Assembly: GCA_028583605.1 (NCBI GenBank)
Contig: CM053333.1
Coordinates: 9,299,638 to 9,363,637 of the forward strand
Reading direction: 5' to 3'
Length of the DNA: 64,000 nt
From: Dastarcus helophoroides
Lineage: Eukaryota > Arthropoda > Insecta > Coleoptera > Bothrideridae
Shown here: positions 1 through 64,000 of the stretch, piece by piece
Layout: each line of letters opens with the position of its first letter
Position numbering within the stretch: position 1 is the first letter of the stretch
The notes under the pieces: model-generated
Database searches by the model: none
Seen by the model: only the letters and a program-made list of their open reading frames with translations
What the model was told of the DNA's origin: nothing
Translations under genes and position numbers: made by a program

Positions 1-3000
1 TTTCTTTCGTTTCTCAAAATTTGTCTTGTCCTAGAAATTTTGACTAATACTTCAAAATTTGATATTTTATGTTTTTTACATAATTTCCACTTACAGTGGA
101 CAATTTTCTTAAAATGTCAATTATTTCTGAAAATTTCGTCCTGTTTTCATAATTTTCGGGCTTCAAAAATATTTTTTTCGAATTTTCAACATTGTACGAG
201 AATTTTCGAAAGGTTGAGTTTTTATTTTAAATATCATTTTGTAAACATTAAAACATTTCTCAAAATTGGCTTTTTCTTGAAATTCGCCTATTTCTATATT
301 ATTCTTAAAAATTTTACTTTCTCCCTCAAAATTAAACTTTGTCTTAAAAATTTTGACTTTACTTTAAAAAATTTCAACCTTTTTCTCGACATTTCGAAAT
401 TATTTTTGAAAAATCGTTACTTTTTTCAAAATCCATTTTTGTAATAATCGGATTTTTTTAAACATTCCTTTTTTGTAATTTAACTTTCGGAAATTTATTG
501 TTTTTAAAAATTTGTCCTAACCTCGAAATTTTGACAAAATGCTATGTTTTTGACAATTTCTACTTACAATGGGATATTTTCTCAAAATTTCAATTTTTTT
601 TCAAAATTCTTTATTTTTCCAAAAATTGGATTGATATTTTAATAAAAATCTAAGTTTCTGAGAATAACATTTTAAGAAAACTTTAAAAAAAAGATTATTG
701 TGAATTTCAAAATTATGACAAAATTGAAATAAGGTAAAAATTCTGAGAATAATATTTTCGGGGGTTGATTTTTCTCTCTCAATTCGACTTACAATTAGTC
801 TGGCAATCGCCACATTTTTCACGAATTTTTGTTTTATCGAAATTTCGACAGTTTTCGAAGTTTATATTAGGTTTTCAACAAGTTAGGCTCTGTTTCCAAA
901 TTTCAAATTTAATTTGAAACTTCTATCCCCCGGTTCATTAAGTAGTAGCAGTTAAATGAAAATATACCTATATTTAAGCGGAACGTTTTCCAGTTTTCTT
1001 TTATTTTATTAATTTTTCAAAATGATTCTTACCTCTCCCTGAACAAAATCCTGCCTACGCTCGTGAAGAGACATTTAATTTGTAGTTGGGGACAAAGTAA
1101 TATTCAAAATAATCAATAATTTTGTATCTTGTTAATTGTGGTTTTGACCTTTTAATGCCGTTTTTAACGCAGTTTGCCTTTTTAATGCCTTGTTTATCTG
1201 TTTGTTTTTGCCTAATTTCACATTTTTCTCACCTTTTTACCTATTTGATTGTGCCTAAAATCCGGTCTTTAATTATAACCATTAATCTAGTCGCAAAATG
1301 AAAAAATGTGTCAATTAGCCGCACATTGCAAACTCCAGAGAAGCATTCCTTCTACGACGCGACACCGAGACCCTGGCCGACTAGTAATATCTCATTAAAT
1401 AATTTACTTTCTCTATCACTTGTAACAGTGAATAAATCTGACTTAAGAAGAATATATTAAATTAAAGATAAAAATACTTTGAGATTTTTTCACTTTTTTG
1501 TTCATGTTCCATTTAAGTCTCACTTCTTTCAATTCGTCACTATTTTTTGGGGGCCAAATGTGTTTACGCCATTAATTGGGTAAACCTTGTAACTTTCGAA
1601 GTTGTAAAACCCAAATTGAAAAGTTTAAGCTTGGACTTTATTTGCCGTCGTACAAAACGTAATCGATGTGAAGGAAAAGGGGTGACAAGTGCAAACAACC
1701 CTTTCAAATTACTCTTAGAAAAGAGGCAAGAAACCGTTGCACCGCGTCGGACGAATTGAAGCCCAGTGAAACATTCTAGTGCTTTTCCACCTTTATTAAA
1801 AACCTGTCTGCTTGAAATTGTTAAGCAAGTTTTCTGTGAAATTTCAGGAAGCGACGGTTAATCGAAGGGAGAGGATTATTCGTTGTTGTCTATCCATTAA
1901 TGTCGCGATAAAGACGAAGTTTCTAATCGATTAAACGCAACAGAACACAGTGCCTGACATTGTCGAATTTGACGTTATAAAGCAAAACATCAGTCCTATT
2001 TTGATCAGCAAATTTATACACAAACACGCGCTACTACTTTTGGCATTTCGATAACGAACCTAATTAGCCGAGAGCGAGGTAACATTGACCGAGACCTTCT
2101 GAACTTTTAGGAGACTAACAGCATCAGCAATCCATATGAGGAGTTTTAGAACTTGATTTAATTAACTTGCTAATCATATTACTCTTAATTTACTGCACTG
2201 TTTGTAACCGAATTTTCCTTTAGTTCCCAGAAACGCTATTACATTTTTTTACCTTGGGGCAAATTCTACGCAAATTTGCTCGCATAACTTTTTGACAGCA
2301 TGAAAATGTAATTTTCTCTGAAACGATATTTTCTATCCAGGCTTTTATTTCAACATAATTTACCAGAAAACTCATCGGTAGTTTCGATGCCCATCCACTA
2401 TGTCGCTTCGGACGGCGGCTACCGAACTGCCCTGGGGAAATAACAACAGGAAAGCGCATCCACCATTTGTTAGCCAAACTCCCACTTATTATCACAATTT
2501 AACAAGAAAATCGCAGATAAATAACAGCAAATCATTGTATAGCTAGCTATTCAAGAGTTTTATTAACAAAACTTTAAGATAATCAAACTTTTTAAATATG
2601 TGGCTTTCAGAAATTTCTGACAAAATGTGAAAATCAACGAAAAACTAAAAGTTCCAAACTACCTCAGTTTCCGATTAATCTCAAAATTTCCGTAGAATCC
2701 GCAGAAATATGGAAGTTTAGAGGGATATTTTATTATTATTGCTTTTTTTTTTCGAATCGAAATCGAGAAGAAATATTCTAGTTTAAAAATCATAATTTCG
2801 AGTGAAACTTCAAAAATTTGCCTTTAATATAAAACCATACTTTCTTTAGACATTATTTTCTCAAAAAATCGATTTTTTTGTCTAGAAACTCAAGTTTTAT
2901 TTTTACGTAACAATGATTTTCCGAAATTTGGACTTTTAAGGCAAAATCGAAACAGTAAAAGTGATTTCATGCTGAAAACTTTAAATACTATAAAAGATAA

Positions 3001-3892
3001 AAAATCCAAATTTTCCAATTTCATCTGGAAATTTCGAATTCAAAATCAAATATAATAGTGTTTTCAAAAATTAGTCTTTTAAATCAGAAATTGTAGCTGA
3101 AAGTTTGGAATTTTTAAAAAGTGGAAATTAGCTCCAAATGTTGAAAAGATTTTTTCCTTAAATTTTTTTTTCAACAATCTCTCATTTTCCCAAATTTTTA
3201 ATTTTAAGCACGACATCCATAAAACAAGTGTAACATTTAGCCCCAAATTTTGCAAACATTGTTAAAATTTCATAAAACATTTTATAATTCAGAATATTTT
3301 TTTGTTTAAATGGTTTCAATTAAGAAATTTAATAAAAACTAGAATATTAAACATTTGCCTAAACCTTCAAAATCCTTAGTAAAAGGAGAGGTTAGGCTTT
3401 TGGGATTTTTTTCAAGAAATTAGTTTTTAATTGCCTTCCTGAATTACCCCCTAAATAAAGTGACAACATAACGAACTATACGACACAAAGCTTTGTGTGG
3501 TTTTGTATAAATTTCAAATGCATAACGTGCACCGGTAATCGCGTTCAAAATGAAAACATGATGCTAATGCATTATACGTAAACGGTTCCATTAGATTTAC
3601 TTTGCTGATCACCAGTTACACGAAAATTCACTTATTTAATTAAATCCGGCCCTTGACATTTCATATTTTCAGCATAAACTTTGTCAATTTAAATTTTCGT
3701 ATAGTCCGCAGCTCCGCCTTTCACATCGCCGAATACATTTACGTCAAATTTTATTATTCCAGCTGTAGTTACTTCGGAAAGCGTTACATATTTAAAGAGC
3801 TTAAGATCGATATCAAAGTCGAGAAAAGCCATAACTGAAGATGCCTATTACAGTTTGTTTCAAAATGTCTTATTTATTATTCTTAATATAAA
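1..3892. other. Gene-free AT-rich DNA
   Basis: No gene, RNA gene or intact mobile element is visible. The first 900 bases are T-rich on the + strand, with recurring AAATTT, TCGAAA and TTTTTCTC words. The open frames there are Phe/Leu/Lys-rich and look like by-products of base composition. From about 1000 to 3650 the sequence is ordinary AT-rich intergenic or intronic DNA. Because GluCl exons lie downstream on the same strand, this could be part of an upstream GluCl intron, but no earlier exon was found. Confidence 0.6.
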
Positions 3893-4241
3893 TTGTTACG
3901 GACTATCGGTTCGAATTGATTATTAACACGTGAATTGAATAATACCCACTTTATTACCAAACTAAACTCGGAACACTACAACTGGATAATGAACTCACTG
4001 ATTTACTTCTAACTACTAACTCACTAATTACACTGACTGACTCTAACTACCTGACTGGAGGGAAAGGCGACCGCCTTATATAGTTTTGGCTTCCAGGCTT
4101 TAGAAAAATCTCGCAATTATCGTTTGCCGAAATTTCTGGAACGCTTATCTGGGGTTTGCTTCGTTATCGCGACCGCTTTCCCCGTGTCAGATCTTTCTAG
4201 AAACTTTTCTTACGCACTAAATTCTATAATTTACATTTAGT
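3893..4241 (-). repeat. Probable solo LTR
   Basis: Read on the - strand this segment has the layout of a retrotransposon LTR. A TATA-like box (CTATATAAG, + strand 4075-4083) is followed by TCAGT-type initiator repeats and then a polyadenylation signal (AATAAA, complement of 3950-3955). The ends are TGTAAC...GTAACA-like. No flanking target duplication was recognised and no gag or pol lies beside it, so it would be a solo LTR with uncertain ends. A promoter of an unknown host gene is the main alternative. Confidence 0.45.
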
Positions 4242-5088
4242 TACAATATGATTTATTTTGATAAGTTTAGATTTGTTTTAAAATTTTTACTCTTTCTATC
4301 AAAATACCAAGCATAATCTTTCCCTTTCTATTTTTTTATTACAACTTTGGATTGAAATTATTCACAATTTTGAGGTCTTCCAAAAATTTGAAATTTTCTG
4401 AAATTTCGACTTTAATTTTCCCGCTTGATACCTTAATTTCGATTTTTTATAAAAATTTCGAGCGATATTTTTGAAATCTCGAACCAAATTTTAATTTTAA
4501 AAATCGAAATTTTCGGAATATGTACTTTTTAGAAATGTTGATTTTTTTTCTCCAAATTTCTACTTGAATCTGAAACTTTTGACTTTTTCTTGTAGAAACT
4601 CGAGTTTTTTGGAATATCAACTTTTTCTCGAAAATGTAACCAGGGGCGTTCCTACCGGTGCTGTATCGTTGCAAGTCCAACACGCAGGCGGCCAAACTTT
4701 TGAGCGGCCATGTTTGCATTCTATAAAATTTTAATCCATCCAAATTTTCGAAAAATTTACTATTTTTAAATCTGGAGTCAATATTTTGATATGAAAGTTA
4801 CTATATTAGAGTGGCTTGTTAAAGTGGAGAAGTTGATAGCAAAAGAACGTTTTGCAAATTTAGTTTTTATTTCAATATTTCGTCTTCTTTTGAAAATGGA
4901 ATTGGAGTTCTTGTTTATTTTAATTTCAACTTTGTAAATTCTAATTTTCAAATTACAGCTAACATTTTTAAAAAAGGTGGTAATCTTGAGTTTGAGATTT
5001 AATTTTTGAGTTTCAAGTCGCCGAAAAGTCTTGCATTTTTCAGAAATTAGGATTTATTTCAATATTTTGACTTAAAATTTACTCAACT
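4242..5088. other. Gene-free degenerate AT-rich repeat
   Basis: T-rich 'AAATTTCGAYTTTTT' type sequence. A short GC-richer stretch near 4643-4700 resembles a degraded DNA-transposon end, but too little is preserved to name it. No gene seen. Confidence 0.5.
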
Positions 5089-5100
5089 TATCGCATTAAA
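5089..5100. repeat. Target-site duplication (left), F1 copy 1
   Basis: TATCGCATTAAA is repeated identically at 5544-5555 and brackets the F1 element. Confidence 0.85.
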
Positions 5101-5155
5101 TTCTAAAATGCACAGACCAATAGGTTTGAACATTTATTAGATTCGAAGTTTAGAA

Positions 5156-5198
5156 ACCAAATACCGGTTTCGATCTTGTTAGATCTCGTCAGTTTGGT
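5156..5198 (-). ncRNA. F1 hammerhead ribozyme, intact
   Basis: On the - strand: stem I strand ACCAAA, core CUGACGA, stem II GAUCU/AGAUC with loop AACA, core GAA, stem III ACC/GGU, cleavage nucleotide A (GUA site), then stem I strand UUUGGU. All 6 stem I pairs and 5 stem II pairs are Watson-Crick. Beyond an AUAU/UU internal loop, stem I continues as UUGG/CCAA in the family; the loop-side bases in this copy differ slightly. Stem III is a six-base palindrome without a loop, so activity would be expected mainly as a dimer. Confidence 0.85.
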
Positions 5199-5300
5199 AT
5201 ATCCAACTCGAATGCTAACAAATGTTCCGACAAGTAAGTACTACTGTCAATTTTTTAGTACTTACTTGTCGGAACATTTGTTAGCATTCGAGTTGGATAT

Positions 5301-5343
5301 ACCAAACGGACGAGATCTAACAAGATCGTAACCGGTATTTGGT
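5301..5343 (+). ncRNA. F1 hammerhead ribozyme, mutated
   Basis: Mirror copy in the right arm of the hairpin. Stem I, II and III strands are kept. The first core reads CGGACGA instead of CUGACGA (U4 to G) and the second GUA instead of GAA (A13 to U), so it should be inactive. Confidence 0.75.
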
Positions 5344-5543
5344 TTCCAAACTTCGAATCTAATAAATGTTCAAAGTTATTTGTCTGTGCATTTTAGAATC
5401 CTTGTCTTCTGGGAACTTTCCTAGAGAGCAACCGCTTTGCTAGGTGGCAGTGTTTCATTTGTTGGTAGTTCAGCTACTTATGATTCACTATACACGCTTG
5501 GAGGGCTGCATGAATTTGTAGTCTAGGTTGCATTCTACTTGAA

Positions 5544-5555
5544 TATCGCATTAAA
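5544..5555. repeat. Target-site duplication (right), F1 copy 1
   Basis: Right-hand copy of the 12-bp repeat TATCGCATTAAA found at 5089-5100. Confidence 0.85.
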
Positions 5556-6821
5556 GTTCAACTTTTGTTTATTAAAGTCGAATTTTCAATAATGGACTTG
5601 AAAATTAAAAAAAAAGATCTAATCTGTAGAGAGCGGATTACATGCAACATAAAAAGCTTGAAATATGCATGCAAAATGCTTAAAATATGCACGAAAAGTG
5701 TCAAAATATGTAACTTTAAATAATAATGCTGTTTGAACACATTTATTTCTGATTTGAATAATTTTCCTCTCCTTTTGACCAAATTTGTTTCTTATTTGAA
5801 CAGGTGTAATTCCAATTTGAACAAATTTGTTATTAATTTGAATAAGTTTGTTTTTACTGTGAGCAAATTTGTTTCCAATTTAAATAGGTTTGCTGTACAA
5901 ATTTGCTAAAAGTTTGAACAAATTTGCTCCTAAATTTGACAAACTTCTAGTATGTGCCTACCCAAATTTAAAAGTTTTTCTCTAAATTTAGTTTTTCTTC
6001 CAAAATACATTTCAAAATCTTCTATTAAAATGTGTATTTCATTTTGTTGTGCCTTTTTCAAAATTTTTACCTTCAATTTTTACTTTTATCTTCTCCGAAT
6101 AAATGTTTGATTACAAACTAAAAAGTCCGTACTTTTTTTTAGAAATTTTTACTTAATTTTCGATATTTCATCTTGATCCAAATTTGGTTTTTATAAATTC
6201 TGAGATTTTTCTTATAATCGTAATACGAAATTTTGAAAAATATTTTCAAACTTCAAATTTGAAAGTCTTCTGATAAATTTCATGTTTTTTTAAATTTTGA
6301 ATCTTTCGAGTTTTTTTAATTGCAGCGTTGTCAGAATTTGAACATTTTCAACATTTTACCTTTTTAAATTTTGATGTTGCTATGATTTTAATCTTAAAAT
6401 TTTGATATATTGTCCAAAAATTCAACTTCAAGTACCAAGGTTTTTTCATTTCAAGTTTTGAAATTTTGGATTCGATGTTTGTCCAAAATTTGGACCTTTT
6501 ACCAAATTTTTGACTTAATAAAACTTTTTTTTTATTTCTCCATTTTGTGAATACTTCAAACTTCTTTAAATCTCTCCTTTTTTTTTAAATAGAAATTTCA
6601 AATATTAGACTTTTTTAAATTTTGATTTTTCTTTACTTTCGAATTTGTTTGTCAATATTTCGATTTTTATACCACTTTTTCAAAATAGTAACTTTCAAAA
6701 TAGCTTCTTTTTAAAATTAGGGCTCCAAATTTAACTTTCCAAACTTAGTTTAAATAAATTCTGCGTTTGTTAATCTTAAAATTCAAGTTGATATTCGAAA
6801 GTTTTTCACAAATTTCAGACT
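5556..6821. other. Gene-free T-rich degenerate repeat
   Basis: Contains a loose array of 'AACAAATTTGTTTCTAATTTGAA' type words at about 5770-5945, then more T-rich 'AAATTTTGACTTTTT' sequence. No coding region is supported. Confidence 0.5.
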
Positions 6822-8087
6822 AGATTGACTTTTCGATTTCGACCTTCTTCCAAAATTTGTTTTTATTTTATTTTCGACCTTTTTGAATACTTATTTAAAA
6901 GTTTTTTTGAAAATCTCGTCTTTTTTTTTCAAAATGGAGACTTTAAAATGTCGACTTTTTTCAAAATTGTGACATTCAAAATATATGTAATAATCCGACG
7001 AATATCTGCTTAACCGTTAAAAATTTAGAAATATGTGTAGGTACAAAAAAATGTTCATTTTTTAATTCTGTATCTCATAGAAAAAATATACAGGGTGTCT
7101 CATTTGAAAAAACGAAGAAAAATTGCTTTATATTTTAGCTAATTAGGCATTGATTTCGACCTTTTTCCAAAATTTGTTTTTATTTTAATTTCGACCTTTT
7201 TGAATACTTATTTAAGAGTTTTTTTTGAAAGTCTCGTCTTTTTTTTCAAAATGTAGACTTTAAAATGTCGACTTTTTTCAAAATTGTGACATTCAAAATA
7301 TATGTAATATTCCGACGAATATCTGCTTAACCGTTAAAAATTTCGAAATATTTGTGGGTGGAAAAAATGTTTATTTTATAATTCTGTATCTCATAGAAAA
7401 AATATACAGGGTGTTTCATTTGAAAAAACGAAGAAAAATTGCTTCATATTTTAGCTAATTAGGCATTGACTTCGACCTTTTTCCAAAATTTGTTTTTATT
7501 TTAATTTCGACCTTTTTGAATACTTATTTAAAAGTTTTTTTTGAAAGTCTCGTCTTTTTTTTCAAAATGTAGACTTTAAAATGTCGACTTTTTTCAAAAT
7601 AGTGACATTCAAAATATATGTAATAATTCGGCCAATATCTGCTCAACCGTTAAAAATTTGGAAATATTTGTAGGTACAAAAAATGTTTATTTCTTAATTC
7701 TGTATCTCATAGAAAAAATATACAGGATGTTTCAATTGAAAAAACGGAGAAAAATTGCTTCATATTTTAGCTAATTAGGCATTGACTTCGACCTTTTTCC
7801 AAAATTTGTTTTTATTTTAATTTCGACCTTTTTAAATACCTATTTAAAAGCTTTTTTGAAAATCTCGTCTTTTTTTTCAAAATGGAGACTTTAAAATGTC
7901 GACTTTTTTCAAAATTGTGATATTCAAAATATATGTAATAATTAGACGAATATCTGCTTAACCGTTAATAATTTTGAAATATTTGTAGGTACAAAAAATG
8001 TTCATTTTTTTAATTCTAAATATACAAGGTGTTCCATTTGACAAGCGAAGAAAAATTGCTTCATATTTTAGCTAATTAGACATTGAA
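6822..8087. repeat. 318-bp tandem array, four copies
   Basis: Four head-to-tail copies of a unit of about 318 bp start near 6829, 7147, 7465 and 7783. The unit includes TTTCGACCTTTTTCCAAAA, a block ending ACTTTTTTCAAAATTGTGAC, an ATATCTGCTTAACCGTTAA block and ATACAGGGTGTTTCATTTG. The copies differ by scattered substitutions and small indels; the last is shortened and the array ends by GGACACCCTGTAC. The ACAGGGTG/CACCCTGT words resemble ends of insect mariner-type elements, so the array may have grown from such an element. No conserved frame is shared by the copies. Confidence 0.85.
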
Positions 8088-10470
8088 TTTTGGACACCCT
8101 GTACAAGTTAGGCTTAAGATATTTATAGCAAAGTAACTAGAAACCCACTACAGCAAATACCTGGCGTAGTTTTAATTTTAGGGCGTTTTTGTATTTTTAA
8201 TGAATTTTTAAAGAAAATGTTGCAAAATATTTTTTTTCTCTTTATCTATTACTCTGGAACTATCGAACCAAATTTAACAATATCTTAGAAATATGTAAAG
8301 TTGTCAGAAAAGAATCCAAAAATGTACAAAAATAGAGGGAGTTCTATTTAAAAAAATGTACCCTCAGCGGCTCACACTTTTTGGAGAGGCCCTGTACATG
8401 TGAACATATTTTCCTAAAATACATCCTTGTACAGTTAAGGTTTGCATTGGAATGGAATTCCTAACTTCTTTATTATAGGATCTACAGATGCCCGACGCAC
8501 TGTTGGAAGACCCTTTATATTATTATTATTAAATATATAATTAATTTTGGAATAAAATGGAAATTTGAGAAAAAAACCGAATAGAAATTCCCGAAGAAGA
8601 CGTATTTCCAGCAAAAAGACGAAACTTTGGGAAAACAATAGAAAATTTCCACAAAAAGTTAAATTTTAGGAAAAATAGTCAAATTTTGGGAATAGTTATC
8701 TGAATTTTGAACAAAAAAATCGACATTTTGGAAAAAAGATAAACTTCAACAAAAAAGTGGAGATTTCTAGGATCATAAAGGACACGACGTTGACATAAAA
8801 GTCCAAATTTCTAGAAAAAGGCGAATTCCAAGGAAAAAATATAAATTTCGATAAACAAATTTTGAAAATAAAATAGAATTATCGAAAAAAGATCGAAATT
8901 TCAAAAGAGGGACCAATTGTGAAGAGAAAGTCATTTCCAGAAATTTGAGATAAACATGAAAATTTCGAGAAAAAAAAATTTGTAAGCAAGTAGTTAAGAT
9001 ATCTAAAAATTTTGATTCTAGCAAGTAGGAAATTTCAAAAAGAATCTAATGTTAAGAAAAGTAATATAATTTTAAGATAAACCTTGAAAATTGAGGAAGA
9101 AAATTTTGAGAGAAAGTTAAATTTGAACGAAAAATCAATTTTTATGAATAAAAGTGAAATTAACATTGAAAGACGAATTTTTAAAAGGAAAAATCAAAAT
9201 TTCGAGGAAAAGATGAATTTCGAGAAAAAATTGAAATTGTGCACAGTCAAATTTTGAGGATAGACTTTTATGAAAAAAAAGAATTTTAGATAAATCTAAA
9301 TGTTGAAAAAAAGATGAAAATTACGACAAAAAGATGAAAATTACAACAAAAAGATGAAAATTACGACAAAAAGCTGAAAATTACGATAAAAAGATGAAAA
9401 GTACGAGAAAAAGACCGAAATTTCAAGCAAAAATTCGAAATCTAGTAGTAATTCAAAAATTTCACAGATACTTCAGTTTTATTAAATTTTGAAAAAAAAA
9501 ATAGGTAAATTTTGGGAAAAAGTTGAAATTTTTGGTTTGAATATTAATTTTTTCTTCACTGCTTAAGTCAGAGAGAGACAAGGGCTTCAGAAAAGGTCCA
9601 ATACTGAGATAAATGTCAACATTTTGAAAAACAAGTTGAAATTTTCAGACAATTGAATTTTAAAAAAATCTCAAAAACTTTGAAATTCATATGAAATTTA
9701 TAAAAAAAATCGACCAAATTGTCTTGATAAAAAAATTTAAAATTCGAAAAAATCCTGATTTTAAAAAAGTGGAAATTTTCAAAGAATGTCGAGTTTTGAA
9801 AAATGAAAATTTTTAATAAAAAAAAATAAAAAATTTTAAAATAAAAATTCAAAATTTTAAACAGATTACAATTAAAAAATTTATTGAAAGTGAATTTCAA
9901 TTGCTATTTTTTGTTTAACGTAAATGTAAATATTTTGTTATAATTTTAATATAAAAGTGTCGATATATTTTTTTTAATTTTAAGTTTAATCTCATATTTT
10001 TCAAGCTTCTTTCAAATGTCGATTTTAAGCTCTAATTTTTGAAATTCTCTGAACATTTTGATTTTATTCAAAATTTCACCACAAATGGAGCCTGGTTTTA
10101 AAAATTTTGAGTAGTTTTTATTGTAAATAAAGAATTTCTGGCTACTAACCAAAATTAAATAATAACCATCACAGAATATAAATCCTGACTTAGATGACTG
10201 GATATTTAGGAAAACCCCTTATTTTGTTTGTCCTGCAAATTACAGAAAATGTTTTTCGAACAAGAATCGGTTGATGTGGTTTACACTTTACATTTTTTAA
10301 AGAAAATTATTTTTTGAAAACTAGGTCAATTGTTAGAGTAAGGCAAACAAATATTAATATTGAACTAAAATAATTAAAATTCAAAAAATAAACAATTTTA
10401 TTAGAGTTCGTAATATGTAGGTATGCCCAACGGTTTGTCGACCAGAGATGTTCAAATTTAGTGGCATTCT
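8088..10470. other. Gene-free A-rich degenerate repeat
   Basis: About 8540-9900 is A-rich on the + strand ('GTCGAAATTTNGAGAAAAA' words), the reverse complement in character of 1-900. Around 9960 the strand bias flips to T-rich. Long minus-strand frames here are Phe/Leu/Lys-rich and show no domain. Confidence 0.5.
9306..9412. repeat. 20-bp minisatellite, about five copies
   Basis: Five units of the type AAAAAGATGAAAATTACGAC in tandem, with single-base differences. No coding meaning is apparent. Confidence 0.8.
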
Positions 10471-10866
10471 TCAGGTTGTAGCTAACTGGAAGTACAGAAT
10501 ACGAGAAAAAGGAGCGTAGAAAACCAACGGCGCATGAAGAAAACCAAGTTTCAGTAGTGGCTGCTGCTGTCCAATATCCGCACTTAAGAACCAGAAGAAT
10601 AAGTGGACATTACAAATAAGCCAAAAATCCGTTTCATGATTGTTGTGTGAAAACAAGTTTCATCCGTATCACACCTAGCTAGTGCAAGAACTCAATCAAG
10701 CTGACTAACAATCGATGCAATTGTGTGAATGGACGTTACATAATCTGCAGGAACAAAATGACCGTTTCGGACATTGTACTATTTACCGACGAATGTACAA
10801 ACATTTTTTAAGAACTGCTTCGTGGGAAGGAAACGATACACCACGATACTGAAAATCATCATTGGA
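10470..10866 (+). pseudogene. Degraded DD41D-type mariner transposase fragment
   Basis: The + strand is a diverged copy of the transposase found on the - strand at 10975-12013. It matches from the linker after the helix-turn-helix domain (TGSTKYKKKER-like region) through the VLFTDE motif to the NPHWI region. It has many stop codons and frame changes and cannot make a protein. The two copies point towards each other (tail to tail). Confidence 0.75.
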
Positions 10867-10974
10867 TTTCAGTGTAAAGCATTAAAGAAAGTAAATAAAC
10901 AATAAACAAACCGGTATCAGTAAGTTGCAACAAATATTAAGAAGAATATATAAACAATGGTAAACAATGATATA

Positions 10975-12013
10975 TTAAATTAAATGTTTAACATGACAAC
11001 CAGCTTCACGATGGCAAATGCGCAGTCTCTGTAGCAAAGAATTGTTCACATCCACCAAGACGTTTTCATTGATATTTTGGAAAGCACCACGAACGCGGTC
11101 CATCATGTCTTCTCGGGTAGTTGGTGGTTCCTGGTACACAACTTGCTTAACATGACCCCACAAGAAAAAGTCTGGCTTAGTTAAATCCGGTGATCTTGCG
11201 GGCCATGCCACTGGACCTCCTCTTCCTATCCACTTGTTAGGGAATTGTGTCTTGAGGAACTCCCTTACATCCCTTCCATAATCTGCCGGTGCCCCATCAT
11301 GTTGGAACCACATTTGCCGCACCACAGCAAGAGGCAAATTGTCTATCATTTCGGGCAATTGATTTTGCAAAAAATGCAAGTAATTGTTGGCATTCAAATG
11401 TTCATTGAAGAAGTGTGGTCCGACAACAAATCTTCCTATGACACCACCCCTATGCTGATGGTCTAAGGGCCTTATCCAATGAGGATTTTCAGTGTGGTAG
11501 TAATGGCAGTTGTGTCTTCCCACGGTCCGTTCTTATGAAATGTTCATTCGTCGGTAAATAGTACATTGTCCAAAAAGTCATTTTGTTCTTGTAGTTTTCG
11601 TAACGCCCACTCACAAAACTGCATTCGGTTGTTGAAATCAGCTTGATTGAGTTCCTGTACTAGCTGGACACGATACGGATGAAAATTATTTTTACGCAAG
11701 ATTCGTGAAACCGAGGTTTGACTTATTTGTAATTCCGTGCTTATTTTTCTGGTACTTAAATGCGGATCTTGGACAACAGCAGCCGCTACTAAAACTTGGT
11801 TTTCTTCATGCGTCGTTCCTTTCTACGCTCTTTTTTCTTGTATTTCGTACTACCAGTTCGCTCAAATCTCTCTCTCAATTTAGCGAATGCCGCTGAATTT
11901 GGATGTCTCCGATCGGCAAAGCGTTGGGCATAAATTCTTGAGGCAAGAAATGGATTTCTGTCAGCACTGCCCAAGGCGTAAACCATATCGACCAATTCTT
12001 CTTGAGAAAACAT
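10975..12013 (-). pseudogene. Tc1/mariner (DD41D-type) transposase, broken
   Basis: The - strand encodes, in order, an N-terminal DUF4817-like helix-turn-helix (start at 12013; EELVDMVYALG...RRHPNSAAF), a middle region with QISQTSVSRIL and the first acidic motif VLFTDE, and a C-terminal DDE domain with the HDGAPADY and WPARSPDL...DFFLWG motifs. Forty-one residues separate the second and third catalytic Asp, hence DD41D-type. It is inactive: a frame change lies near 11800-11815, a TGA follows VLFTDE near 11535, another frame change lies near 11515-11523, and a small in-frame loss follows DHQH, where related proteins have a longer VWAG-type stretch. The final stop is at 10975. Terminal inverted repeats were not identified. 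Confidence 0.85.
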
Positions 12014-12563
12014 TGTCTTTCAGTACTAATACCAAGACCTCGCGACAACAATGAGATAAACTGTCAGTTATTGCCGGACAAACGAGACGAAACAAAACCG
12101 CGACATCCAGGGCTAACGCGATAATACGAAATTAATTAAAATTTTTACAAAATTCTAAATTTCTCAAAAATTATTGGACGGAGGTGGCAATACCTGGTAC
12201 CAAAAAAAGGGTAATTTAATTTCGCATCCAATAAGATAATCCAAGATAGGTGGTTCCATTTGAAAAAATTAAGTTATGCATGTTTGAACAACTGAAGAAT
12301 TGAGTCGACGGATGTGAAGAAATTTAAGAAATCTTGCTAACAGCAAAGACGTAAACAAATACTCCATTTCTTTCTGAATCCAAAACCGCATGCCACACAA
12401 CTCTGAGTCATTGCGTTTGGAAAATATCGTTAATGGCGTCAAGCTCCGAAATCGTCAAATTTAACCAAAAAAATTAAATTACGCGAAAACGGTTCAACTA
12501 AGGGCCTATGTCGTCTTAATAAATTCATATTCATTTTTAACAAGAAATCCAAAAATGTAAAAA

Positions 12564-12756
12564 TACATAGGGTGTTCAATTTAAAATAAGAAAGTTGTGT
12601 TCATTTCCGGTGCAACCGGAAAGCAGCCATATTTGGTAATAATTTTAGGTTGTGGAGAACTTTATTTCGAACAACTTTTATTCGAAACATTTTTCGATAT
12701 TTTGTACGATACGCCTACTAAAGACCGATTCTCGCTTAGTGACTCACCCTGTATAA
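12564..12756. mobile_element. Possible MITE with ACAGGGTG-type ends
   Basis: The segment starts TACATAGGGTG and ends CACCCTGTATA, so the ends are imperfect inverted repeats of the kind seen with mariner-type elements in insects, with TA at both ends. It carries no open frame. The ends match at only about 8 bases, so this is tentative. It lies next to the transposase pseudogene and could be its non-autonomous relative. Confidence 0.4.
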
Positions 12757-15746
12757 CTGTCGTATTTTTTTGAAATGTCAGCTTTCCTGATTTAGATTTT
12801 TATTGTTTTCTTGAATTTTAAATTTATTTTCTGTCAATGAAAATATTAAATTCAGTGCAGTAGCTAGCTTTCACCGGGTCCCGTGATAGATGTTAAATTT
12901 AGGTAAAACAACGATTTAAACAATTTTTGAATCTCAGAGACCGAATTATGGGATATTTGACGCAAGCAACGAAGGAAGCGATTAATCCGACTCTAATATT
13001 CTTAAAAAATTGGGAGACGAAGTTTTTAAGTTATATTTACTTCTAGTTTCTATCTACTTTGAAATTAATTTCTACCCACTTAGGTTTGTGTCGACTTTAC
13101 ATTTAGTTTAGTGTTCGTCAAGCTGTTGACTTTTCTTAAAGAGTGCAGTTGTGCAAAAAGGAACACTACAATTTATCTATTTAAAACGCAAGTGAATAAT
13201 AGTGCCATAATTTTATTTTGAGTTTGATCAAATATAATGTGGGCAAAGTACATTCATACATACAGTTTAATTTCAGGGCCTATTTATATACTTACTTATT
13301 CAAAATTAATCCCTTTTGAATATACATACATAACATACATTTAAATTTAGAATCCGTCAGATTAATGGAGCTTGAGATAGAGTGTTATAAATAATAGTTA
13401 AAAATAATTTCCGACATTGTGCTTCAATAAATATAAAAGATTCATATGGATAAAAAAATAAATAAAATATTATTCTGGTATCGTACAATTTTGAAACCTA
13501 GTTCAATTACCATCTGGAATGATGCAAATATTAGGACAATAAGTCAGCCCTTTAAATTTATTAACCGACTAGATAAACATAAACATGGAAATATAGTCTG
13601 AAGTCGTTGACCTAATTTTAGAATTGATACTCATTAAATCGAATAAAAATAGGAAAATTATCATTGCCTTGAACTTTTAAGCATCATCAAATATTTTACG
13701 CCACTTTGTAACAGCCAGGGGATAATCAAAATCCCCCCGCTGTTCAGAAGATGAAGTAACCAATTAATATATTATTTGCATCTTTAAATAAATACCAAGA
13801 TTTATTTTAAGTTATACATATTTACGTCGCCTTTATTCAGTACATGAACTCACCTCAGATTAAACCAAAAATAATTAGTCTACTTTCTGTACTAAAAGGG
13901 ATTTAGTAGCAAAACTGTCGTCTTATGTTGATTAAATGAAAACACATGTTGTACGATTTATCGAAAAACATAAAAGAAATTCCTAAAGTTATATTTATTA
14001 TCATTATGTGTTTCATCTGAGATTTCAGATTAATAAATTATTCTAAGCATCCAAAGTCAAAAATTTTGAAATATGGGGTTAACTTAGAACGTCGACCACT
14101 GGCGCTCTCCAGGAAAATTATTATGACCGCTGAAACAACATTGATTCTGCTTCCGCTAGTAATTTGGCAATTTGAACCACTTTCCCGCAAATGTTTACAT
14201 TTTCATCGGCAGATACTAAATAAAAATCTTGTAGTTCTGTCAAGTTGTCGCGTTAAATTTATAACTAATGATGTGTAAAGGACACACAACATTTCCACGA
14301 TGGCATTAAACTGCAAACCAACAAAAATATGCATTCGTCACCTATTTTCCTCCACTTTTTTTTAGCTTTAGGAGACGAAAATAACACCTAAGTTGTTGAA
14401 TTACGATCATACTTGAAATATTCCACATAGAACGCTACTTAAGCTATAAATAAATAAATAATTCCAATGTCAACATCTCTCCATTAAATAATTCTTTTCA
14501 CTTTGATCTTGTAGATCAGATTTTTATTTTTAAGAATGCGATGCGAAAGAGATAACTATGGTAATTAATTTAATTTCAGGATTAATAAAGAGCGCTTTAA
14601 AAGGAAGTGTAAGAACGCATGTTGACAAAAATTCCTAAAAAGTAATACTTTTTCTGTGTTTACGCAAAAACAAAATTATTTTTCAAGGAAACGGTTTTTA
14701 TTGAATTACATTGTTTGCTCCAAAACGTTAAATTGTATAAATATAAGGGCGGCAAAGTGAGGTTGACAGCAAAAATAAAACCACTTAGCTTCACATTCCC
14801 CGCACCCTTTTACTCGCTTTCCCCCTTTTTATCCCTTCGCCTTTGTAAATCGCCAGCAACTTAATGCTTCTGCCTCAACCAACTATTTATTTACACTTCC
14901 CTGGCAGTTAAAACTTCCAATAATGCGTTTTTTATAGCGCTTTCCACGGAAAATTAATATTTTTGTCAAAGGGATACTTTTAGACTGCCAGCTCTCTTAC
15001 AATATCAACATATCAAGTTCGATTAAATTCGCTTCAATACTTCGATTTTTGTGAAACTTTTAAGTCTTTTATACTTTTGCAGCAGGGGCGGATCCTGAGG
15101 AGGCAGTAGGGGCGCTTTCTCCCTCGCCTGAGATGCCGAGAAGTTGAAAATAAAAGAAATGTTTGCTGTCGTGCACAGTGGCGGCTGGCACCCCCAATTT
15201 CGCTTACGAGTTTTTTTTCAAAATTTCTCAAAACACTTTTCATTACACAATTTTTTGTAGACATTTTAAATTTTCTCTGATTTCTTTTTATAGAAATTTT
15301 AGAAATTACAATTTCAAAAATATCTAAATCCAACTCATTTCGCATTTTACTATTTCTCTAAAAAATAGGTTAATATGGTATATTCCAATTTTCTCCTCAA
15401 ATCTCATTTTGTATAAAAATGTTGAGTTTTGTTCAGATATTTCGATTATTTTAGAAAATTTTTATTTTTTTCTGCAAAGTTTCCATTTTTCCTAAATATT
15501 TTATAAAAAGAAATGTTTTTGAAATTTCCATTTTTCCTGAAAGTGTTGTTCTTAAAATTTCTTTTAGAAATTCCAACTTCACCAGATTTTTCTTTCTGTT
15601 CCTCTAGTTTGCTTTAAAAATATCAAGCTTTTTCACGACACTTTGACAATTAAAAGTTCGTTTTATTTTGTAATTTTGTCACCCAATGGAGGTTTACTCT
15701 CTTGGATACTTATACGACTGACTAACGGCTTTAAGTTGAAAGTGTA
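12757..15746. other. Gene-free AT-rich DNA
   Basis: No gene recognised. A GC-richer stretch near 15080-15200 (CAGGGGCGGATCC..., then CAGTGGCGGCTGGCACCCCC) resembles ends of decayed hAT elements, but only tens of bases are preserved. Confidence 0.45.
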
Positions 15747-15811
15747 TACAACCACCGTACCATGCTGATGAGGCCAAGGAAGGCCGAAACTAGTCTATGG
15801 TTGCGGTTGTA
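15747..15811 (+). ncRNA. Canonical type I hammerhead ribozyme (F4)
   Basis: + strand, in order: outer stem I strand 15747-15753 (UACAACC), internal loop 15754-15758, inner stem I 15759-15764 (ACCAUG), core CUGAUGA 15765-15771, stem II GGCC/GGCC at 15772-15775 and 15782-15785 with a six-base loop, core GAA 15786-15788, stem III ACUAGU 15789-15794 (palindrome), cleavage base C15795 (GUC site), inner stem I 15796-15801 (UAUGGU), loop UGC, outer stem I 15805-15811 (GGUUGUA). Every helix is paired (one G-U) and every invariant core base is present. Cleavage is predicted between 15795 and 15796. The loop-less stem III suggests dimeric folding. The frame running through it from 15762 is not a gene. 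Confidence 0.92.
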
Positions 15812-16879
15812 CATATTTTCAATTTTAAGCACGTTTAACTATTTAATTACAGAACATTTAATTGGTCATTTGTCAAAATTAGATGAAAGTAAAGTCGCAC
15901 CGAGGACGTTTGTATCTATGAATGTTGCGACGCAACCCTTGATACAAGCTTTGCCTCATCTACGTGAACTTTGCAATTGCAATCTAGTTTTCATTAGATT
16001 CTAATGAAATTAAATTTTAATTGCATCGTAATAAACTTTTATATATTCGTATATACAAGGCTTATTATCTTTGTAATTTTGATAAAAAATATTTGGAAAA
16101 AATCTGAAAGCTCTATAAAAATTTGAACATTTTGAAAAAACAAAAAATTTCGTCTTTTTTGTAAAGATATTTCAATTTTTTTTTCAAATTTCGATTTTTT
16201 CTCCAAGAAATGTTGCTTCTTCTTTCTATGCAATTTGTGTTTTTCTCTAAACATTCTATACCAGGATTTTTTTTTAAATTTCGACTTTTCCTGGAGATTT
16301 TGTTTTTAAAATATTTTTTCGTGTAGAAATTTTGATTTCTCTAATTTTTTTGGAAATTTAAACGTTTTTTAACGAAATTTTAATATTTTAAAGGTCATTT
16401 TATATTGTAAAAGAAAGCAGAGCATATTTTTAAAAAAAGTTGAAATTTCTTGTTAGCATACAACATTTTTCAAAAATAAAAAATTACATTTTCGGAATTA
16501 AAGAAAAAAATTATTGAAATAAATTATTTGTCAAAGATATTCTTATAATTTCGCCTTTTAAAGTGGGAATTATTGAAATTTTTGAGAAAAAGTGTCAACA
16601 TTTCTAGAAGAGTCTAAAAATTTTCAAATTAAAATTAATTAAAATGTTGAAAAAAATTCATTAACAATTTACTGTTCTAATTTAATTTTTTTCTAGTAAT
16701 TTTGAAGTTCCAGAGAACTTTTAAAAATCAAATATTCCAACTTGAAATCAATTCTATCTTGGTTATCTTCAATTTTTGAAGGACCAGTCCGTTCCACCAA
16801 AATCCGAGTTTGGTGAATTTTGGTGTGCAAATTTCGACCTATTAGAAATTTCAAATTAAACTCAAAATCAATAGATTAT
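15812..16879. other. Gene-free region, probable remainder of F4 element then AT repeat
   Basis: About 15812-16020 is less simple in sequence and may belong to the element that carries the F4 ribozyme; its limits could not be set. From 16060 on it is T-rich degenerate repeat. A scrambled F3 fragment (GGACCAGTCCGTTCCACC) sits at about 16745-16800. Confidence 0.45.
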
Positions 16880-16938
16880 AACTTCTTCTTCTTCTTTTTC
16901 TTTTTCTTCTTCTTCTTCTTCGTCTTTTTCTTCTTCTC
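16880..16938 (+). repeat. (TTC)n microsatellite
   Basis: Imperfect CTT/TTC run on the + strand, with a few TTTTTC interruptions. Confidence 0.85.
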
Positions 16939-17134
16939 ATGTTGTAATTTAGGCATTATTGCCTATTTATCATCGGTATCTTTCCTATGGATGCAGATTA
17001 TGGCTTCATCTTTTAGCTGGTCTTTGCAACGTTCTGTTGATATGTCCATTCGACTCTTCTTTTGATCTACTCAACAATGGTATCTGCTTTGCAGGTCTAA
17101 GTTTAAAGTAGAAATTATTTATTTTCGGGGCGCA

Positions 17135-17369
17135 TTTTTTTAAAGTTTAATCCACTCGCAAAGGGCAACCCCATTATGCCTTCAAAGCACTGCGTGTAGG
17201 ATACGGAAACAAGGATAGATGGCGATGAACTGCCTTCTTAAACAAGAATAGGTTGTAATTCTTGGGGAAAATTCCTCTGGGTAACGAGTCTCATAACTTG
17301 GAAGTTCTATAGAAAGAAGAAGTCCTCACTGTGTCAAGCTGAATCGCATAGGAATTTGCTGTCTCAGAC
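17135..17369 (-). mobile_element. 5'-truncated LINE tail
   Basis: The - strand is a copy of the 3' end of the LINE at 50020-51898: both start, at the 3' end, with a T-run then AAAGTTTAATCCACTCGC. Compared with that copy it lacks about 14 bases near 17307. It is cut off at about 17369, inside the region coding the C-terminal segment of the reverse-transcriptase protein, as expected for incomplete reverse transcription. Confidence 0.85.
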
Positions 17370-20300
17370 CATAGGCGTAGGCAGGATTTCGTTCAGAGGG
17401 GGACAGCAATTATTTTGAGAATTGAATGGCAAAAAAAACAAAACCTAAATATATTATACACATCAGGAAAGTCAAACACTGTCCATAGGGCGAATGTTAA
17501 TGAGAGATTTAACATTGAGAGCTAATAGTGGGATAGATGGGCGGCGCCTTGTATTCTCCTACACCGGTGTAAGCAATTCAACGCAGAGCGCAGCGATCAG
17601 TGCTGGTGGAGATTTCAGTAGTACATCATAGCTTCTAACGTGTTTTGTTACGGGATTACTACTGGGAGGCAACAATGTTATTAAAATTTGCGTACCACAT
17701 GCTGTTTGTTCTTTTAGTTCGTTGATTTAATCAACGTTTGAGGCAAAATAAAACTGATATTCTTTGATAACCAAAATAAATAAACGACATTTCTTAAACA
17801 AAATAAATAATAATTCTAATGAAGAATATAACATAATAAATCTTTAAACATTACAAAATAAGGGGTTCAAATAGGCCGCCAGACCGTGCTAAACAATTTT
17901 CCAGTCTGTCTGTTGTAAAACTCTCGACCAGTTTTTTCTAACATCTAAACTGAAAGATACGAGCATGCTGCGTCAAAGTAGGGGAATACGCTCAGCGGCC
18001 GTAGAAAACTATGGAAGGGACAATTCTTAGTGATTTACATGGACAATGAAAATTTTTCCTTATCTGTATATTTTCCCTGAACTGCGTGAAGTTGGGGGAT
18101 CAAATTTTCAAATTAAAGTCTTAATTTCGAAAAAGAGTGGAATTTACAGAAAAAAGTCACAACATGGAATTTGAAATAAAATCCGAACCTTTCGGAATAT
18201 TTCAAAAAATGCTGGAATTTCTAACAAAAGCCGAAATTTCCAAAAAACAAATTTTGTAAAAAAAATGGAAATATTCAGAAATGTTACTCTCGAATTTCAT
18301 TTTATTTCAATTTTAAGATAATCGAAATTTACAACAAAGCTTTTTCTCGAATGTATTCTATAAATAAAAGGATCATAAAATGTTATTAAAATGTCGTTCC
18401 AATATTGAAAAAATGAATAAATTTTGAAAAAAATCCGAAATGAGGAGTCACACATTTTTAAAAACAAAAGGTCAAATCTCGAGATATATGTTGTTCCGAG
18501 AATAAGATGAATTTGGAGAAACAAGTGGAAATCCAGAAAGTCAAATTAAAAAAACTCATTACTCATTAAGGAAAATTATTTTCAAAAAATACCATCAAAA
18601 TTTCGAGAAAATGATCGAAATTTCTAGATAATATCCGAATTTTCAAAAGAATGAGGAAGATGAAAAAGTAGAACTCAGAATATAAAGTCCTAATTTCAAA
18701 AAAAGTCAGAATTTTCAGAAAATCAAATTTTATTTTGGAAAAACATAAAAAAATGTCCTAAAATCGAAAAAAGTCAAAATTTTCAAAGGTCAAATTTTGT
18801 CAAAAACAGCTCCAGCTTTCGGGAAAAGTCGAGTTAAAAAAAAATCGCAATTTGCCAAAATTAGTTTTTTCGGAATTTTTACTTTTATTTAAATGCTGAC
18901 ATAATATTTAAATTTCGGTAAAGAAGTTCAATTTTTTTCCCTAAACAGAGAAACATTTTTCTAAACATTTTTACTTTTTTATTAACATTTCCGATCGAAT
19001 TTAGAGAACATAAACGAATTTTACGAAAGTAAAAATTTTAGAAAGAAGGTAATTTCGAGGAAAAATTTTAAAATTCTAGAAATATTGCCAGATAGAAGTC
19101 AAAATTTCAAAAATAACGCTAATTTTGAGCTACAAAAAGAAATTTTTGGTAAGTTTAAAAAAGTCGAAATAATTAGGAAAAGACGAATTCAGAAAAATAG
19201 CAGAATTTCGAAAAAAGAGAATATTAAAAATGAAATTAAAAACATTTAAAAGAATTTTAAAAAACGAATTTTGAGAATAAAAGCAAAATTTCGAATATTT
19301 GATAAAAAGGAACATTTTAGGAAAAAGACTAATTTTAAGAAATAAAATCAAAATTTTGGTAACAAGTCTGATTTCAAACAAAAAGTCGTGAACTTCCAGA
19401 AATATTAAATATCGAATTTGGAGATAAAAAATAAGATTTCGAGAAAAAACCAAACCCCAAAAAATCACTCAAAATTTTTGACTTTATCTAAAAATTTGAA
19501 AGTTTTTTTTTTAATTTGACTTTCTCTGGGAAATTTTGACCTTTTTTGAAGTTCAACATTTTTCTCGAAACTGAAAGTTTTATCGACATTTCTTTTTATT
19601 TAGAAATTATTTTACCAATTTTCTTAAAATTCGAATTGTTCTGAAAACTTGAATTTTCTTTTTATTCATCTTGTTCTCGAAATTTCAAATTTATTCTCAA
19701 AATTTAACTTTCTCTGAAAAATTGCAAATTATTTGTTTTCTTCTTCTCTGAAAAACTTCGACTTTTTAAAGCTCGACAATTATTTCAAAGCTGTCACTTT
19801 TTTATAATTTCTCTTTTCGAGATTTTACAATTTATAACAAAATTTAAATTTAGCTAAAAATTTCAGGTTTTTAAATTTGTTCTGGGTATTAATTCATTGT
19901 CAAAATTCGACCTTTTTTTTCCTAAAATTTTACATTTTTGGGAATTTTTGACAAAAACGTATTTTTCGAAATCTCTTTTTTTTCAAAATTCGGATTTTTC
20001 CGGAAATATCAACTTTTATCTCGAACTAAATTCATCTATTTTTAAATCGCAAAATTTGATTTTTTTTTTAAATTTGGCTCTCGTTAGGAAATTTGACTTT
20101 TTTTATAAAGTTTAACATTTCTCGAAATTGGTAATTTTATCAACATATTTTTTCCTTTAGAAATTATTTTATCAATTTTCTCAAAATTTGATTTATCTGA
20201 AATTGTGGAGTTTTTTTTTTAATTCGTCTTGTTTTCGAAATTTCAAATTTATTCTCAAAATTTAATTTTCTCTAGAAAATTACATATTTCTATCAAAATT

Positions 20301-22062
20301 TGGAACTTTTCTTAAAATGTTGACTTTTTCCTTGAAATTTTCCTAAAATTTGACTTTTTATACTTCTCTGAAAAACTTCGACTATTTTAAGGACCGACAC
20401 ATTTTTAAGCTTCCAGTTTATTTTTACAATTTCTCTTTTATATAAAAATTAAGTTTTTAAATTTATTTTGGGTTTCAATCTATTGTCGAAATTCGACGTT
20501 TTTTTCTGAAATTTTGCCCTTATTTGAGATCTTTAGACAAATTTATTTTTTAATCTCTTCATTTTTCCCAAGTTTTTTTCGAAATCTCTTCCTTTTTCTC
20601 GAAATTCTTTCTGGGAAATTTAGACCTTTTTTTAAAGTTAAACACTTTTTTTCGAAATTTTCTTTTGAAAGTATTTTACCAATTTTCTCAAAATTCCTAT
20701 ATATCTGAAAATTTGGATTTTTTAAAAATCCTTTTGTTTTCGAAATTTCAAATTTATTCTATTTCTTAAAATTTAGACTTTTTCCTTGAAATTTATCCTC
20801 AAATTTGGGTTTTTTTCTCTTCTCTGAAACACTTCGACTTTCTTAAATTTCAACATTTTTTTCTAAACTTTCAGTTTATGCTTATAGTTTCTCTTTTTGA
20901 AATTTTATAATTTTTCAAAAAATTCAAAATTGTCTACAATTTTCAGGTTTTTAAATTTGTTTTGGTTTCAATCTATTGTCGAGATTGTACGTTTTTTTTT
21001 CCAAAATTTTTTTTGAGAACTTTCGATAAATTCATTTTTTATCGATATTTCTCCCTTTTTTCCAATTAGGTAAATCACTTCATTTTTCCCAATTTTTTTT
21101 CGAAATCTCTTTCTGTTTCTCAAAATTCGGCTTTTTCTTGGAAATTTTGACTTTTTTTAAAGTTCAACACTTCTCGAAATTTTCTTGGAATTTTCTTTCG
21201 AAAGTATTTTACCAATTTTGTCAAAATTCAAATTTATTTGAAAATTTTAAGTTTTTTTTTAATTAATCTTGTTCTCGAAAATGAAAATTTATTCTGAAAA
21301 TTTAGCTTTCTCTGGAAAATTGCAATTTTTTATCGAAATTTTGAGCTGTTCCAAACTTTTTCCATAAACCTTTTCCTGAAATTAGATTTTTTTCTTCTTC
21401 ACTGAGAAACTTTGACTTTTTTAGAGGTCGACAATTTTTTCTAAGCTTCCATTTAATTTTTACAATTTTGTTTTCGAAATTTTTCTATATTTCAAAAAAT
21501 TCAAAATTGTCTAAAAATTTCAGGTTTTCGCTTTGTCCTAGGTTTCAATCCATTGTCGAAATTCTACGTTTTTTTTTCTAAAATTTTACCTTTTATTGAC
21601 AAATTCATATTTTTCGAAATATCTTTCTTTTTCTCAATTTTTTCGACATCTTTTTTTCTCAAAATTTGTTTTTTTTTCTGGAAATTTCAGCTTTTATTTC
21701 GAACTTTGATATTAGCCGTTTCTGTAAATTACATTTTTTTTCTCACAAAAAGTAATTCAACTTTTTTTCACGAAATCTGAAGAAAATTTACAAATAAAAA
21801 TGTAAAAATCATGAGAAAAATATTTTTTAGAAATTTCGACTCCCCAAGTTAATCTTTTTGTAGAAATTTCAAATTTTATGTGTTTGTTCAAAATGTTCAT
21901 ACAAATCAATCAAAAATTTTGGAAAAATACTTCTTGAAATCACAGCTTTTTGTCAAAATTTAAATAAAACATAAAAATTCCCAGAAAAGTATTTTGGTAA
22001 ATTTCGATTTCTGTAGATCACTTGTTTAATGAGTGTCTGCGTGTCTCTCCACTCTAGCTTTT
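17370..22062. other. Gene-free region dominated by degenerate AT repeat
   Basis: 17371-17420 looks like a decayed hAT end (ATAGGCGTAGGCAGGATT...). 17420-18100 is unique-looking and includes an unidentified GC-richer segment at 17520-17640. 18100-19480 is A-rich, then at about 19480 the bias flips and 19500-21800 is T-rich, with very regular TTTCTCGAAATT and AAATTTCGACTTTTT words. The frames in it are Phe-rich and not credible. Confidence 0.5.
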
Positions 22063-22064
22063 GT

Positions 22065-22163
<99 letters not shown>

Positions 22164-22166
22164 TTG

Positions 22167-22197
<31 letters not shown>
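22063..22197 (+). repeat. (TTTA)n microsatellite
   Basis: About 33 TTTA/TTAT repeats with a single interruption (GAATTA near 22165). The Leu/Phe/Ile/Tyr-rich frame across it is an artefact of the repeat. Confidence 0.95.
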
Positions 22198-22276
22198 CAG
22201 GGGAATTTAAAGAGCCGCAATTTTCTTTTAAAAGAGCCACATGCAATTCGCGAGCCGCGGTTTGCCGACCCTTACA
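22198..22276 (-). mobile_element. hAT element end fragment
   Basis: Read on the - strand it starts with GGGTCGGCAAACCGCGG and then CTCGCGA...GGCTCTTT, the typical terminal sequence of a widespread group of hAT elements. Only about 75 bases remain, next to the microsatellite. Confidence 0.6.
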
Positions 22277-24297
22277 CATTCAGAATTAGTTATCAAAATG
22301 AGCTACAACTTGCATTGCAGGGTTGAAATAGGCGAAGAAAAACCAGTGGGCGCTAATTAGATGTTTGAAATTCATTCTCCGTCTCCAGTGTTTCCAAAAA
22401 AAGTACAATCAATTGTGGGGAGAAATTGGCAAACTCAACATTTTGCGCGAAAAAAGAGTGGTAATTGCGTCCTTCCTTTGGGCAAAATGTGGTTAATATA
22501 TTTAACGATTTCCAAATTTAACACTCCAGCTACAAAATGCCTAGGGTGACAATTTAAATTTAGCAAGTTAAATTACAGTGACAGGTTCTTGATTGTGGCG
22601 AAAACTCACGTGGTCACAACAATGATATTATTTGATGGAAGAAAGGAAAAAAGCAATAGCTTATTTCAAACCTTTCAGACGTTCTGCAGACGTAGATTGA
22701 AGTAGTTTAAGTACGGATTGTATGTTCATCAAAGATAAGATAATTTTAAAGCATTTCAAAATATTTTCCTCAGTATTTTTAGTGTTTTTCATTTCCAATA
22801 GAGCTATTTAGAACATCTGGTGACTTAGAAGCAAGATATTGCGTAAGTCTGCACAGTTTCTTTCAGATATACGTCTTAGATTAGTTATATTTATATAATT
22901 TTTCATTCTTTCATCGGTCTGTTTCCAAATTTGTTTAGCAACAGACTTGTTACTGTGTGGGTTATTTTAGTCCATTAAAATAAAAAGAGTTTTAATACAT
23001 GTTTCTTAAATATTGTACACGTGGAGTTAACAATTTAATTCGCCAAAGAAAGCTCATTATATTGAAGGAATTTTTTCAAATATTTTTATGCCTACGCTTC
23101 GTTAAAGAAAAACAACCTTAGGCCTTAATAATTTTCTTAATTATTACTGAAAACAGTCAAGATAAATAACGAAGCGGAGCGGATATTAAGAAAATTTCAG
23201 TAAATAATTAAAAAAATTGTCTGTGAACTTGAACTCTTCTCAAGAAAACGTTTGAGTTGCGAACTTTTCATTATCTTTACTTAAGAATTTAAATAAGCCT
23301 AAGAATATATTTGTGTTTATCCGTAAATATAATTTAGCTGTAAGTGCGAAATTAATTACTTTTGCTCGCATTGTTGACACTACAATAACGATTTTAATCA
23401 GTCGTGTACATATCACTGCTTTATTGTGGTTATAACAATTCGAAACTTGAGGAAAAGCCGTTTAATGTATGGAAGTCGACTCTGTCTATTTACTTTTCGT
23501 AATATAACCATTGATTGTTGAGGGCCAACTGCAGACTTAGTTATATACATTTTTTCTGCAAGTAACCAGTTTTCCTTTCCTCTAATTATCCCCACCGCTT
23601 ATAATTTTTATTTATAGGTAATATTTCGGCTGAAAATATTTAAATTATAACGAATTATGAACAAAAATACTCGACTCGAAATTTGGTCGTTGTTTCTTTG
23701 TAAATATGAAGTATCTCTTAATGTTTGTCTTAATTTAGAGATTTCGACTTCATAATTTAAGAAATGTTCCTACGGAAGGGACAATTTTAGAGAATTGAAA
23801 TTCCCGGCCCTCTTGATTACCCGCCCTTGCACATCTACAGATTGCGACCCTGCTTCCAATTATAAATAGTTTGAAGCTAAAATTTGAGTAAACAATGCAG
23901 ATGGAAAGATCTGGTCGTCGAATTTTAACGCTCCAATTCCGCCAGTGCGAGCGTATCAGAAATATCGAAAAAGACGTACCACTTTAACAGAGTTTATTTC
24001 AGCTGAAGTTTCCGCGATGTAATCGCAAGTTAACTGGGTTAGGTCGGAATTTTCCTTGGAAACTCGAGCAAATTTTAAGGAGAATAGGATTAAGAAGGGG
24101 CTGAAAACTGAACGTCACCTATAAAGAGTTAGAAATAATACAGGATTGTTGCAGAATAGCATTAACAACTAAGCCCACTACTTAGCTAATACGTATTTAT
24201 CTCCCCAATTTGTATATTTACTTGGTTAACGAAATGCGCATTACGTTTCTTTCCAAAACGTATTCGTGTTAATGTTATTGTATCTCTTTGTTCACAG
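22277..24297 (+). other. Probable intron of GluCl upstream of the penultimate exon
   Basis: Ends with a pyrimidine-rich tract and TTCACAG at 24291-24297, the acceptor for the exon that begins at 24298. No earlier GluCl exon (extracellular domain, TM1, first half of TM2) was recognised anywhere upstream in the window. Confidence 0.55.
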
Positions 24298-24578
24298 GTG
24301 TGACAACATTGCTGACGATGGCAACTCAAACTTCAGGTATAAACGCTTCGTTGCCCCCTGTTTCCTACACCAAAGCGATCGATGTGTGGACTGGTGTTTG
24401 TCTCACGTTCGTATTTGGGGCGCTATTGGAATTCGCACTTGTCAACTATGCATCTCGATCGGACATGCACCGAGAAAATATGAAAAAGCAGAGAAGACAA
24501 TGCGAACTGGAACACGCAGCTTCCATGGATGCCACTTCGGACTTAATTGACACAGACAGCAACGCTACGTTCGCAATG
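24298..24578 (+). CDS. GluClalpha: Glutamate-gated chloride channel, penultimate exon
   Basis: This exon encodes 93 residues of an arthropod glutamate-gated chloride channel, a Cys-loop pentameric anion channel of nerve and muscle membranes and the main target of avermectins. The protein starts inside TM2 ([12 protein letters not shown]), passes the TM2-TM3 loop ([18 protein letters not shown]), TM3 ([18 protein letters not shown]) and the first part of the intracellular loop ([10 protein letters not shown]...[10 protein letters not shown]). The exon follows a TTCACAG acceptor; its first two bases complete a split Gly codon (phase 1). It ends at ATG before GTAGGT (phase 0). The Ala and Gly of AIDVWTG, sites where A309V and G315E are known in avermectin-resistant Plutella, both have the susceptible residue. 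Very high similarity to insect GluCl leaves little doubt on identity. Confidence 0.95.
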
Positions 24579-26380
24579 GTAGGTGGAATTTTGCCACAAA
24601 ATCGATATCAACCACCAACGTGCTAAATACAGCTTGAACAACAAATTGAGGGGCATTATGTAAACATGATAATAGAGTGATAAATATTTCGTTCATTAAA
24701 AGTAGTTTGCTTGAGAGTTAGCCCCAACACTTAAAATAAATATTTTCTCAAATTCTAAATGATTACTCAAAAATGGTCCTAATTTATCCGTGATTCGTTT
24801 AATTTGATGTCGAGGGTAACGGATCAGCATCAACATATTTATATAACAGGAAAATTGGATCAATTCACGTTTGTCAAAAATGTCTCACTTTTTCATTATT
24901 GCTCTATTAAACTTATGTTGAATGTAGGCTCATTATTAGGTAAACGAAATTTAATTTAAAAATTATCGACACGACAATGTGCAGTAATAGCATAAAAAGC
25001 GGCTATTAGGTTAAATTAGAATATTATTTACCTTGATTAATCAAAAATTAATCGATTAATTTAATATTTAGGTCACAGTATCATATTCCAATTTATTATA
25101 GTTTCTAATCCAAGTTTCAAACTTTTCTCAACACTTTGAGTTTTTCTCGAAATTTCGAATATTTCTCTTTTAGAATTTTTCCCGAAATTTCAACATTTTC
25201 CACAAATTTCAATTTTCATCTCAATCACAGTAAAAAAAGTCCAGATCAAATCAAGTTGTAATTATAAAACGAAATTTGAGAACAAACATCTCTAGATCTT
25301 TCAGCGACGGTTCCGTTAAGCCTTCGTCGGTTATTTGAAGTAGAAAAATTCAGCCAGATCCCAGATCGATGGACTATTTAGGTTTAAATTCTGAAGATTT
25401 AGAGCGGCCTTAATCCCGGGCAGATGTCCACTAAATCGGTCTTATTACTTTGGGGTTTGTTGCGATCGTATTTATTAAAATATCGATTTTAAAATTAGGC
25501 GAACCCCAATTACTCCAGCACTGATAACTTGGGCTCTCCTTTACTAATCCTGGACCTTCGTCATACCCGCGTCAAGGGCACTTTTAAGATTATGAACGTT
25601 CTTCAAATCAGTCAACCTTGTAGGGGGAATCCGGGTATATCCTGTTGAAATATCCCCCTGAAACTTACGAAGGACAAGCGTTGCGAACGTACTGAAAATT
25701 CAATAGAATGTTTAAACGTATAGAGGCGTACCTGAGAAAAGTTTGATTCTAAGAGCGGTTTTTGTATGAAAGCGTTTTCTTGCTTTCATCCTTTGAATTG
25801 AAATTATTTCATTTTAAAAGCTGACTTTAAAATTTACTTTCTTGGCGTTAATTCAGAAGGGATTATAAATTCTAATTGTTGAGGTAAAGCAAGTCTTATT
25901 TAAAAATATAATGACTTCTTTGCTCTGACCTTCTACCACCTTAAAGGCGTTTACTTTTTAATAGAATTTCCAATTGAAAAATTTGATTAATGTTTACTGT
26001 ACCGTTTAGGGTAGTATAGGCGAATCTACAAAAAGGTGGCTAATTCTACTAGACTGAATTATTTTTTTTTAATCACTCAAAAGGCTTTGTAAAATCTTTT
26101 ACTTGATTAAAAAAATTATTGCATAGTATTTCGACTAAAAAACCCGAAATTCAGTTAAAAAATTTAAATGTATGTACCTCACTTCTTCATCCACAATAAG
26201 TGAGAAAACATTTGTAGTGAGCAAATATTTATATTTGATTTTAATGATTTTTCAAGCATTTCCGATTCTTGAGTTGTCTAACTTTTTGTAAAAGTGCATG
26301 AATAAACTAAATTATATTTGTAGTTACTTTCTTTGCTCAGTGCAAATGTAAATCATTATTATTGTTAGAAATTGTTGCAG
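24579..26380 (+). other. GluCl last intron
   Basis: A 1,802-base GT-AG intron in phase 0, from GTAGGT to TTGTTGCAG. It contains AT-rich unique sequence and no recognisable alternative exon or mobile element. Confidence 0.85.
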
Positions 26381-26614
26381 AAACCACTAGTACGTCACCC
26401 AGGGGATCCAATGAGCTTGGAAAAAGTCAGACAGTGTGAAATCCACATGCAACCTGCTCGGCCTAATTGCTGCAGATCGTGGTTATCAAAATTCCCAACA
26501 AGATCGAAACGTATAGACGTCATTTCAAGAATAACTTTCCCCCTGGTTTTCGCCCTTTTTAATGTTATATATTGGTCGACGTACCTATTCCGAGAAGAGG
26601 CAGAAGAATCCTAA
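26381..26614 (+). CDS. GluClalpha: Glutamate-gated chloride channel, last exon
   Basis: Encodes the last 77 residues of GluCl, in frame with the previous exon (junction ...NATFAM | KPLVRH...). It holds the second part of the TM3-TM4 cytoplasmic loop, with the CEIHMQP and [22 protein letters not shown] stretches (given in pieces: [21 protein letters not shown]), then TM4 ([20 protein letters not shown]) and a short acidic end (REEAEES) before TAA at 26612-26614. Start and end match the usual length of insect GluCl proteins. No clear AATAAA follows closely, so the 3' UTR end is not set. Confidence 0.95.
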
Positions 26615-27304
26615 ATACCACATTCATTTTATAGGGAATGCGTTTATTTTTACTACACGAAGGTGAGTTGTTAATTAATTTGGTGTCTTAATGTTTAATG
26701 ATGGTTTGTGCACTTTTGAAAATGCGTTCACTCTTCAAAAGCTCCACATTCGAAGTCGATATCCAGACAGCTTACCCAATCTCGACTTGATTACTTTTTA
26801 ATTTCAGTCAATTTTTTTGAATTTTAGAATTTTTCACTTAAATTCGATTATGCTTTTCAAATTTAACTCTGGTTTAAATAATAGTAGTCACAGGTAAAAT
26901 GATGATTTTATAAAACATTTTGGGTAAACAGCAAATTTTTCGTTGATACATGGCGATAAGTCAAAATTCATGATAATTACACCCGTCATAATTAGACCAC
27001 CAAAAAGTCCAACTAGGTTTTTAAGCTATATATCCACAACCAGTGCCGTAACTGGCTTTCAAAGGGCCCTGTGCAAGGGTCCCAAAAATTAACGATAAAA
27101 ATAGTATTTTTGATGACCAAAAAGTGCCATAAAAAATGTCACAACTAAACAAAAATGTACTTTCAAATGTATTTTTAATACCAAAAGAGCCGAAGTACCC
27201 CAAAATATTTAAAAGGGGCAAAAAAAATATCACCCCTACAGGACCCGTTCTAATATTTGCGTTATCCCCGATAAAAGCAAATTGACGCCGTTTTTGATTT
27301 ATAA
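26615..27304. other. GluCl 3' flank, no gene seen
   Basis: Probably begins with the GluCl 3' UTR. A stretch near 27042-27085 (CAGTGCCGTAACTGGC...GGGCCCTGTGC) resembles a decayed hAT end. Nothing else is recognised. Confidence 0.45.
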
Positions 27305-28877
27305 CTCCAAGTTTCGTTCAAGTAGAAAGAAAATTAGAAAAAAGAAAACATTTTGCGTTTGATGTCGAAATTTCAAGAACTAGTCTCTGTCAAGAACCAA
27401 CAATTTAGTTGGTTTAAATTTTTTTAAAATTCAAAATAAAAACTATTTAAAATAAGTTATTAATATTTCGAGTTTAAATTGAACATTTTTCTCTATATTT
27501 AGATATTTTCTAGAAATTTTAAAGTTTCGAGTTTAAAAGTCAAAAACTAGGGATGAACGAAATTAGTTGGGGCGAATTTAGAATTAAGAAGTCGAATTTT
27601 TAAGAGAAAATCCGAATTCTGGTTTGAAGTCGAAATTCTAACTTTGGTAGCAAGAGTACTTAACACCGAAATATCCAGAATTCTTTTTTGAGATTTTTAC
27701 TTTTAAAAATGGCAAGTTGGAGCCTAAACATTTTCCTCTTTTTACGAAATATCGACTTTAATACCAAAATTTCGATTTTTATGCAATGATTTTGAAGAAT
27801 AATGTTCCAAAAGTCAAAATTTTCATTGAAAAATTTGATTTGATCTCTTTTTATAGTTTTGAATTTAAATTTGAAAATTCGGGATTTTTTTTGGGGAATG
27901 TTGATTTTATTTTAAAAATTTCGACACTCAAAATATCGAGGGTTAAATAAAAAAACGATATTTACAATTCTTTGTTAAAATCATTGGTGATTTTTTCCGC
28001 AAACTTTTTTAATTTCGATCTAAATCAATTTATATTTGCCATTGTTACATTTTTTGTTTCAACTCCGAAATTTCTAATGCACACACCAGTAGGTTTTTGA
28101 ACATTTATTAGATTCGAAGTTTGGAAACCAAGTTTCGTTTAAGTAGAAAGAAGATTAGAAGAAAGTCAACGTTTCTCGTTTGATGTCGAAATTTCAAGAA
28201 CCGACAAGTTATTCGGTTTAAATTTTTTTTTTAATTCAAAATAACAACTATTTAAAACAAGTTATTAATATTTCGAGTTTAAATTCAACATTTTTCTGTA
28301 TATTTAGATATTTTCTACAAATTTTAAAGTTTTGAGTTTAAAAGGGAAAAACGAAATTAGTTGGGGCGAATTTAGAGTTAAGAAGTAGAATTTTTAAGAG
28401 AAAATCCGATTTCTGGTTTGAAGTCGAAATTCTAACTGTGATAGCAAGAGTACTTAACACCGAAATATCCAGAATTCTATTTTGAGATTTTTACTTTTAA
28501 AAATCTCAAGTTTAAGTCTAAACTTTTCCTCTTTTTACAAAAATATCGACTTTAATCCCAAAATTTCGATTTTTATTTTATGTAATGATTTTGAAGAATA
28601 ATGTTCCCAAAGTCAAAATTTTCATTGAAAAATTCGATTTGATCCCTTTTTGTAGTTTTGAGATTAAATTTGAAAATTCGGGATTTTTTTTTTGGGGAAT
28701 GTTGATTTTATTTTGAAAATTTCGACACTCAAAATATCGAGGGTAAAATAAAAAAACTAAATTTACAATTCTTTGTTAAAATCATTGATGATTTTTTCCG
28801 AAAACTTTTTTAATTTCGATCTAAATCAATTTATATTTGCCATTGTTAGATTTTTTGTTTTAACTCCAAAATTTCTA
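27305..28877. repeat. 0.8-kb tandem duplication
   Basis: Unit 1 (about 27305-28129) and unit 2 (about 28126-28877) are direct repeats, both opening CCAAGTTTCGTTNAAGTAG. Unit 1 ends with a 5' fragment of an F1 element (28078-28128) that stops inside the stem I strand of the ribozyme at CCAA. Unit 2 runs into the complete F1 element at 28873. The duplication therefore arose after F1 inserted, with a breakpoint at CCAA shared by both sites. Confidence 0.85.
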
Positions 28878-28927
28878 ATGCACACACCAATAGGTTTTTG
28901 AACATTTATTAGATTCGAAGTTTGGAA

Positions 28928-28970
28928 ACCAAAGACCGGTTTCAATCTTATTAGATCTCGTCAATTCGGT
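28928..28970 (-). ncRNA. F1 hammerhead ribozyme, mutated core
   Basis: Helices I (with one G-U), II and III are kept, and the cleavage triplet is GUC. The core reads UUGACGA rather than CUGACGA (C3 to U), which should abolish cleavage. Confidence 0.75.
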
Positions 28971-29298
28971 ATATCCAATTCGAATGCTAACGAATGTTCC
29001 GGCAAGTGTGTACTAAAGAATCAACGGACGTCAAGCGTGTGACAGCACTACCGTTACCTATTGGTCCATAGAGGAACTATGGCCATCGCCAACAAGTGTC
29101 GTATCCAAGTAGAATATAACCTGAACTGCAAATTCATGCAGCCCTCTAGGCGTGTATCAATCAGAGGTAGCTGAACTGCCAACAGTTGAAACATTGCTAC
29201 CTAGCGAAGGAGCTGCTCTCTAGGAAAGTCGTCAGAAGACAAGGATTCTAATACCCAGACCAATGAGTTTGAACATTTATTAGATTCGAAGTTTGAAA

Positions 29299-29335
29299 AC
29301 CAAAGACCGATTTCGATCTTGTTAGATCTCGTCAA
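29299..29335 (-). ncRNA. F1 hammerhead ribozyme, truncated
   Basis: Stem II and GAA are intact. The core is again UUGACGA, and the 5' strand of stem I is lost at the inversion breakpoint. It lies exactly one monomer (371 bases) from 28928. Confidence 0.7.
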
Positions 29336-29453
29336 TGGCCATAGTTTCTCTATGGACAAATGGTGATAGTAGAGCTGAGAGTCACACGCTCGACATCTGT
29401 TGATTCTTTAGCACTTTTTTGTCGGAACATTTGCTAGCATTCGAGTTGGATAT

Positions 29454-29496
29454 ATCAAACTGACCAGATCTATCAAGATCGAAGCCGGTCTCTGGT
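29454..29496 (+). ncRNA. F1 hammerhead ribozyme, mutated core
   Basis: The core reads CUGACCA (G8 to C) and the stem III start is changed (GCCGGU). Stem II GAUCU/AGAUC is kept. Predicted inactive. Confidence 0.7.
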
Positions 29497-29714
29497 TTCC
29501 AAACTTCGAATCTAATAATATTCAAACCTAATTGATCGGTGTGTTAGAATCCTTGTCTTCTGGGGAATTTCCTAGAGAGCAACCGCTTCGCTAGGTGGCA
29601 TTGTTTCAACTGTTGGTAGTTCAGCTTTACCTATGATTGATTACTAGATTACTATACACGTCCTAGAGGGCCGCATGAATTTGCAGTTCTACTTATTCTA
29701 CTTGCATCCAAAAT

Positions 29715-30342
29715 GAGTATTGAATATTTCGATTTAAATTCAAAATTTCAAGAGTAATACTAAAATTCTGGGAATTTCTGGCCACCTGAAATAACCAACG
29801 AAATTTCGGCTTTTCCTAAAATTTATTACTTGATTTTGAAATCTAGTCGTTTTCGATTTTTAAATTTGTTTGTCGAAATGTTGATAATTTTTTACTCATA
29901 ATTATTCCTTTTGCAAAATTCCGAATTTAAATTGTATAAATTGGTTTATAAATATCGACTTTTTCGTGGTTTTCAGTGTAAAAAAAATTCAAATTTCTTA
30001 AACCCTGAGAAGAGAGTAATTTCTAAAATAACTTTCTCAAATTTGTTTTTACATTTTGTTTATGAAACTTTTCTTTTGAATCGAAATTTTGTGATTATGA
30101 TGTATTTATATACTTTTTAATTTCTACTACATTCTTTTCCTACTACTTTAAACTTAAAATTTTGTCTCGATATTTCAGGTTTACTATTGAAAATTCAACT
30201 GTAACCTTGAAATTATCTTGAATATGATCACAAAAAAGGGCGAAATATCGAGAAAACAGTCGAATATCGGCTAAAAAGTGGGAAGTTTTAGGGTGATCGC
30301 AGGACAAAACAAGAATTTTCTAAAAAATAGAAAAACTCTCTT
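29715..30342. other. Gene-free AT-rich DNA between mobile elements
   Basis: No gene or repeat recognised; the short Phe/Tyr-rich frame at 29911 is not supported. Confidence 0.45.
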
Positions 30343-30350
30343 CTTTAAAT

Positions 30351-31354
30351 CAGTGTTTCCCAACCGATATGAGTAGTGTACCTAGGAGAGTTCTGGCGCA
30401 CAAAAAGGCGGGAAATTCAAATTCCGACGCATGCACAATTGGTTTAGTTGTATAACTACTTGTCTAACAGTTGGTTTGACTTGTCCAGCAGTTGGTTTGA
30501 GTTGTACAGCTATTTGTCTAACAGTTGATTTGACTTGTACAGCTACTTGTCTAACAGTTGCTTTAATTTGTACAACTACTTGTCTAAGAGTTGGTTTTAG
30601 TTGTACAACTACTTGTCTAGGAGTTGGTTTGACTTGCCTAACAGTTGATTTGACTTGTCTAATAGTTGGTTTGACTTATATAGGTACTTGTCTAACAGTT
30701 GGTTTTACTTGTCTAACAGTTGGTTTTAGTTGTGCAACTACTTGTCTAGGACTTGGTTCGACTTGTCTAACAGTTGGTTTCGGTTCTACAACTCAAACCA
30801 ACTGTTAGACAAGTAGTTGGACAACTAAAACCAACTGTTAGACAAGTCAAACCAACTCCTAGACAAGCAGTTGTACAATTAAAACTAACTGTTAGACAAG
30901 TAGTTGTACAACTCAAACCAGCTGTTAGACAAGTCAAACCAACTGTTAGACAAGTAGTTGTACAACTAATCTAATTGCGCATGAGTCGGAATTTGAATTT
31001 CCCGCCTTTTTGTGCGCCAGAACTCTCCTAGGTACACTACTGATGTGTTACTACACACTGGTGTGTCACGACATACTAGTGTGTCTCCGAAAGCTCTCAG
31101 GTGCGTCGCCAAAATATTAGATGATCATAAAAATTAAAAACTCTATAATAATAACATGTTTTTAGTCAAAAAAATGGGTACACGATCATGAGGATGTTTT
31201 TTGGTTTTCAAAAATTTATTGGGAGCTCGTGAGATTATGAAAATATTTTTTTTTCTGGTCGTCAAAAAATTCTTAGATGATTAATGCGCGTTACCCCTTT
31301 TTACACAACACCAAAAGTGTGTCGCTTCCAAAAATAAAAGGTTGGGAAACACTA
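30351..31354. mobile_element. Non-autonomous hAT element with palindromic minisatellite
   Basis: A 1,004-bp element with terminal inverted repeats CAGTGTTTCCCAACC / GGTTGGGAAACACTA and an 8-bp target duplication CTTTAAAT (30343-30350 and 31355-31362), diagnostic of the hAT superfamily. No transposase is encoded. Subterminal segments near 30375-30430 and 30980-31040 are inverted copies of each other. The core is a minisatellite that changes strand in the middle (30437-30975). Confidence 0.9.
30437..30975. repeat. Head-to-head (palindromic) minisatellite
   Basis: In 30437-30786 the + strand repeats units built from CTTGTCTAACAGTTGGTTTGA, some extended by an AGTTGTACAACTA block. From about 30787 the same units continue as reverse complement (CAACTGTTAGACAAG). 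The frames on both halves (Thr/Cys/Leu-rich and Gln/Val/Lys-rich) are products of the repeat, not genes. Confidence 0.9.
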
Positions 31355-31362
31355 CTTTAAAT

Positions 31363-32634
31363 TAATAACTTTTGTGTTTAAATGTAGGTTAATTTTTTCA
31401 AAATGTCTAACGTTTACTCCCAAAAAATTGGTTTAAATTCGAATTTTTAAATTCCTACTTTTCTTTTGAAATTTTGAGTGCGATATTACCAAGTTCAAAA
31501 TTTCGGGAAAAACGTATGACGTATAATCTAAAATAATGAACTAAAAGTCCGAATTTAAAATCGAAATTCTAAGAAAATTGTAAATATATTAGAGAGATCC
31601 TAGACTAGAAGTAACGTTACAGCTTCGAATGGCACGTTGAAGAGGTAGTAATTAGTAAGGTATCAAATAAAAATACGTGAGGCGTAAAATGAAATGACGG
31701 CAACGAAGTATGACAAAAGGGCTTTACTTAGAAATAGACAAAAGCTGGAGCTTGACTTACGTAACGGCGGTACAAAATCTCCCTAACATATCTACTGAAA
31801 AAATCTAGAAGCTACAAAACAAAGCTAATTTCGAAGAAAATATTTTTGAAATACATTTTGCTGAGATTTTCTTGTTTTTTCAGTTCTCACTTTTTCTTTT
31901 TTCTTTTTTTTTAATTTCAAGTTTATTCCGAAAGATTAGAATCACCATTTTGGTTTTTTTATCTTTAAATTTTAACCTTCATCATTATAAATTCTACATT
32001 CTAAGAAAAATGTTTAAAAAAAAATCGAAACTTCGAGTTTAAAAGTCAAAATTTCTATTTAAAGTCAAGTATAAGGTCAACATTTTAAAAATAAAACAAC
32101 AAAATTTAAAAAAAGAATCCATTGTGAGAGTTATTGAACATTTTAAAAAGGTAACTTTTTAAAAATTGTCAAATGTATCCATTTCTCTTTCAGTGATTGA
32201 AAATGTCCCCTTTAGTTCCGGAAATTTGAAAAAGTATTCGAATTACAAACAAAACGATTCGATGCTTCAATTTTTATATCTTTTAATAAATTTACTCTTT
32301 TTCAGAATCAACAGGTTAATTATTAATTAATAAGAATCTTGGTTAATTTAAAAAAATGTTATTCGCAGCCAAATGCCGTCCTTTCAATTTGTCTTTGTCT
32401 TTGTTTGGATGAAGGTGCCCTAAAGCTGGTCCTGACCTTAAATTTGTTTTCAGTGATTAAAAAAAACATATTAACAATTTTGGGGCCCTCTTGGCGGTGC
32501 CGTGGTACCTGCCTCGTTACGGCTCTGTCCGCTATCGCAAGTGTACCCAAAATGTTTCATAAGATCTTTTTTTTACAATTTAGCTGGTGCGGGCGCGCTT
32601 GTTCCAATTCCAATTAAGGTAATTCTCCGGCAGT
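31363..32634. other. Gene-free AT-rich DNA
   Basis: No gene recognised. 31590-31800 is somewhat GC-richer with no homology I can name. Confidence 0.45.
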
Positions 32635-33152
32635 AATCGAAATAGTGATGCACAAAATTTTTAAAACATCAATGCTGTATTCAATTGATGTATCGAAAAA
32701 GATATATCGATATATTTCGGTAAATTTATTCGATATTCGATGTATCATATAAATACAATACAGCAGGACTTCTCAAGCAACGAGACAAGCCTCTCATAAT
32801 TTCCCTGTTTTAAAATGCTTACTTTTTAATTTTTATTATTTTGAATTGTCGATTTTTTAACAATTTTTGACTTCTTCAAAATTAGACACCATTTAATAAA
32901 AAACTTCCGCTTCTCTTTATATCTTCGGTTTTGTTTTATTATACTTAAAAATTTTCAAAGAAAATCTGATTTAAAAAAAAAACAAATACCCAAAAAGTTA
33001 ATTTTTTTTAAAAAGTAAACATTTTAAGAAATGATTCATTTAAAAAAATTGAAAATATTCAACAAAAGTTTATTTCTTGAAAATTATTTGAAATGTTGAA
33101 GTTTTAAATATAATCCTTCAAAAACATTTTAAATCTTTAAAAAAGTAGAAAT

Positions 33153-33300
33153 TGGTGGAACGGACTGGTCCTTGGTTATCTTCGAAAATTGAAATACAAA
33201 AATTGTCCCCTGAAACCAAGAAAGATTAAAAAACACAACAAAGGTTGCTCTAAAGCGTTTCGACAAACAAGTTGTCATCTTCAGAAAGAAACTGAATCTA
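33153..33300 (-). repeat. F3 repeat copy 1
   Basis: A single-orientation copy of repeat family F3, beginning GGTGGAACGGACTGGTCC on the + strand and ending in a hammerhead-like core. Other F3 copies or fragments are at 33670-33965, 59226-59315 and about 16745-16800. Confidence 0.7.
33248..33288 (-). ncRNA. F3 hammerhead-like motif, copy 1
   Basis: - strand: core CUGAAGA, one extra U, stem II GACAA/UUGUC with a five-base loop, core GAA, degenerate stem III (ACG/CUU), U at the cleavage position, then AGAG pairing with CUUU upstream (one G-U). Stem II differs from copy 2 by paired changes. Confidence 0.6.
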
Positions 33301-33669
33301 ATTTTAGTATGTCTTTATATTTTCCTAATTTATCAAAAAAACAAAATTTTTATATTTTCCATATCTAATTTTTGGTCTCCTATTTTTCATTATTCCTATT
33401 CTATGTAAAATAAACTAACCTCTTAATTTGTAAACTGTCATGAAGTGACGTTTTCAATAAATTTAAATATCGCGTAGTCGCATTTCAAAAATTGTTTAGA
33501 AAATTGTCAAAAACCATAAAAATTTAAATATTTCCAAACTGGGCCGAAGAAATGTTAAATAAATTGAAAAAAACATAATATTTCCGGTCAATAAGGGTCT
33601 ACCATGAAGAATAAACTAATTTTAGTAGTTACTTTAAAGAAGAGATTCCGTTTTATAGACCGGGAAGCC

Positions 33670-33965
33670 ATAAGTTTGGTGGAATGGACTGGTCCTTGGT
33701 TATCTTCAAAAATTGAAATACAGAACTTGCCCCTGAAACCAAGAAATACTAAAAAACACAACAAAGCTTGCTCTAACGCGTTTCGACAGCTAAGACAAAG
33801 AGTAGTATCTCTCTGAAGATGATAGCTTGGCTGTCGAAACGCGTTAGAGCAACCTTTGTTGTGTTTTTTTAATCTTTCTTGGTTTCACGCGTTAGAGCAA
33901 CCTTTGTTGTGTTTTTTTAATCTTTCTTGGTTTCAGGGGACAAGTTCTGTATTTCAATTTTTAAA
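33670..33965. repeat. F3 repeat copy 2, palindromic
   Basis: The left arm (about 33674-33797) and the right arm (33813-33965) are inverted copies. The right arm also has a direct duplication of about 49 bases starting ACGCGTTAGAGCAACC (33839-33887, then 33888-33936). The axis of symmetry lies inside the ribozyme. Confidence 0.75.
33809..33849 (+). ncRNA. F3 hammerhead-like ribozyme
   Basis: Stem I CUCU 33809-33812, core CUGAAGA 33813-33819, extra U33820, stem II GAUAGC/GCUGUC around loop UUG (33821-33835, one U-G pair), GAA 33836-33838, palindromic stem III ACGCGU 33839-33844, U33845 at the cleavage position, stem I AGAG 33846-33849. The extra base after A9 departs from the consensus, but such an extra base is known in a natural viroid hammerhead (CChMVd plus strand, an extra A). 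Confidence 0.65.
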
Positions 33966-34753
33966 GTAAAAATTGTAAAAAAATTTAAAAAATTGAAATT
34001 TTAAAGAAAGCGGAAATTCTCCAGTCAAAATTTTCAAAAAGGTCAAAATTTTGAAAAATTTCTAAGCTTTCATGGAAAGTTAAAACTTCTAAAAAAACTC
34101 ATAGATTTAAATAAAACCAACATTTTAGAAAATGGCCAAATTTTTGAAAAAAAGGTTTATATTTTTAAAAATACTCTAAAATTTAAGAAATATTCGAAAT
34201 TATGAAGAAATGTCGAGATTTAAAACAATTGAAGAATTTTCAGTGAAATCTCCTAAAAACCCAAATTTTTGAAAAGCTCAAATTCCGAAAAAAAGTCAAA
34301 ATTATCAAAAATTTCGAAATTTTTCTTAATTAGAACGTTAAGAAAAAAGTTACAAATTTCAAAACTGACAATTTAAAAAAGTCGAAGTTTTCAAAAAAGT
34401 TAAAATTTTCAAAAGAAAATCAATATGTTGAAAAAATCCACATTATGAAAAAAGTTTAAATTTTCGAAGAAAATTAAAAACGCAACGAAATTTTTACAAA
34501 ATAATCCAAAATTTTAACAAAACCCAATTTTAAAAAATCGATATTTTCAGATAAAAGCGAAATGAGAAAGTGGAAATTTTTGAAAGCCAAATTTTTGAAA
34601 AATGACGAAATTTTTATAGAAAATTAGGATTTAAAAAAATCGAACTTTTGAAAAATAATATCAACATTTTGAAAAGATACTGTTCAAAGTTGATCTTTTT
34701 AAAAAATTCAAAGATTTTGATAAATTAAGAAATTTTTAAAAAAACTTTTAGAA

Positions 34754-36890
34754 AAGTTGAAATTTTGAAAAATAATCCGAATTTCAAAAAACCGGTAATC
34801 AAAATTTTAAAGAAATGTGGAGATTTAAAAATGTGACGCATTTTTAGTTAAATTTTCAGATAGCCGAAATTTTTGAAGAGCCCAAATATTGAAGAAGAGT
34901 AAAAATTATCAAAATATTCTAAACTTCCAAAAAACTAGAAATGAAGAGTAGAAATGTTGAGAAACAGAAAAATTCTGGTTGATTAAAATTAAAAAAAAAA
35001 GATTAAATGTCTTTTTTTTAAAGAGTCAAATATGATTGATTGAATATTTTCAAAAAGATTGGAATTTTGAAAAAACATCGAAATTTTCCAAAATGTCAAA
35101 ATTTTATTGAAAGCTGTGAAAAATCGACACTTTGATTAAGTTGAAATTTATAAAACAAATTGAAAATTTTAAGACCAGCGAAAGTATAAAAAAAATTATA
35201 AATTTTGCAAAATAGTTCAAAATGTCAAAACAATTCGAATCAAATAAAATCGAAATTTTAAGGAAATTTTCAAAAAAATCCAAAGTGTTCAAAAAAGGTA
35301 AAAACTTTTGGAAAAGTCGAAATTTACAGAGGTTAAATTTTAAAAAAGTAAGAATTTTAGGGGTGAAAATTTGGAAAAAACGTCGACGTTTTCATGAAGT
35401 CAATGTTTTTAAAAGTATTAAAATTTTGGAGAAATCTACATTTTTAAAAGTCAAAATTAAAAGAAAACCATTTTTTTAAAGATAGAGATTTAAAGAAGTC
35501 GAAATTTTAAAAGTCGAAAGTCTTAAAAAACGCAAAGTTTGAAAATAAGTTGAAATTTTTCGAAAAAAGTTTAAATTTTGAAATGCAATCGTAATTTTGA
35601 AAAAATATAATTTTTCAAAAAATTTGACATTTTAAAAAACCGTCTGTGTCAAGCTCTCCAAAAAATCTAGAATTTTCGAAAGAGAAAGATTTTAAAAAAG
35701 TCGAAATTATCAGAAAAGTCGAAATTTTGAAAAAAGTCAAATTTTGAAAAAAGTCGAAATTTTGGATAGTTGAAAATTGTGTGAGAAAAAATGTTAAAGC
35801 CAAAGTTTTGAAAAAGTTTAAATTTTGAAAAATAATCTGAATTTCAAAAAACAGGTAATCAAAATTTTGAAGAAATGTGGAGATTTAAAAATGTTTCACA
35901 TTTTAAGTTAAATTTTCAAACATTGTCGAAATTTTTGAAGAGCCCAAATATGAAAGAAGAGTAAAAATTATCAAAATATTCCAAACTTCCAAAAAACTAG
36001 AAATGGAGAGTAGAAATGTTGAGAAACAGAAAAATTCTGGCTGATTATAATTAAAAAAAAGATTAAATGTCTCTTTTTTTAAAGAGTCAAAGTGTTTGAT
36101 TGAATATTTTTAAAAAAATTGGAGTTTTGAAAACACATGGAAATTTTCCAAAATGTCAAATTTTTTTTTAAAAGCTGTATAAAGTTGACACTTTGATTAA
36201 GTTGAAATTTATAAAACAAATTGAAAATTTTAAAATCAGCGAAAGTGAAAAAATATTAGAAATTTCGCAAAATAGTTCAAAATTTCAAAACAACTCGAAT
36301 CAAATAAAATCGAAATTTTAAAGAAATTTTCAAAAAAATCCAAAGTTTTTAAAAAAGGTAAACATTTTTAGAAAAGTCGAAATTTACAAAGAGGTTAAAT
36401 TTTAAAAAGTAAGAATTTTAGGGATGAAAATTTGGAAAAAACGTTGACCTTTTCAAGAAGTCAATGTTTTTAAGAGTGTCAAAATTTTGGAAAATAAAAT
36501 CTACGTTTTTAAAAGTCAAAATTGAAAGAAAACAATTTTTTTAAAGACAGAGATTTAAAGAAGTCGAAATTTTAAAAGTGGAAAGTCTTAAAAAACGCAA
36601 AGAAGTTGAAATTTTTGGAAAAAAGTTTAAAGCTTGAAATACAATCATAATTTTAAAGAAAATGCAATTATTTAAAAAATCGGACATTTCAAAAAATCGT
36701 CTGTATCAAGCTTTAAAAAAATCTAGAATTTTCGAAAGAGAGAGATTTTAAAAAAAGTCGAAATTGTCAGAAAAGTCGAATTTATCAGAAAAGTCGAAAG
36801 TCGAAGTAAAATTTTGAAACAAGTCGAGATTTTGGATAGTTAAAAGTTGTGTGAAAAAAAAATTAAAGCCAAAGTTTTGAAAAAGTTGAA
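34754..36890. repeat. 1.06-kb tandem duplication of A-rich repeat
   Basis: 34754-35810 and 35811-36880 are direct copies. For example AAGAGTAGAAATGTTGAGAA-type sequence recurs at about 34945 and 36007, and CGAATCAAATAAAATCGAAA at about 35236 and 36295. Divergence is moderate. The units are themselves made of 'AAAGTCGAAATTTTGAAAA' words. Confidence 0.85.
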
Positions 36891-37990
36891 ATTTTGATAA
36901 TAAATTCAAAATTTGGAAATTAAGTCAGAATTATAGAAAAAAATTCATTAAAACAACTTCTGATTTTTCCAGAGAAGTTGAAATTTCAGAAATTTTAAAT
37001 TAAAAAATTGAGGCGTTTAAAAAGTCAATTTTTTCAAAAAGATTGACTATTCGATAGGTTGTATAATATTAAAAAAAAATTGTAATTTTCATTAAGGTGA
37101 AGTGGGCACAGTTTTGAAAAAAGTTGAATTTTTCGAAAAAGTCGAAAGTTTGAAAAGAGGCGGAATTTTAAAAGTCGAAATTTTATAAGTCGAAATTTTA
37201 AAAGTCGGAACTTTGAAATAAGTCGAAACTTTGAAAAAAGTCAAAATTCGAAAAAAAAGAATGAATTTAAAAAGGCAGAAATTTCAAACAAAACTGAGAT
37301 TTAAATAGTTGATTTATTTAAGCAAATTAAAGTGATGGCTGTGAAATAGTGAATGGGATCACGTGACATATTAGCTGGTCCCTAGAGATTTTCTTTGAAC
37401 TGATTTCACCGATCGATACATCGAAACGAAAGTATCGGAACAAAAATATCGAACATCGAAACAAAAACGTTGATGTTTTTGACACATCGATGTATCGTGT
37501 GCATCCCTAAATCGAAGCCAAAAGTTTTTCGAACATTATATCTTCGCTACGTAAGCGAGACCGCTAGGCTGCCAATATTCGTCGATTTTTAGCATACACT
37601 GTACGCGTGGATACAATAATACAAATCTCAAAGTAGCTTTCCAGTAGATTTTCTGAGCCGACATCAGTGCAATACACTTATGCGACAGAATGTTCGTACA
37701 AAACAGGTTGTTAATGGAACTCCGCGATCCGACTCGATTGGTAAAAGCTGCTATGTTGCTATTACTTCAAGATGTTTCCCTAACGTGCTGAATGAAGCAT
37801 CGAAATTCTATGATTCAAATTGCTAAAACGGTACCGCTAGTTATTCACAATATCACTCTATATATTATATTATTTTTTTATCAGAATTTATAGAAAGGCT
37901 GACCGCAAAAAATTAAAATCTCTTTGAAAACATACTTTCGCCTAGATATACTTCTTCCAGGATTGGACCGTGTCAAACAACTACTAAAAG

Positions 37991-38035
37991 TGTTCGACGT
38001 TTCGCCCACCATCTTAGGGGGCTTCTTCAGGAACA
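37991..38035 (-). ncRNA. F2 hammerhead-like ribozyme (left arm)
   Basis: - strand: stem I UGUUC/GAACA (5 bp), core CUGAAGA, extra A, GC-rich stem II (GCCCCC/GGUGGGC with one mismatch), core GAA, stem III ACGU (palindrome), cleavage base C (GUC). All invariant core bases are present; only the extra A after A9 is unusual. Confidence 0.7.
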
Positions 38036-38279
38036 AAGAAAAGAAACAATAAATAAAAAGAGAAATATAAGGGAATATACAAAAATGAGAGAATAAAAAG
38101 GCCAATTTCAAAACATCAGAGCACGGTAACTTAGTATGTCCACCATACCAGAGGCGAAACTCTTCTGAATTGAAAATTGGTACAAAGGATAAGAAAGTTT
38201 AGACAGAAAAGCACTGTAACTCAGTATGTCACCATACCAGAGGCGAAAATCTTCTTCAGAAGAGTTCTTCGGAATATCC

Positions 38280-38630
38280 ACGCTGGAGGACTTCTGACCT
38301 AGTGTGGCCAGTTTGAGACGTTCTTCAGTTTCTCAACAAGGTTGGGTGGCTGAATGAATGACCAAGGAGATCTGAATCACATGGATAGCAGAATGGGCCC
38401 GGAAAGGGTGGCCTAAGTGCTGGCCTAAACTCTAGACAACCCATCTCGGATCCAGAATCCAGAAGTGTTTTCTGACATATTAGTTGTTTTCAAGATACTC
38501 CTGGTTTAAACCCGAAGCCCGAAGGACGTCTTAATCACAGAGATAGCACAATGGGCCCGGAAAGGGTGGCCCAATTGCTGGCCTAAATTCTAGGCAACCC
38601 ACCTCGAATCCAGAATCCAAGAGCAAGATT
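38280..38630 (+). mobile_element. LINE 3' tail fragment
   Basis: The + strand matches the 3' end of the LINE on the - strand at 43127-43805: the last codons of the ORF (QFLNKVGWLNE-like, stop) and a 3' UTR with GGGCCCGGAAAGGGTGGCC. Part of the UTR (about 38385-38460) is repeated at 38540-38620. It is flanked on both sides by inverted F2 arms. Confidence 0.8.
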
Positions 38631-38912
38631 TATTGTCAAGAAATTAGTTGTTGATCATGAGCAAGACAAAGAAAAAGCAATACTTTTCATCAGAAGAGTT
38701 TCGCCTCTGGTATGCTGGACATACTGAGTTACCGTGCTCTTCTTTCAAAACTTTCTTATGCTTTGTACCAATTTTCAATTCAGAAGAGTTTCGCCTCTGG
38801 TATGGTGGACATACTGAGTTACTGTGCTCTGATGTTTTGAAATTGGCCTTTTCATTCTTTTATTTTTGCATATTCCCTTATATTTGTCTTTTTATTTTTT
38901 GTTCCTTTTCTT

Positions 38913-38957
38913 TGTTCCTGAAGAAGCCCCCTACGATGGTGGGTGAAACGTCGAACA
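38913..38957 (+). ncRNA. F2 hammerhead-like ribozyme (right arm)
   Basis: Stem I UGUUC 38913-38917, CUGAAGA 38918-38924, extra A38925, stem II 38926-38944 (closing pair changed to G-U), GAA 38945-38947, stem III ACGU 38948-38951, C38952, stem I GAACA 38953-38957. Predicted cleavage between 38952 and 38953. Confidence 0.7.
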
Positions 38958-39053
38958 CTTTTAGTAGTTCTTTGACACGGTCCAATCCAGAAAGAAGTAT
39001 ATCCTGTACTGACTCTGGCCGTGGAAGCCTTCGTTATCACATATTTTTGCCTA

Positions 39054-42000
39054 ACCACCCTATGCCTTACATGTTAAAAATCGTAGATTTGACATTGAAT
39101 ATCTCGGCGTCGGCACCAGCATGGGACTTTTAATTTTGCAAGTATATGGGGTAATGGGGTTAGTAACATCTGACAGAAATTTAAAGAAAATCTATAAAAA
39201 ATAATTGACCGGCGATCTCAAATACACTCGGTGTATGGTTTCCCAAAATAAATCCTTCACGGTTATTTCAATTCCCAACATTGTGTATGTTGCCCAAATC
39301 TTATAATTTATTATCAATTTTTTCCAGGTGAACACTCATTTAGACGCCACGTCCCGATTTGACAAACCAATACAAAAATATAAGACTGTAAAATTAGTTA
39401 ACCAAAAAAGATCAGTATATGTATTATTAAATGTTTTAACTTAAACAAAATTAAATTCGTTTTAGATGCTCTCTAAGAAATTAGTTGGTATTACGTAATT
39501 ATTATAATTTAGTTTAATTTTAGTAGAATACTTTGATGTTTTTAAACATTCCCCATTAAGAGTGTTTTGTCTTCCAACCTATTATGATAGAATATCAGCT
39601 GTTCCAAAAAATTAAGACTAAAATATAAAGACGCAATGAGATTTTTAACTGATTAAAATAATCTAAGGGTAATCTTCAGAAAATGGTTCAACTTATAAAC
39701 TATTTCAATTTGACAGAATCTCTCACTATTATCCTATGAATTAATCACAATTCGTGGTTTCAAATGCTAATGCTTTGCGAAATTGGTTTTTGATGCAAAT
39801 TTTTAATGATTAGAGTTTCAACACTTTTTTAACCAATTAGTAACCTATGTAGTGGACGAAACATATCAGATAAAAACCCGCTGTGGTACTTTTTCCCCTA
39901 AAGCTGGAGCTTACCCTGGAAATAATTTGTTTTACGCAATAATTTCACTGAAAATAAAATGTCAAGCTATTGCTCAATTTTGTTCCTAATTTTGTATAAC
40001 ACCGGCCAGGATGCACATTTGATATCAATTTAATAATCATCCAGTTACGCGATCATTCCTCAACCATGAAGCGTTTCAAAAAAAAAAATACTCGTTTGCA
40101 CACATGTTTTTGCCAATATCTACATGTGGTGTGTGTATGTGGAAAAAATGTTCAAGTTTAACAAACCATCTGGATGTTTAAAAAAAAAGATGTTTATAAA
40201 CTTATGGTTTTTAAATTACTAAACTAGAATTCTGTGATGATCGGGAAAAAACGAAAAGAGTGGCACTTGCAAAAATTTGGATAATCTACAAATTTGAATT
40301 ATTGTTTTTTCTACAAGAGTATTTTTAACGGCAAAATATAAAGTGAATGGCGATCTCAAATAATATGAAGAAATGTATATTTCCGAGGAAATAGTATTGT
40401 GCGTGTTTCCTTTTAACAATACACGGATTTCATTGTTTTAAATGGAATTACACGGCTGCAAAATATCAAGTTTTTAATTGAAAACACAAGTGCTCCGTGG
40501 CAATTAGACGAGAGAAATGAAATTTAGATATAAAATTTCGTTTTAGGACATATGAATAGAATTCGGTTGCAATTAAAAAACATAAGTCTGTTGTTTGTTG
40601 TTAAATTGTTTTATATTACATTAACAATGCAATATTAGGGCATATAAATTAATTCTTATATGCTATACCTTGCTGTATCTTTCACTGTCGGTTGCTTATT
40701 AATATACATATACAGGGTGACATCATACGCAGTTATTTGTACAAGTTGAACCAAGTTAAATCGAACCCCTAGGCCTAATATTTTATTAAATTGGCACGCT
40801 GGACTTTGAATTACAGTTAGTGGGGCAACCGATTTTTTTTGGTTCATTTTTGAAACACAACAATGTCAATCTCATATTTTGTAATAATTAATACATACAT
40901 ACAATTTTATTTGTTCTCCATTAATGTTATAGGCATTCGATAAGAAATAAAATAATTTTGTACATAGACCTTAGTAAATTAGATCAAATATTTTCGGTCT
41001 AACGTTTTATTGGAATAGTTACTAGTTTTTAAAACTAATGCAATTCTTAGGACAGTTCATTTGGATATAGTACACTCCGTTTTAATGGTCAGACTCAATT
41101 AAAGTCATTATCAAGCTCAAGATACACTAGAACGTCTAGACCCGAAATAAAACCACTTACCAATTTCCAACTTTATGGTATATGTGGATATTTCCCTAAG
41201 TGATATTCAGTTACCCATATTATGAACTTCTGTAAATGTAATAAATAAAGTTGTAGAAATCTACGAATCGTTTTATTAATCCGTCTCTTCAATTTCCCTG
41301 CTTAAACATTGAAGTGATCGAATTTTACAACCTACTTTTGATTCTCATGGTCTGTAATGGATAGTCAAACGTGCTACAATTGAAAATATTTGCAAGCCAC
41401 AGTCATAGATCTATCACATTTAATTTTGTTTCTGTAATTGGGGCCTAAACCCTGTTGAAACTTAATAAATTATTATTTCAAGTTCGTCAAGTTGCTGTAA
41501 ACATTTCCAACTTATAGCAATTAGTCAGCCACACTAACTTTTAATTTAATGGAATATAGGTTTTGAAACTATAGAAATCGCCGTCTGATTGCTTAGATCC
41601 CGTTGAAGATCCAGTCAAATAGTATGAAAGTAGTACTGGGTAAGTATGACTTTTTTACTATAATACAATTAGTTTTTTTTAATTAACAATTTAAAATCGA
41701 AGATTTGTGGGAAAAATCCTACACTTTGAGATAAAACTTAAAATTAAAAATAAATGAAACTTTTTTAGAAACGGTGCCTCTTTTGCTCTCAAAATTTCGC
41801 CTTTTTTTAAGGTTTTGATTCCATTATCTAAATATTGATTTTAATGTCTTCATTTTAAGTTTAAAACTTGAATTTTGAATGGAAATTTTAAAGAGAATTT
41901 TTTATACCTAACGGAATTTTGTTAGAAAATTGCAACCTAGCCTCATTTAAAAGGGTGGTTCATCGACATTATCTTTATATTTCCGCATCCTACTTTCAGT

Positions 42001-42127
42001 GCTCTTTCTTTTGCGAGTGGATTAAACTTAAAAAAAGTATGAATTTTCTTGGAAACCCTAATTTTTATATTTTCTCTGAAAGTTAGATTAAAAACTCATA
42101 ATTTTGGCTTTTTCTAAAAATTTTGAC
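39054..42127. other. Gene-free AT-rich DNA
   Basis: No gene or clear repeat. Isolated ATACAGGGTGAC-type word near 40711, seen also in other mariner-like ends. Short frames in it have no support. Confidence 0.45.
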
Positions 42128-42139
42128 TCTGTTTTGGAT

Positions 42140-42274
42140 GATAACGAAGGCTTCCACGGCCAGAGTCAGTACAGGATATACTTCTTCCGGGATTGGACCG
42201 TGTCAAAGAACTACTAAAAGTGTTCAACACTTTTAGTAGTTCTTGGACACGGTACAATCCCGGAAAAAGTATAT
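42140..42274. mobile_element. F2 mini-palindrome insertion
   Basis: A 135-bp insertion with a perfect 12-bp target duplication TCTGTTTTGGAT (42128-42139 and 42275-42286). It consists of the F2 3' segment on the - strand (42225 down to 42140) joined head to head to a shorter + strand copy (42226-42274); the arms pair almost perfectly. The junction lies at the first base after the predicted ribozyme cleavage site (GAACAC on the - strand). The ribozyme core itself is absent. Confidence 0.85.
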
Positions 42275-42286
42275 TCTGTTTTGGAT

Positions 42287-43126
42287 ATTTCTGTTTAGTT
42301 TCTAAATCTCAAATTTTTTCTCTAATATTTTTATGACTTTTCCAAAACATCGACTTTTTCTCATAATTCCAAGTTTATTTTCTTAGTTTTTAATTTTTGT
42401 CTAAAATTTTGATTCCAACAGCGAAATATCGATATTTTTCTTAAAATTTGCTTGTTTTAAGTCAAAGTTTTAAGATCAAATTCGAACTTTTGAAATTATA
42501 GAAGCGAAAAATACTTAATGTTTAAATTAGAAATTTTTGAGAACAAAAAATTCGAGGACACAAATTGAAATTAAATTTAAAAAATTTTTAGAATTATTGA
42601 ATTAAAAGTGAAAAGTGGACACTTCAAATTTAATCTCGAAACTTTTAACAAAAAGGTCGAAATTTCGAAAGGATTTAAACTTAAATCTTACTGGTTATAT
42701 CAGCAACCGCCGACGATGCTGAAAAGCGAAGCCAGGTCCAGTCATAGCAAATATTTATCGAAACATGGAATTTTTAATACCTGTTGTTGTTTTAATAGTT
42801 AATAAAGTTTAATTGGTATGAATATTGAAGAATTCCAAAAGTAAGTGTTAGAAATGTCAATTATTTGAGGATTTCTTCGACAGAAGAACAAACCCACCTA
42901 TATTAGGAGTAAAAATAAAAAAATTGTAGAAACATGTCATTTCAATTTCTAAACTTAAATTTTCTATGGAAAAATTGGAATTTCACAATCAACGACAAAC
43001 GTGAAATTTCAATTTTTAAGTAGAATTTTTAGGAAAAGTTTCAGCTGTAGCTAAAAGGTTTGCGAAGAGACTTAAAATTATGAGAAAAATATATAAAAAT
43101 CGATTTTTAGTACAAAAGCTTAAGGG
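42287..43126. other. Part of a diverged segmental duplication
   Basis: About 42930-43120 is similar to 56120-56310, sharing words such as CAGCTGT(A/G)G(C/G)TAAAA. No gene is supported. Confidence 0.5.
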
Positions 43127-43805
43127 CTTCGGGTTTAAACCAGGAGTATCTTGAAAACAACTAATATTTCAGAAAACACTTCTGGATTCTGGATCCGAGA
43201 TGGGTTGTCTAGAGTTTAGGCCAGCACTTAGGCCACCCTTTCCGGGCCCATTGTGCTATCCATGTGATTCAGATCTCCTTGGTCATTCATTCAGCCATCC
43301 CACCTTGTTGAGAAACTGAAGAACGTCCCTTGGATGCGCCTCTCTCAAACTGGCCACACTAGCCCAGAAGTCCCCCAGCGTGGATTCTCTGATTGATGCT
43401 AGTGCTGGTCAGTGACACATCACGTGCCTTACACTCTCATCTTCTTCTAAACACTTCCTACAGCTCGGGTCGTTTATAATTCCCATTCTGTGGAGGTGTT
43501 TGTTTAATCGACAGTGACCTGTTCAAATCCCTACAAATTTCTTTCTTGAAAGTTGTGGGCATAGTTTTGCCCTTTCCCTGACGGCCTGAATGCCTGAGTC
43601 TGTCGGTATGTTGTTGTTACCCATTGAGCTTTGTGTTTACGATGGACTTCTTCGTTAAGTAGGGATCTTACGGTTGATCTGGCCAGGGGAGGGGTTAGTT
43701 CTGGTCCAACGAATTGTCCCTCCGAACCCGTCAGCGCGTTCGTTTCCCTCTTTCTCAAAATATCCTTTGATCCATATTAGATCAATTGCATTCTCCTATG
43801 ATAGA
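43127..43805 (-). pseudogene. LINE ORF2 C-terminal fragment (RNase H and zinc motif)
   Basis: The - strand encodes the end of a LINE polyprotein of the type with an RNase H domain: an IKGYFEKEGNERAD motif (the GNE-AD part of RNase H), then EGQFVGPELTPPLARSTVRS, then GHCRLNKHLHRMGIINDPSC with the C...C...H...C-like zinc motif, then WLNE and stop, and a 3' UTR to about 43127. There is a frame change after NERAD, a stop in the zinc region and other lesions. It is 5' truncated. The same 3' tail occurs at 38280-38630. Confidence 0.8.
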
Positions 43806-43995
43806 TGTTCTAAAGCTAGGTAACAGTTCAAATTTTCACTAAATTCAAAACGATCGGAAAGAAAATCGCAGCTTCGAGGCGGAAGTCAAAATTTTAAGAA
43901 AAAAGTCAAATTTAGCTTAAACAAAACCAAGTAAGAAATTGGAAGTTTAAATTAGAAATTTTCTAACATGTTACCATTTCAAGTTTACTCTTAAA

Positions 43996-44300
43996 GTACA
44001 GGATATACTTCTTCCGGGATCGTGTCAAAAAACTACTAAAAGTGTTCGACGTTTCGCCCACCATCGTAGGGGGCTTCTTCAGGAATCAAGAATAGAAACA
44101 ATAAATGAAAAGAGGAATATGCAAAAATGAAAGAATGAAAAGGCCAATTTCAAAACATCAGAGCACGGTAACTCAGTATGTCCACCATACCAGAGGCGAA
44201 ACTCTTCTGAAATGAAAATTGGTACAAAGGATAAGAAAGTTTAGACAGAAGAGCACGGTAACTCAGTATGTCCACCATACCAGAGGCGAAGCTCTTCTGG
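43996..44300 (-). mobile_element. F2 element, single orientation
   Basis: A 305-bp F2 copy flanked by TTACTCTTAAA (43985-43995) and TTACTCTCAAA (44301-44311). The paralogous sequence near 56550-56590 (TTTCAAGTTTACTGTTTAAA) has the site without the insertion, which confirms both ends. A partial internal duplication of the CACCATACCAGAGGCGAA block lies near 44185-44290. Confidence 0.85.
44043..44087 (-). ncRNA. F2 hammerhead-like ribozyme (third copy)
   Basis: Same core as the other F2 copies (CUGAAGA, extra A, GC-rich stem II, GAA, ACGU, GUC). Stem I is weakened to three pairs by a change in the upstream strand. Confidence 0.65.
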
Positions 44301-44311
44301 TTACTCTCAAA

Positions 44312-47300
44312 ATTTCTACCTCAATTTCAAAATCCCGGTAGTGTAGTATTTTTTTCTTAAAATTTTGACTGAAATTCCAAATTTCTAGGAAAAATTGAAA
44401 ATGACGAGATTTTATCCGAAATATTAAGAAAAAAGTTAAATCCTGGAATGTTGGTAAGTTTTTGGGAAGTCGGCATCGTAAAAAATCATTAGCATTCAAA
44501 TTTAGAAATAAAATTGAAATATTGAAATCAGAGTGAAATTTGAAGAACAAAATTCAAACAAAATCGAAATTTTGATTAATAACTTCAAAAAATAGGTGTA
44601 TCAGATTATGGAAGAAAAAAATCGAGGATTAGGGAAAGAAGTAAATTTGGAGTGTTCTGATAAAAAGTTGAAATTTCCAGAAAAATTCAAATTTGCAAAA
44701 AAAATTGTAAGTAATCTGCGTTTTATTACTAAAACGCTAGTCTTTTTTACAAAAGACTAGTTCAAATTTACAACAGAGCATAACACTTTTATTTTAAACT
44801 CGAAACTTTAAAAGGAGAAAAAAAATATTTCGAATAATTTTGAAAAAAATTCCCAATTACAAGGAAGAACTGAAAATTTTGAAAAATTCATAAAGCTTAA
44901 AAATTCAACGTGGTTTAAAATTTTAAGAACAAAGTCAATATGTGCTTAAAAAAATGTCAAATTTGTGAGTTTCTAATCTAACTTTCAGACACGAATGGGA
45001 TTGAAAGTAAGCTCGTAATTTTGAGATGAAAGTTGCATGAATTTGTGTAAAATTTAAAAAAATTCACAGATTTCGCAATCCTTGCAACCAACGGAGACAT
45101 TGGAAATGATAACACCAAATAGAAACATAATTAACACTTTATTTAACATACAAGGTTATACAGGGTATTTACAAATTTCAAAGACAACGCTTGGCAGTTG
45201 ATTCGGAATGATAAATTACGAAAAAAAAAATAATAAAAAATGTTTACTTTTCGAATCGCAGATTTTCAAAGTTGTTATAAAAAATAATATAATTAATAAT
45301 TTCATAACCTCTTTACCGATCGTGTTGAAATATGAAACCTTTATTTATTTAGATTATTAAGGCTAGAATCTTAGTGACGTCGACCCTTGTGTTATCCGAC
45401 ACCCCTTGAAATTCGCCACGACAATTATCTTTGTATCTTCAAAGTAGTAAATAATAATAATTACATAAAATATGTATTGATTTACAACAATACGTATTGC
45501 GTTTAGTTTTTATTTTTTTATAACTGATTAAAATGTCGTTAAGGCTGACTGTGTTGAAAGTGTTTGCAGATGTGTCTTACACCACATAAATTTTATGGCC
45601 CTTCACAGTTTGTTTGAACCCCCTGGTTGGATAAGTAGTACATTTCAGAAATTTGTCATTCGGACAAGTGGTTCTTAGATATAAGTTTAAGAATCATTTT
45701 ATTGACACTGAATGTGCCTTCTTTCCTTTTTGAAAGGCAAAGTTACAATGAAGAGACCACAGTGTGCTCGTAAGTAGTAATTGTCTTGAAAGTGTTATTC
45801 CTGGCCTTTTTTTCTTGGGATAAAAGTATTTTGTTTTCAGTTTCCTCTTGATCCTAACATTTATTGCTCCGGTCATGTAATTGTTCTTCCTGACAAGAAT
45901 TTATGGTCTTTGAATTGCATGTCATATTTTTGTTTCTTTGAATGGACTTTTAAATGACCAGCTGCATTCAACCCAATTTGGTTTCTTGAAAATGAAGTTA
46001 ATTTTTTCTGATTTCAATGGAATTTTTAATTACTTCCAAAATAAACTTGTTTCAGTTAATAAATCTTATTTAGGTTATTTCGCACTGAAATCAGGATCAT
46101 CGAAAAAAACATTAGAGGGCAGTTGAATGGCAAATTTATCAATCTTAAAAATTGAGGTTGGTTCTATGATTTTGTTTATCATATTCCAGATCACACGTGA
46201 ATTCGTGTAGATGTGATTTGATTCATATGTTACATTACTTCAAAATCTTTTAAAGAAAATTACAATTTTTTAACTAATGCTGAAGTAATGATGTTTGCTT
46301 GACACCCTGGATTTAACAATGCTGGACATTGTTTAAAGTTACTGCACCTATTTCTAATTAAAACTAGAGCTGTAATGGTTGTACTGATTGACATTTTCGC
46401 TTTGCATGATCATTTAATTTTTCCGCTCTTATGGGAATAATAAATAAAAGTAATTCCCTTTTTTGCCGAAAGCTCGAAAACCTTTATTACAGTTAATTAG
46501 TTGTCTTAGAGCGGGTTGTGTGGTTCTTCTAAATTAAAAAAAGTTTAGGACTGTTGTGACCTGTTCTTTTATTTTAAAGCGGTCTTGCAGCAACTCTATT
46601 GCATAATTAATTAATAATAATAATTAACTGATAATGACAATGATTCAATAACGTCACTTGAATCTCCTTCCACAGAATCGCAAAGATAATGAAATTTCTT
46701 AATATCAAAAATACGCTTGTCGTAATGAACTAACCACTTAAATGAATCTAAAAACAAAAATGGGAAGCGATGAGGGCTTTAAATTAGCAACAGATATGGT
46801 ATATAATTATCTCGAGCCGTTTAATAATGACAGAGTGAGTCTGATTGAATTAGTAAATTTCAATTTATGTCAGTTAAAATTTTATCGGATGTTCAAATGA
46901 AAAAGTCATCAAGTGTGCTGTAAGTTTTTTAAAAGAGAACGTGGTGAACCCGGCATTCGATTACTTATTGACTATTTTGGTTGATCCGTCAAGGGGCATT
47001 TTGACGTCTTATTTATCCAGAGAGGTTAAAATTTTCTAACCTAAAGAAAATCGTCTAGAAATCTATTTTACTCTTAATTTTACTCTTCTTTACAAAATTA
47101 TGCGCTTATGCTTTCAAAATAATTATAAACACAAATTTTGGGCTTTTCCGAAATTTAATAATTTCTTCCACAATTTCCAATTTTTTAAATTTTTACTTTA
47201 AACTTGCAATTCTTGTGTTTGTTCTTAAAACTTCGGATTTCAAACCGATTCAAAATTTGAACATCAGTCTTGCGAGTCTAACCCAAGATATTGCATTAAA

Positions 47301-50019
47301 AAAATAAATATAGAGTATTTTCTTGAAATTATGACTTTTTCACAAAATTCCTCAACCTTTCAAAATGTCATTTATTTTTCTTAAACTGTCAATAAATATT
47401 TACGTTTTATTTAAAATTTTCATGTTAAATAATAAATTCTAAATATTTCTAAAGATTTTGATTTATTTTCGAAATTGTGACAGCCTAAAAAATTCTTAAA
47501 ATTATAAATATATCAACTCGAAAACTCAAGATTTTTTATCGAAATTTTGTAATGTAAACTTTTTTTTCGAAATTTAAGATCCCCTTTTTCACTGAATTAT
47601 GAGTGGTGGGTTTCCTCAAATTTTAAAATCCCAAAATTCAAACTTTACTTTCTACTTTTATTTCCAACACCAATAAAAGTTTCAACCAGTGTTAAAGCTT
47701 TAATTTTTTATTTTTAAGGTTTTAAATTTAACCTAGACTCTTTTTAAGAACACAAGTCATTTATTTAAAATCTTGACTTTAAATGAAATATTTTAATTTT
47801 ATTTTAAATGATTTTGATTTAGTTGTAAAATTTTATCTTTAACCTCAAAATGTTGACATATGTTTTAAAATTTTAGAACATTATGAATTTTTTGAAATCC
47901 TGGAATATTTTCCTAAAATTGTCTATTTTTTTAAATGTTTTTCTCGCAACTTTTCTGAATTCAAAATTTTGGCCTTATTTAGCTATTTTTTTTATATTTT
48001 CGACCTTAATGTCGAAGTATTCGACTTGAGATTTCGAGTGAAAACTTGAATATTCAAATATTTTGCTTTCGACTTTTTTCTATTTTTAAGGTTATTTCTG
48101 CAATGTTTATCTTTTCTAAATTTACAGTTTCCATTAGCCAAGTTTCTTCTGAAAGATTATTTTTTAAATTGAAATATACTCGTATAACCAAATAGACTAC
48201 GAAATAATTTAAATCAAAATAATATTAAGTCACCTATGCTTATGGCTCTTGAAAGAAATATTTTAGTACAAAGTGAAAACAATGAAATATTAAAATATAT
48301 TTAATCTACAAGCAAATATTTGTCAACTTCATTGTAATTTACATTTATTTGAGCCCCAAAAATTATAAGTGCATATATTTTACCACATTCGTTTACTGAG
48401 TACTTCAAGGTTTTCAAGACAGTACGTGAATTCGATTTAGGGTAAGAGTTTACAGCATAATAATGGAATTATAACCCCTCAGTTAAGAGCCGCTGACTTG
48501 GATAGCCCGTGTAAACTTCAGAACCTTTAAGTTTGCGCATATTTACATGCTCACGATACCGCCTACTGTGTTCAGTTTTTGTTAGCGATGTTTTCGTACT
48601 TAACTCACTAGATTCTCTATTTTCAATCTCTCGTAAACGTTTTTTACGCTCTCAATATGTCTTACACTTTTCGCTATTTTTCATACTCTTAATATCCATA
48701 GCTGATAGCCTTATCCAATGAAACGTCACTGGATTAAACGAATATGGTGCTCTGCGGTGAACTGTGAACTTAACATTCTCCCATAGTTTTTATTCCGGCC
48801 TCTCGACGCCGAGAGCGCTCGACTGGCGATTCGAGTATGTCCGACCGACCGACACCTTGTTCTCTCAAGCTTAACGAAAACCCGAAACTTCACCCCATAT
48901 CTCAACAATAAACATTTCCAATGTTAAAAATAAATCGAAATATCTAAAAATCAATCACAAACTTTAGGGTAAAATAAAAGTTATTTTAATTATATACAAA
49001 TTCAACGAAACCGAAATAAATCGTTATTATTTTACGGTTCTGTTCCGGTTTTCGTTCGACAAAAATAACGGTTTTTTTCGGTTTCCGGTTTTCGGTTTAG
49101 TTCCGGTACGAAGGCCTGGTTTAAATTCTTTAAAACAAATTACAAAGTCCAAGTTTAAACTCAAAAAGCCGAAATTTTATTATATATTATATATTTTATT
49201 TTATAAAATCATTAAAAATTTCTTTGGTTTTCTTAACTTCGATTGGGAGCACGCCTCTGAATATAAGACTTTCTTAAGTATTTAACTATTACTCAGTTAG
49301 GGTAATATCTAAGTTAGCTGCTAAACTAGCACCTAAACATCGAGTGTTGCTGCTTATTACTCTTTTTGATTGATTGTACGTGTATATGACGTAGCATTAT
49401 AGTGACATACGATTTTTCATGAAAAGCCTAGGCATATCATGAAATGTCGGCGCTTTTGCGATTGTCGGTGTGCAATAAAATTACTTAAAGTAACATAGGG
49501 GATAATATGGCAATATTATCGGTGGTGATCAGATGTTTATTAGAAAATAGGATATGTTGACTTTACGCCAAAAGAAAAACAATAACAAAAATTTATTATA
49601 AAGATTAAAAAAACACTATTTATTGGAACAGAAGATGGTTTTGTAATATTTATAGTTCCATATTTTGTCTTGTTTAAAATACCTTGCCCTTTAAATAACC
49701 AGTTGGAGGAAACCGCTTCTTTAAGTGCTTTTCTAAACTTATTATAAATATTTAAAACTGTTTATTTTATTTTGTTTAAATATTCTGTGTCCATCAATTA
49801 ACATACAAAAAAATTAAAAAATAGTTTAATTAGGTCTACTCATTGGTTGACAGTATGGGCTCACGAGCCTCATTCACTCTTGACCGATTTCTTATTTATT
49901 TATTTATATTGGTTACACTTGCAACCCTAAGTCGCGCAAACATTTAAGGGAACGTTTTTTTATTCAAAATTAGTAGTAGTGTTAATAGGATTAAATGAAT
50001 GGTAAAATATAAAAACTAT
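44312..50019. other. Gene-free AT-rich DNA
   Basis: 44312-45060 belongs to the diverged duplication shared with about 56580-57310. 45060-48900 shows nothing recognisable; the frame at 48726-48908 has no relatives I know. 48990-49120 is a hAT-like end rich in CGGTTTCCGGTTTTCGG and closing TACGAAGGCCTGG, and a sister end is at 57370-57464. Confidence 0.45.
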
Positions 50020-51898
50020 TTTTTTTAAAGTTTAATCCACTCGCAAAGGGTAACCTCATTATGCTTTCAAAGCACTGCGAGTAGGATGCGGAAACAAGCA
50101 TAGATGGCGAAGAACCGCCTTCCTAAACAAGGATAAGTTATGATTTTTGGGGAAAATTCCTTTCGGTAACAAGTTCCATAACTTCGAAGTTCTATAGAAA
50201 AAAGAGTCTCCGTAGACAGAAGTCCTCACTGTGTCAAGCTGGACCGCACAGGAATTTGCTGTCTCCGACTGTCTAAAAAGCCTCAAGAATCTTGCCCTTG
50301 GGGGGATTAATCCTATTAGTTCCTGCGAGCATCTTTCATGATAGTACTTGTAGAAAAGAGACAAGTCACCAACCATACGCCTGTGTTCTAGTGTTTCGAG
50401 AGAATCGGTCAGACTCTCGTCATCAATTAGGCGATTCGCTCTTCTTTGAATTGAATCCAAGAGAGCCATGAGAACAGTATTCTAGTGATGGCCTAACTTG
50501 AGCTTTGTATAGTGTTAATAGCTGATGAGATGTGAAGCACTTTTTAGCTCTAAAAAGAAAGCCTTGCTTCTGAGAGGCGGATTTGGCAATGGCGCGCACA
50601 TGATCGTCCCAAGAGAAGTTGGTGCTCGCATTTACTCCTAGGATAGATAGATTAGATCCCATCGGAAGGATTTTACCTTCCATTAGTATGTTTGTTGCAT
50701 TATCCCTTGATGTTTTCTTAAAGAAAACCGCGGCCTGAGTTTTTGAAGCGTTGAAATCGACCAAATTGTTCTTACCCCATTCCAGAATAATCTCGAGATC
50801 CCGATTAATCTCCTGTATCTGCTGTTCCCTTAGTCGATCTGAAACAGCGATAGATAATGGTTTGTCGGAGAAAAAAGATGACACAAGGTTACTATCATTT
50901 GCGCAGCTGTATATAGGATTGAAAGTTGAAGCTAAGAAATCGTTTATATGTAACAAAAATAGAGTAGGAGACAGAACAGACCCCTGAGGCACCTCTGCGT
51001 TAATCCCAAATGTCTTGGATGAGATGCCATCGACAACGACATGGAGAGATCTGTCAGCGAGAAAATTGGATATCAAATGACAGAGTCCAGGAGGAAGACC
51101 ATAAGATGTTAATTTAACGAGAAGAGGTCGGTGCCAGACTCTGTCGAAAGCCTTTGAGATATCCAATGCCACAATCCTAGCCTCTCCATATTTTTCCATA
51201 GCTGAGTTACAGATATGAGTAACATATACCGGTAGATCGCCAGTGAAACGTTGTTGTCTAAAACCCTATTACCTGTCGGAGATGATTCTATTTTCCTCCA
51301 GATATTTGAGAATCTCGATGTTGATAACCTTTTCCGCCACTTTAGATATAACGGGTAACAAAGATATAGGGCGATAGTTGTTAGGCAAATTCCTTTTTCC
51401 CTTTTTAGGGTCAAGCTGCCCTCTAACAGATTTCCAGATATTAGGGAATACACCTTTGTTGTAAGAGAGTGTGAACAATTTACTTAGGACAGGAGTCAAC
51501 TCTGGGGCGCACTCCTTCAGAACAATAGTGGGAATACCATCAAGGCCAGAAGCTTTCGAGGTGTCTAGCTCAAGGAGAATCTTCCTGATTGTGCGTTGCC
51601 TGAAAACAACTTCAGGCATCGAAGTGCCAACCTTAGGAAGAATAGGAGGTTCTACGTTTGGAGAATCAAGATTAGAATTTTGAGCAAACATTAAGGTTAA
51701 CATGTCAGCCTTTTTCTTGGAGGTAGTAGCAATATTACTATTTTCATCGAGTAAAGGTGGAAAATTTGAAGGTGTAAAATGCTTTCCAATCAACTTTGCA
51801 AATTCCCAAAAGGACCTGGAAACGTTCGGACAGTTGATAAGCCTCTGGCGCATTTATTTTAACGATAAGCTGGAAATACAAAAGAATCCCTTGTAGCA
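50020..51898 (-). pseudogene. Non-LTR retrotransposon reverse transcriptase, decayed
   Basis: The - strand codes much of a CR1/Jockey-group reverse transcriptase: a linker (SRSFWEFAKLI), RT motifs SKASGLDGIPTIVLK, NNYRPISLLPVISKVAEK, VALDISKAFDRVWH, VPQGSVLSPTLFLLHINDFL, thumb region, and a C-terminal ALLDSIQRRANRL segment ending at 50059. It is 5' truncated at about 51898, inside the linker before the RT domain. Lesions: two adjacent in-frame stops (51266-51271) after RIISDR, one frameshift near 50465, and the catalytic YADD box reads CAND. The 3' end, with a T-run then AAAGTTTAATCC, is shared with the tail at 17135-17369. Dead element. Confidence 0.9.
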
Positions 51899-52678
51899 GA
51901 AAATTTGTTGTTTTTTTTTTATATTAAATAGCTGAAATATTAAATTTAATTTAATTGAGCTGTCAAAAAGGCTATTTTCGTAAAAGCTTTACATGTAAAG
52001 TAAACCTTATAAAATTACCCCTTATTACCATCATTTGTAATTTCTATTACAATCACAAACAGCGTGAAATTAATATTCAACGAGCTATATCACTTAGCGA
52101 GACAAAACGTATCAAATAAAGCTTAACCAAAACGGCACGAGGCATCATGTGCACAACCTCGTTTAATCTCAAGCTGTGTTTACTTTTCCAATAATATGTT
52201 GAAGTTGCTGTTTTCCTTTTCAAACAAAATCCAGGACAGCTGGATACGTGTCGAAAATTATCCCGAATTTAAAATACATACGAGAAAGTTTAATCGATAA
52301 GCCATCGGCTGAGATGCCTTATTTCCTGCTAGGCAACCTTAATGTCAACCTACCGAATCATTATCGCCCCTGGGCCTTTGCAGAGAAACCCTCGGTTTGC
52401 GGCCCCAAAATCCTTTTGCAACGCTCGAAATGTTATATCAATATCCCTGCTAACACGTTCCACTTTAAATAAGTATGTGCGTCAATATATGCCAAACAAA
52501 ATAAGGGGATAGCCCATGAGTCAAATGCATTAATTTGTTTAGAATGGCGTACAAATATCCGCAATTAGTTGCGGGTTTGTGTTTGAAGAATGTTTGCTCT
52601 TTTGTTAAATATGGATTCAGAGTTTGAACTTCACGCTAAATAAATATAACAGGATAGAGATGCGCAACGAATTTTAAC
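51899..52678. other. Upstream region of the secreted-protein gene
   Basis: No coding region is supported. 52210-52480 is clearly less AT-rich than its surroundings and could hold regulatory sequence for the gene that starts at 52711; this is inference from composition only. Confidence 0.4.
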
Positions 52679-52715
52679 ATAAATATACGCGAGTCACAAA
52701 GGAAGGTCTCATTTG
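52679..52715 (+). promoter_or_regulatory. Core promoter: TATA box and initiator
   Basis: ATAAATATA at 52679-52687 is followed about 30 bases later by TCATTTG at 52709-52715, close to the arthropod initiator TCAKTY. This puts transcription start at about 52711, 37 bases before the ATG at 52748. Spacing is right for a TATA-Inr promoter. Confidence 0.6.
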
Positions 52716-52747
52716 TTGTGTTTTGATCAAAATTCGCTAATACAGAG

Positions 52748-52787
52748 ATGATTAAATTAGCGTTTGTCGCAACATCTTTCGTTTTCC
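52748..52787 (+). CDS. Secreted Gly/Ser-rich protein, exon 1 (signal peptide)
   Basis: Thirteen codons plus one base: MIKLAFVATSFVF, ending at a strong donor C|GTAAGT. This is the first half of a signal peptide. Joined in phase 1 to the exon at 58484, it completes a textbook signal sequence (hydrophobic core through FLLAM, Ala/Thr-rich end TATA before DTYY). A TATA box and initiator lie upstream. The match of phase, hydrophobic continuity and promoter supports the join, although the intron is 5.7 kb. Confidence 0.75.
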
Positions 52788-53879
52788 GTAAGTTCAATTT
52801 TAATTTTATTCAACCTTGTACTTTATAAATCCGTTTGAAACAAAAAAAAAACGAAATTCTTTTGTATCAGAATCATTCCACATTCTAAGCTGTTTAAGGG
52901 ATTTGGGTCTTCGATAAACGAAACAAAAGCTCATTTCGGCTCAAGGGGAACTCTATGGCGACGTATGCGAGTTAAAGTAACTGCGATGAAAAAATAACGT
53001 AAAATACGATCAGAAAGTAACATAAAATAACGCTTAGTTCATGTTTCACAAGAACGTATTAATATCCAATCGATTTCGAACGTCTCGTGCATTATCAAAG
53101 ACGATTGTATTTAATAATGGTTCTGATAATTTAAGATTATTGAGAATATTAGCCCTTTTTACGGGGTGACATTCCAGGGTTTACTTGTTTTGCAAAATTA
53201 GTTTATGTGTTTTTATTTGTATCTTTTTGAAATTTTTTCGAAGACTATGCACTATTACGCCTTTTTACTTGTGCAGTCGGGTTACTGGGGTTCATTTTGG
53301 ACATTAACATTAAGGTGTAAGCCGAATAAGCTACATATTATAATATTTTTTTTCGGTTGGACCAAATAGAAGCTTTTTTAGTGTAATATTATATTTACCA
53401 AAATTATTAAAGTCCTGCACTTGACATTTTTACATAAACAAAGGCCCGGAGGGGCTAAAGCGCTAATATGAAAAGTTTTCGTTTTGTGTATGGTGTATGT
53501 CTCAAGCACAATGTCGGCGCCGGGGGCAAACCTATCCGCCTAAAATAAACTCATTTTTTTGCGTAATACATTAATTAAGCATAATATAATCTTGAACGTA
53601 TATTTTTTACTTACAGCAATACAAAATATATACCAGTAACAAACAGATACATAGAAATTTAAGTACAAACGTAAACTAAAAATCTGTAAACTTAATAAAA
53701 CATTAGAGAGTCTTTCTTCGGTTTTTAATTGACGCAAACATTGGCGTATATAGAGGGGAGCCGGGTGGGCTGTGCCCACCCCAGTATTGTCTGGTGCCCA
53801 TCCCAGAATATTAGGTTACCAACCCAAAAATAAAACCCCGATATTTTATGATACATAATACAAATTATTTTAAAATTCT
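52788..53879 (+). other. Start of the 5.7-kb intron, no gene seen
   Basis: AT-rich. Near 53745-53800 a GC-richer stretch (GGCGTATATAGAGGGGAGCC...) looks like a decayed hAT end. Short frames are unsupported. Confidence 0.45.
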
Positions 53880-54460
53880 TAAGTCTTTGTCTTCTTTGTC
53901 TTCCAATCTCCATATGGGGTCAGGAATATTTTCCTCTTACCCCTTTGTCGCTCTGTTCTGTTTAAGAACTTTTACAACCTCACTTGTTTATTGCTGCTCT
54001 TTTCCCTCTTTAGAGATTCAGACCTTTCATGTCTTTCTCTCTTGCGTTGCAGATCTTACTCATCTGCTCGTACCGATAGTTACTCTTTTGCCTCTTTTGA
54101 GATTTAGACCTTCCATGTCTGCCTCTCATCTGCTGCAGATTTTACCCTCTGCCTTTGTCTCTCTTTCTGTAAAACATCCTCTTAATGCGCGTGTGGAACA
54201 ACTTGTTTTTCGTTCGCCTACTAGCCATTTTGTCTTGCCCTCGGGAAACCACAGTAAAACCCGAAGTTAATAGACTCCCTTATCTTCTTAAGACCATTCT
54301 AGGTCTTTTGCATCTTGGATAATCTTGCGGTTCATAATCCACTACTTCCCTGAGTAGCCGATTTGGGTGTACTTCAGCTCTATCAATCTCTCTTCTTGCG
54401 GCTTTTTTACCGTTTCTTCTATAGTTTCTATTTGTAAATCTTCATGAATTCTTAGGTTGG
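53880..54460 (-). pseudogene. Jockey-like LINE, 3' part of ORF2 and 3' UTR
   Basis: Continues the reverse-transcriptase C-terminus of 55245-55520 after an F1 insertion: - strand LRIHEDLQIETIEE, then, after a one-base frame change in an A-run, REIDRAEVHPNRLLREVVDY and PRCKRPRMVLRR, stop at 54280-54282. About 400 bases of 3' UTR follow, with two imperfect repeats of a GACATGGAAGGTCTAAATCT-type unit, ending in a GAAGACAAA-rich tail near 53880. The + strand frame at 53848-54270 is an artefact of this UTR. Confidence 0.8.
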
Positions 54461-54664
54461 TATGCAAGAAGAATGCAACCTAGACTACAAATTCATGCAG
54501 CCCTCCAGGCGTGTATAGTGGAATCATAGGTAGCTGAACTACCAACAGTTGAGACACTGCCACCTAGCGAAGCGGTTGCTCTCTAGGAGAGTTCCCAGAA
54601 GACAAGGATTCTATAATGCCACAGACCAATAGGTTTGAACATTTATTAGATTCGAAGTTTGGAA

Positions 54665-54707
54665 ACCAAATACCGGTTTCGATCTTGTTAGATCTCGTCA
54701 GTTTGGT
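54665..54707 (-). ncRNA. F1 hammerhead ribozyme, intact
   Basis: - strand: ACCAAA, CUGACGA, GAUCU-AACA-AGAUC, GAA, ACCGGU, A, UUUGGU. Same fold as 5156-5198, all core bases present. Stem I continues past an AUAU/UU internal loop with UUGG/CCAA. Predicted cleavage after the GUA triplet (complement of 54671). Confidence 0.87.
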
Positions 54708-55147
54708 ATATCCAACTCGAATGCTAATAAATGTTCCGACAAGTAAGTACTAAAACATTCACAGGCGTCGAGCGAGTGACTTTTTAGTACTACCACCTAT
54801 TGGTCCATAGAGAAACTATAGCCATCGCCAACAATGTCGTATGCAAGAAGAATGCAACCTAGACTACAAATTCATGCAGCCCTCCAGGCGTGTATAGTGA
54901 ATCATAGGTAGCTGAACTACCAACAGTTGAGACACTGCCACCTAGCGAAGCGATTGCTCTCTAGGAGAGTTCCCAGAAGAAGAATTTGTAGTCTAGGTTG
55001 CATTCTTCTTGCATACGACATTGTTGGCGATGGCTATAGTTTCTCTATGGACCAATAGGTGGTAGTACTAAAAAGTCACTCGCTCGACGCCTGTGAATGT
55101 TTTAGTACTTACTTGTCGGAACATTTATTAGCATTCGAGTTGGATAT

Positions 55148-55189
55148 ACCAAACTGACGAGATCTAAAAAGATCGAAACCGGTATTGGT
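55148..55189 (+). ncRNA. F1 hammerhead ribozyme, intact core
   Basis: + strand copy in the inverted half. Core CUGACGA 55154-55160, stem II GAUCU-AAAA-AGAUC, GAA 55175-55177, ACCGGU, A55184. One U is missing from the 3' strand of stem I (UUGGU), which leaves five pairs. Confidence 0.82.
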
Positions 55190-55244
55190 TTCCAAACTTC
55201 GAAGCTAATAAATGTTCAAACCTATTGGTCTGTGCATTATAGAA

Positions 55245-55520
55245 TCTTAGGTTGGTTACAAACCAGGGAGCGTTGGCTATCATCCTTAGCGTTATGTTCT
55301 GTACTGTTTGTAGTATATTCATGTTTGATTTTGCTGTATATCCCCAGCACGCTGCACCATAAGTCATTATAGATTGTATAGCTGCTTTGTAAATTAGTCG
55401 TTTGTTTCTCAGACTTAGACGGCTTTTTCTGCACAGAAGCGAATAAATTCTTGTCCTTGCCATCATTGCTTTCTTCTTAGCATGTTCCATATGTTTCCTG
55501 AACGTTAGCTTTTAATTCTT
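55245..55520 (-). pseudogene. Jockey-like LINE reverse transcriptase C-terminus, 5' part
   Basis: - strand: LTFRKHMEHAKKKA, then RIYSLLCRKSRLSLRNKRLI (thumb-like region), AIQSIMTYGAACWGY and LQTVQNITLRMIANAPWFVTN, typical of the segment after the RT fingers/palm in Jockey elements. It is cut at about 55520 on the 5' side and interrupted by the F1 element on the 3' side; the rest lies at 53880-54460. Confidence 0.85.
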
Positions 55521-58483
55521 AAGTCTGAAACATGAAACTGTGGAACTGTGGAACAGTTGTCCTTCGCACTACGGGATTCCAGAGATAAAAACGTGTGCTT
55601 TGTGACAAAGTGACTCGACGCAATATCACAAAATAATAAAGTACTTCTTTGGCCCGGAATACTGCCAGATTGGACCCACTAACTCTAACTTTGATAATTC
55701 TAGTTTCAATTTAAAATGTTTTGCAAAAAATACAGAATTTTTTTACAAAAGGTTCACATTATAGAAAGAGAGAAAAAAAATGAATTTTAAGTCTACATTT
55801 TGGGGGAAAAAATGAAATCTTTGTGTTAGACCAAAATTTTGAGAGAAGAGTTAAATTTTCAAGAATATCAAAATTGGCACAGAAAAAAAATACTGATAAA
55901 AATGTCGAATGTCAAACTTCAAACTTTCAAAAATTTCCTATTCAAAATATATAATATATAAAATATATTCAAAATAAAAAAATCACATAAAATTTTTAAA
56001 TTCAAATTTCTACTTTTGCGTTTAAAATCTAACTTCTGCTAACATTTTAAGCAAAAATTTGAGTTTTAATGGAAATGTAAATTTTAAGAATAAAATTAAA
56101 AATTTTCACAAAAAGTGCAATTTTAATTATTTTAAACTTAAATTTTTTATGAAAATATTGAAATTTTAAAATCAACGATCAATTTTTTTTTTTAAATAAA
56201 CGCGAATTTTAATTTTAAAGACAGAACTTTAGAAATATTTTCAGCTGTGGGTAAAAAGTTTGTGAATAAATTTAACATTTTTAGAACGGATTTTTGACAG
56301 AAAAGTTCAAGGAGTAAAGCGCCGAAATTGCAAAGGCCGAACTTTCGAGTTTATGTCAGAAGTTTAACGAAAGCAATTACCTAATATTTAAGAGAACACA
56401 CAATTTTGACTTATGTATTCTAAACAAATCGCACTTTTGAGGCTAAAGTCGAAATTTTAAGAAAAAAACCAAAGTTTTCAGAATAAAAATTACTATATTA
56501 ACGCAAAAAAATCATTGCAACTTTAATTTATACATTTTCTAACATGTCATCATTTCAAGTTTACTGTTTAAATTTCGACCCCAATGCCAAGATCCCGGCT
56601 TTAAATTGAAATATCATGTTGGATTTTTGCTGAAATTTTGAATTGAAATTTAAAAATTTCTAGATTTTGGAAACTGCGAGATTTTAGCGAAAATCATATC
56701 TTGGAATTCTTGGAAGATTTATGAAGTCGGCAACAGGAATTTAAATTTGGGATTTAGAAAAAAAATTGGAATACTAAAATCAAAGTGGGATTTGAAGGAA
56801 AAATTCACGAAAAATAGGAAATTTGTCTAAAAACTTCAAAAAATATAGATATCAAAGTAGGAAAAGAAAGTTGGAGTTTAAAGAAAGAAGTAAGTTTGGA
56901 ATTTTGTAAAAAGGTTTCCAAAAAAATTTCCAGAAAAACTCGAATTATCAAAAAGCATTGTAAGAAAAACCGAGTTCCCCTAGCTTGAATAAAACACTAT
57001 TTTATTCCAAAGATACAGCAGGGGAAATTAATTTTATTTTAAACTTAAAATTTTAGGAGCAGGAAAGAAATATTTCTAGTAATTTCCAGATTAAAGTCCA
57101 TATTTCAAGAAAAAGTCGAAAATCTTGAAAAAATATTTATTCAAATTAAAAACTAAAATTTTAGTTGGGTTCAAATTTTGAGAATAACGTCAATATTTTC
57201 CAGAAAATATGAAAATTATGAGTTTCTAATCTAATCTAATCAGAAATGACAGATAAAGATGAGATGAAAGTTGCATGGAATTCTGTAAAATTTTGAAAAA
57301 AAATTGACATTAAAAAAAAGATTCCAATCTTAAGTATAAAGTAAAAACTATTTTAAGAATGTAAATTCGACGAACAGAAATAAACCATTTTTTTTTTCGG
57401 TTCCGTTCTTGCGAAAATAACGGTTTTTTTCCAGTTTTCGGTTTAGTTCAGATTCGAAGCCCAGAATAAAATTTTAAACTTGTTTCTTGGAATTTCGATT
57501 TTAGTCCTAAAATAACGACTTTATTTTCGACATTTAATTTTTAAGCAAAAAATAATAAAATAAAAATTCCCATTTTAAATTTAAAATCTGAAAGAAGTTG
57601 AAATTTCTAAAAACCATGATAAAAGTTTCCCAAAATATCTAGAACTTTTTTTTTAATGACTTTAAGATTGCATATTCGAATGTAGGAAATTTCAGCTTTT
57701 ATCTCGAAATTTTAACTTTTGTTTGGATGTTCAACTTCAATTACCTGGAACAAGGTTTTTCTTTAATATTTCAAAAGTTTTCTCCAACTTTTTCCTTAAA
57801 TCCCAAAGCTTCGATTTTTAGTGGTAATTTTAAGAAAATGAGTACACATTTCAGGTGTAAACTTGAAATTATGAGTAAAATATCATGATTTGTAAAGAAA
57901 ATGTCATAAATATAAATAATTTTCAATATTTTCTAGAAATTTTTATTTTAAAAGGCCAAATTTTAAGTAAAAAATTGGAACCTTCAATTTAAACTTCTTT
58001 TAAGCTTTTCCAAAATGTTCACTTTTTCTGTAAATAAAACTTTTGACATTCTTCCCGAACCTTCAGAATTAATTTCTAAATCTTAACTAAATAACTTTAA
58101 ATTCCGCGTTTATATGTCAAACTCGAAACTTTGAGAAAATTTTCATTATAAATTTCGGATTATTCCCCATATTTCGACTTTTTTTCTGAAGGCTCTCGAT
58201 TTAAACTTTAAAATTTTACTTCTTTCTGACATTTAAAATTGAAATTTCAAGTTAGGACTCAAATTCTTTTTTGTAAATTTCCGGTTTTTTCCAAAAATCT
58301 GAATTGTTTCTGAAACTTTTCAGTTTAAACATTATATGTGAGGCTTCAATTAAACCGAAGTTTCGCTCGATTTTGGGCCAATCGAAACTAGCTCTTTGGC
58401 CAAATTTGGCCGAAATCAAAACCTCGATCAGATAGTTTTCTTTGTAACTTTCCCTACAACTACAAATTCGTTAAATATTTCAG
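55521..58483 (+). other. Rest of the 5.7-kb intron
   Basis: AT-rich. About 56120-57330 is the unfilled paralogue of 42930-45060. 57370-57464 resembles the hAT-like end at 48990-49120. It ends with AAATATTTCAG, the acceptor for the exon at 58484. No gene is seen in it. Confidence 0.5.
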
Positions 58484-58959
58484 TTTTGGCAATGAACACA
58501 GCGACAGCAGACACCTACTACCCATCTGGAAGAACAAAGGAAGCCTATCACCACCACCACCACCACGAAAAGCCTGCCAAACCCTACATTTCCCCCTCAC
58601 CGAATTCCAGAGTGCTCGCTTCACCAGGTTTCGGTGGTCAAAGTTTCATCCCGCCGCGCGCTAGCAATTTTGGGGGTGGCATACCACCGTACGGAACCGG
58701 TGGTCCCGTTTACCCCAGCGTTGGTAGCGGTGGAAGCAGGGGAAGTGCAGTCGCTAACGCGGGAACCGGAACTTTCGGTTCGGGAAGTGGCAGTTCAGGT
58801 GCCACCGCTAACGCCCAAACGCAAACTTTCAGTGGAAATGGATTCTCAGGATCCTCGTCTTCCGCCAGCGCTTCCAGCCACAGTTCATCTTCATCGACTC
58901 GATTTAAAAGATCTGTTGAATTAAGATCAGGTGTAACTGGAAGATTATTTGTTCAGTAA
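58484..58959 (+). CDS. Secreted Gly/Ser-rich protein with His tract, exon 2
   Basis: With exon 1 this gives 171 residues. The first two bases complete a Leu codon (phase 1). After the signal sequence (cut likely after TATA, before DTYYPSG) come a six-His tract encoded by CAC repeats, a Pro/Ser/Tyr segment (KPAKPYISPSPNS), a Gly/Pro-rich part (FGGGIPPYGTGGPVYPSVGS), a Gly/Ser/Thr/Ala low-complexity part, a poly-Ser run, and a basic end with a furin-like RFKR followed by SVELRSGVTGRLFVQ, stop at 58957-58959. Composition resembles cuticular, chorion or silk-gland proteins of insects. I do not recognise a family. GC content is far above the surroundings. Expressed protein is likely; function unknown. 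Confidence 0.8.
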
Positions 58960-60240
58960 AGAGTATACGTCTCCAGTTTTGTCTTACTTTTATTATTTCT
59001 ACCCAAAGAAGAAAAAATTTCGAGGATTCAGCCTGAAGTTTTTACAAAACTATTATAAAATGAAGCTTTTTTTTAGTCCAAATTTAATATTTCTTGAAGA
59101 TTCATAAAAAATTCTCGAGTTTAAGAAATTTAACCTTAAGCTCAGTGTTTTAATTAAACTCGAATTTCTGGAGAAACTCAAATATTACAAACGTAAAATT
59201 CCAGAGATACTGTATGCAACTAAGCTATCAAAATGCTTTAGAGCAACCTTTGTTGTGTTTTTTAATCTTTCTTGGTTTTAAGGGACAAGATTTGTATTTC
59301 AATTTTCAAAAGGTCAAAAAAATTTTTTTTTCTGCCTCAATTGGCCTTCTTAATATGTGGCAAAAATTATTGACTGAGACGTACTGTATATTTAATGTCA
59401 TGACTTCGTCTGAAGTTATTGAAAATTTGCAATACAACATTTTTCTGGCACTCAAAATTTCTATGCACACATTGAAATTTAGAGAAAAACTTGATTTACA
59501 AAAACAGTAATTTTTTCGAAAATTTTTAATGTCGCGTTCGAACTCAAAATTTTAGGAAAACCTCCACTAATTGTAAATTTAAATCCTGAATTTTCACAAA
59601 ATTTGAAATATTCGACAAAGTTTGAAACTTCTGGAGACTCGAAACTTCAAGATTAACGTTAAAATACCGCAAAAAATGATGTTAAAAAAATATAAAGTGT
59701 CCGGTGTCTTCTGCACTAGGTTTGCCAGGGAAGGGAAAGGAAAAACCCCAGCAAACACTGATTAAAAAACTAACGAAAATTTGACCAACGCCTTCTCTTA
59801 TGGCCGCGCGATATTCGTCTCATCGCGTTCTTTCGTTATCGCATTAACACCCGCTGGCGGCGGCAACCGCCTTTTTCAATATATGGCACCAACAGTTAAA
59901 TTTTGAGTTTTGTTTTAATACGCCCAGTTTCGCTTTTAAACTTTCTACTCTGAAAATTTCGATTTTTTTCTTTTCAAAATTTGGACCTAAATTTTCTTAA
60001 AAAACGTTCCAAGTTTAAACTCGAGATTATGAGAATACAGCATAAGTTTCGGAAAGAACTTGAATTTTTTTTACCAAATTTCGCTAAAATCTTTTACTTG
60101 AATTAAATTCAATTCTAACATTTTTTCTCAAAATTCCTAATTTAAACTTGCAAGATTTTTTGAAAATGTGTGACTGAGACACCCCACAGAAATCATAATT
60201 TTTTTGGAGATTTTATCTAATCTTTGAGTGATAAAATGCC
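58960..60240. other. 3' flank of secreted-protein gene, no further gene
   Basis: No close AATAAA; the transcript end is not set. 59226-59315 is a truncated F3 repeat (TTTAGAGCAACC...). 59700-59890 is GC-richer, with several CG-containing words (GGCCGCGCGATA, CATCGCG), of unknown nature. Confidence 0.45.
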
Positions 60241-60248
60241 TGTGAAAC

Positions 60249-61165
60249 TAGTGTTGGTCTATTCGAATACAAGTTGTGAGATGTATTCGATTCTATCAAG
60301 ATCTCGAATACATCCGATTCTCAACTGAAGTATTCGAATACGTCCAGACTCCGTGAGTTGAAGTGAGAATATGAATAGAATCGGTTCTCGCCTCGCGCAA
60401 GCCACATCTCATCGTCGTATGATTCATAAGTTCTCGGGTACTTGCTTGTATTCGAATACAAAATATGTATTCGAATACAAAATATGTATTCGAATACAAA
60501 ATATGTATTCGAGATTGTGGTAGTTTGATACAACAAAACATTGGAATGCTGAGTAGTGAATAGAATCGGTCTCCTAACTACGCTACATCTTCGATTCTTA
60601 ACTTCTCGGATGTTGCATACTGACCCGATTCTTGTATTCGAGATCTTAGACATGCATTATTGAATGCGTCTTGTATTCAAGATCATGTTTATCCGGGATA
60701 CGCCTGATGCTCGCACATTCCTGCATTCGAATATGTATCTAATTTTTTGTTTCATCCTTCTCGCAACATTATTAAATAACGAAATGCTTAAATACTTTTT
60801 AAAATCTGGCTCTCAATTTTAATAATGAAATTTAACAATATCAGGAAAAACAGTGTCAATTTGCTAATCCAATCAAAGTTAAAGATACGTATGTGAAATC
60901 TAAAGCTTCAAGATTTATTTATATTAAGAAATTTATATATATTCAATTAGGGAATTGCCAATTACGAGCATAGGTATGGAAGTACTGAAATTGAAAGTCA
61001 TATCTCACCACCACATACCTTGAATAGGCCGCCGAAACAATTTTTCTAGTAGGTATTTTATTATCCCATAATTCGTTTCTTTGTATTCGAATACTTATTC
61101 GATTCTCAAAAGTATTCGAATTCAATGTATTCGATTCTGAAAATCGTTTGATTATTCCAACACTA
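60249..61165. mobile_element. hAT-like non-autonomous element rich in ATTCGAAT palindromes
   Basis: Ends TAGTGTTGG / CCAACACTA are inverted repeats, and an 8-bp duplication TGTGAAAC flanks them (60241-60248 and 61166-61173). The 917-bp interior has many copies of TATTCGAATAC and related words, including three tandem 20-bp units at about 60452-60512, and no transposase. TIR start TAGTG and the 8-bp duplication fit the hAT superfamily. The interior frames at 60296-61215 are not genes. Confidence 0.85.
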
Positions 61166-61286
61166 TGTGAAACACCTTGACAGCGATTCAAATTAAATAT
61201 CATTTTTTTTTTCAAATTTCGACCTGTGGAAGCTTTTATTCAACTTTAGGAAATCAAAGTGATGTAGATCTAATAGAGAAACATAT

Positions 61287-61292
61287 TTTATT
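61287..61292 (-). terminator. Poly(A) signal of eEF1-delta
   Basis: AATAAA on the - strand, about 30 bases after the stop codon at 61322-61324. Confidence 0.75.
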
Positions 61293-61321
61293 AAGAAAAA
61301 CGTGTATTACAACATCAAAAC

Positions 61322-63028
61322 TTAAATTTTATTGAATGCAGCGATGTCCACACTTTGCACCTGCAAAAATCATAATGTTATAAAGTGGTTTAATAGAAGA
61401 AAAAAAATACTAACAAAGTCTTCATTGGCTTCAATTTGTTCGGTTAACCAATCAATGGAAACCTTGTCGTCTTCAACAACACAAGCAATTTGTAATTTAT
61501 GAATTCCATAAGCTAATGGGACAAGTTTTGATACACCCCACAGTAAACCATCTAATTCAATTTTTCTCACAGCTTCTTCTAATTGCTTCATATCAGTCTC
61601 ATCATCCCAAGGTTTAACATCAAGAATGACATTTGATTTCGCTATGAGTACTGGTTCTGGAAATTACTTAGATTAAACATAAACTTAAGCTAACAAAAGA
61701 TTTCCCTACTTTTTGACTTTTTGGCATTATATGCAGCTAAACGCTCTTCCTTGACTTTGGCAGCCACTTCATCCTCTTCGGAGTCTGACCCGAACAGATC
61801 TACATCATCATCTTCGTTTTCTGGGGCTTTTTGGCTAGACTCTGAAACTTTGATTTCCTTCACAGGTCTCCCAACTGGTGCAGCCTGTTCAATCTTTTTA
61901 ACGCGTAAGTCTAAAGCCTTTAATGAGTCTAATATGCTATTAATGGCTAAAAATAAGGTAGTGAGTTGATGATTAATGGAAACATATTTGACTTACTTTT
62001 TTCAAATTCTACCACCTTCTTCTCTATGAATTTGATTGCTCCGGTATCAACGGCTTGGTTGCAGGAGACTATGCACTGTAAATAATGCCAGTAAACGGAA
62101 ATGTCACAAGAAGTTGTGAAATAGTTAGAAGCAAACAAGGATAATGTGGCATGCTATCTTTCTTTTTAAAATTGATGCAAGAGAAAGACTTATTTGTTAG
62201 AACAAACATTACTCACTTCGTTAAAAGTGTCCCTACTTTCTATTAAACGCTGTCGCGCCTTGGCAACCTCACCAGCCAAGGGGGTTAAGGACTCCTACAC
62301 CAAAGAAAAGAGTAATATAATAAGAATAATGAATGATACAATAGTAGTGATATAAAACTGACAAATTAACAAACTGTCCAACACCAAATTGAGCTCGATT
62401 CTATATTCCAACCCCCAATTTTTGGGACTTAAGTGGGGTTAGTAACAGAAATATTATATCAGCTAAGGCAACAGTATCCTTAGACTGTGAAACATGTATT
62501 TTTTTCAAAGTAGCGAAATTCTGAAATTTCGATTCGACTAAGCAAATGTAGGATGAGAACAAATTTTTGTTCGTGTTAGAGTAGTGTTCAAACCTTTGAA
62601 CACTACTCAAACACAAACAAAAATATTTGAGCATTGTTCTAACACAAACAATAATGTTTGAGATCCCCTGAATTAAGGACATCATTTGATAGCGAAATAA
62701 AAAAAAGGCCAAATGTTGCAAAATGTTGTTTTAAGACCAGAATCTGGATTGTTTTGAATCAGAATATCTTTTGATCAACATAAGCATTTGAATTTTATAT
62801 CGATTATTACAAAAATTATGATGCTGGAGACAAATTAATCTAAAGTTTTGTTACAATAAATCTACAAATAAACGCATTTAATCCAGAACAACGCTATCTG
62901 TTTCATATCATAAACATATGTAAGTCCTCACTCACCTTTGCAAGTTTTTCATAATAGTCATTTTCGGCCTGAAAATAAGTTACTCTCTCGGTCCAGATTT
63001 CGTCTTTGTAGTACATTAAATCTTGCAT
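61322..63028 (-). CDS. eEF1delta: Translation elongation factor 1-delta (eEF1B guanine-exchange subunit)
   Basis: Six coding exons on the - strand: 62936-63028, 62217-62294, 61997-62075, 61710-61946, 61415-61656, 61322-61360, all with GT-AG borders and matching phases; total 768 nt, 255 aa. It catalyses GDP/GTP exchange on eEF1A in translation. Visible parts: N-terminal helix [16 protein letters not shown]; a heptad leucine region at about 85-103 ([19 protein letters not shown]); an acidic segment with [11 protein letters not shown] at 133-143, the usual casein kinase 2 type site; and the C-terminal exchange domain from about 164 ([47 protein letters not shown]) to the end [12 protein letters not shown], stop 61322-61324. 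A probable acceptor (TTTTAG) sits 4 bases before the ATG, so a non-coding first exon probably lies further upstream. Length and order fit insect eEF1-delta; the acidic insert and leucine region argue against eEF1-beta. Confidence 0.95.
62569..62618. repeat. Inverted repeat in eEF1-delta intron 1
   Basis: Two 24-base arms separated by CC, with two mismatches (core AGTGTTCAAA / TTTGAACACT). A second, weaker related repeat lies at about 62626-62662. Probably a mini foldback element; no function is implied. Confidence 0.7.
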
Positions 63029-64000
63029 TTTGCTAAAACCAAAATAATTTTTAAAACTTGTGAGTTTTCCTCTTTTTGTTTTGTAAAAAGAAATAGGTTA
63101 TATAACACACGTGAAGATTACACCTGTTAATACGGTTAACTTAGATGTAGCAACAAAGATGAGTGAACATTGCAAACAAAATAATTATACATACTTTGGG
63201 TTTTATTTCAAAATCGGAATTATCCTTACTGCAGCAGACAGATGTTTCCAGGTATCGGAGCAATGCGAGAAAGAAATTATAATTCACAGAACCTTAAAAA
63301 ACGCAACCAAAATATCCACAGAATAAATAAGCCATAGCGTCAACTAATAAAAAGCTGCCACCCATAACTGTCTTTATTTTATATTATAAAATAAATACTT
63401 CTATTATTCGGCAGAATGTGGCAATCTAATCTTAACATATTCTCTATTTTTATGAAAAATTATGAAGTTATTTTTTCATAAATAATACTTTTGTAACGAT
63501 TTATGAGCATTGATTGACATATACAGAATTTAAATAAAAATAGATGTTCTGCCGCCATCTTTGGGAGAGTGCCAATACTTTTAAATGCAACTTTCCATAA
63601 GCTTGGAAAACTTTACTGTTTTAGCAGCAACCTTTCTCTATTGTAGCGTGCGTCTAGTAGAGGGCGCTAATAATTAAATCAAAGTAAAGAATTAATTAAA
63701 GTCCTAATGCAGAGCCGTACCTTGCTATAATGCAAAGCGGCAACCGCATCAGGCGACAGGGTAAAGAAGCGGCATAAGCAGCTACTTCAAAACACAATTT
63801 GAACCATGCGGCTCTTCATTGATTTGAGTGCTGCTCCCGCTGAAATTTAAATATTTTTTAATAAATCAGAATTTTTTTATAATTGTTGTTAAAAGTTTAA
63901 GCCGAAAAAAAAATAAAATGCCAAAATGTGTAAAAAACTTTCGAAATTACAAAATTAAAATTAGGACATATAAAAAAGTTCACAGCTCTACCGATAAAAT
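63029..64000. other. eEF1-delta upstream region
   Basis: No coding region is supported. On the - strand AAAGATGGCGGC (complement of 63551-63562) resembles a core-promoter motif found upstream of housekeeping genes (YY1/Pho-like), so the non-coding first exon may start near here; this is inference. About 63710-63840 (AGAGCCGTACC...GCGGCTCTTC) looks like a decayed hAT-like segment. Confidence 0.4.

Follow-up and report, generated by a model that had tools for sequence, protein, structure and literature searches.

What kind of element carries the hammerhead motifs near 54.5 kb of the 64,000-nucleotide stretch of the Dastarcus helophoroides genome analyzed here (the window), and which machinery inserted it? 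A sequence-only reading had assigned the repeat, called F1, to a retrozyme-like mobile element, an assignment borne out by its type I hammerhead, 377-nt non-coding monomer, tandem units, target duplications, and thousands of dispersed cores. We consider F1 to be a non-autonomous metazoan-type retrozyme moved by co-resident Penelope-like element (PLE) machinery, a reading to which we give a probability of roughly 80%.

Self-comparison of the window found the three related F1 insertions that had been claimed, at about the coordinates given for them (about 5100-5545, 28876-29707, and 54460-55246). They had been described as tandem monomers, but self-comparison and arm mapping resolved each one into two arms of opposite orientation, placed head-to-head and with a fixed, differing start site at each end. 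The focal insertion (54460-55246; locus L062) is flanked by a 12-bp target-site duplication, TCTTAGGTTGGT, at 54450-54461 and 55245-55256, as determined by comparison of the flanks. Its left arm (54460-54980) comprises 1.4 monomers with the sense sequence on the minus strand and the outer end at monomer position 209 (site Y), and its right arm (54982-55246) comprises 0.7 monomer with the sense sequence on the plus strand and the outer end at position 63 (site X). The two ribozymes at 54.7 and 55.15 kb, previously taken for a direct tandem, sit on opposite strands within a 215-nt inverted repeat of 98% identity. The reported monomer spacing of 371 and 379 bases with one ribozyme each was correct in that a direct repeat at 379 bp exists, but the repeated stretch is ~143 nt long and carries no ribozyme, because the left arm extends to 1.4 monomers. 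Both ribozymes had also been called intact. The left one (54648-54719, minus strand, 34.4 bits with Rfam HH9) is fully so, with an intact core, the palindromic stem III ACCGGU, and predicted cleavage after GUA; the right one (55136-55206, plus strand, 29.4 bits) has an intact core but lacks one base of stem I just past the cleavage site.

The other two window copies are built in the same two-armed way. The 5.1-kb insertion lies between 12-bp duplications, TATCGCATTAAA (5089-5100 and 5544-5555, by flank comparison), with a minus-strand left arm (5100-5243, X end outward) whose hammerhead at 5139-5210 has an intact core, and a plus-strand right arm (5244-5545, Y end outward) whose hammerhead lies at 5289-5360. 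The 28.9-kb insertion, flanked in the same comparison by the 8-bp duplication TCCAAAAT (28865-28872 and 29707-29714), has an older minus-strand left arm (28876-29334, 86% identity, X end outward) with hammerheads at 28911-28982 and, broken, at 29289-29343, and a plus-strand right arm (29335-29707, 83% identity, Y end outward) with a hammerhead at about 29457-29489 that gave no Rfam match. A complete hammerhead in all three insertions was therefore too much to claim: hammerhead-like motifs occur in each, but several cores are altered, namely those of the plus-strand copies at 5.3 and 29.46 kb and of the minus-strand copy at 28.9 kb (at C3). The flanking repeats had been given as 12, 8, and 11 bp; the first two lengths stand, and the third is 12 bp. 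A 96% copy of the left flank of the 28.9-kb insertion together with its first ~57 bases (28820-28932) also lies 800 bp upstream, at 28019-28131.

For comparison among copies, a unit of the long array L075 was used as the reference monomer and numbered so that position 1 is the base directly following the predicted cleavage site. This monomer is 377 nt long with 42% GC and, as had been stated, encodes no protein, its longest open frame being 72 codons and its longest from an ATG 25. The hammerhead is composed of stem I ACCAAA/UUUGGU, the core CUGACGA and GAA, stem II GAUCU/AGAUC, and stem III ACCGGU, with predicted cleavage after GUA or, in many older copies, GUC. Its topology is that of type I, and the plant-type set of a type III hammerhead, LTR, and 4-bp duplication was not found in F1. 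The covariance-model search that had been proposed as a check gave a mixed outcome: Rfam HH9 (RF02275) aligned to the F1 motifs of the window and ran end to end over the hammerhead, yet every score (34.8, 34.4, 29.4, 27.7, 25.2, and 18.6 bits) lay below the gathering score of 52, and the Rfam scan of the 64-kb window gave no match above gathering. When the window was scanned for strict type I hammerheads, the F1 motifs at 5192 and 54701, both on the minus strand, were recovered and the one at 55.15 kb was not. With RF00163, a single match of 32.6 bits (locus L001) was obtained among 73 scored of 91202 candidates in the genome. Since stem III is a gapless palindrome, a reading of the sequence allows a hammerhead on its own no more than a single pair, with CCGG as the loop it closes. 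The axolotl/newt hammerhead type with such a stem III is reported to cleave much better as a dimer (PMC7229834), and by analogy the F1 hammerhead may act as a dimer.

Further hammerheads and hairpins were observed alongside F1. A second hammerhead family, with a palindromic stem III, is represented at window 15746-15818 on the plus strand (CTGATGAGGCC..GGCCGAAACTAGT; 25.5 bits with HH9); its copies are 98-100% identical over 140-141 bases among 40 matches scored of 1153 candidates, and a degenerate motif akin to it was seen in locus L041 at about 1289-1335. A long hairpin at window 30702-30852 gave sub-threshold matches to several miRNA models and is probably a fold-back repeat. A degenerate hammerhead pattern matched three contigs in a scan of viral contigs.

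The family is abundant in the 539-Mb assembly of 50 contigs. A 31-base F1 core has 2,456 exact copies and, with up to three mismatches, 7,127 copies (about 7,100), the latter figure being possibly too low, as some places with exact copies are absent from the mismatch-tolerant listing; both figures count cores rather than insertions. The reversed core pattern, used as a control, had no copy genome-wide. Among the matches listed, insertions were dispersed on contigs C1-C13, and many copies were 98-99% identical in DNA sequence to the focal one, which indicates that the family was recently active. Two loci, L101 and L104, are arrays of an older subfamily with a common set of differences from the young monomer, and five of the seven units of L101 have C at the cleavage-site base. 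A COX1 search of the same genome returned six matches, two of them strong, close together, and containing TGA codons; at C3:12967862-12970609, on a chromosome-sized contig, lies a cytochrome oxidase I-like stretch rich in TGA codons, perhaps a mitochondrial insertion.

The two-armed structure was followed in 40 mapped loci: 30 of 39 sites grouped by eye among the matches listed (including the focal one), seven from a further search, L001, and the two other window copies. These were mostly the best scorers against a two-armed query, and the sample accordingly favors two-armed copies. The arms point outward by their sense 3′ ends, and the outer ends fall near monomer position 62 (X) or 208 (Y) in the numbering given above. 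Both kinds of end, one X and one Y, were present in 30 of the 31 two-armed insertions with both ends mapped, the sole exception being L096 (Y/Y); the X end of L080 lies away from 62, at 71. Nine loci were left unclassed as single-armed, aberrant, or cut (L073, L079, L083, L084, L085, L094, L095, L101, and L104), L083 because its left end extends beyond the fetched stretch. A separate by-eye inspection of 100 listed places among the 2,456 exact cores gave the same polarity, with opposite-strand cores less than 1 kb apart ordered minus then plus in all 12 cases. Target duplications of at least 8 bp flank 29 of the 34 loci for which both flanks were available (12 bp in 18, at least 11 bp in 27), compared with 70 of 1957 mismatched flank pairs, for which the mean was 5.2 bp; L073, L079, L080, L084, and L096 have no duplication of that length. 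The duplications exceed 4 bp, as do those of metazoan retrozymes where present, and the element ends abut them with no A-tail or simple tail of the LINE/SINE kind.

At the inner joins, in contrast to the outer ends, no fixed position was found. Joins occur at irregular positions that vary among loci, as do the arm lengths, which reach ~5.5 monomers in L075, with head-to-tail 377-bp units inside some arms. An overlap of at least 3 nt was present at 12 of the 25 minus/plus joins, against 5.4% expected for random joins, and extra bases replaced the overlap at six. Fold-back self-priming of a single cDNA was ruled out as the source of the second arm, the inner ends of the two arms being unrelated positions. 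Long inverted repeats, fixed outer ends, and a narrow range of duplication lengths would also suit a fold-back or MITE-like DNA transposon with a chance hammerhead-like motif, but in F1 the outer ends are two different points of one tandem unit, arm length and inner join differ from copy to copy, the differing joins being unlike fold-back, and arms extend to about 5.5 tandem units, which makes that explanation very improbable. Spread of satellite DNA via recombination would account for the head-to-tail 377-bp units of some arms; with the insertions dispersed over C1-C13 and target duplications at 29 of the 34 loci examined, we regard it as scarcely tenable.

Judged by its sequence, F1 has the genomic features of a metazoan retrozyme and is not itself a PLE, the monomer having no coding potential for a reverse transcriptase or GIY-YIG domain, and its insertions are PLE-like, with head-to-head arms, a tail at one end only, and a short duplication. 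The genome contains at least 91 GIY-YIG matches at E ≤ 0.001 (150 scored of 1070 candidates). One resident family, P1, is Penelope-like with RVT_1 and GIY-YIG domains, has frames without stops of up to 814 aa, and has 3′ ends at two points ~38 nt apart; its protein found no match in a PDB search. Neighboring opposite-strand P1 copies were ordered minus then plus in 10 of 10 pairs among 100 matches listed. In the five of these pairs whose ends were fetched, one end of each kind was present every time, with duplications of 12, 12, 12, 12, and 15 bp, compared with 3-7 for unmatched pairs. The picture was less clear at three further P1 loci, of which L033 has an X/Y pair with 9 bp and L035 and L056 show no convincing duplication. 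A second family, P2, has a pseudo-LTR insertion in L037 whose arms differ in tail length and whose duplication is 11 bp long. Counted by hand on the sequence, the distance from the predicted cleavage site to the X end is about 62 nt in this P2 insertion, matching F1, and in P1 the X end follows a degenerate hammerhead-like motif by about 55 nt. The same end rule and duplication length thus occur in F1 and in a resident PLE.

Sequence similarity between F1 and these elements is slight. Comparison of F1 with the PLE loci gave weak matches at most (best E 0.044, over the hammerhead), and no sequence or structure recognition element common to F1 and the resident PLEs was found in the P1 and P2 loci or their folds. 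P1 matches have 79-97% protein identity to the query, while DNA identity to the focal copy is 98-99% in many F1 copies. The P1 copies thus look older than F1, and since they are the more diverged, the enzyme behind the recent F1 burst may be another PLE. In the window itself, two families of PLE pseudo-LTR-like insertions with inverted arms were recognized by eye at 33152-33975 and 37945-39003 and also near 44082, and they contain hammerhead-like CTGAAGA..GAAAC motifs with palindromic stems III (ACGCGT, ACGT). When 18 loci that contain GIY-YIG matches were scanned with Rfam, one hammerhead emerged, in L054 at 30.1 bits (2836-2908, minus strand); its stem III is a 10-base palindrome, ACATCGATGT, and from reading of the locus it appears to lie in a separate hairpin outside the PLE frame.

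A LINE could in principle produce inverted arms by twin priming (5′ inversion), as L1 does. The joins of L1 twin-priming products use microhomology, and the window contains an RVT_1 fragment (50426-51265, minus strand, E 1.7e-18) within a few kb of the focal insertion. Twin priming has been given as the origin of truncated and inverted L1 copies that lie between target duplications (PMC2837659). Against such an origin, F1 has no A-tail or simple tail, starts at two fixed internal sites, and is two-armed in nearly all fetched copies, and a resident PLE follows the same rule with the same 12 bp. We therefore consider LINE-driven copying unlikely and return to movement of F1 by a PLE.

Under PLE-driven movement, F1 arrays would be transcribed and their hammerheads would cut the RNA into 377-nt units, probably by pairing two units, given the gapless palindrome in stem III. 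The units would often be circularized. A PLE reverse transcriptase/endonuclease would then make a break with a stagger of ~12 bp, and both 3′ DNA ends would prime on F1 RNA, one at X (~62 nt) and the other at Y (~208 nt). Each cDNA would be of variable length, sometimes extending through several rounds of template, and the two cDNA tips would join, often via microhomology. In its most specific form, this model makes the retrozyme circle the shared template of both arms, copied from both break ends by a Penelope-type enzyme, with X and Y each taking one DNA end, so that nearly every insertion would have one X and one Y. On that form we hold the evidence to be about evenly balanced.

The template question was addressed with variants across the units of an array. 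If one circle is the template, a variant it carries should be present in every unit, and errors or later mutations should be present in one. For 32 loci, indels and substitutions away from alignment edges were counted wherever three or more units covered a position, which gave 14 variants in all units, 99 in a single unit, and 18 in some units. The abundance of single-unit variants indicates that homogenization of units after insertion is not rapid. The older arrays L101 and L104 accounted for six variants of the all-unit class and 11 of the some-unit class. Eight young arrays have an array-wide variant (L064, L067, L078, L079, L082, L086, L087, and L102), and in seven of them it spans both arms, L079 being single-armed. 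The variants of L079, L082, L086, and L087 each occur at a single locus. The pattern expected of subfamilies is seen for 291T>A, found in both L064 and L067, for 361C>T (L078), found in four loci, and for 14C>T (L102), found in two. Variants are mixed among units in four young arrays (one in L071, one in L077, two in L081, and three in L103). A one-unit template thus fits eight of the 12 informative young arrays on sequence grounds. Independent drawing of units from the family pool was rejected, as it misfits variants common to all units of an array.

The same element and enzyme could also work from linear, multimeric RNA transcribed from genomic arrays, the hammerhead being incidental or inactive. 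A single monomer cannot have been the template of L071, L077, L081, and L103, for which multimers must have been copied, and array-wide variants could also arise when linear RNA from a source array of uniform units is copied, so that they are support rather than proof for a one-unit template. Conservation of the hammerhead is weak: in nine older loci, 6.1% of positions differ in the hammerhead block and 9.5% in the rest of the monomer, and 119 of 377 windows of equal length are as conserved or more. By this comparison, which follows the core-against-flanks check that had been proposed, purifying selection on the hammerhead was not apparent. For the element PAc, insertion in vitro did not require the ribozyme and used mainly unprocessed RNA as substrate (PMC11167929). 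Against a linear template stand the array-wide variants of the eight young arrays, seven of them across both arms, which suit a one-unit bottleneck, together with the commonness of single-unit variants and the existence of arms of about 5.5 monomers. We judge a linear template possible, with the odds against it.

In the predicted fold of the F1 circle, the two start sites come together. The circular monomer folds at -131.1 kcal/mol, compared with -88.8 (sd 5.4) for 100 shuffles (z -7.9), and the predicted pairs 49-53/203-207 and 58-62/195-199 have pair probabilities of 0.64-0.82. This fold, computed after the outer ends had been mapped, contains an interrupted helix, one strand of which has X (62) as its 3′ end and the other Y (207). 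Covariation gives weak support to the predicted fold: of the changed pairs in old copies, 109 were kept paired (eight by double change) and 100 broken, 52% kept versus 29-45% in eight slid versions, and eight double changes versus 1-12. The arrangement was not seen in folds of P1 or P2. As a hypothesis drawn from the fold, the X/Y helix could serve as a docking site that lets one enzyme dimer seat two DNA ends.

Retrozymes and the idea of their movement by PLEs are already published. Metazoan non-LTR retrozymes have a type I hammerhead in a non-coding tandem unit of 150-450 bp with low GC (Cervera & de la Pena 2020, PMC7229834), duplications that exceed 4 bp where they occur, copy numbers in the thousands, and a stable predicted circular fold. 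PLEs were named there as strong candidates for their mobilization, since both have type I hammerheads and tandem copies and are found together (PMC7229834). An inverted, paired-end retrozyme architecture was not found in the literature searched, which was mostly the best-ranked, freely readable papers, and the words "inverted" and "head-to-head" are absent from the main text of PMC7229834. The paired X/Y ends and a 12-bp duplication as in the resident PLE provide insertion-level evidence for PLE mobilization, and the array-wide variants provide a genomic footprint bearing on one-unit, perhaps circular, templates. Two mapped start sites in an RNA of 377 nt make F1 small enough for direct PLE reverse-transcription biochemistry, and the X/Y rule and variant test are applicable to any retrozyme-bearing genome. 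If true, the shared-circle, paired-end reading would settle which machinery moves animal retrozymes and expose its RNA handle.

Non-coding repeats with hammerheads are also known from cave crickets (pDo500). The hammerhead satellites of newt and axolotl (PMC7229834) and the W-elements of Schistosoma (PMC8490949) are likewise non-coding repeats of this kind, and no paired X/Y ends are described for them in the passages covered. Plant LTR retrozymes share with F1 a hammerhead retroelement and a circular RNA, which for F1 is an inferred one, but they have a type III hammerhead, LTRs, PBS/PPT, and 4-bp duplications (PMC4918200), where F1 has type I and ~12-bp duplications. With metazoan retrozymes as described in PMC7229834, F1 shares the type I hammerhead, the tandem non-coding unit within the 150-450-bp range and of low GC, duplications of more than 4 bp, thousands of cores, and a stable predicted circular fold. 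It departs from the tandem repeats given there as the genomic form in being two-armed with two fixed start sites, and from those retrozymes in having a 12-bp duplication common to a resident PLE; where invertebrate hammerheads have a 2-bp stem III, that of F1 consists of a single pair and a palindromic tetraloop, as does one axolotl type (PMC7229834). PLEs have head-to-head pseudo-LTRs, sometimes a tail where one inverted pseudo-LTR ends, and duplications of 8-10 bp in several copies and none in some (PMC3846280). In the PLE studied biochemically, both strands are cut and extended, cDNA starts at two adjacent internal sites, and the PAc hammerhead lies upstream of these sites (PMC11167929). 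F1 differs from PLEs in its lack of a protein, its length of 377 nt, and start sites ~146 nt rather than 30-40 nt apart, and it resembles them in its head-to-head arms, its one-end tail, and its internal starts for both DNA strands (PMC3846280, PMC11167929).
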